From: Sphingosinicella sp.
GTDB lineage: Bacteria; Pseudomonadota; Alphaproteobacteria; Sphingomonadales; Sphingomonadaceae
DNA: 38,817 nucleotides
Reading direction: 5' to 3'
NCBI RefSeq assembly: GCF_013911755.1
Contig: NZ_JACESP010000029.1
Location: forward strand, 1-38,817
In this document: one piece after another, positions 1 to 38,817 of the stretch
Numbering within the stretch: the stretch's first letter is position 1
How the letters are laid out: each line of letters starts with the position of its first letter
Notes under the pieces: model-generated
What the model was told of the DNA's origin: nothing
The model's input: the letters and a program-made list of their open reading frames with translations, nothing else
The model's database searches: none
Position numbers and translations under genes: made by a program

Positions 1-1742
<1,742 letters not shown>

Positions 1743-1838
1743 ATCTCCCGTGCTTCCTCTTTCAAATTCCAAGCAGGAACAAACGATTGATCCCGCCACT
1801 GCGCAGACTTGCCGCAGCGTCGTTGATCTACGCGGGCG

Positions 1839-1867
1839 ATGTAGGAACAGCGCCAGCGCCATACAAG
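1839..1867 (-). promoter_or_regulatory. Candidate RpoH (sigma-32) promoter for dnaK
   Basis: On the minus strand CTTG (1864-1867) is followed by an 18-base spacer and CCTACAT (1839-1845). This fits the alphaproteobacterial heat-shock pattern, as I remember it CTTG, 17-18 bases, CYTATNT, with one mismatch. The same two boxes with the same spacer stand before hrcA. The distance to the dnaK ATG leaves a leader of roughly 90 bases. No CIRCE repeat is visible here. Confidence 0.6.
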
Positions 1868-1997
1868 AGCGCGGGTGCGCCGCCGATGCGTTTTGCGTCC
1901 GCGATGGGGACGTGCTGCCGCATGGCGCAAAGGCCCCGAGCTGTGGCATGAAGCATTCATGCGGAGCGTGGATGTCTCTGGCGAAGGATCGAAGACC

Positions 1998-2492
1998 GTG
2001 GCGCGTATCGACAGAAACCTTGGAATTGCGGCGTGTGTGACGGCGCTGTTGCTGCTCGCGGCGGCAGCGATCGGCGGCCGGGCGCTTGCCGCGCCTCCCA
2101 CGCCGACCGTCAGCAACGCCTGGATCCGCCTGCCTGTCGTCGCGGGCCGCCCCGCTGCCCTGTATGCAACGATCGCTGCAGGCGCGATGGGGGATCGGCT
2201 GATCGCCGTGGAAGGCCCGAAACCCGCGCGCTTCGAGCTGCACGCGACGAAAGCCGAGAACGGCGTGATGCGCATGGTTCCGCTCGTCGGCCTGCCGGTG
2301 AACCCGGGCCAGAAGATCGAACTGAAACCCGGCGGAATGCACGTGATGGTGTTCGGCCTGCCCGCCACCAAGCCCGATTCGCGCGTGCCGCTGACCTTCG
2401 TGTTCGAAAAGGCCGGCCGCGTCGCGGTTTCCGCGCACGCGATGAGCGCGACGGCGCCGGAGATGAAAAGCGGAGAGCATTCGCATCATTAG
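1998..2492 (+). CDS. Periplasmic copper chaperone, PCu(A)C family
   Basis: Exported copper-binding protein of the PCu(A)C/DUF461 family, whose members deliver Cu(I) to the CuA centre of cytochrome oxidase or buffer periplasmic copper. The signature H-x10-M-x21-H-x-M is exact: H82, M93, H115 and M117, counted from the GTG start. A signal peptide covers residues 1-31 (hydrophobic run [11 protein letters not shown], probable cleavage after ALA). The protein ends in a His-rich GEHSHH tail that could bind metal. I prefer GTG 1998, which has GAAGGA nine bases upstream and gives a clean signal peptide. ATG 1959 is in frame but has no evident ribosome site. The stop overlaps the likely beginning of the next gene. 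No copper oxidase gene is adjacent. Confidence 0.85.
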
Positions 2493-2964
2493 GGCGCTGA
2501 CGGACGGCGAACGCATGATGGCGCGCCGGGCCTTCGGCGACGCGATCGATCTCGCGCGCGTCACCATCCGGCGCGCGAAATGGTGGTGGCTGCAACCCGC
2601 GTGGGTGGTGATGGCGCCAGACGGGCACATCTGGTTCCACCCCAACAACGCCTCCTGGCGCGAGGATTTCAGCCGCGCCTCGCTGTTCCTGCAGGGCCTC
2701 ATCGTTCACGAGCTGACGCACGTGTGGCAGCACCAGCAGGGCGTGAACCTGATCCTGCGGCGTGGCCCGCTGGCGCGCTACGACTACCTGCCGCTGAAAG
2801 CGGGGCTCGGCTTTTCGGGCTATGGACTCGAACAGCAGGCGGAGATCGTGCGCGACGCCTATGTGAAACGCATGGGCGGCGACGTACCGGGCACCCCGCC
2901 GCTCGCGACATACGACGCGCTCTTGCCGTTTCGGGCGGAGAGCGGCGAGCGGGGGATCGTTTAG
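2488..2964 (+). CDS. HExxH protein of unknown function (vgr-related type)
   Basis: A protein of about 150 residues carrying [13 protein letters not shown], a zinc-metallopeptidase HExxH signature (H65, E66 and H69 counted from ATG 2515), and further on [10 protein letters not shown] with E110 as a possible third ligand. From memory, sphingomonads carry similar proteins labelled 'vgr related protein', and the HELTH plus late glutamate recalls DUF4157. Neither protease activity nor a substrate is known. The first ATG (2515) looks too late: the preceding codons read ALTDGER in frame and look coding, like the start of its relatives. An in-frame TGA at 2464 limits the start, so ATT 2488, with GGAGAG ten bases upstream and overlapping the previous stop, is my tentative choice. 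Otherwise use 2515. No signal peptide or membrane segment is visible. Confidence 0.7.
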
Positions 2965-3068
2965 GGCACGCGGCATCGGCTCGCCGCACGAGACTCTCGA
3001 AACGTCTCCGTAATACTGGCGTTAACCAGAATGTTGTGCGCGAAGGATGCGCCCGAACATGCAAGGCA

Positions 3069-3120
3069 TCCGTGACGTTCCCTGGGAGAGGAGCCGGGCA
3101 GCCGGATACGGCGTCACGGA
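3069..3120 (+). repeat. 9-bp inverted repeat in the leader of the OmpA-type gene
   Basis: TCCGTGACG at 3069-3077 pairs perfectly with CGTCACGGA at 3112-3120 around a 34-base, GC-rich, partly self-complementary loop. It lies in the 221-base gap before the OmpA-type gene and would form a leader hairpin if transcription starts upstream. No clear promoter boxes are recognisable in this gap. Confidence 0.35.
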
Positions 3121-3185
3121 AGTGCTGATCGGCCGACACGCGCGCCTACGCGCGGTCGATGGGTCGAGTTTGATGGAGGAACGCG

Positions 3186-4064
3186 ATGAGTATTATTTCC
3201 AAGAGTCCAAGAATGTTCCTGCTGCTTGCGCTTTCCGGCATGGTGCCGGCCAGCCTGCACGCGCAGCCTCAGGATATGAGCGGGGCCGACCCGTCCATTG
3301 ACGTGAACGCCTATCCACCGGCCGACCTTTCGGGAATGCCCGAAGGGCCAGATGTCGAAGGGTTTATCGCGGCGCGCAAGGACCAGAAGATGCTGGTCAC
3401 GATCCCCGGCGGCGCGAAACAGACGGTTTTCATCAGCGAGGCGACGAAGGTGAAATCCAGCGGCGGCTTCCTCGGGGCGAGCAGCAAGAAACTGGCCCTG
3501 GACGCACTGCTGAACGGTCTGCCGGTCACCATCAAGACGGTGCAGTGGGGGCAAGGGCTGGTGGCGAGCCAGGTCGCGCTCAAGAACAAGGACCTCAAGA
3601 CCGCGTCGATGATCCACAACGCGACCGACCAGCGCTTTGCCGAGCAGTCCGCAGCGACGGAAGCGCTTCGCGGCCGCGTGGCGGATATCGATCAGTATAA
3701 CGTGAAAAACACGATGAGCGTGAACTTCGACACCGGCAAGGCGGTGCTGTCAGAGCAGGCGAAAACCGATCTCTGCGCGGCCGCGAGCGAGGCCGAAGCG
3801 ATGGACAACGCGCTGCTGCTTGTCGTCGGCTACACCGATTCCACGGGAAGCGAGGAATATAACCAGGTTCTGAGCGAGAAGCGCGCCGCCCGCGTCGTGA
3901 ATTATCTGCAGCAGGCCTGCGGCTGGAAGCCCTATCGTATGCTGACGCCCACCGGAATGGCCGAAGCCGACCCGGCGGCAAGCAACGACTCCGTCGAAGG
4001 CAAGGCACAGAATCGCCGCGTCGCGGTGAACATTCTGGTCAGCAAGGGCCTCGACGGGATTTGA
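3186..4064 (+). CDS. OmpA-family envelope protein
   Basis: Exported 292-residue protein with a C-terminal OmpA-like peptidoglycan-binding domain. Residues 1-27 form a Sec signal peptide (LLLALSGMVPASLHA then QPQ). The central part, about residues 45-150, has no transmembrane pattern I recognise. The OmpA_C domain runs from about residue 175: VNFDTGKAVLS, then GYTDSTGSEEYNQVLSEKRAARV with the peptidoglycan-contacting Asp and Arg, and finally QNRRV. It probably tethers the outer membrane or periplasmic partners to the cell wall. The start is well supported by GGAGG a few bases before ATG 3186. The gene stands alone and is followed by a strong terminator. No N-terminal beta-barrel is evident, so I do not call it a porin. 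Confidence 0.85.
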   Translation: MSIISKSPRMFLLLALSGMVPASLHAQPQDMSGADPSIDVNAYPPADLSGMPEGPDVEGFIAARKDQKMLVTIPGGAKQTVFISEATKVKSSGGFLGASSKKLALDALLNGLPVTIKTVQWGQGLVASQVALKNKDLKTASMIHNATDQRFAEQSAATEALRGRVADIDQYNVKNTMSVNFDTGKAVLSEQAKTDLCAAASEAEAMDNALLLVVGYTDSTGSEEYNQVLSEKRAARVVNYLQQACGWKPYRMLTPTGMAEADPAASNDSVEGKAQNRRVAVNILVSKGLDGI

Positions 4065-4070
4065 GGCTAT

Positions 4071-4106
4071 GCGGGGTGGGTTCGCGCCCACCCCGCGTCA
4101 CATTTT
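4071..4106 (+). terminator. Rho-independent terminator after the OmpA-type gene
   Basis: A perfect 10-bp stem, GCGGGGTGGG (4071-4080) with CCCACCCCGC (4087-4096), closes a TTCGCG loop. A TTTT tract follows at 4103-4106. It sits seven bases after the stop at 4064 and between converging genes. The opposite strand has no T tract, so it mainly serves the plus strand. Confidence 0.8.
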
Positions 4107-4127
4107 CCCGGTGGCGAAGCGCTGCGG

Positions 4128-4511
4128 TTAAACCGCCCGCACCCAGATCAGATCGTGGAAGAACTCGGCGCCCGAGCGGCTGGTCTCGGGAGGCGTGCGG
4201 AGCAGAAGGCGGCCGTCGCCGGTGGGGTCGAACTCGACCACGCGGCGCGTGAGCGTCGTGCCGACCCAGCGCTGGACAGTGGCGTGCTCGACGGCGTGGT
4301 GCACGTCGTCGCCCTCGCGCTGCCAGCGGCCCGCGTAGGCGATGACGAGCGGATCTGCGCCGTCCATCTGCCGCGTGAGGATCGCGCTCACGTGACCCTC
4401 GGAATGGTAGAAGATGCGCCCGCTCGCATCGAGGACGTAGGGATCGCCGTCGCGAAACTCCACCCACTGGTCGAGCTGCCACACGCCGCAGATGGGATCG
4501 GGCTCAGCCAT
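4128..4511 (-). CDS. Lipocalin-like domain protein
   Basis: A 127-residue protein resembling the lipocalin-like family (PF13924): GVWQLDQW near the start, SGRIFYHSEGHVSAIL, then AYAGRWQREGDDVHHAVEHA and the ending GRLLLRTPP. Members are small beta-barrels predicted to bind hydrophobic ligands, mostly of unknown physiological role. No signal peptide is seen, so it is probably cytosolic. The ATG (4509-4511) shares one base with the TGA of grpE (TGATG), so it is almost certainly co-transcribed with hrcA-grpE and may be heat-regulated by that route. A TTG one codon upstream is possible but less likely. Confidence 0.75.
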   Translation of the reverse strand: MAEPDPICGVWQLDQWVEFRDGDPYVLDASGRIFYHSEGHVSAILTRQMDGADPLVIAYAGRWQREGDDVHHAVEHATVQRWVGTTLTRRVVEFDPTGDGRLLLRTPPETSRSGAEFFHDLIWVRAV

Positions 4512-5041
4512 CAAGCTTCCTTCGCAACAGTGACCATCGCGGGGCGCAGCAAGCGATCCTTGAGGACATAACCGGTTTGCAGCTCGGCCACGATCTGGCC
4601 GGGTTCGGCGCCTTCCTGCACAACTTCGAGCATTGCCTGGTGCCGGTTCGGATCGAGCTTCTGGCCGACGCTTTCGACGCGCGCGATACCGTGCTTTTCG
4701 AACGCCTTCAGCAGTTCCTTCTCGGTGATCTCCACGCCCGAAAGCAGCGGGCTGGCCACGACATCGTCCTTCGCGGCAGCATCGAGCGCGCGGCGCAGGT
4801 TATCGGCGACGCCGAGCAGATCACGCGCGAAGCCGGTGACGGCGTAGGCGACTGCGTCCGCCTTCTCGCGTTCGAGACGGCGACGCACATTTTCCGATTC
4901 CGCGACGGCGCGCAGCAGCCGGTCCTTGAGATCGGCAATCTCGGCGTCCTTCTCGGCGAGCGGATCGGCCTCCGGCACCTCCACCGGCTGTTCGGCGGCA
5001 GCGATCTCTTCGGGGGTCAGCTTTTCGTTGTCTTCAATCAT
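4511..5041 (-). CDS. grpE: Nucleotide exchange factor GrpE
   Basis: Co-chaperone that releases ADP from DnaK. The 176-residue protein shows an acidic N-terminus, a long helical region (about residues 28-75, dimer coiled coil) and the C-terminal GrpE signature GYVLKDRLLRPAMVTV. Length is close to the usual 170-200. Its ATG overlaps the hrcA TGA by four bases (ATGA), and its own TGA overlaps the lipocalin-like gene, which indicates a translationally coupled three-gene unit. A separate promoter is not evident, so expression should follow the RpoH-type promoter before hrcA. Confidence 0.97.
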   Translation of the reverse strand: MIEDNEKLTPEEIAAAEQPVEVPEADPLAEKDAEIADLKDRLLRAVAESENVRRRLEREKADAVAYAVTGFARDLLGVADNLRRALDAAAKDDVVASPLLSGVEITEKELLKAFEKHGIARVESVGQKLDPNRHQAMLEVVQEGAEPGQIVAELQTGYVLKDRLLRPAMVTVAKEA

Positions 5042-6090
5042 CCTATCAGCCTGCTGAGTGTTCGGGCGGTGTAATCCACCATGGGCACGATGCGTGCATA
5101 GTTGAGGCGCGTGGGACCGATGACGCCCACGACGCCGACGATCCGGCCTTCGGCGCCGCTGTATGGCGCGGCGATAACCGATGAACCGGAGAGCGAGAAG
5201 AGCTTGTTTTCCGAGCCGATGAAGATTTTCATCGCCCGCGCCTCGCGCGCATCGTCGAGGACGCGCAGCATTTCGACCTTGTCGTCGAGATCGGCGAGCA
5301 GCGAACGCACGCGCTGCAGGTCCGCCTCCGCCGCATCATCGAGCAGGTGCGACTGGCCGCGCACGATGAGCACGGCGCGGTCGGCATCGTCCGCCGACCA
5401 GCTCGCAATGCCGCGCGCGACGAGATCGCGTGTGGCACTGTCGATCAGCGCACGTTCGGTTTCGATCTCCAGCTTCAGCAGCGCCGCCGCATCGGCGAGC
5501 GTGGAGCCGGCGAGGCGCGCGGTGAGATAATTCCCCGCCTCGATGAGCGCCGCCGGGGACACCGGATATTCCAGTTCGACGATACGGTTTTCGACCGTGC
5601 CGTCGTCCGCGACGAGGATCGCGAGGATGCGCGTCGGTGACAGCGCCGTGAAGCTCGCCTGCCGCAGCACGCGCTCGGTACGCGGCACCATGACCACGGC
5701 GGCGCAGGATGAAAGCCCCGAAAGCACGGCGGTCGCGCGCGACAGCACATCTTCCACGGCGCGGTCGGGCGCACTGAGGCCTGCTTCGATCGCGGCGCGT
5801 TCCTCCGCCCCCGCCTCGCTCGCCTGCATCATGCCGTCGACAAACAGGCGCAGGCCGAAATCGGTGGGCACGCGGCCCGCCGAGGTGTGCGGACTACCGA
5901 GCAGGCCGACGCGCTCCAGATCGTGAAGAACGCTGCGGATTGATGCAGACGAAAGACCGAGACTGTCGGCGCGCGTCGCGAGCGTCTTCGAACCGACCGG
6001 CGTGCCCGAGGCGATATATTCCTCGACGACCTGCCGAAACACGGCGCGCGCGCGGTCTGAAAGCTCTGATATGGTTGGACCGCTCGTCAT
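5038..6090 (-). CDS. hrcA: Heat-inducible transcription repressor HrcA
   Basis: Repressor that binds CIRCE operators, usually of groESL in alphaproteobacteria, and is itself folded by GroEL. The 350 residues fit the family: N-terminal winged helix (ELSDRARAVFRQVVEEYIASGTPVGSKTL, then SLGLSSASIRSVLHDLERVGLL and SPHTSAGRVPTD), followed by the GAF-like dimerisation domain and the C-terminal GVVGVIGPTRLNYARIVPMVDYTA. The start is fixed by homology, although no Shine-Dalgarno sequence precedes it. The candidate promoter -10 ends only nine bases before the ATG, suggesting a leaderless or nearly leaderless message. No CIRCE copy is visible near hrcA or dnaK. Confidence 0.97.
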   Translation of the reverse strand: MTSGPTISELSDRARAVFRQVVEEYIASGTPVGSKTLATRADSLGLSSASIRSVLHDLERVGLLGSPHTSAGRVPTDFGLRLFVDGMMQASEAGAEERAAIEAGLSAPDRAVEDVLSRATAVLSGLSSCAAVVMVPRTERVLRQASFTALSPTRILAILVADDGTVENRIVELEYPVSPAALIEAGNYLTARLAGSTLADAAALLKLEIETERALIDSATRDLVARGIASWSADDADRAVLIVRGQSHLLDDAAEADLQRVRSLLADLDDKVEMLRVLDDAREARAMKIFIGSENKLFSLSGSSVIAAPYSGAEGRIVGVVGVIGPTRLNYARIVPMVDYTARTLSRLIG

Positions 6091-6099
6091 CGTGACGCA

Positions 6100-6128
6100 A
6101 TGTAGGGTGGCGCATCGCCCCTCTCAAG
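6100..6128 (-). promoter_or_regulatory. Candidate RpoH (sigma-32) promoter for hrcA-grpE
   Basis: On the minus strand CTTG (6125-6128), an 18-base spacer and CCTACAT (6100-6106) exactly repeat the boxes and spacing before dnaK. The spacer sequences differ, so this is shared function rather than a duplicated segment. The -10 lies nine bases before the hrcA start. Confidence 0.6.
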
Positions 6129-6198
6129 TGATCTGGACCCCGGTGGCGCGAGCCGGTACACGGCGCGGCAGAACCTATTCCCCCGTACAGGAGTTTTC

Positions 6199-6915
6199 AT
6201 GCGACCTTCCGGCCGCGCGCCCGACGAGATGCGCACCATCGAAATGATCCCCGGCTTCTCGCGTCATGCCGAAGGCTCGTGCCTCGTGAAGTTCGGCGAC
6301 ACGCATGTGCTGGTGACGGCGAGCCTGGAAGAACGCGTGCCGCCGTTCCTGCGCGGCAAGGGCGAAGGCTGGGTGACGGCCGAGTATGGAATGCTCCCCC
6401 GCGCCACGCACACGCGCGGATCGCGCGAGGCGGCGAAGGGCAAGCAATCCGGCCGCACGCAGGAAATCCAGCGCCTGATCGGCCGCTCGCTACGCACGAT
6501 CGTGGACCTGAAGGCGCTCGGCGAGCGGCAGATCACCATCGACTGCGACGTGCTGCAGGCTGACGGCGGCACGCGCACGGCGGCGATTTCCGGTGCGTGG
6601 GTCGCGCTGCGCATCGCGGTCGACAAATTGATGGCGGACGGATTGCTGACGGTGGACCCCATTCGCGCGCAGGTCGGCGCGATCAGCTGCGGCGTTTACG
6701 AGGGCACGGCGGTGCTCGACCTCGATTACCCGGAAGATTCCGCCGCCGAGACCGACGCCAATTTCGTGATGACCGACAAGGGCGGCATCGTGGAGGTGCA
6801 GGGCACCGCCGAGCGCGACCCGTTTGACGAAGAGACGCTGCTGCGGATGCTCCGTCTCGCACGCATCGGCTGCGGCAAGATCTACGCGGCGCAGGCGAAG
6901 GCGACGGGGCGCTAG
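6199..6915 (+). CDS. rph: Ribonuclease PH
   Basis: Phosphorolytic 3'-5' exoribonuclease that trims tRNA 3' ends. The 238-residue product is the standard length and has the family start [11 protein letters not shown], the conserved [17 protein letters not shown] block, the basic [33 protein letters not shown] stretch with the phosphate-binding Arg region, and VVEVQGTAE-like [12 protein letters not shown] near the end. ATG 6199 is supported by AGGAG about seven bases upstream. It is divergent from hrcA and heads a tight rph-rdgB-hemW unit, with rdgB starting four bases after its stop. Confidence 0.97.
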
Positions 6916-6919
6916 GCGC

Positions 6920-7516
6920 ATGGCGCGGAAGCTCCTCCCCGGCACGCTGATCGTGGCGAGCCACAACCCCGGCAAGGTGCGGGAAATCCGCGATCTGCTG
7001 TCGCCGTTCGGCATCGCGCCGGTGTCGGCGGGGGATGCGGGCCTGCCCGAGCCGGAGGAAACGGAAACGACGTTTCGCGGCAATGCCGAGTTGAAGGCGC
7101 TCGCGGCCGCGCGCGGATCGGGGCTGCCGGCGCTTGCCGACGATTCGGGGCTCAGCGTCCACGCGCTCGGCGGCGATCCCGGCATCTATTCGGCGCGCTG
7201 GGCGGGACCGGAGAAGGATTTCGGCCTCGCGATGCGCAAGGTGCACGACGCGCTCGGCAATGCCGCCGACCGCCGCGCGCACTTCACCTGCGCGCTGTCG
7301 CTGGCGTGGCCGGACGGACACGTCGAGACGTTCGAGGGCCATGTGCACGGCACGCTCGTGTGGCCACCGCGCGGCGAGAAGGGTTTCGGCTATGATCCGA
7401 TGTTTGTGCCGGAAGGGCGCGACATCAGCTTCGGCGAAATGGAGCCCGGCGCGAAACACGCGATGAGCCACCGCGCGCGGGCGTTCGCACAGCTGGTTGA
7501 GGCATGTCTGAAATAA
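6920..7516 (+). CDS. rdgB: RdgB/HAM1-type XTP/dITP pyrophosphatase
   Basis: House-cleaning hydrolase that converts ITP, dITP and XTP to monophosphates to keep deaminated purines out of nucleic acids. The 198-residue protein shows the family hallmarks: [13 protein letters not shown] at the N-terminus, [14 protein letters not shown], the metal-binding [24 protein letters not shown], and [12 protein letters not shown] followed by SHRARA. ATG 6920 lies four bases after the rph stop, and its 3' end overlaps hemW by 13 bases, so the three genes are probably co-transcribed. Confidence 0.95.
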
Positions 7517-8631
7517 CGGCGCCGCTGGCGCTTTACGTCCACTGGCCGTTCTGCGTCTCCAAATGCCCGTACTGCGACTTCAACAGCCATGTCCGCGAGC
7601 GCATCGATGAAGCGGCGTGGCGCGACGCGCTGATCGCCGACATGGACTATGAGGCGCGCCTGACACCGGGACGGCGGCTTTCGAGCCTGTTTTTCGGCGG
7701 CGGCACGCCTTCGTTGATGTCGCCCGAAACGGTCGGTGCGATCATCGATGCCGCCGACCGGCTGTGGGGCTTCGAGAACGCCGAGATCACGCTGGAGGCG
7801 AACCCTTCGAGCGTTGAGGCCGGGCGCTTCGCGGGCTTCGCGGCGGCGGGGGTGAACCGGGTGTCGCTCGGGCTGCAGGCGCTTGATGACGCGGCGCTGA
7901 AGGCGCTGGGACGCGCGCACGACCTTGCCGAGGGGCTCGCCGCGCTCGACGTGGCGCAGAGGCATTTCCCGCGCGTGAGCTTCGATCTCATTTACGCACG
8001 CGAGGGGCAGAGGCCCGAGGAATGGGAGGCCGAGCTGACACGCGCCTTGGCGTTCGGCACGGAGCACCTGTCGCTTTACCAGCTCACCATCGAGCCGGGG
8101 ACAGCGTTCGCGACCCGGGCGCGGCTGGGACGGCTGACGCTGCCGGAGGAAGACGCCTCGCTCGGCATGTTCGAAATGACCCGGGCGATGACGGCGGCGG
8201 CGGGGCTGCCCGCCTATGAGGTTTCGAACCACGCGCGGCCCGGCGCGGAGAGCCGCCACAACCTCACCTACTGGCGCTACGGCGACTACGTGGGCGTCGG
8301 CCCCGGCGCGCACGGGCGGCGCGGCGGCATGGCGACGACCCGCGAACGGCTGCCGGAGACGTGGCTTAAAACGCCGGTGGCGAACGAAACCCCACTCGAA
8401 GCGAGCACGCGCGCCGACGAGGCGCTGCTGATGGGACTGCGCCTGCTTGAGGGTATCGATGAGGCGGTTTTTGCTGAACGCACGGGGAAGCGGCTCGGCG
8501 ATGTCGTTAGCCGCGCGGGCCTCGACGAGACCATGCAGCTTGGGCTCGTTGTCTGGGAAAATGAGCGTCTGCGGCTGACCGATAAGGGCCAGCCGCTGCT
8601 CAACGCGGTGGTTTCTCGGTTGCTGACATAG
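7504..8631 (+). CDS. hemW: Radical SAM heme chaperone HemW
   Basis: Radical-SAM protein of the HemN-like family now regarded as a heme chaperone rather than coproporphyrinogen dehydrogenase. The [4Fe-4S] motif is C17-x3-C21-x2-C24 followed by Asp-Phe ([10 protein letters not shown]). It lacks the extra Cys that marks true HemN. Other family marks are [35 protein letters not shown] and [20 protein letters not shown]. The 375 residues are the typical length. It begins inside the last codons of rdgB. A large perfect inverted repeat follows its stop by two bases. Confidence 0.93.
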
Positions 8632-8632
8632 G

Positions 8633-8725
8633 GGTCGTGCGTCCCTCGACTACGCTCGGGATGATGCACGTTATTACAAGGTACAAAGGTCGTTCATCCC
8701 GAGCGTAGTCGAGGGACGCACGACC
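8633..8725. repeat. 32-bp perfect inverted repeat between convergent genes
   Basis: Positions 8633-8664 are the exact reverse complement of 8694-8725, separated by a 29-base loop (8665-8693). The arms contain the pentamer-rich core CCTCGACTACGCTCGGG. The element fills the space between hemW (+) and the PBP-activator gene (-), so its RNA hairpin would form in transcripts from either side. There is no T tract. I saw no second copy in this window. From memory, similar sequences are dispersed repeats in sphingomonad genomes. Confidence 0.85.
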
Positions 8726-8731
8726 TCCCCG

Positions 8732-10030
8732 TCAGGCCCCCGGGCGCTTGGCGAAGGTGCGCGGGGCGGGCGAGACGACTGTCGTGCCGGACGCGCCCAC
8801 CTGCCCCACTTCGAGGCCGCGGTCGGCGATGCCTGAGGCGCCGAAGCGGAAGATGCCGTCGACGCCCGCGAAACCGTCTGAATCGCGCAGGCGCGCTTCG
8901 GGGAAGCTGGAGCCGATCGTCCAGCTGTCCGCGATCGCATTCACCAGCAGCACCGAATCATAGCCAAGGCTGGCGAGCCGCGAGGGCGCGCCGCCGAACT
9001 TCGCCCGGTAGCGCGAGGCGAGCTGCTGGAAACGCGTGTCGGGCACGCTGGCGTACCACGCGCCGTGCAGCCCCTGAACGCTGCGGATGCCGGGTTCGGC
9101 GTTCCAGAGTTCCGGGCCGAGGTAGCGGACCTTGCCCGGCCCGGCGCCGTACTGCGTGAGCGGGCCGAGGAAGGCGGACGCGATCTGGCTGCCGTCCGCG
9201 ATCAGCAGCGCCTGGAAGGAGACCGGCCCAAGGCGGTCCTGCACCGGCGCGACGGTGCCGTCGGCGCGCACGATGCCGCCCTGGCTCGCCCGTGCGACGC
9301 GCGCTTCATAGTCGGTGAGGCGGCGAACGGCGGCCTGCAGCTTGGCGCGCGAGCGTTCGTAGGTTTCGACCGCCGTGACCTTGCCGCCCGATTCGCGAAC
9401 CGCGCGCAGCATGGCACCCGAGGCGCGCTGACCGTAGTTGCCCGCCGGCACCAGCGCGCCGAAGCGCTCCACACCCTGCGCGCGTGCATAGCGCACGACG
9501 CGGTCGATCGACTGATCGGGCTGGAAGCCCAGAATATAGACGCCGTTTCCGGCGACATCGGCATCGTTCGAATACGAGATGATCGGAATGCCCGCCGCCT
9601 TGGCGACGCCGCGCACGGCGGTGACATCCGCCGCAAGCAGCGGGCCGAGGAACAATTTGTTGCCCTCCGCGACCGCGCGGCGCGCAGCGGCGGCGGCGCC
9701 GGGCGCGGTATCATAGACGGTGAGCTTGATGTTCGTGGCCTTCACATCGAGCAGCGCCATGTTCGCGGCGTTCGCCAGCGATTGGCCGACACGCGCGGTG
9801 CCTCCGCTCATCGGCAGCAGCAGCGCGACGCGGTTTTGCGGAATTTCCTTCGGCGCTTCCACGGTCGGCGGCGGAGGCGGAGGCGCCTCGACTTCCGGCG
9901 CTTTCTGGACGGTTTGCGTACAGGCAGCGGCGGCGAGCGCCGCCATCGGCAGCAGCGTTCGCTTCAGGCCGGAAAAACAGCGATTCCAAAATCGCCCGCG
10001 GCCCTCCATGCTGTAGATCGACATGTCCAT
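8732..10030 (-). CDS. Penicillin-binding protein activator-like lipoprotein (LpoA type)
   Basis: Outer-membrane lipoprotein predicted to have the two-lobed periplasmic-binding fold found in LpoA, which activates peptidoglycan synthase PBP1A. The sequence has a lipobox LAAAAC (Cys37 from the first ATG), then a proline-rich linker, then the fold from RVALLLPMSGGTARVGQSLANAANMA, with GPLLAADVTAVRGVA, IPIISYSNDADVAGNGVY, and a second lobe ending near DGFAGVDGIFRF. The location before rsmI-yraN is also typical of this gene. ATGs at 10030, 10024 and 10009 are all possible. AAGGG precedes the first. The first two overlap the 5' end of divergent rsmI. Activation of a particular PBP is inferred from the family. 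Confidence 0.85.
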   Translation of the reverse strand: MDMSIYSMEGRGRFWNRCFSGLKRTLLPMAALAAAACTQTVQKAPEVEAPPPPPPTVEAPKEIPQNRVALLLPMSGGTARVGQSLANAANMALLDVKATNIKLTVYDTAPGAAAAARRAVAEGNKLFLGPLLAADVTAVRGVAKAAGIPIISYSNDADVAGNGVYILGFQPDQSIDRVVRYARAQGVERFGALVPAGNYGQRASGAMLRAVRESGGKVTAVETYERSRAKLQAAVRRLTDYEARVARASQGGIVRADGTVAPVQDRLGPVSFQALLIADGSQIASAFLGPLTQYGAGPGKVRYLGPELWNAEPGIRSVQGLHGAWYASVPDTRFQQLASRYRAKFGGAPSRLASLGYDSVLLVNAIADSWTIGSSFPEARLRDSDGFAGVDGIFRFGASGIADRGLEVGQVGASGTTVVSPAPRTFAKRPGA

Positions 10031-10877
10031 GGCACCCTTACCCCTTGATCTGGAACCCGGCCTTTACATCGTGGCGACGCCCATCGGCAACCTGGGCGAC
10101 ATTACGTTGCGCGCCGCCGACGTGCTGAGGTCCGCCGCCTTAATCGCCGCTGAAGATACGCGCGTGACAGCAAAACTGCTCGCCCGCATCGGCAGCGACC
10201 GCCCGATGGTGCCTTATCACGACCATAGTGACAGCCGCGTGCGCGCACGGCTGCTGGAACGTATGCGAAATGAATCGGTTGCCCTGGTGAGCGACGCGGG
10301 CACGCCGCTGATCTCCGATCCCGGTTTCAAGCTGGTGCGGGAAGCGCGCGCCGAAGGCATCACCGTGACGACGATTCCGGGGCCGTGCGCGGCGATTGCG
10401 GCGCTGACGCTCGCGGCGCTGCCCACCGACCGCTTCCTGTTCGCAGGCTTCCTTCCGGCGAAGGTGAAAGCATCGGCGGATACGATCGCGGAGTTCGCGG
10501 GGCTCGACGCAACGCTCGTGTTCTACGAATCCGGCAATCGGCTCACACGGTCGCTGGAGGCGCTGAAAGACGGGCTCGGCGATCGGCCTGCCGCCGTGGT
10601 GCGCGAAATCACCAAGGCCTTCGAGGAAACCGTGACGGGCACGCTCGGCACCCTCGCTACACGCTACGCGGACGCGCCGCCGAAGGGCGAAATCGTCATC
10701 GTTGTGGGCCCGCCCGAACCGGCCGCCCCGGCGGACGCCGACACACTCGACGCCGCGCTTGCCGCCGCGATGGAAGCGCAGCCGCTGAAATCCGCCGTCG
10801 CCGAAGTGAGCGCCGCGCTCGGCCTGCCCCGCAAGCAGGTCTATGCCCGCGCGCTTGAACTGCGCGGGGGCGAATGA
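10023..10877 (+). CDS. rsmI: 16S rRNA (cytidine1402-2'-O)-methyltransferase
   Basis: SAM-dependent ribose methyltransferase acting on C1402 in the decoding centre. The 284-residue protein has the tetrapyrrole-methylase fold marks LYIVATPIGNLGDITLRA, IAAEDTRVTAKLL, VALVSDAGTPLISDPGFKLV, IPGPCAAIAAL and FLFAGFLPAK. Start ATG 10023 or 10029 cannot be decided: neither has a clear Shine-Dalgarno sequence, and both lie within the overlapping 5' end of the divergent lipoprotein gene. Its stop overlaps yraN (ATGA), giving a rsmI-yraN-gshB-dedA run. Confidence 0.95.
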   Translation: MSMAPLPLDLEPGLYIVATPIGNLGDITLRAADVLRSAALIAAEDTRVTAKLLARIGSDRPMVPYHDHSDSRVRARLLERMRNESVALVSDAGTPLISDPGFKLVREARAEGITVTTIPGPCAAIAALTLAALPTDRFLFAGFLPAKVKASADTIAEFAGLDATLVFYESGNRLTRSLEALKDGLGDRPAAVVREITKAFEETVTGTLGTLATRYADAPPKGEIVIVVGPPEPAAPADADTLDAALAAAMEAQPLKSAVAEVSAALGLPRKQVYARALELRGGE

Positions 10878-11233
10878 AGCGGCAGGCCGCCGAACGGCGC
10901 GGCCGCCGCGCCGAACGCATCGCGGCGCTGTGGCTGCGGCTCAAAGGCTACCGCATCCTCGGGGAACGCGTGCGGACCCCGGCGGGCGAGATCGACATCG
11001 TGGCGCGGCGCGGCCGGATGCTCGCGTTCGTCGAGGTGAAGGCGCGCGACGACGACATGGGCGCTTCCGCCGCGCTCGAAGCCCCGCGCATGGCGCGCGT
11101 CGCGCGCGCCGCGAACCTGCTGCTCGGCCGCTACATGGCTGGCTGCGAGGGTGCCCGCATCGACGCACTGGTGGTCTCGCGCGGCCGCCTGCCCCGCCAT
11201 ATCGAAGGCGTGGTCGACGGCGATTGGGCTTAG
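10874..11233 (+). CDS. YraN/UPF0102 family endonuclease-like protein
   Basis: A 119-residue member of the YraN (UPF0102) family, which has a restriction-endonuclease-like core. The active-site pattern is visible as GYRILGERVRTPAGEIDIVARRG followed by FVEVKARD (E..D..ExK). The cellular role is unsettled. It starts in an ATGA overlap with rsmI, the usual partner, and 35 bases separate it from gshB. Confidence 0.9.
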   Translation: MKRQAAERRGRRAERIAALWLRLKGYRILGERVRTPAGEIDIVARRGRMLAFVEVKARDDDMGASAALEAPRMARVARAANLLLGRYMAGCEGARIDALVVSRGRLPRHIEGVVDGDWA

Positions 11234-11268
11234 CTGCTAGACGGCGTTCGAATCAAAGGAAACGCCCC

Positions 11269-12216
11269 ATGAGCCTCACCGTCGCCGTCCAGATGGACCC
11301 CATCGAGCGCATCAACATCGCGGGCGATTCGAGCTTCGCGCTGATGCTGAAGGCGCAGGAGCGCGGCTACACGCTCTATCACTATCTCGCCGACCAGCTT
11401 TCGTGGCGCGACGGGCGCGTGATCGCACATGTGCGGCCCGTCTCCGTGCGCAACGTGGCGGGCGATCACTACACGCTCGGCGAGGCGCGCAACCTCGACC
11501 TCGGCAGCGATGTCGACGTCGTGCTGATGCGGCAGGATCCGCCGTTCGACATCGGATACATCACCGCCACGCACCTTCTGGAGATGCTGGACGGGGAAAC
11601 GCTGGTCGTGAACAACCCGCGCGAAGTGCGGAACGCGCCCGAGAAGCTGTTCGTCACGCAGTTTTCCGACCTGATGCCGCCGACGCTCATCACGCGGCGA
11701 CTGGAAGAAGTGCTGGCGTTCCGCCGCCGCTACGGCGCGATCGTCGTGAAGCCGCTGCACGGCAACGCCGGCGCCGCCGTGTTCAAGCTCGGGGAGGACG
11801 ACGGCAACCTTCCGGCGCTCGTCGAGCTGTTTTCGAACGTTTGGCGCGAACCCTTCATGGTGCAGCGCTTCCTTCCCAAGGTCAGCGACGGCGACAAGCG
11901 CATCGTGCTCGTCGACGGAGAGATCGCGGGCGCGATCAACCGACTGCCCAAGGCGGGCGAGATCCGATCCAACCTTGCGGCGGGCGGCAATGCGGCGAAA
12001 ACGCAGCTCACGGCGCGCGAAGAGGAAATCTGCGCGCGACTGGCGCCGGAGCTGAAACGGCGCGGGCTGCTTTTCGTCGGCATCGACGTGATCGACGGCT
12101 ATCTCACCGAGATCAACGTCACGTCGCCCACGGGCATCGTCGCGATCGATCGTTTCAACGGCACCGACACGGCCGGGATGATCTGGGATGCGATCTTGAG
12201 GAGGCTCGGCCGCTGA
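11269..12216 (+). CDS. gshB: Glutathione synthetase
   Basis: ATP-grasp ligase that joins glycine to gamma-glutamylcysteine. The 315-residue product has the family N-terminus TVAVQMDPIERINIAGDSSFALMLKAQ, then VLMRQDPPFD, VNNPREVRNAPEKL, the ATP-binding block VVKPLHGNAGAAVF, QRFLPKVSDGDKRIVLVDGE and the closing VGIDVIDGYLTEINVTSPTG. AAAGGAAA stands just upstream of ATG 11269, so I reject the longer in-frame reading that begins inside yraN. The dedA gene begins two bases after its stop. Confidence 0.97.
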   Translation: MSLTVAVQMDPIERINIAGDSSFALMLKAQERGYTLYHYLADQLSWRDGRVIAHVRPVSVRNVAGDHYTLGEARNLDLGSDVDVVLMRQDPPFDIGYITATHLLEMLDGETLVVNNPREVRNAPEKLFVTQFSDLMPPTLITRRLEEVLAFRRRYGAIVVKPLHGNAGAAVFKLGEDDGNLPALVELFSNVWREPFMVQRFLPKVSDGDKRIVLVDGEIAGAINRLPKAGEIRSNLAAGGNAAKTQLTAREEEICARLAPELKRRGLLFVGIDVIDGYLTEINVTSPTGIVAIDRFNGTDTAGMIWDAILRRLGR

Positions 12217-12217
12217 C

Positions 12218-12817
12218 ATGGGTGAATGGGTTCAACAGCTGATCGCCGAGAGCGGCTATCTGGGCGTCGCCTTCCTGATGTTTCTGGAAACCGTATTCCC
12301 GCCGATCCCGAGCGAGATCATCATGTCGTTCGCGGGGCTGGAAGCCGCCAAGGGTGCGTTCAGCCTGGTTGGCGCCATCCTGGCGGGCACCACGGGCGCG
12401 ATGTTCGGCAACATCTTCTGGTATCTGCTCGCCAAGCAGATCGGCATCCACCGCTTCGATCCGATCGTCCGGCGCTTTGGTCGCTGGCTGACCGTCAGCC
12501 TTGGCGACATCGAAAAGGCGCACAAATGGTTCGACCAGCACGGCGCCGCGTTCGTCCTGTTCGGGCGGATGCTACCGACGCTGCGTTCGCTCGTTTCCGT
12601 CCCCGCAGGCTTCATGGAAATGAACTTCCGGCAGTTCGTGATCTATTCAACCATCGGCACTGCAGGCTGGACGACGCTACTCGCGGTCGCGGGCTACAAG
12701 CTCGGGCAGGATTATGCCGAGATCGAAGCCTATATCGGCCCGGTCGGCACCGCCGTGATCGTGGTGTGCGTCGCAGGCTATCTGTGGCGCGTCATCACCT
12801 GGAAGCCGCACGCCTAA
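12218..12817 (+). CDS. DedA-family inner-membrane protein
   Basis: A 199-residue polytopic membrane protein of the DedA/VTT superfamily, linked to undecaprenyl-phosphate or phospholipid flipping and proton-motive-force maintenance. Visible marks are the re-entrant LETVFPPIPSEIIMSFAG near residues 23-41, GAILAGTTGAMFGNIFWYLLAKQIG, the arginine motif GRMLPTLRSLVSVPAGF near residues 114-131, and two C-terminal hydrophobic segments. It directly follows gshB. Its TAA overlaps the xerC stop on the other strand by four bases. Substrate is unknown. Confidence 0.93.
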   Translation: MGEWVQQLIAESGYLGVAFLMFLETVFPPIPSEIIMSFAGLEAAKGAFSLVGAILAGTTGAMFGNIFWYLLAKQIGIHRFDPIVRRFGRWLTVSLGDIEKAHKWFDQHGAAFVLFGRMLPTLRSLVSVPAGFMEMNFRQFVIYSTIGTAGWTTLLAVAGYKLGQDYAEIEAYIGPVGTAVIVVCVAGYLWRVITWKPHA

Positions 12818-13758
12818 GCGCGCGGGTGCGCGTGCCGGTAAACATCGAGCAGACGCGCCGCATCGACCTCCGTGTAGACCTGCGTCGACGACAGGCTGGC
12901 ATGGCCGAGCAGTTCCTGAATTGAACGCAGGTCCGCGCCGCGCGCCAGCAGATGCGTCGCGAAGCTGTGGCGGAGTGCGTGCGGCGTCGCTGAGGGCGGC
13001 AGGCCGAGCGCTGCGCGCGCGGCGCGCATCGCGGAGCGGATCATCCCCGGCGACAGCGCGCCGCCTTTTGCGCCCCGGAACAGCGGCGTTCCCGGCGCGG
13101 GCGTGAACGGCGCAAGCGCGAGATAGGCTTCGATCGCCTCGCGCACCTTCGGCAGCACGGGGACGACGCGCGTCTTTCCGCGCTTGCCGGTGACGGTGAT
13201 CGCCGCGCCGATCGGGAGCACGTCGCCCGTGAGCGACAGCGCCTCCGCGATGCGAAGGCCCGAGCCGTAGAGCAGCAGCAGCACCGCCGTGTCACGCGCT
13301 CCGATCCAAGGTTCGCGCGCATCCTCGCCCGCGTGGTCGGCAACGCCGGCCGCGTCGGCGGGGGCGAGCGGACGCGGCACCCGCTTTTTCAGGCGGGGCG
13401 AGGCAAGGCCTGCGATCGCCTTGCAATCGATGCCGCGATGCTTTCTTGCCCAGCGGAAGAAACTGCGGAGCGATGCGACTTCACGCGCCACGGAGGCGTT
13501 GGCGAGGCCTTCGGCGCGGCGGTGCGCGAGATAGGCGCGGAGATCGGCGAGGCTGAGCGCGGCGAGCGCGCTGTCCGTGACCCCGGTACCCAGATGCCCG
13601 CCAAGGAAATGCACGAAGCCGTTGAGGCTCGTCTGATAGGCGCGGAGCGTGTGCGCGGAGCGGCGCTCGGCGGCTTCAAGGTGGCCGAGCCATTCCGCGA
13701 CGCGGGCGTGCGCGGGCTGGTTCAGCGCAGGCGTTTCTAGGGTTCGATCTGCATCCAC
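12814..13758 (-). CDS. xerC: Tyrosine recombinase XerC
   Basis: Site-specific recombinase that with XerD resolves chromosome dimers at dif. All catalytic residues are present: R169 (GSGLRIAEAL), K192 (GKRGKTR), H260-x2-R263 (HALRHSFATHLLARG), H286 (LGHASLSSTQVYT) and nucleophile Y295. An N-terminal SAM-like core-binding domain occupies about residues 17-105. The 314-residue length is typical. It overlaps the end of the DUF484 gene by about 22 bases, the common DUF484-xerC pairing. No dif-like site or mobile-element boundary is visible, so it is a housekeeping Xer rather than a phage integrase. Confidence 0.94.
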   Translation of the reverse strand: MDADRTLETPALNQPAHARVAEWLGHLEAAERRSAHTLRAYQTSLNGFVHFLGGHLGTGVTDSALAALSLADLRAYLAHRRAEGLANASVAREVASLRSFFRWARKHRGIDCKAIAGLASPRLKKRVPRPLAPADAAGVADHAGEDAREPWIGARDTAVLLLLYGSGLRIAEALSLTGDVLPIGAAITVTGKRGKTRVVPVLPKVREAIEAYLALAPFTPAPGTPLFRGAKGGALSPGMIRSAMRAARAALGLPPSATPHALRHSFATHLLARGADLRSIQELLGHASLSSTQVYTEVDAARLLDVYRHAHPRA

Positions 13759-14300
13759 CGCGCGATCATGCGCGAAACCACATCGCCGAGAAAGGCGAGA
13801 AGCTCGTTGCCATGATAATCACCGAAGTTGTGAGGCGCGCGCGAGCCGAGCGCGATGATGCCGGTGGGCGCGGGCGGTGTGGGTTTGAGCGCGATCAGCG
13901 CCTCGGAACGGATGAGGTCGGCGGCGGGGCCGAAAACCGGCGAGCCGTGCTTGACGCTGCGTGCCTGCCCCACGGGGAGCAGGTGGCACCAGAGCTCGAC
14001 CTGCTCGGGATCGACGAACTGCACGCCGCTCGCGCTCGCGCGGATGCCCTGCCCGCTTGTGGTGAGCCCGAGGCCGACGGCATCGATACGGAGGATATCC
14101 ACCCAGTCCTGCGTGACAACGTGGATCAGATGCTCGAAGTCGGTTGCGTCCATCGCGGCGAGCGCGGCGGCGTGGATCTGCTGCACGGCGCCGGCGTGAC
14201 CGCGCGCATAGGCCAGCAGATCGCTATTCGCCTCGCCGAGCGCGGCGACGCGGGTGCGCAGGCGGACCAGCGCTTCGGACTGGAAATCGAGAACGGCCAT
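13737..14300 (-). CDS. DUF484 family protein
   Basis: A 187-residue cytosolic protein of the DUF484 family, which has a GAF-like fold: an N-terminal helix with LRTRVAALGEANSDLLAYARGH, then a domain including WVDILRIDAVGLGL and the closing IIALGSRAPHNFGDYHGNELLAFLGDVVSRMIARWM. Its function is unknown. Its recurring position beside xerC, as here, is the main functional hint. The ATG at 14300 follows the fsa stop by 42 bases, and its 3' end overlaps xerC. Confidence 0.88.
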   Translation of the reverse strand: MAVLDFQSEALVRLRTRVAALGEANSDLLAYARGHAGAVQQIHAAALAAMDATDFEHLIHVVTQDWVDILRIDAVGLGLTTSGQGIRASASGVQFVDPEQVELWCHLLPVGQARSVKHGSPVFGPAADLIRSEALIALKPTPPAPTGIIALGSRAPHNFGDYHGNELLAFLGDVVSRMIARWMQIEP

Positions 14301-14342
14301 GCCCGCGACACTATCGCGGACATGGTTAAGAGAAGCTGAGCG

Positions 14343-14996
14343 CTAGAGGATGGACTGGCCAGTCTTTTCCCAGTCGGCGAGGAAGCCGGCGATGCCCTTG
14401 TCGGTGAGCACGTGGTTGAAGAGCGCGCGGATCACGGCGGGCGGCGCCGTCATCACGTCCGCGCCGATCTTCGCCGATTCGAGCACGTGGATCGGGTGGC
14501 GGACGCTGGCGACGAGGATTTCCGTGCCGAAATCGTAGTTGTCGTAGATGAGACGGATGTCGCTGATGAGCTGCATCCCATCGAAGCCGTTGTCGTCGTG
14601 GCGGCCGACGAACGGCGAGATGAAGGTCGCCCCCGCCTTCGCCGCGAGCAGCGCCTGATTCGCCGAGAAGCAGAGCGTGACGTTCACCATCGTGCCGTCG
14701 CTGGTGAGCGCCTTGCAGGTCTTGAGCCCGTCGATGGTGAGCGGCACCTTGATCGCGATGTTGTCGGCGATTTTGCGGAGGACTTCGGCCTCCTTCATCA
14801 TTGTCTCGTGATCGAGCGCGACGACTTCGGCGGAAACCGGGCCTTCGACGATCTTGCAGATTTCCGTCACGACCTCGACGAAACCGCGCCCGGATTTGTG
14901 AATGAGGCTCGGGTTCGTCGTCACGCCGTCGAGGAGGCCCGTGGCGGCGAGGTCGGCGATGTCCTTGGTGTCGGCGGTGTCGACGAAGAATTTCAT
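14343..14996 (-). CDS. fsa: Transaldolase / fructose-6-phosphate aldolase family enzyme
   Basis: Class I aldolase of the short transaldolase (TalC/FSA) family, acting in the non-oxidative pentose phosphate pathway. The 217 residues start [13 protein letters not shown] and contain GVTTNPSLI, the Schiff-base lysine K83 in [36 protein letters not shown], and the ending [16 protein letters not shown] 14996 is chosen by homology. A longer in-frame reading upstream has no family match. Whether it acts mainly as transaldolase or F6P aldolase cannot be settled from sequence. It heads a likely fsa-DUF484-xerC unit. Confidence 0.93.
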
Positions 14997-15085
14997 GGGT
15001 CGGGCTTTCGAAAGAGGCGTTTGAACAGCCCTTAGCGATTCGAATCGCCGGGCGTCCATAGCGCGGCAAAGCGAACCACCGGCGG

Positions 15086-15790
15086 CTACTGAGGTCGTGG
15101 CAGAACGTCGTATGCGTATGGCACATACAGGAACACTTCCGTCAGGCTGGCGCGTGACCATTCAACAGGACGATCAAGCCCCTTGGCTTGGACTGCATAA
15201 TCTTGCCCAAGCTTTGCTGCCGTCTGCCGCGCGTCTGCGGCAACGAGATCGATGATCTGTCCCCGGTACTGATCCGGGCCAACCACGGACAACGTAAGCT
15301 CCCCTTGCGGCTTGAGTTCAGCGCGACCCACGGTTGGAACAGACTTTATGAAGTTGTGAATACGCTCCAGCGCCGCCTTGGCATCGACACCGGAGAGACG
15401 CGTCTTGATAAGAAACGATGTTCGCTCGCTGTCGGGACGACCATCATTCTGAAGAGGCAGGTTGCGATAGTTCGTCAAAGTCAACGGTTCGACGACCATT
15501 TCCCCGGTCGCAAGCTCGATACCCCCGCGTCCTGTGGCGAGTTCGATGGCGCCCTTGATCATCGCATAAATCTCGCTTCGCCGCTGATCGGCCTCGCGCG
15601 TGTCTCCGGCGACATACACCTGTTGCACGGCATAATCCGCGATACGTCGCAGACCGATGGCTGGGATGCGCTCGTCATAGTTGTCAGCGTCTCGTCGCAT
15701 CGCCGTCACTACGACTTCCTCGAGCGCAGCGCCGGATTGGGCAGATGCCCCCGATGAAATCAGCATCGCCAAGAGGCACAATGTTCGCAT
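15086..15790 (-). CDS. Exported protein of unknown function
   Basis: A 234-residue secreted protein that I do not recognise. Residues 1-18 are a Sec signal peptide ([15 protein letters not shown]). The mature part begins with [12 protein letters not shown], which resembles the plug start of TonB-dependent receptors, but the protein is far too short to be one. The rest is mixed alpha/beta with no membrane segment. The end ([16 protein letters not shown], then [13 protein letters not shown]) weakly recalls SIMPL/DUF541 proteins. ATG 15790 has a GGGGGG-A run upstream. A TTG five codons earlier is an alternative. By eye the gene looks less GC-rich than its neighbours. A sigma-70-like promoter precedes it. 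Confidence 0.65.
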
Positions 15791-15820
15791 GCCGCATCCC
15801 CCCAATAGCTTAATGACGCC

Positions 15821-15849
15821 ATTGAGCCGGGATGCCCGGAACGCGTCAA
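15821..15849 (-). promoter_or_regulatory. Candidate sigma-70 promoter for the unknown exported protein
   Basis: Minus-strand TTGACG (15844-15849), 17-base spacer, CTCAAT (15821-15826). The spacer holds a CCGGG-ATG-CCCGG inverted repeat (15827-15839) that could be an operator. The start codon is about 30 bases downstream of the -10. Confidence 0.4.
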
Positions 15850-15914
15850 TGTCTATCTGGTTTTAGAACACGCACAGCTTTGCCTTCGCCGCCAAGCCCC
15901 TACATAAGAGCCCG

Positions 15915-18086
15915 ATGCCCGCCCCCCGCCTCCGTGTTCTCACCCGCAACGCCGCGCTCGGCCCGCTCGATTACCGGGCGCCGGCGGAAGGCGTGCCGGT
16001 GGGGAGCGTGGTGCGCGTGCCGCTGGGGCCGCGCGAGCTTCACGGCGTGGTGTGGGATGCCGACCGGCTGCCGACGACCGAGGTCGCGGACGCGAAACTG
16101 CGGCCGATCCACGGCGTCGCCCCGGTGCTGCCGATCCCGGCGAGCGTGCGGCGGCTCGTCGAGTGGGTCGCCGCTTACTATCTGGTGCCGCCCGCCGCCG
16201 TGCTGCGCATGGTGATGTCGGTTTCCGCCGCACTCGACGGCGCGCGCACGGTCACCGAATACCGCGTTTCCGGCCAGCTTCCCGAGCGGATGACGGAGAA
16301 GCGCGAGGCGGCGCTTACCACGCTCGGCGACGCGCAGGGGCTGGTACGCGAACTTGCCGAATGGTCGGGCGTATCCGACGCGGTGATTCGCGGGCTCATT
16401 TCGGCAGGCGCGATCGAACCGGTGACGGTGTCGGTGGACCGCGCGCCGCCGCTTCCCGATCCCGGTTTCGGCCCGCCCGTGCTGGAGGCGGAGCAGGAGG
16501 CCGCGGCTTCGGCGCTGGTTGCAGCGGTGAAGGCGCATGACTTCGCGCCCTTCCTGCTCGACGGCGTCACCGGATCGGGCAAGACCGAGACCTATCTGGA
16601 AGCCGTCGCTGCCGCGCTCGATGCGGGCGGGCAGGCGCTCGTGCTGCTGCCCGAGATCGCGCTGACCGAGCCGTTCCTGCGCCGCTTCGAGGCGCGCTTC
16701 GGCTGCAAGCCCGTGCAATGGCACAGCGATCTGCGGTCATCCGAGCGCCGCGCCGCGTGGCGCGCGGCGGCGAGCGGCGCAGCGAAGGTGGTGGTGGGGG
16801 CGCGCTCGGCGCTGTTCCTCCCCTACCCCGACCTGCGCCTCATCGTGGTGGACGAAGCGCACGAGACGAGTTTCAAGCAGGAAGACGGCGTTCCCTATCA
16901 CGCGCGCGACGTCGCGGTGATGCGCGCGCAGATCGAGGCGATCCCCATCGTGCTCGCCACCGCGACGCCCGCGATCGAGACGCTGGCGCAGGTGACGCGC
17001 GGCCGCTACCGCCACCTCGAACTCCCCAGCCGCTTCGGCGGCGCGCAGATGCCGGAGATCGAGGCCATCGACCTTCGCGTCACGCCACCCGAACAGGGTC
17101 GTTGGCTGGCGCCGCCGCTCGTCGAGGCGATGAAGACGACGCTGGCGCGCGGCGAGCAGGCGCTGCTGTTCCTCAACCGGCGTGGCTATGCGCCGCTCAC
17201 GCTCTGCCGCCATTGCGGCACGCGCATCGAGTGCCCGAACTGCACGGCGTGGATGGTCGAGCACCGGCTGGTGAAACGCCTGCAATGCCATCACTGCGGG
17301 CTCGTGGAGGCGGTGCCGGACGCCTGCCCCGAGTGCGGCGAAGAACACAGCCTCGTCGCCTGCGGGCCGGGCGTGGAGCGCATCGCCGAGGAGGTCTCCG
17401 CGCTGTTCCCGGACGCGAACGTCGCGCTCGTCACGTCGGACACGATCCACTCGCCCGCGCAGGCGAAGGCGCTCGTCGACAGCGCGCTTGCGGGCGAAAT
17501 CGACATCTTCATCGGCACACAGCTCATCACCAAGGGCTATCATTTCCCCGAACTGACACTCGTCGGCGTCGTCGATGCGGACCTTGCGCTGAAGGGCGGC
17601 GACCTCCGCGCCGGCGAGCGCAGCTTCCAGCAGATCAGCCAGGTGGCGGGGCGCGCGGGGCGCGGACAAAAGCCGGGGCACGTCTATATCCAGACGCACC
17701 AGCCCGAAGCGCCCGTGCTCGCCGCGCTCGTCGCGGGCGATGCGCCCGGCTTCTATGCCGCCGAGACCGAAGCGCGCCGCGCCGCCGCAATGCCGCCCTT
17801 CGGTCGGCTGGCCGCGATCATCGTTTCCGGGCCGGACGAAGCGGAAGTGGCGGCAACGGCGCGCGCGATCGGCCGCGCCGCGCCCACGGGCATCGACGGG
17901 CTCACCATCCTCGGCCCCGCGCCGGCGCCGCTCTCGCTGCTGCGCGGCCGCTTCCGGCATCGGCTGCTCGTCCACGCCGCGCGGCGGGCGGACGTGCAGG
18001 GCCTGATCGCGGACTGGCTGGGAGGTGTCGAGGTGCCCCGGAACGTGCGCGTCGCCGTGGACATCGACCCTTACAGTTTCGTTTAG
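15915..18086 (+). CDS. priA: Primosomal protein N' (PriA helicase)
   Basis: 3'-5' superfamily 2 helicase that restarts stalled forks by reloading DnaB. The 723-residue protein has the N-terminal DNA-binding domain (RVLTRNAALGPLDYRAP), Walker A GVTGSGKT (217-224), DEAH box (313-316, in VVDEAHETSFKQ), and the cysteine zinc-binding cluster between about residues 431 and 478 (CRHCGTRIECPNC, CHHCG, CPECG). It also has GTQLITKGYHFPELTLVGVVDADLAL and QVAGRAGRG. ATG 15915 fits the family start. A CCTACAT -10-like box ends nine bases before it and no Shine-Dalgarno is visible. The gene is followed by the methionine sulfoxide reductase cluster after about 50 bases. Confidence 0.96.
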   Translation: MPAPRLRVLTRNAALGPLDYRAPAEGVPVGSVVRVPLGPRELHGVVWDADRLPTTEVADAKLRPIHGVAPVLPIPASVRRLVEWVAAYYLVPPAAVLRMVMSVSAALDGARTVTEYRVSGQLPERMTEKREAALTTLGDAQGLVRELAEWSGVSDAVIRGLISAGAIEPVTVSVDRAPPLPDPGFGPPVLEAEQEAAASALVAAVKAHDFAPFLLDGVTGSGKTETYLEAVAAALDAGGQALVLLPEIALTEPFLRRFEARFGCKPVQWHSDLRSSERRAAWRAAASGAAKVVVGARSALFLPYPDLRLIVVDEAHETSFKQEDGVPYHARDVAVMRAQIEAIPIVLATATPAIETLAQVTRGRYRHLELPSRFGGAQMPEIEAIDLRVTPPEQGRWLAPPLVEAMKTTLARGEQALLFLNRRGYAPLTLCRHCGTRIECPNCTAWMVEHRLVKRLQCHHCGLVEAVPDACPECGEEHSLVACGPGVERIAEEVSALFPDANVALVTSDTIHSPAQAKALVDSALAGEIDIFIGTQLITKGYHFPELTLVGVVDADLALKGGDLRAGERSFQQISQVAGRAGRGQKPGHVYIQTHQPEAPVLAALVAGDAPGFYAAETEARRAAAMPPFGRLAAIIVSGPDEAEVAATARAIGRAAPTGIDGLTILGPAPAPLSLLRGRFRHRLLVHAARRADVQGLIADWLGGVEVPRNVRVAVDIDPYSFV

Positions 18087-18089
18087 AAG

Positions 18090-18117
18090 CTTGTAACCTT
18101 TAGTGCCCCTCATACGT
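18090..18117 (+). promoter_or_regulatory. Weak RpoH-like promoter candidate for the msr cluster
   Basis: CTTG (18090-18093), 17-base spacer, CATACGT (18111-18117), directly after the priA stop and about 25 bases before the first msrB ATG. It matches the CTTG/CYTATNT heat-shock pattern less well than the dnaK and hrcA sites. A sigma-70 reading (TTGTAA with TACGTA) is also possible. Confidence 0.3.
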
Positions 18118-18140
18118 ATACTCCCACGGAGGATGTGAGC

Positions 18141-18635
18141 ATGATCCGACGTGAATTTCTGGGTTTGGGCGCGGGCTTGCTGGGTGCCGGTCTGGCGGGC
18201 CGCTGGGCGCTTGCCGGGGACGAAAAGCCGGTCGGCGATTTCCCCGTCCGCTATAGCGACGCCGAATGGAAGCGCCGCCTGACGGACGAACAATATTATA
18301 TTCTGCGCAAGGCGGGCACCGAGCGCCCCTTCACAAGCCCGCTGCTCAAGGAAAAGCGCAAGGGCACCTTCACCTGCGCGGGCTGCGCGCTGCCGCTCTA
18401 CCGCTCCGCCGACAAGTACGACAGCGGCACCGGCTGGCCGAGCTTCACGCGCGCCGTGAAAGACGCCGTGCTGACCGAGCGCGACCTCAGCCTGGGCATG
18501 GTGCGCACCGAAGTGCTCTGCCGCCGCTGCGGCGGGCATCTGGGGCATGTCTTCAACGACGGGCCGCTGCCCACGGGCAAGCGGCACTGCATCAATGGCG
18601 ACGCGCTCGATTTCGTCCCCGGCCGGACCACATGA
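18141..18635 (+). CDS. msrB: Tat-exported peptide-methionine (R)-S-oxide reductase
   Basis: Reduces methionine-R-sulfoxide in proteins, here predicted to act in the periplasm. The N-terminus MIRREFLGLGAGLLGAGLAG is a twin-arginine signal. The MsrB domain follows: zinc CxxC pairs in CAGC and CRRC, and the catalytic Cys in GKRHCINGDAL. The position that holds the resolving Cys in many MsrBs (SGCGWPSF) is Thr (SGTGWPSF), so regeneration probably differs from its downstream paralogue. ATG 18141 has GGAGG eight bases upstream. A GTG two codons earlier is unlikely. The next gene begins 11 bases after its stop. Confidence 0.93.
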   Translation: MIRREFLGLGAGLLGAGLAGRWALAGDEKPVGDFPVRYSDAEWKRRLTDEQYYILRKAGTERPFTSPLLKEKRKGTFTCAGCALPLYRSADKYDSGTGWPSFTRAVKDAVLTERDLSLGMVRTEVLCRRCGGHLGHVFNDGPLPTGKRHCINGDALDFVPGRTT

Positions 18636-18646
18636 CAGGACAGAAG

Positions 18647-19036
18647 ATGGACAAGTCACTGACCGAGACCGAATGGAAGGCGCGCCTGACCTCCGAACAA
18701 TATCGGGTGCTGCGCGAGGCCGGCACCGAGCGGCCATGGACGAGCCCGCTCAACGAGGAGAAACGTCCGGGCGAATTCGTCTGCGCTGGATGCGGCGCCT
18801 TGCTTTACCGTTCCGCCGACAAGTTCGACAGCGGCTGCGGCTGGCCGAGCTTCACGCGCGCGGACGGCGAGATCATCGAACGTCCCGACCATAGCCACGG
18901 CATGGTCCGCACCGAGCTGCTGTGCGGCAACTGCGGCGGGCACCTCGGCCATGTGTTCGACGACGGCCCCCTCCCCACCGGCAAGCGCCACTGCATCAAC
19001 GGCGTGTCGCTCGCGTTCGAACCGGAAAGCGAATGA
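18647..19036 (+). CDS. msrB: Cytosolic peptide-methionine (R)-S-oxide reductase
   Basis: A second MsrB of 129 residues without a signal peptide, hence cytosolic. It has the zinc pairs CAGC and CGNC, the resolving-type Cys in SGCGWPSF, and the catalytic Cys in GKRHCINGVSL. It is closely similar to the upstream exported copy over the whole domain (GTERPxTSPL, LYRSADK, GHLGHVFxDGPLPTGKRHCING), so the pair looks like a tandem duplication that later acquired separate destinations. ATG 18647 has AGGA seven bases upstream. ATG 18632 is in frame and would overlap the previous stop. Its TGA overlaps msrA (ATGA). Confidence 0.93.
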   Translation: MDKSLTETEWKARLTSEQYRVLREAGTERPWTSPLNEEKRPGEFVCAGCGALLYRSADKFDSGCGWPSFTRADGEIIERPDHSHGMVRTELLCGNCGGHLGHVFDDGPLPTGKRHCINGVSLAFEPESE

Positions 19037-19608
19037 AACGCTCCCTCGCCCTTGCGCTGCTTGCAGCCGCCGGATTCGCACCCGCCGAAAGCCCGCGGCG
19101 CGCGGAGGCTGTCTTTGCGATGGGCTGTTTCTGGTCCGCCGAGGCCGCGATGGAAAAGCAGCCCGGCGTCATCGAGGCGGTGTCCGGCTTTGCGGGCGGG
19201 CACGTGAAGAACCCGTCTTACCACAAGGTCATTGAAGGCGGCACGGGCCACCTCGAAGCGGTGCGCGTCGTCTATGATCCGGCGAAGACGAGCTATGCGA
19301 AGCTCCTCGACGCTTTCTGGCACAACATCGATCCGTTCGATCCCGCCGGCCAGTTCTGCGACAAGGGCGCCTCCTACCACACCGCCGTATTCGCCGCGAA
19401 CGCCGACCAGCGCACGCTGGCGGAAGGCGACAAAGCGCGAATCGAGAAGCATTTCGGCAAGACCGTGACGACAGAGATCCGCGACGCCGCCACGTTCTAC
19501 CCTGCCGAGGGCTACCATCAGGATTTCGCGAAGCGGAACGCGCTGCGCTACCGCGCCTATCGCTCCGGCTGCGGGCAGGACCGGCGGCTCAAGGCGGTGT
19601 GGGGGTAG
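19033..19608 (+). CDS. msrA: Sec-exported peptide-methionine (S)-S-oxide reductase
   Basis: Reduces the S-epimer of methionine sulfoxide, complementing MsrB. The 191-residue protein starts with a Sec signal peptide (MKRSLALALLAAAGFAPA), so it is probably periplasmic. The active site is GCFWSAE with the nucleophilic Cys. Further marks are GVIEAVSGFAGGHVKNPSYHKV, GHLEAVRVVYDP, GQFCDKGASYHTAVF, FYPAEGYHQDF, and one late Cys in SGCGQ, the likely resolving residue. It overlaps the upstream msrB by four bases, so translation is coupled. Confidence 0.94.
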   Translation: MKRSLALALLAAAGFAPAESPRRAEAVFAMGCFWSAEAAMEKQPGVIEAVSGFAGGHVKNPSYHKVIEGGTGHLEAVRVVYDPAKTSYAKLLDAFWHNIDPFDPAGQFCDKGASYHTAVFAANADQRTLAEGDKARIEKHFGKTVTTEIRDAATFYPAEGYHQDFAKRNALRYRAYRSGCGQDRRLKAVWG

Positions 19609-19617
19609 GATGCCCCG

Positions 19618-19914
19618 CTAATAGCGCACGCTTTCCTGCGCGATCGGGCACCATTTCTCGTCGTATTCTCCGCGCTTGCGGGCATCCTCGCACTTGCGGC
19701 GGGCCTTGCCGATGCGCTCTTCCTGCTTCCTGATCTCGCGGCCGCGCTTCTCGTCCGCCTCCGACTGGCTGGTGGTGACGGCATCGACCCCGGCGCTCGC
19801 CGCCTTCACGGGCAGTGACACGATATCGACCGCCGTGCGGGCGATGCACGCCGGAAGCAGCAGCGCCGCGAGCGGCAAAAGGAATCGGGCGGGCGCGAAT
19901 CGAACAGTACGCAA
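19618..19914 (-). CDS. Small lipoprotein of unknown function
   Basis: A protein of about 98 residues with a short basic start, a hydrophobic run and lipobox LLLPAC, then a helical, highly charged region (EADEKRGREIRKQEERIGKARRKCEDARKRGEYDEKWC split over about 50 residues) that could form a coiled coil and holds two Cys that may pair. I chose TTG 19914, which has AAGGG nine bases upstream and gives a compact signal. TTG 19923 and ATG 19950 are in frame alternatives. It converges on msrA with nine bases between stops. Function unknown. Confidence 0.6.
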   Translation of the reverse strand: MRTVRFAPARFLLPLAALLLPACIARTAVDIVSLPVKAASAGVDAVTTSQSEADEKRGREIRKQEERIGKARRKCEDARKRGEYDEKWCPIAQESVRY

Positions 19915-20182
19915 GACATTCAACCCTTGGGCAAAGGACGCCCCCTCCATACGCCCATCCCGATGAACAATCGCAACCTTTCGTGCTTTTTCGGCGTACA
20001 ATGTGGGCATTTCGTCGCGTGCCCGGCAGGCCGTGTTTTGCTGCCTCTTGCTGCCTTGCAACATGGAGGGGTGCGTGCTAGTCGGCCCCCGCCAGTCGTG
20101 AAGGGGGTGTATTCGCGCACCCTTCGCTATGCGCAGGCAATTCGACATCCGGGCTTACACCGAACGAGACCCAAGAGGACGC

Positions 20183-20746
20183 GTGGATACAGGCGGCAAT
20201 ACAGGGAGCAGGGCACACGGACTTTCGGGGCGTTACGCCACCGCATTGTTCGATCTGGCCCGTGACGGCAAGGCGATCGAAGCTGTCGAGACGAGCCTCG
20301 CTGCGGTTCGCGGCGCGCTTTCCGAATCGGAAGACTTCCGCGCGCTGACGCTGTCGCCGCGCATCGGACGCAGCGAAGCGGCGAAGGCCGTGGCGGGCGT
20401 CGCGAAGGCGCTGAAGCTCGATCCGCTGACTGCGAAATTCCTCGGCGTGCTTGCGGAAAATCGCCGCCTCGGCGCGCTTTCCGCGATCATCCGCGACTAT
20501 AACGGTCTCGCTGCCGCCCACCGGGGCGAGGTGACCGCCGAAGTCACGGCCGCGCAAGCGCTGACCGCGAAGCAGCAGGATGCGCTGAAGGCAAAGCTGA
20601 AATCCGGTCTCGGCCGCGACGTGGCGCTCGACGTCAATGTCGACCCCGCCATTCTCGGCGGCCTCGTCGTGAAGGTCGGCAGCCGCATGATCGACAGTTC
20701 AATTCGTACCAAGCTTGGCGCGATGGCGCAGGCGATGAAAGGCTAA
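20183..20746 (+). CDS. atpH: F1 ATP synthase subunit delta
   Basis: Stator subunit linking the F1 head to the peripheral stalk of the membrane ATP synthase. It has the family pattern LSGRYATALFDLARDGKAIEAVE at the start, FLGVLAENRRLGALSAIIRDYN in the middle and the C-terminal VDPAILGGLVVKVGSRMIDSSIRTKLGAMAQAM. I take GTG 20183 (187 residues, AGAGGA just upstream), which agrees with the usual length of about 180. The in-frame ATG 20129 would add 18 residues unlike the family. First gene of the F1 operon. The 268 bases upstream hold only the start of the divergent lipoprotein and no promoter I can call with confidence. Confidence 0.94.
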   Translation: MDTGGNTGSRAHGLSGRYATALFDLARDGKAIEAVETSLAAVRGALSESEDFRALTLSPRIGRSEAAKAVAGVAKALKLDPLTAKFLGVLAENRRLGALSAIIRDYNGLAAAHRGEVTAEVTAAQALTAKQQDALKAKLKSGLGRDVALDVNVDPAILGGLVVKVGSRMIDSSIRTKLGAMAQAMKG

Positions 20747-22282
<1,536 letters not shown>

Positions 22283-22295
22283 GGCCGGAACCTAG

Positions 22296-23180
22296 ATGGC
22301 AACCCTCAAATCCCTCAAGCTTCGGATCGCCTCGGTCAAATCGACCCAGAAGATCACGAAGGCGATGAAGATGGTGGCTGCCGCCAAGCTTCGGCGCGCG
22401 CAGGAAGCCGCTGAGGCGGGCCGTCCCTACGCGAGCCGGATCGAAGCGGTTGTCGCCTCTCTGGGCGCGCGCATCACGCCGGGCCCGCAGACCTCGAAGA
22501 TGCTGACGGGCTCGGGCAAGGAGGAGACCTACCTTCTCGTCGTCTGCACGTCGGACCGCGGCCTTGCCGGCGCGTTCAACGCGAACATCGTGAAGGCGGC
22601 GCGCCAGCGCGCGCAGGCGCTGATCGCGGCGGGCAAGACGGTGAAGTTCTATCTCGTCGGCAAGAAGGGCGCCGCGGTCATCCGCCGCCTGTTCCCCGGC
22701 ACGATCATCGCGTCCACCGAGTTCGCGGGCGTCAAGCAGATCGCCTTCGAACACGCCGCGCCGATCGCCGACGACATCGCCGCGCGCTACGAAGCGGGCG
22801 AGTTCGACGTCGCCTACATGTATTATGCGAAGTTCCAGTCGGCGCTGGTGCAGGAGCCGACCGAGCAGCAGATCCTCCCCGTTCCGGTCCAGGCCGGTGG
22901 CGGCGAGGCAGCGGCGGGCGTCTCCGCGGCCGTCGAGTACGAGCCGGACGAGGAAGGCATTCTCGCCGACCTGCTGCCGCGCAATCTTTCGGTCCAGCTC
23001 TTCCGCGCGCTTCTTGAAAACGCCGCGTCCGAGCAGGGCAGCCGCATGACCGCGATGGACAACGCCACGCGCAACGCCGGCGACATGATCAACCGCCTGT
23101 CGATCCAATACAACCGGCAGCGTCAGGCGGCGATCACCACCGAACTCGTCGAGATCATTTCGGGCGCCGAAGCGCTCTAG
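22296..23180 (+). CDS. atpG: F1 ATP synthase subunit gamma
   Basis: Central rotor shaft of F1. The 294 residues show the two terminal helices of the coiled coil: MATLKSLKLRIASVKSTQKITKAMKMVAAAKLRRAQ (conserved block, positions 1-36) at the N-terminus, and SEQGSRMTAMDNATRNAGDMI with the conserved IQYNRQRQAAITTELVEIISGAEAL at the C-terminus. SDRGLAGAFNANI marks the Rossmann part. It stands between atpA and atpD in the usual alphaproteobacterial order. Confidence 0.99.
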   Translation: MATLKSLKLRIASVKSTQKITKAMKMVAAAKLRRAQEAAEAGRPYASRIEAVVASLGARITPGPQTSKMLTGSGKEETYLLVVCTSDRGLAGAFNANIVKAARQRAQALIAAGKTVKFYLVGKKGAAVIRRLFPGTIIASTEFAGVKQIAFEHAAPIADDIAARYEAGEFDVAYMYYAKFQSALVQEPTEQQILPVPVQAGGGEAAAGVSAAVEYEPDEEGILADLLPRNLSVQLFRALLENAASEQGSRMTAMDNATRNAGDMINRLSIQYNRQRQAAITTELVEIISGAEAL

Positions 23181-23202
23181 TCAGATACGAAGGCAAGGAT
23201 AG

Positions 23203-24657
<1,455 letters not shown>

Positions 24658-25065
24658 ATGGCGGACAACCTCCACTTCGAACTGGTGAGCCCCGAGCGGC
24701 TTCTGCGCTCCGGCGACGTCCACATGGTGGTCGTGCCGGGCACGGAAGGTGACTTCGGCGTGCTTGCCGGCCACGCCCCCTTCATGTCTACGATCCGCCC
24801 CGGCGCGATCGAGGTGTATGAAAGCGCGAGCAGCCCGGCGACGCGCATCTTCATCGACGGCGGCTTCGCCGAGGTGAACGACAGCGGCCTCACCATCCTC
24901 GCCGAAAACGCGGTTCCGGTCGCGGACATCAAGGCGGACGAGGTTTCAAAGAAGCTCTCCGAAGCCCGCGAGGACGTGCGCCTCGCGAAGACAGACGTCG
25001 AGCGCGCCGTCGCGGAAAAGCAGGTCGCCCGCTACGAAGCGATGCAGGCCGTCGCCGTCAACTGA
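24658..25065 (+). CDS. atpC: F1 ATP synthase subunit epsilon
   Basis: Rotor subunit that regulates ATP hydrolysis. The 135 residues fit: [38 protein letters not shown] at the N-terminal beta-sandwich, [22 protein letters not shown], then a C-terminal helical region. The ATG directly follows the atpD stop. It closes the F1 operon. The membrane FO genes are elsewhere, as is common in alphaproteobacteria. Confidence 0.97.
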
Positions 25066-25072
25066 GCGAATA

Positions 25073-25100
25073 TTCCTCTGCCGCTTGCGGGCGAGGGGAA
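25073..25100. terminator. Possible terminator hairpin between atpC and the hydrolase gene
   Basis: TTCCTCT (25073-25079) can pair with AGGGGAA (25094-25100) including one wobble, and GCC with GGC inside. It lies between convergent stops at 25065 and 25114. There is no good T tract on either strand, so this is a weak call. Confidence 0.3.
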
Positions 25101-25113
25101 ATCGGAAAATACG

Positions 25114-25839
25114 TCAGGTGCGCGATCGATAGGGCGCCCAGCTCCCATCCGGCTGCGCCAGCCGGTCGGCGAGGATGCGGAGCACGTCGGCGTTCCACGC
25201 GAGCCCGATATGCGTGCCGCGCACGTTCAGCGTCTCCCATGTCGGCCCGCTGCCGATATCGGCACTGCCCGGTGCGACGATACCGTCAAACGGCGTCAGG
25301 ATCGACGTCACCGGTACCGGCGGCAGCTCCATGAGATTGGTTTCGATCGGCGGCGCGTCCACGCTATGGTCGTTCAGCCGCTCGTAGAGCCGCCACGCGT
25401 TGTTGGCGTGGAGGTCGCGGGCGGCGGGCGTGCCCAGCGTCACGATCAGACGTACGCGGTCCGGGATGCGTTTCGCGATCTCGCGCGTGTAGAGACCGCC
25501 GAGGCTCCAGCCGACGAGGCTCACTTTGCGCTTCTGCCCGGCGTGCACCGACTTCACATAATGCACCATCTGCGCAAGCAGGCCGGGTTTGAGGCCGAGA
25601 TTGGTGCCGAAGCGCCACCCGGCATTCCAGTAGCCGAGCGCAGTGAGACGCCGCCGGAGCGGCCACGTGAGCGTATCGCCCGCAAGGAAGCCGGGAAACA
25701 CCAGCACGGGATGACCGTCGCCCTTCGGCAGGCCGTGCGTCCGGCTTTTGATGACGAACCGGCACAGCTCCGGCACGGCCTTCACCTCCAGCGCAAAGCG
25801 CCCGAGCGAGGGCGGTTGAAGGCGGGACGGCGGCGTCAA
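25114..25839 (-). CDS. Alpha/beta hydrolase
   Basis: A cytosolic-looking alpha/beta hydrolase of about 241 residues: HPVLVFPGFLAGD (oxyanion region), the nucleophile elbow GWSLGG, a late acid in FDGIVAP and the histidine in GTHIGL. The substrate is unknown. Lipase-like or esterase-like activity is a guess. The likely start is TTG 25837-25839, which overlaps the galU TGA (TTGA), so translation would depend on galU. There is no separate ribosome site. GTG codons about 20 codons later are alternatives. I reject the much longer in-frame reading that runs under galU. Last gene of the argH-lysA-galU operon. Confidence 0.75.
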   Translation of the reverse strand: MTPPSRLQPPSLGRFALEVKAVPELCRFVIKSRTHGLPKGDGHPVLVFPGFLAGDTLTWPLRRRLTALGYWNAGWRFGTNLGLKPGLLAQMVHYVKSVHAGQKRKVSLVGWSLGGLYTREIAKRIPDRVRLIVTLGTPAARDLHANNAWRLYERLNDHSVDAPPIETNLMELPPVPVTSILTPFDGIVAPGSADIGSGPTWETLNVRGTHIGLAWNADVLRILADRLAQPDGSWAPYRSRT

Positions 25840-26708
25840 CGCACGTTCGCGTCGATCCACGCCCTCACTTCCGGGCCGATGTCCGCGCGTTCGAGCGCGA
25901 GCGCGATGTTCGCCGTCACATAGCCGGCCTTGTCGCCGCAATCGTAGCGCGTGCCTTCGAACGGAAGCGCATGGAAGGGCGAACCGCCGATCAGTTCCGC
26001 CATCGCATCGGTGAGCTGAATCTCGCCGCCCGCGCCGCGCTTGCGCGCTTCCAGCTTGTCCATGATGGCCGGTTCGAGGATGTAGCGGCCGATCGCGGCC
26101 ATGGTCGAGGGCGCATCGGCGGGCTTCGGTTTCTCGACAAGGCCGAGCACCTCGGTGAGTGCGCCGCGCTGCGCGCCGGGCGAGACGATGCCGTAGCGGT
26201 GCGTGTGTTCGCGCGGCACATCGAGCACGCCGATCACATTGCCGCCAACCTCGGCGTGCGCCTCGATCATCGCTTTCAGGCACGGGCGCGCCGGATTCCA
26301 CAGCAGCTCGTCGGGCAGCAGAACCGCAAACGGGTTGTCGCCAATGAGATGTCGCGCGCACCAGACGGCATGGCCGAGCCCGAGCGGCTCGCGCTGGCGG
26401 ACATAGGCGATCGTCCCGGCTGCAAAGCGCGTGCCTTCAAGTTGCGCGAGCACCTCGCTCTTGCCGCGTTCGCCGAGAGTGGATTCGAGTTCGTAGTGGC
26501 GGTCGAAATGGTCTTCGATGGCGTTCTTGCCGCGCCCGGTGACGAAGATCATCTGCTCGATCCCCGCCGCCACCGCCTCGTCGACCGCATACTGGATCAG
26601 TGGCCGGTCGACGACGGGCAGCATCTCCTTGGGCATCGCTTTCGTCGCAGGCAGGAACCGCGTGCCGAGACCGCCCACGGGAAACACCGCTGTCCGAACC
26701 TTGCGCAT
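25836..26708 (-). CDS. galU: UTP-glucose-1-phosphate uridylyltransferase
   Basis: Makes UDP-glucose for cell-envelope polysaccharides. The 290-residue protein has the nucleotidyltransferase start VRTAVFPVGGLGTRFLPATKAMPKEMLPVVDRPLIQYAVDEA (family block, residues 4-45), then EPLGLGHAVWCAR, FAVLLPDELL, RYGIVSPG, VEKPKP and YDCGDKAGYV. ATG 26708 has purine-rich GGGAGAG upstream. It follows the DUF4175 gene by 19 bases and overlaps the hydrolase gene downstream. Confidence 0.95.
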   Translation of the reverse strand: MRKVRTAVFPVGGLGTRFLPATKAMPKEMLPVVDRPLIQYAVDEAVAAGIEQMIFVTGRGKNAIEDHFDRHYELESTLGERGKSEVLAQLEGTRFAAGTIAYVRQREPLGLGHAVWCARHLIGDNPFAVLLPDELLWNPARPCLKAMIEAHAEVGGNVIGVLDVPREHTHRYGIVSPGAQRGALTEVLGLVEKPKPADAPSTMAAIGRYILEPAIMDKLEARKRGAGGEIQLTDAMAELIGGSPFHALPFEGTRYDCGDKAGYVTANIALALERADIGPEVRAWIDANVR

Positions 26709-26727
26709 CCGCTCTCGCTCTCCCGTC

Positions 26728-29079
26728 CTAGAACCGCTTGAGAAGCCTAAGGTAATAGCCCCGTTCCTCTTCCGAACGCGAGGGGTCGCTTGCGCGTTCC
26801 TCCAGAATTTTTCGGATCTGCTGGATGCGTCGCACGTCCGCCTGATCGGGCAGCTTGACCGCACCCTGTCCAAACCCCGTGCCCGGGCGCCCAAGCGGAT
26901 CGAGGCCCGAGCCTGCCGCACCGGGCTGCATCGCCCCCGCGCCCGCCGCCTGCGCCATCTGCTGCGCCGCTGCCTCCGCCGCATTCGCCGCCTGCCGCAG
27001 CAGATCAAGCGCGCGCGTTTGCGCCCGGATCGCACCGCCGGCATCCCCGGCACCGAGCGCGCGCGCTGCTTCCCCCATTGCCTTCGCGGCCGCGCCGAGC
27101 GGCTGCGGGGCGGGCATTCCGGCGGTGCCGAACTGCTTCACCAGCGCCTCCGTGTCCGACTCGAGTGTGCGCTGCGGCGGGGCATTTTCGCGAAGGCCGC
27201 TGTCGTTTCCAAACGAGGCCTCGATCATGTCGGCGATCGTCGCGTCGCGTAGCACGCCCTGCCGCGCCTCGATCGCGCGGAGCGCCTGCGCGGCCTCGGC
27301 AGCCGCCGCCGCGCGGGCCTGCGCCTCGGGATCGGGCGCGGCATTGCCGAAGCGGATCGTTTCCATCAGCTGTCGAAGGTTCGCGAGCGCTTCCGCCGCC
27401 CCCGCCTTGTCGCCCGCCGCCAGCCGGTCGCGCAGGTCCGCGAACATCTGGTCGAGAAAACCGAGATCGACCGACGCGCCCGCGCCACCTGCCGATGAGG
27501 GCGGCTGGGCACCGTTTTCCGCGAGCGCGGCGGCAATCTGCCGGCTGAGATAATCGCTCATCGCGGATTCCAGCCGGTCCGCCATCGCCGCGAGCGAGGC
27601 GTCGTCGCCCGCGCCGATGCCGCGCGCCAGATCTTCCATCGCGCGGCGCATCGCATCCATCGCCTGCGTCGCGCCGCCATCTTCAAGATCGGTGGCGATG
27701 TCCCACAGCAACGCCGCGATGCTGTCCCGCGCGTCCTTGCGCGTATCGTGAACGAGCCGCCACGTCGCGGCGCGCAGCCCCGCGAACACGCCGAGGTCGC
27801 CCTGATACGCGGGGTGGTCTGCCGCCAGCCGCGAAAGACGGCGGGCCACGGCGCTTCTTTTTGCCCCGGCGAGCAGATCGGCGCGCACGGCGACAATCGC
27901 TTGCGCGAGCGGATTGGCGAAGCGGCGCTGTGGCAGCGTGATACGGATGGGCGGCGACACGCCCTCCTGCCCCGCGCCGTCGGTGGCGACGAGCATCAGT
28001 TCGACGATTGATCCGGCGAACGAGTGCGGCGTGAGATCGGCAAAGACGCTGCCCCGCCCCGGCGGCACGCGCGTTTCAAGGTCGACGTCGCGAACTTGCT
28101 TGCCGCGCCGGACACGCAGCGATAGGGCCGAGACACCGTGATCGTCACGCAGGCGGAAGCCGAGCCGAAGCGCGCCGGTGGGCGTGATGGCAGGATCGCC
28201 ATCGAAACGGATTGCGGGCCGGAGATCGGCGGCGAGCGAAAGATCGAGCGCGGCAATGCGCCGAGCGCCCTGCTGCACGCTGTATTCGCCTGCGCGTTTC
28301 AGCGGAAAGGACACGCGCCCGCCTTCCGCCGCCGCATCTATGCCCGGTCCGGCGACATGCCAGCCGCCTTCAAGGCCTTCGACGCGGATCGTCACCCGGC
28401 TTGCGGCGAGGCCATCCAGCGCAGCGTCCGCGCCGCCCTTCAGATCGATGCGGCGCGGCGGCGCGCCCACATAGGCGGGCGGCTCCAGCGTGACCGCGAT
28501 ACGCACACCTTCGAGCGTCGTCGGCCACGGCGAGAAGGCGGCCGCCAGCCTCTGCGGCGCTTCCGCCTTCGCGAGCATCAGGCCGAGGAACAGCGCCGTG
28601 CCGATGAGCGGCCAGAGCCCGTAGCGGGTTTCGAGCGTCGGCTGCCATTCGAGGCGGCCCAGGCGTGGACGAGATTTCCGTGCATCGGCCAGCGCACGGT
28701 CCCAGAGCGCGGCCCCAAAGCCATCGGGATCGCTGATCGGCGCGTCTGCCACGAGCGCAAGCGCCCCCCGGCTGAGCCCGCCGCCCCGCTCCAGTCGGGC
28801 CCGGCGCGCAGCGGGCGTGGGAATGCCGATGCGCCATGCTGCACGGACCAGCAAGGCCGCACTGCCGACGATAAGGAGCGCGAGCAGCGCGACGCGCAGC
28901 GTGCCCGGCAGCGCCTGCGCGAGGCCAAGCAATGCGGCTGCGATCCACAGCAGCCAGAGCGTGAGCACAAGGCCAAGCTCGCGCGGCAGTGCGCGCTCGG
29001 CGGCGAGAACGATGCCCGAAAGGGCGAGCGGCACGCGCATCGCGGCAAGGAAGGCTTGCTGCGTCGCGGGTGCGGTCAT
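26728..29079 (-). CDS. TIGR02302/DUF4175 family membrane protein
   Basis: A 783-residue protein matching the alphaproteobacterial TIGR02302 (DUF4175) family as I remember it. N-terminal hydrophobic segments lie near residues 35-57, 61-82 and 154-174. A large, presumably periplasmic part follows, with Ig-like beta stretches (about 190-390) and a long Ala/Gln-rich helical region (about 480-720). The end is basic: DQADVRRIQQIRKILEERASD then EEERGYYLRLLKRF. Function is not established. Envelope biogenesis is a reasonable inference from its place between lysA and galU. It begins four bases after the lysA stop. Confidence 0.88.
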   Translation of the reverse strand: MTAPATQQAFLAAMRVPLALSGIVLAAERALPRELGLVLTLWLLWIAAALLGLAQALPGTLRVALLALLIVGSAALLVRAAWRIGIPTPAARRARLERGGGLSRGALALVADAPISDPDGFGAALWDRALADARKSRPRLGRLEWQPTLETRYGLWPLIGTALFLGLMLAKAEAPQRLAAAFSPWPTTLEGVRIAVTLEPPAYVGAPPRRIDLKGGADAALDGLAASRVTIRVEGLEGGWHVAGPGIDAAAEGGRVSFPLKRAGEYSVQQGARRIAALDLSLAADLRPAIRFDGDPAITPTGALRLGFRLRDDHGVSALSLRVRRGKQVRDVDLETRVPPGRGSVFADLTPHSFAGSIVELMLVATDGAGQEGVSPPIRITLPQRRFANPLAQAIVAVRADLLAGAKRSAVARRLSRLAADHPAYQGDLGVFAGLRAATWRLVHDTRKDARDSIAALLWDIATDLEDGGATQAMDAMRRAMEDLARGIGAGDDASLAAMADRLESAMSDYLSRQIAAALAENGAQPPSSAGGAGASVDLGFLDQMFADLRDRLAAGDKAGAAEALANLRQLMETIRFGNAAPDPEAQARAAAAAEAAQALRAIEARQGVLRDATIADMIEASFGNDSGLRENAPPQRTLESDTEALVKQFGTAGMPAPQPLGAAAKAMGEAARALGAGDAGGAIRAQTRALDLLRQAANAAEAAAQQMAQAAGAGAMQPGAAGSGLDPLGRPGTGFGQGAVKLPDQADVRRIQQIRKILEERASDPSRSEEERGYYLRLLKRF

Positions 29080-29083
29080 CGCG

Positions 29084-30352
29084 CTATCCCACCCAGTTCG
29101 GCACGCGGTCCTGCGCGATCAAATCGTCGATCGTGCTGCGCGGCCGCACCAGCGCCCACTTGTCGCCCTTCACCAGCACTTCGGGCGTCAGCAGGCGGGA
29201 ATTGTAGGTCGAAGCCATCGCCGCACCATAAGCGCCCGCCGTGCGGAATACGACCAGATCGCCGGCCTCCACCGCCGGAATCTCACGCCCTTCCGCAAAC
29301 GTGTCCCCGGTTTCGCATACGGGGCCGACGACCGTCGCGGTCATCCGCTCGGCTGTCTGCATCACCGAATCGATGTCGTGCCACGCATCGTAGAGACTGG
29401 GGCGGAGCAGATCGTTCATCGCCGCGTCGATGATGACGAACTCGGTCGTCGCGCCGCTCTTCACACGGATGACACGCGAAACGAGAACGCCCGCGTTGCC
29501 GACGATGACGCGCCCCGGTTCGAAGGTGAGCCGCACGTCCCAATCCGCCGTGACGCGCGCGACCATGGCACCGTAGGCCTCCGGAAGCGGCGGTCCGGGC
29601 GTGTGCGCCGCATAGGGCACGCCGAGCCCGCCGCCGAGATCGGCGCGGCTCACCGGGAAGCCTGCCGCGCGCAGCTCCGCAATCAACGCGCCGAGGCGGG
29701 TGAAGGCCTGCTCCAGCGGCGCAAGATCGGTCAGCTGGCTGCCGATGTGAAGCGCGACGCCGACCGGCTCGATGCCGGGAAGCGCTGCCGCGAGCGCGAA
29801 CGCTTCGCGCGCGGTGTCAATGGGAATGCCGAACTTGTTCTCGGCCTTGCCGGTCGAGATCTTGGCGTGCGTGCCCGCGTCGACATCGGGGTTCACGCGG
29901 AACGCCACCGGCACCGTGCGCCCCATGCGCGCCGCGACGGCCGAGAGCATCTCCGCCTCGGGCAGCGATTCAAGATTGATCTGAAAGACACCCGCCAGAA
30001 TCGCAGCCTCCATCTCCTCCGCCGTCTTGCCGACGCCGGAGAAGACGATGCGTTCGGCAGGAACGCCCGCCGCGAGCGCACGCTTCATCTCGCCGAGCGA
30101 CACGACATCTGCCCCGGCTCCAAGCCGTGCCAGCGTCGCGATCACCGCCTGGTTCGAGTTCGCCTTCACCGCATAGGCGACGAGCGGCGGGGCATTGCCC
30201 GCACCCGCGACGGCATCGCGGAACACCGTGAAGTGCCGCTCGATCGTTGCCGACGAATAGCAGTAGAAAGGCGTGCCCACGGCGTCGGCAAGCGTGGCCA
30301 CGTCGACGTCCTCGGCCGTCAGGCGGCCGTTCCTGTGTTCGAAATGGTCCAT
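29084..30352 (-). CDS. lysA: Diaminopimelate decarboxylase
   Basis: PLP-dependent decarboxylase that forms lysine from meso-diaminopimelate. The 422 residues show the PLP lysine K63 in VAYAVKANSN, the glycine-rich phosphate site DLGGGLGVPY, FEPGRVIVGNAGVL, and the substrate-contacting CETGDTF near the C-terminal barrel, closing with NSRLLTPEVLVKGDKW. Its ATG overlaps the TGA of the small lipoprotein gene (TGATG). Confidence 0.97.
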   Translation of the reverse strand: MDHFEHRNGRLTAEDVDVATLADAVGTPFYCYSSATIERHFTVFRDAVAGAGNAPPLVAYAVKANSNQAVIATLARLGAGADVVSLGEMKRALAAGVPAERIVFSGVGKTAEEMEAAILAGVFQINLESLPEAEMLSAVAARMGRTVPVAFRVNPDVDAGTHAKISTGKAENKFGIPIDTAREAFALAAALPGIEPVGVALHIGSQLTDLAPLEQAFTRLGALIAELRAAGFPVSRADLGGGLGVPYAAHTPGPPLPEAYGAMVARVTADWDVRLTFEPGRVIVGNAGVLVSRVIRVKSGATTEFVIIDAAMNDLLRPSLYDAWHDIDSVMQTAERMTATVVGPVCETGDTFAEGREIPAVEAGDLVVFRTAGAYGAAMASTYNSRLLTPEVLVKGDKWALVRPRSTIDDLIAQDRVPNWVG

Positions 30353-30585
30353 CAGAGCCCCGGCGGCAGATCGAATTCATCGTCGCGGCGTTCTTCCGAA
30401 CGGCGGACGGGATCATCGACACGCTCGGGCGCGGCCTGCGGCGGAGGTTCGAGCATCTGTTCGGTCGTCAGCGGTTCCTTGACGCCCGGCGGCGTAGGCG
30501 GCGGGCCGCCTTCGGGCCACGCGAGCGGACCCTTCGCGCCGCACGCGGCGAGCAGGAACAGAAGCGGGAGCGCGGCGGCCTTCAT
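30352..30585 (-). CDS. lptM: LptM/YifL-type small lipoprotein
   Basis: A 77-residue lipoprotein with signal [15 protein letters not shown] and the immediately following [10 protein letters not shown], which matches the conserved CGxKGPL motif of LptM (formerly YifL). In E. coli LptM assists disulfide maturation of the LPS translocon LptDE. The rest is proline-rich and acidic, longer than the enterobacterial protein. Start and stop overlap argH (ATGA) and lysA (TGATG), so it is coupled on both sides. The role in this organism is inferred from the motif only. Confidence 0.8.
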
Positions 30586-31949
30586 TCGCCCGCCCCCCGC
30601 GCCGCAGCAACCGCTGCGCGCACGTTCGCGGGCGATGTGCCGCCGAAGCTGGTGCGGCTCGCGACCGAGGCATCGACCGTGAGCACGCCGTAGACGCGCT
30701 CGTCGATCCGCGCATCGACGCCGCGCAGCGTTTCCAGCGGCAGGTCGGCGAGATCGCAGCCCGCCGCCTCCGCCGCCGCAACGCAGCGCCCGGTGATATG
30801 ATGCGCCTCGCGGAATGGCACGCCGCCCTCGCGGACCAGCCAATCGGCAAGGTCGGTCGCGGTGGAAAAGCCCGTACCCGCCGCCGCGCGCATCCGCGCG
30901 GTGTCGAAGCTGATCGTCTCCACCATGCCGGTCATCGCGGCGAGGCAAAGCGCAAGCGTGTCGAAAGCCTCGAACACCGGCGCCTTGTCGTCCTGCATGT
31001 CCTTCGAATAGGCGAGCGGTAGCCCCTTCATGATGACGGCGAGGCGCTGATAGGCGCCGAGGAACAGCCCCGCCTTGGCGCGCACGAGTTCCGCTGCGTC
31101 GGGGTTGCGCTTCTGCGGCATGATCGAAGAGCCGGTCGAGAAGGCATCGAGCAGCTTGACGAAGCCGTAGGGCTGGCTCGCCCAGATGATGATCTCTTCG
31201 GCAAGCCGCGACAGATGCAACCCTGCCATCGCCGCCGCCGACAGGAATTCGAGCGCGAAGTCGCGGTCCGAGACGGCATCGAGGCTGTTCGCCATCGGAC
31301 GGTCGAAACCGAGCGCCTTCGCCGTCGCATGGCGGTCGATCGGGAACGAGGTGCCCGCGAGCGCGGCGGCGCCGAGCGGCGATTCGTTGAGGCGCGCCCG
31401 TGCATCGGCGAAGCGGCCGCGATCGCGCCGCGTCATCTCGTGATAGGCCATCAGGTGATGTCCGAGCGTGACGGGCTGCGCCGTCTGCAGATGCGTGAAG
31501 CCGGGCATCACGTCCGCCGCGTGCTGCTCTGCGCGCGCCAGCAGTGCCTTCTGGAAACCGCCGAGCCCCGCGTCGATCGCGTCGATCGCGCCCCGCACCC
31601 ACAGGCGGAAGTCGGTCGCCACCTGATCGTTGCGCGACCGCGCGGTGTGCAGCCGCCCGGCAGGCTCGCCGATGATCTCCTTCAGCCGCCCCTCGACGTG
31701 CATGTGGATGTCTTCAAGCGCCGCGTTCTCCACGAGGCCGCCCGCCGCATATTCGGCTTCGATGGTATCGAGACCGCGCACGATTTCGGCGGCGTCGCCC
31801 TGCGAAAGGATGCCCGCCGCGGCCAGCATCGCGGCGTGCGCACGGCTGCCCGCGATGTCCTGCCGCCACAGGCGCTTGTCCACGCCGATGGAAACATTAA
31901 TGTCGCGCATGACTGCCGACGGCCCTTCAGCGAAGCGGCCGCCCCACAT
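30582..31949 (-). CDS. argH: Argininosuccinate lyase
   Basis: Final enzyme of arginine synthesis, splitting argininosuccinate to arginine and fumarate. The 455-residue product begins [14 protein letters not shown] and has [35 protein letters not shown], the fumarase/aspartase signature [12 protein letters not shown], and [16 protein letters not shown] 31949 is chosen by homology. It has no visible Shine-Dalgarno. An in-frame ATG at 32000, preceded by GGAAAG, would add 17 residues and overlap the divergent gene. It is the first gene of the minus-strand operon running to 25114. Confidence 0.97.
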
Positions 31950-31965
31950 GTCATTGGAGTTTGAA

Positions 31966-32832
31966 ATGCGGTCCGTAATGGTTGCGATCCTTGTTCTCAT
32001 GCCGCTTTCCGCCTGCGGCGAGGCCAAGGAGGCCGATAAAGCAGACGCGCCCGCCCCGCAAGAAAGCGCGGCCCAGGCAGCGAAGAAAGCGGAGACCGGC
32101 ACGGTCGATACGTCGCGGGCCGGCACAGCCGCGCCCACGCAGGCCTTTGCGCGCGCGGACGGCGGCAAGGTGACGCTCGCCGACTATCGCGGCAAGCCCG
32201 TGCTCGTGAACCTCTGGGCAACGTGGTGCGCGCCGTGCGTCGCCGAAATGCCCGCGCTCGACCGGCTTGCGAAGGCAAAGGCGGGCGAAATGGCCGTGGT
32301 CGGCATCAGCCAGGATCTGCAGGGCTGGGAGAAGGTGAAGCCGTTCCTCGCCAAGGCGAAGCTTCAGCACATGACCATCCTGCTCGACGAGGAAGGCGCG
32401 CTCGCCACCACGCTCGGTGCGCCGGGCCTGCCCTTCACCGTGCTTTATGACGCAGCGGGCAAGGAAATCTGGCGCGTCAACGGTCCCCGCGAATGGGATC
32501 AGCCGGGCGGCTTTCCCGAACCGGCCGCATCAGGGCCTCCGGTTCGCTTCCATGCGGTTGGGCAGGAGCCGGGCTGGACGATGGACATCGCCACCGGCCA
32601 CAATGTGGAGGTGATCGCCGACTACGGATCGAAGACCGCCACGTTCAAGGCGCCCGCCCGCCTCGCGCTCGAAGGGACGAGCAACTTCGCGGTTTCGCAG
32701 GGAAAATCGTCGCTCGCCGTCTCGATCGTGAAGAAGGCCTGCGAGGACACAATGAGCGGCAAGCCCTACGCCTACACCGTCACCATGACGCTCGACGACA
32801 AACGCTACGAAGGCTGCGGGGAAACGCTTTAG
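31966..32832 (+). CDS. TlpA-like thioredoxin lipoprotein fused to a COG3650-like domain
   Basis: A 288-residue lipoprotein (lipobox LSAC, Cys17), so the protein acts outside the cytosol. After an Ala/Lys linker comes a TlpA/ResA-type thioredoxin domain (about residues 52-178) with active site W-C88-A-P-C91, [26 protein letters not shown] and the cis-Pro in [12 protein letters not shown]. About residues 190-288 form a second domain, [11 protein letters not shown] through [16 protein letters not shown] and YEGCGETL, which resembles the small lipoprotein domain grouped as COG3650 and contains its own pair of Cys. ATG 31966 has GGAG seven bases upstream. Its stop overlaps the GST gene (TTAG). The thioredoxin half is secure. 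The second domain is from memory. Confidence 0.85.
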
Positions 32833-33482
32833 AACTCGATCCGGTCGAGCCGCCAGGCCTCGGCATCCGCGCCAGCGTACCAATCCTGCATGAAAGGATG
32901 CGCGAGAACGGCGTTCACATAGGCTTCCGACGTACCGGAGAGCGGCACGTCGTAAGTGCGGAAGCGCGTGACGACGGGCGCGTACATGATGTCCGCCGCG
33001 CCGAACGCACCGAACAGATACGGGCCACCTTCACCGCCGAAGCCCTGCAGCGCCTCGCGCCACAGCGCGTCGATGCGGCCGATGTCGTGCTCCACCTCCG
33101 GCGTCAGCGCGAACGACGGATAGGTCCGCCCGGTGTTCATCGGACAGTGCCTGCGCAGATTGGCGAAACCCGCGTGCATCTCTGCCGCGATCGCGCGGGC
33201 GAGCGCCCGCGCCGCGTCATCCTTCGGCCAGAAGACATCGCGGCCGACGCGATCGGCGAGCCAGTCGATGATCGCGAGGCTTTCCCACACCGCGACGTCG
33301 CCGTCCCACAGCACGGGCACGGTGCCCGAAGGCAGCAGCGCCGCATCCGCCTTCGCCGCGGCGAATTCGGGCGTATCCATCGGGATCACGACCTCTTCAA
33401 ACGCGAGGCCCGATTGCTTCATCGCGAGCCAACCGCGCAGCGACCACGACGAGTAGCGCTTGTTGCCGATGACCAGTTTCAT
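32829..33482 (-). CDS. Glutathione S-transferase family protein
   Basis: A 217-residue GST-fold protein: N-terminal thioredoxin-like domain ([19 protein letters not shown], where the SSWSLR stretch is the probable glutathione-activating Ser region; [25 protein letters not shown]) and an all-helical C-terminal domain. The enzymatic substrate is unknown. Its ATG overlaps the engB stop (ATGA), so it is the last gene of the rpmH-rnpA-yidD-yidC-engB run. Its stop overlaps that of the convergent thioredoxin lipoprotein by four bases. Confidence 0.9.
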
Positions 33483-34123
33483 ATGCCCGCCTCGTCCTTC
33501 GCAGCGCCGAGCACCGCCGTGCGCAGCTCCTCGATGCCGTGGTTCTTTTCGGAACTGGTGGCGAGGAGGCTCGGGAACGATGCGGGATGCCGCTTCAGGA
33601 GCGCCGGAAGATCCTCGCGCAACTTGCTGACCCAGCTCTCCTTAACCTTGTCCGTCTTGGTGAGCACGATCTGGTAGGAGACGGCGGCGCTGTCGAGCAT
33701 GTCCATCACATCCTCGTCGACCTTGCCGATACCGCGCCGGCTATCGATCAGCAGCAGCACGCGCTTCAGATTCGCGCGCCCGCGCAGATAATCGAACACC
33801 GCGCGCTTCCACGCGTCGACCATCTTCTTGGGCGCCTCGGCATAGCCGTAGCCCGGCATGTCGACGAGGCGCAGCACAGCCGGTTCGCCGACATCGAAGA
33901 TGTTGAGAAGCTGCGTGCGCCCCGGCGTGTTCGACGTGCGCGCGAGGCCCTTGCGCGCCGTCAGCGCGTTCAGCAGCGATGATTTGCCGACGTTGGAGCG
34001 CCCGGCGAACGCCACCTCCGGCAAATCCGCCGGAGGCAGATCGTCCATCGTCGGCGCCGACTTCACGAACGCGATCGGCCCCGTGAACAGCCGGTTCGCC
34101 TCCCGGGGGCTGATGCCGGTCAT
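33479..34123 (-). CDS. engB: Ribosome biogenesis GTPase EngB (YihA/YsxC)
   Basis: Essential GTPase assisting 50S assembly. The 214 residues contain G1 GRSNVGKSS, the G2 Thr region NTPGRTQ, G3 DMPGYG, G4 TKTD and G5 ATSS. Its ATG overlaps the yidC TGA (ATGA). I reject the longer in-frame reading that runs under yidC. Its position in the L34/RnpA/YidC operon places ribosome assembly beside membrane-protein insertion. Confidence 0.96.
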
Positions 34124-35817
34124 TTCGCCTTTGCGGGTTCCGGCGCGGGCGCCGGATGCTTCTTGATCAGCACCCACTGCTGCGCGATCGAGATGATGTT
34201 GTTCACCGTCCAGTAGAGCTGCAGACCCGCCGCGAACGGCGCCATGATGATCATGAACATCCACGGCAGGATGGCGAACACCTTCTGCTGGATCTCGTCG
34301 AGCGGCTGCGGATTGAGCTTCTGCTGGAGCCACATGGTGATGCCGAGCAGGATGGGAAGCACGCCGATGCCGATGTACGGCGGCGGCGTGAACGGCAGCA
34401 GGCCGAACAGGTTCACCGGCGTCAGCGGATCGGGCGCGGAGAGATCCTTGATCCACAGGTAGAACGGCTGGTGCCGCATATCGATGACGAGGAACAGCGT
34501 CTTGTAGAGCGCGTAAAAGATCGGAATCTGGAGGAGGATCGGCAGACAGCCCGCGAGCGGGTTCACCTTCTCGGTCTTGTAAAGCTCCATCATCTCCTGC
34601 TGGAGCTTCAGCTTGTCGTCCTTGTAGCGCTCCTGCAGCGCCTTCATCTTCGGCTGCACCTGCCGCATCTTCGCCATCGAGGCGTACTGCTTGTTCGCGA
34701 TCGGGAAGAGCACGAAGCGGATCAGAATGGTGAGGCCGATGATGGCGACGCCAAGGTTGCCGGTCTTATCGAACAGCCAATCGAGCAGGTGAAAGATCGG
34801 CTTCGCGATCACCTCGAACCAGCCCCAGTCGATGGCGCTGCCGAGGCGGGGGATGCCGAGACCGTCCTGATAGCGATCGAGAACGTCCACTTCCTTGGCA
34901 CCCGCAAACAGGCGCGTCGTCGTTGAAGCCGTCTGCCCGGGGCCGACGGCAATCGGCTCGCCGCGCACACCCGCCTGATAACGCGCGTCGCCGCCGCTGC
35001 GGAAGTTCGCGTCGAACGTCTGGTCGTTCGCGGGGATCAGCGCGGACAGCCAGTATTTGTCGGTGAAGCCGATCCAGCCGCCCTTTGAGCGGAAATCGAT
35101 CTGTCCGCCGGGCGCCTCGTCGATGTCGTCGTAGTTGTTGTCGTAATTGGTCTTGCCGCCGAACACGCCGATCGGGCCGGTGTGCGCGTTGAACGTGCTC
35201 TGGTCCGGCCCGGTGCCGACGCGTGCAACAAGGCCGTAGGGTCGCGCGACAAGCGCCTGGTTGCCGCGGTTCACGACACTTTGCTTCGCCGTGAACAGAT
35301 AATCCTTGTCCACCGACAGGGCGATCTGGAAGGTCTGGCCCGCAGCGTTCGTCCACGACAGCGTGACTGGCTGTTCGGGCGTCAGCGTCGGGGCGCTTGC
35401 CGTCCAGCGCGTCTCGGCGGTCGGCAGGCCCGCGGCCCCGGTCCAGCCGAATTCCGCGAAATAGGCGCCCTGCGTTCCCGAAGGCGAGAACAGGCGGACG
35501 TTCGGCGAATCCTTCTTGAGCGTCTCGTCGTGGCGCAGCAGCAGCAGGTCATCGATGCGCGCACCGGCCAGATTGATCGAGCCCGAAAGCGCGGGCGTGC
35601 GGATCGCAACGCGCGTGCCTTCCGCGATCACGGTCGCCCGGTCACGGAGTACGGTGGAGGCCTCAGCGACCGGCGCCGCGCCGTCCGCCTTCTGCGCCGC
35701 GCTCACCGGTTCGTTCGACTTCGGCGTCGGGAAGAAGCGTTCCGAAACGGCAGTCCAGCCGAACAGCACGACGATCGACAACAGGATCGCCAGGAACATG
35801 TTGCGATTATCGCTCAA
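34120..35817 (-). CDS. yidC: Membrane protein insertase YidC
   Basis: Inner-membrane insertase acting alone or with SecYEG. The 565-residue Gram-negative type has an N-terminal membrane anchor ([22 protein letters not shown]), a large periplasmic domain (about residues 30-340) and the conserved C-terminal bundle with [25 protein letters not shown], then [34 protein letters not shown], and the closing [23 protein letters not shown]. Both ends overlap neighbours by four bases (yidD upstream, engB downstream). Confidence 0.98.
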
Positions 35818-36098
35818 GCTCGACCACCTTCTTGCGGCCCGCAGCAGGGCCTCGACTTCGTTATGGTTTCAGGACCGGGGACGGGATCGAACCCCGAACC
35901 GCCCCACGGATGGCAGCGCAATATCCGACGAAGCGCGAGCGCGCCACCCTTGATAGGGCCGTGCCGCTCGATCGCCTCGATCGCGTAGGCCGAGCACGAC
36001 GGCGCGAACCGGCACGTTGGCGGCAGGATCACCGAGAAGCTGAGCTGCCAGCCGCGCGCCACAAGGATCATCATCCGGCCGGCCAGCCTGCCGATCAT
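35814..36098 (-). CDS. yidD: Membrane protein insertion efficiency factor YidD
   Basis: Small amphipathic protein that helps YidC-dependent insertion. The 94 residues carry the family pattern [22 protein letters not shown] with its three Cys region, then [25 protein letters not shown]. It overlaps rnpA and yidC by ATGA at both ends, so the whole operon is translationally coupled. Confidence 0.96.
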
Positions 36099-36568
36099 TT
36101 TGCGACCTTTCGCACGGCGCGCTCAAGATCGGCGATCATATCCGCATAAGCGCGGGTGAGCCCTGCCTCGCGGCCGATCAGCACATAATCGTGGGCAGGA
36201 GACGCGAGCGCCGGCATCGATTCGGAAACGAGCGCGCGCAGGCGACGCTTCAATCGGTTGCGGACAACCGAATTGCCGATCTTCTTGGTGACGGTGAAAC
36301 CGACGCGCACGGCGCCTTCATCGGCGCGGTCGCGGGCCAGCAGGATGAAGCCGTCGGTCACGGCGCGGCGTCCTTTGTTCGCGGCGAGAAAATCGCGCCG
36401 CGCACGGAGCCGCTCCGGCTTCGGAGCTACGCCGACAGCCGCTTGCGGCCCCGCGCACGGCGGGCCGCCAGAACCTTGCGGCCGCCCGGCGTCGCCGAGC
36501 GCGTGCGGAAGCCGTGGCGCCGTTTGCGGACGAGCTTGCTCGGTTGGTAGGTGCGCTTCATCGGACAT
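36095..36568 (-). CDS. rnpA: RNase P protein component with long N-terminal extension
   Basis: Protein subunit of the tRNA 5'-processing enzyme RNase P. The core begins near residue 52 ([17 protein letters not shown]) and includes [24 protein letters not shown], the RNR motif helix that binds RNase P RNA, then [11 protein letters not shown]. Upstream of the core this frame has no ATG, GTG, TTG, CTG or ATH codon until ATG 36568, seven bases before the rpmH start. The visible gene therefore encodes about 50 extra residues, rich in Pro, Ala, Gly and Gln, that run through the whole of rpmH in another frame. The AAGAAGG ribosome site is only one base from this ATG. An unusual start codon such as GTC or GTA near the rpmH stop is the only alternative. 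Confidence 0.88.
36427..36561 (-). CDS. rpmH: 50S ribosomal protein L34, nested within rnpA
   Basis: The 44-residue L34 starts [18 protein letters not shown] and ends [11 protein letters not shown], the standard length and sequence. AAGAAGG lies eight bases before the ATG, an ideal spacing. The entire gene lies inside the rnpA reading frame at +1 relative frame, and its TAG is about 15 bases before the RnpA core begins. It is the first cistron of the operon continuing through yidC. A TTGACT/TATGCG promoter and a terminator hairpin precede it. Confidence 0.98.
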
Positions 36569-36591
36569 GCCTTCTTGCGAATCGAATCAAT

Positions 36592-36630
36592 AAAAACGGC
36601 CGCGCACGCGTGCTCGCGCAATCGCGGCCG
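36592..36630 (-). terminator. Intrinsic terminator in the rpmH leader
   Basis: Read on the minus strand, CGGCCGCG (36630-36623) pairs with CGCGGCCG (36604-36597). An inner CGCG/CGCG stem closes an AGCA loop, and TTTTT (36596-36592) follows. It could end transcripts of the membrane-protein gene at 36693-36983, but it also lies downstream of the apparent rpmH promoter, so it may act as an attenuator. Confidence 0.75.
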
Positions 36631-36645
36631 AAACCTTCGGGCGAG

Positions 36646-36674
36646 CGCATAGGCAGGCACGCGCCCAAAGTCAA
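36646..36674 (-). promoter_or_regulatory. Sigma-70 promoter for rpmH-rnpA-yidD-yidC
   Basis: Minus-strand TTGACT (36669-36674), a 17-base spacer, and TATGCG (36646-36651) preceded by C-C. It fits the alphaproteobacterial housekeeping pattern well. It lies just after the stop of the upstream membrane-protein gene. Transcription would start near 36639, leaving a leader of about 78 bases that includes the terminator hairpin. Confidence 0.6.
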
Positions 36675-36692
36675 CGGAAAGCGTGGGCGCGC

Positions 36693-36983
36693 CTACTCCG
36701 GACGCGGCTGTTTGCGGCGGCGAAGCCCCATGTCCACCCAGCGCGCGATCTTCGGATGGCGGCGCTTGAAAGCGACGTACCGTTTGCGCGCCGCGTGCGA
36801 GTTCCTAAGCACGAGCGCAAGGCCGATCGCCGAGCCGATGAAGCCGAACGGCCCTGGAATCAGCGGCCCGCCGATGATCGGCGATAGAATCATCAGCATC
36901 ACGCCCGCCGTGATCTCCGCCCCGCGGCGCGCGAGCGAGCGCGGCCGCCGCGTCTTGCGCGGGGATGGAGAAGGCGTGGTCAA
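36693..36983 (-). CDS. PGPGW-like small membrane protein
   Basis: A protein of about 96 residues with a basic N-terminus, one or two membrane segments ([19 protein letters not shown] and [17 protein letters not shown]) joined by the PLIPGPFG turn, and a basic tail [25 protein letters not shown]. The turn and the tail resemble PGPGW-type transmembrane proteins common in alphaproteobacteria, whose function is unknown. TTG 36983 with GGGGA six bases upstream is my preferred start. TTG 37019 is an in-frame alternative. It converges with nothing and is followed by the rpmH promoter. Confidence 0.7.
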
Positions 36984-37144
36984 GCGGAATCCCCGAGGAA
37001 GCGCGAATCGACTTTGCAACCCAAGATGCGCCTGCGGCGTGTCAAAAAAGAGGCCGCAACCCCAAGGGTTTGACGATGCTGTTGGCGCACAGTAACCGGT
37101 GTCCCGATGCTTCGTTTCGCAGCATCAACGGGGGAAAGCCGGTC

Positions 37145-38650
37145 ATGGTTGCGCGCGTGCAGACAGTCGCGTTCATCGGGCTTGAAGCGCGCAGTATCGA
37201 TGTGCAGGTGCAGATCGCGCGCGGCGGGGCCAAATTCACCATCGTCGGCCTGCCCGACAAGGCAGTCGCCGAAAGCCAGGAGCGGGTGCGTGCGGCACTT
37301 TCCGCCATCGGCCTCGCGCTTCCCTTCCAGCGCATCACCGTCAACCTTTCCCCCGCGGACCTGCCCAAGGAAGGCAGCCACTACGACCTTCCCATCGCGC
37401 TCGGCCTGCTCGCGGCGATGGGCGTCGTCGATCTGGAGGCGCTAGCGGGCTATGCGGCGGTCGGCGAACTCGCGCTCGACGGGCGGGTGAGCCCGGTGCC
37501 CGGCGTGCTCCTCGCGGCGCTTCACGCGTCCACCAACGAACTCGGCCTCATCTGCCCGGCCGTGCAGGGCGGCGAGGCGGCGTGGGCGGGCTGCGACGTG
37601 CTCGCCGCGCCCGATCTGCTCAGCCTGCTCAACCACCTGAAAGGCACACAGTTGCTCGCCGCGCCCGTCGCATCTGTCGCCGAAGATGCCCCCCAAGCGC
37701 CCGACCTTGCCGCCGTTAAAGGCCAGGAAACCGCCAAGCGCGCGCTCGAAATCGCGGCGGCTGGCGGTCACAACCTCCTGATGTCCGGCCCCCCGGGCGC
37801 CGGAAAATCGCTGCTCGCCGCCGCGCTGCCGGGCATATTGCCGCCGCTTTCCCCGCGCGAGGCGCTTGAAGTCTCGATGGTCGCCTCGGTCGCGGGCGCG
37901 CTCGACGGCGGCAAGCTGATCCGCGCGCGGCCCTTTCGCGCGCCGCACCATTCGGCATCGATGGCGGCGCTCGTCGGCGGCGGCAACAGAGCGCGTCCGG
38001 GCGAGGTCAGCCTTGCGCATCTCGGCGTGCTGTTCCTCGACGAACTGCCCGAGTTCCAGCGCCAGGTGCTCGATTCGCTGCGCCAGCCGCTCGAAACCGG
38101 CGAGGTGAGCATTGCGCGCGCCGCGCTCCACGTCACCTACCCCGCGCGGGTGCAGCTGATCGCCGCGATGAACCCCTGCCGCTGCGGGCATCTGAGCGAC
38201 CCAGCGCTCGCCTGCGCCCGTGCGCCCCGCTGCGCGGCCGACTATCAGTCCAAACTCTCCGGGCCGCTGCTCGACCGCATCGATCTGCATGTCGAGGTCG
38301 AGCCCGTCTCCGCCGCCGACCTCGCGTTGCCGCCCCCTGCGGAAGGCTCGGCCGAAGTCGCGGCGCGCGTCGCCGCCGCCCGCGCGCTGCAGACCGCGCG
38401 CTACGAGGCGCACGGCGTCCGCACCAATGCGGAAGCCGACGGCAAGCTGCTCGAAGACGTCGCGACGCCCGACGAGGCCGGCCGCAAGCTCTTGATGCAG
38501 GCCGCCGAATCGATGCGCCTCACCGCGCGCGGCTACCACCGCGTGCTGCGCGTCGCCCGCACGCTCGCCGATCTCGCCGGCGCGGAATGCGTCGCGCGCA
38601 TCCATATCGCCGAAGCGCTCAGCTACCGTCGCCGCGCCCCCGTGAACTGA
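37145..38650 (+). CDS. comM: ComM/YifB family AAA+ ATPase (Mg-chelatase-like)
   Basis: A 501-residue AAA+ protein of the YifB/ComM family. In naturally transformable bacteria ComM is a branch-migration helicase that helps integrate incoming DNA. Elsewhere the family is often labelled a Mg-chelatase-like protease. The protein has the N-terminal ChlI-type domain (FTIVGLPDKAVAESQERVRAAL, NLSPADLPKEGSHYDLPIALG), Walker A SGPPGAGKS, PFRAPHHSAS, Walker B LFLDELPEF, sensor AAMNPCRCG, and the C-terminal RLTARGYHRVLRVARTLADL. ATG 37145 has a GGGGGAAA ribosome site and begins with the family's VARVQTVAFIGLEA. An in-frame reading 60 codons longer is rejected. Confidence 0.95.
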   Translation: MVARVQTVAFIGLEARSIDVQVQIARGGAKFTIVGLPDKAVAESQERVRAALSAIGLALPFQRITVNLSPADLPKEGSHYDLPIALGLLAAMGVVDLEALAGYAAVGELALDGRVSPVPGVLLAALHASTNELGLICPAVQGGEAAWAGCDVLAAPDLLSLLNHLKGTQLLAAPVASVAEDAPQAPDLAAVKGQETAKRALEIAAAGGHNLLMSGPPGAGKSLLAAALPGILPPLSPREALEVSMVASVAGALDGGKLIRARPFRAPHHSASMAALVGGGNRARPGEVSLAHLGVLFLDELPEFQRQVLDSLRQPLETGEVSIARAALHVTYPARVQLIAAMNPCRCGHLSDPALACARAPRCAADYQSKLSGPLLDRIDLHVEVEPVSAADLALPPPAEGSAEVAARVAAARALQTARYEAHGVRTNAEADGKLLEDVATPDEAGRKLLMQAAESMRLTARGYHRVLRVARTLADLAGAECVARIHIAEALSYRRRAPVN

Positions 38651-38746
38651 AGCCATACACGCAGGCTATCCGCCGTCGACGCCTGAACGCATTTCCATCG
38701 CCAGACCGCTCGTCTATCGTCGCTGCGCGGGCAGAGGGAGCAATTG

Positions 38747-38817
38747 ATGCCGTTACATGTGAAAATGCTGATCGGGTTCGCGTTCGGTCTCATCGCGGGG
38801 CTTGTCGTGCATTTCAC
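38747..38817 (+). CDS. Probable dicarboxylate/amino acid:cation symporter, 5' end only
   Basis: Only 23 codons are present before the window ends. They read MPLHVKMLIGFAFGLIAGLVV followed by HF, which resembles the first membrane helix of DAACS-family (GltP/DctA-like) symporters. GAGGGAG lies six bases before ATG 38747, an excellent ribosome site. The rest is outside the window, so family assignment is tentative. Confidence 0.5.
   Translation, partial: MPLHVKMLIGFAFGLIAGLVVHF

Follow-up and report, generated by a model that had tools for sequence, protein, structure and literature searches.

Probable nesting of rpmH within rnpA in Sphingomonadaceae, an arrangement resembling that of Thermus

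Introduction

Feltens et al. (2003) reportedly described an overlap of rnpA and rpmH in Thermus, both products of which are said to have been demonstrated experimentally, and Thermus RnpA has a long N-terminal extension. The start codons of the two genes lie 4 bases apart, in the sequence AUGGAUG, and one Shine-Dalgarno site serves both (PMC9841429). That paper, from 2022, presents Thermus as the sole bacterial example of an ambiguous start site known before the E. coli sites that it reports itself, namely the AUGUG/GUGUG start sites of pqiA, tamA and narQ (PMC9841429). The open-access literature, surveyed through listings and some passages, yielded no report of an rnpA/rpmH overlap outside Thermus, Sphingomonadales included.

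Here we analyse a locus of Sphingosinicella sp. (Sphingomonadaceae) together with its relatives. The sequences make it highly probable that rpmH is nested in rnpA behind a single Shine-Dalgarno site, with two competing AUGs and with RnpA initiated at an ATG 7 bases upstream of the rpmH start, a position denoted −7 below.

Architecture of the locus

The locus lies on the minus strand of a 38,817-nucleotide stretch of DNA with a GC content of 67%, the whole of which is referred to here as the window. Open reading frame analysis and a frame check show that the rnpA frame at 36095-36568, coding for 157 aa, holds the whole of rpmH (36427-36561) and lies in the −1 register relative to it. The two ATGs are separated by four bases, TCCG, and the rnpA frame stays open for 163 codons, from after the TGA at 36587-36589 to the TGA at 36095-36097. 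A preliminary description of this DNA had placed rpmH wholly within rnpA with starts 7 bases apart, and its coordinates, frames and spacing are all correct. The locus comprises the following features.

36095..36568, minus strand: long form of rnpA, from ATG 36568 to TGA 36095-36097, 157 aa; PF00825 and TIGR00188 matches above cut-offs
36427..36561, minus strand: rpmH (ribosomal protein L34, 44 aa, ATG to TAG), in a frame other than that of rnpA; PF00468 and TIGR01030 matches over the full length
36566..36568, minus strand: ATG, putative start of rnpA, 7 bases 5′ of the rpmH ATG at 36559-36561; found in 6/6 genomes of the genus and 24/109 loci of the family
36570..36576, minus strand: AAGAAGG, single Shine-Dalgarno-like site, 1 nt from the rnpA ATG and 8 nt from the rpmH ATG
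36425..36568, minus strand: N-terminal extension of RnpA, 48 codons, spanning all of rpmH and ending 2 bases beyond its stop; predicted to be disordered
36104..36424, minus strand: conserved domain of RnpA, residues 49-155, starting directly past the rpmH stop; from Pfam and pLDDT
36587..36589, minus strand: TGA closing the rnpA frame upstream, in frame, six codons 5′ of ATG 36568
35814..36098, minus strand: downstream neighbour ORF, 94 aa, whose ATG overlaps the rnpA TGA (ATGA, 36095-36098)

Both proteins are identified by profile search. The rnpA product matches PF00825 (79.2 bits) and TIGR00188 (60.8 bits) above cut-offs, and the rpmH product matches PF00468 (78.6 bits) and TIGR01030 (72.5 bits) over its full length, positions 1-44. 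Pfam assigns residues 49-155 of the long ORF to the Ribonuclease_P domain, and the ORF aligns with chains of solved RnpA structures from residue 49-52 onward. The extension read across rpmH, proposed beforehand at roughly 50 residues, comprises the 48 codons ahead of the domain. The genome, rated 99.94% complete, contains one PF00825 match, and RnpA is essential in bacteria; RnpA must therefore derive from this frame. A structure prediction that took in 47 of 66 nested RnpA sequences gives mean pLDDT values of 45-59 per ten-residue block for the extension (residues 1-50) and of 87-96 per block for the core from residue 51 on. The RnpA core is confidently predicted in this model, in which the N-terminal extension appears disordered.

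Apart from ATG 36568 itself, no ATG, GTG, TTG, CTG, ATT, ATC or ATA codon occurs within the initial 60 codons of rnpA, in keeping with the earlier observation that no start-type codon lies between this ATG and the RnpA core; none was found either in the six codons that separate it from the upstream TGA. However, inside rpmH each rnpA-frame codon joins the last base of an L34 codon to the two leading bases of its successor. An NTG codon therefore requires a TGN codon (Cys, Trp) in L34, of which there are none here, and the absence of NTG inside rpmH is largely automatic. Missing starts in a single genome are weak evidence, because only about ten codons past the rpmH stop are informative. ATG 36568 is the putative start of RnpA, and the case for nesting beyond chance is carried by the comparison with relatives.

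The genes 3′ of rnpA are themselves packed by overlaps (35808-36104). The stop of rnpA and the start of the 94-aa ORF, which we take to be yidD-like, share the sequence ATGA, and the ORF that follows, presumably yidC-like, begins at a TTG that overlaps the stop of the preceding ORF (TTGA).

Conservation in Sphingomonadaceae and beyond

The family sample comprises 199 genomes of Sphingomonadaceae, 193 of them with an RnpA match. The best-scoring 110 of these 193 and three further members of the genus provided 113 loci, 109 of which were analysed; the other four (L024, L027, L051 and L088) have rnpA with no recognised rpmH in the available stretch, and the genes may be apart there. All six sampled genomes of the genus share an identical GGCATGTCCGATG start region, with no later ATG, GTG or TTG before the core. 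Across the family, an ATG occurs at −7 in 24 of the 109 loci, while every other offset from 1 to 30 is occupied in 0-2 loci. All 24 of these ATGs are in the rnpA frame, which is open to the core, and four different quartets occur between the two ATGs. Together with three loci of one genus in which TTG replaces ATG at −7, the nested state extends to 27 loci in 14 genera. In these three (L025, L026 and L096) no other ATG, GTG or TTG lies six or more codons ahead of the conserved Phe codon of RnpA. The preliminary description had proposed alignment across relatives as a check; conservation is indeed found, in these 27 loci and in at least 119 stretches from named genomes.

Among the 28 loci that combine an open rnpA frame with ATG, TTG or GTG at −7, 5 carry a further ATG, GTG or TTG six or more codons ahead of the conserved Phe, against 78 of the 81 others (Fisher p 9e-16, uncorrected for relatedness, a value that overstates the case as the loci are related). 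Only two well supported independent pairs are available on the RnpA tree, too few for testing. The preliminary description had held that ordinary starts past rpmH in relatives would tell against nesting. The outcome is mixed: such relatives exist in number, but they are the loci that lack an open-frame start at −7. Separate rpmH/rnpA pairs lying close together (gap < 70 nt) likewise favour the frame relation of the nested loci, with 18 of 28; a number of them could descend from nested genes, or the relation could just be the permissive one.

Some loci of the family depart from both arrangements. One (L095) carries an in-frame ATG 22 bases 5′ of rpmH, above the Shine-Dalgarno site, with no downstream start, and is possibly a nested rnpA with a different start spacing. 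Two others (L058 and L008) lack a start at −7, show no ATG, GTG or TTG from the rpmH start to a point six codons short of the Phe, and may use a rare start codon for rnpA; L008 has a TTG 19 bases before rpmH.

A tree of the RnpA core (119 columns, with many forks unresolved) requires six changes for the nested state defined by ATG or TTG and seven for ATG alone, with L013 (TTG, closed frame) and L063 (GTG) not scored as nested. A single clade of all nested loci, imposed as a constraint, is not rejected (p 0.38). Agreement modulo 3 of the gap from rpmH stop to core was not used, because the loci were selected by frame.

Named genomes were scanned with the pattern ATG-WVYG-ATG at the rpmH start, a choice in which rnpA plays no part, and at least 119 stretches match. 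Among the matches listed, 72 of 80 titles belong to Sphingomonadales and the other 8 are MAGs without assignment. The genera named in them are Sphingomonas, Sphingobium, Novosphingobium, Sphingosinicella, Allosphingosinicella, Stakelama, Parasphingopyxis and other Sphingomonadales, a membership of the order that we in part assume. Eight of the 119 matches listed have frames that run off the available sequence, leaving 111 assessed for continuation, and in 110 of these the frame continues in register into RnpA. The sole exception, L149, has a frame that stops 65 codons from the −7 ATG with no RnpA, and may represent loss, a sequencing error or a genuine exception. Downstream starts were judged in the 110 loci, that is, with L149 and the eight incomplete frames left out: 64 have no ATG, GTG or TTG six or more codons ahead of the Phe, and 46 have one. 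In 26 of these 46 the nearest such codon is an ATG, and several are Sphingobium loci with an ATG directly before the core.

Within the order, ATG-N4-ATG at rpmH occurs in 67 of 296 genomes, all of them of the window's own family; it was found in none of 83 genomes of other families, a comparison in which the visibility of rpmH is uncontrolled. A sample of the class gave 3 matches in 385 genomes: two come from the family, one of them being the window's own genome, and the third is genome G446. Stripped of its first ATG, the pattern sees rpmH in 130 of the 385 class genomes and leaves 255 not visible; outside the family, the −7 ATG pattern occurs in 1 of 125 class genomes where rpmH is visible to it. 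The G446 locus (L233) was rejected as nested and attributed to chance.

The rnpA frame within rpmH

A stop in the rnpA frame arises wherever an L34 codon ending in T is followed by AA, AG or GA. Comparison of 129 distinct rpmH genes having an ATG at −7 with 76 distinct rpmH genes having no start there shows 0 stops at 637 junctions in the former and 21 at 421 in the latter, which places a stop in none of the 129 nested genes against 14 of the 76 others. At the per-column rates of the others, 25 stops would be expected in the nested group. Codons ending in T are rarer in nested rpmH (0.112 versus 0.178), and scaling for this scarcity lowers the expectation to about 16. The third bases of L34 codons, which serve as first bases in the codons of the extension, vary to a like degree in the two groups: their mean entropy over 29 four-fold columns is 1.15 in nested and 1.16 in separate genes, and no additional amino-acid constraint on the extension was found. 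As read from these alignments, and with the same caution about relatedness, the rnpA frame is kept open through rpmH while the extension's own sequence is not conserved, a combination that fits a disordered tail.

In 62 of the 129 distinct nested genes rpmH ends in C-TGA, so that the rnpA frame reads CTG at this point. An A, G or T before TGA, looked for as a sign of start avoidance at the rpmH stop, occurs in 0 nested and 3 of 76 separate genes, a difference that is little informative.

The initiation region

In 88 of the 129 nested genes the Shine-Dalgarno spacer to rpmH is 8 nt, which leaves 1 nt to rnpA. The claim that the single AAGAAGG of the window suits L34 and lies too near the RnpA start is consistent with these two spacings. 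Scored against an assumed 16S tail, the distances in the same 88 genes are 13 for rpmH and 6 for rnpA. Mean site strength, computed with the same tail, is −3.5 kcal/mol in nested and −3.9 kcal/mol in separate genes, and by this measure the nested sites are weak. According to the E. coli study, the usual Shine-Dalgarno distance is 13-14 and a strong site at short spacing rules out the 5′ start (PMC9841429). At a distance of 6, the upstream AUG is short by E. coli rules, so that initiation of RnpA must be weak or work otherwise. The spacing suggests much L34 and little RnpA, the likeliest division being low initiation at the upstream AUG and high initiation at the downstream one.

Alternative explanations

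RnpA might instead start by termination-reinitiation at a non-canonical codon located on or beyond the rpmH stop, the −7 ATG being incidental. In its favour, in the window ribosomes translating L34 end just 35 nt ahead of the conserved Phe codon, the C-TGA ending of the 62 nested genes supplies a CTG, and L058, a separate locus, lacks both a start at −7 and any ATG, GTG or TTG six or more codons ahead of the Phe. However, the window and five congeners contain no CTG, ATA, ATC or ATT there, save a CTG inside the core of L005, and the 24 of 24 in-frame ATGs at −7 are left unexplained, as is the stop-free rnpA frame across rpmH; we consider it unlikely. A less distant prospect, though still a doubtful one, is that some lineages make two forms of RnpA, a long one from the nested arrangement and a shorter one initiated internally near the core, which is compatible with initiation at ATG 36568 in the window. 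A short form is possible in the 46 listed loci with a second start, where the long form is perhaps not alone. In 31 of them the nearest such codon lies at exactly six codons before the Phe, and separate loci, too, frequently have their nearest start at six or seven codons from it (25/75). Against this, some of the TTG and GTG codons are likely due to chance, and in the window's genus an internal ATG, GTG or TTG start is impossible, there being no such codon.

Programmed −1 frameshifting in rpmH, yielding an L34-RnpA fusion, has the right geometry, given the −1 register of rnpA relative to rpmH, but appears very improbable. The X_XXY_YYZ heptamer is absent from rpmH of five members of the genus (the rpmH of the sixth had been set aside as a duplicate), heptamers are similarly frequent in separate and nested loci (9/76 versus 14/129), and a fusion would have no need of the −7 ATG. 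Nor is there much to recommend a long open frame arising by chance in GC-rich DNA, or an assembly error, which we hold to be just as remote. The window's base composition and the mostly automatic absence of starts inside rpmH would allow it; the agreement of six genus genomes and 14 genera argues against it, as does the distinctness of offset −7 from every other offset, and what chance gives is displayed by G446, whose frame runs for ten codons to a stop and has no RnpA in register.

Discussion

Nesting of rpmH in rnpA, with RnpA initiated at the −7 ATG, suggests how one mRNA could serve both proteins. A single weak Shine-Dalgarno site would be followed by competing AUGs 7 bases apart. The majority of 30S subunits would set the downstream AUG, that of rpmH, in the P site and produce L34, and a minority would initiate at the upstream AUG, nearly touching the site, and produce RnpA. 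Ribosomes of the latter kind would traverse all of rpmH in the other frame, placing a disordered tail of about 50 residues ahead of the normal domain. Starts so close together should be mutually exclusive on any one mRNA, from which it would follow that a high ratio of L34 to RnpA is fixed. Such a split of initiation would suit a need for plenty of L34 and scarce RnpA. Whether a large part of Sphingomonadaceae has evolved, apart from Thermus, a device that holds two essential genes at a fixed ratio, in which an AUG nearly in contact with its Shine-Dalgarno site, and poor by E. coli standards, is the sole RnpA start and rpmH codons are kept stop-free for it, is a matter on which we are evenly divided.

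Nesting of the same gene pair in a second phylum looks like a repeated evolutionary outcome. The family, which has many cultured members, offers a natural series of nested loci, nested loci with TTG, nested loci with a second start and separate loci, a series that could show how one initiation region shares ribosomes between two essential proteins. Gene callers that are averse to long overlaps, or that cut RnpA back to its standard length, may position rnpA wrongly in such genomes.

Several known arrangements are comparable to the one described here. As in the E. coli AUGUG/GUGUG sites, one initiation region would serve two overlapping frames, with the choice set by Shine-Dalgarno spacing; there, however, the start codons overlap and are 2 bases apart, whereas here two whole conserved genes nest (PMC9841429). 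The ordinary rpmH-then-rnpA loci of the family have the same gene order and a similar, more spread placement of the Shine-Dalgarno site, but differ in having a start-type codon for rnpA past the rpmH start, the nearest lying 5 to 50 codons before the Phe.

The closest likeness is with Thermus, and the preliminary proposal of a Thermus-like nesting with RnpA starting at ATG 36568 fits both the anatomy of the window and the family comparison. As in Thermus, rnpA encloses rpmH completely, the two being read in different frames (in the window and in 110/111 loci among the matches listed), the starts are near-adjacent, and a single Shine-Dalgarno site precedes them. The absence of an alternative start for a standard-length RnpA, which we take to be a defining feature of the Thermus type, holds in 6/6 sampled genomes of the genus and in 23/28 family loci that have an open-frame start at −7, and does not hold in 46/110 named loci among the matches listed. 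A long N-terminal extension of RnpA would be a further point in common. The two systems differ in phylum and in spacing, with 7 bases between the starts here and 4 in Thermus; relatives in the window's family carry a separate rnpA, and three loci of one genus have TTG in place of ATG. The products were reportedly shown by experiment in Thermus and are predicted here from sequence. Since the pattern is absent from the sampled order outside the family and from the visible part of the class, the arrangement in Sphingomonadaceae is probably convergent with that of Thermus.
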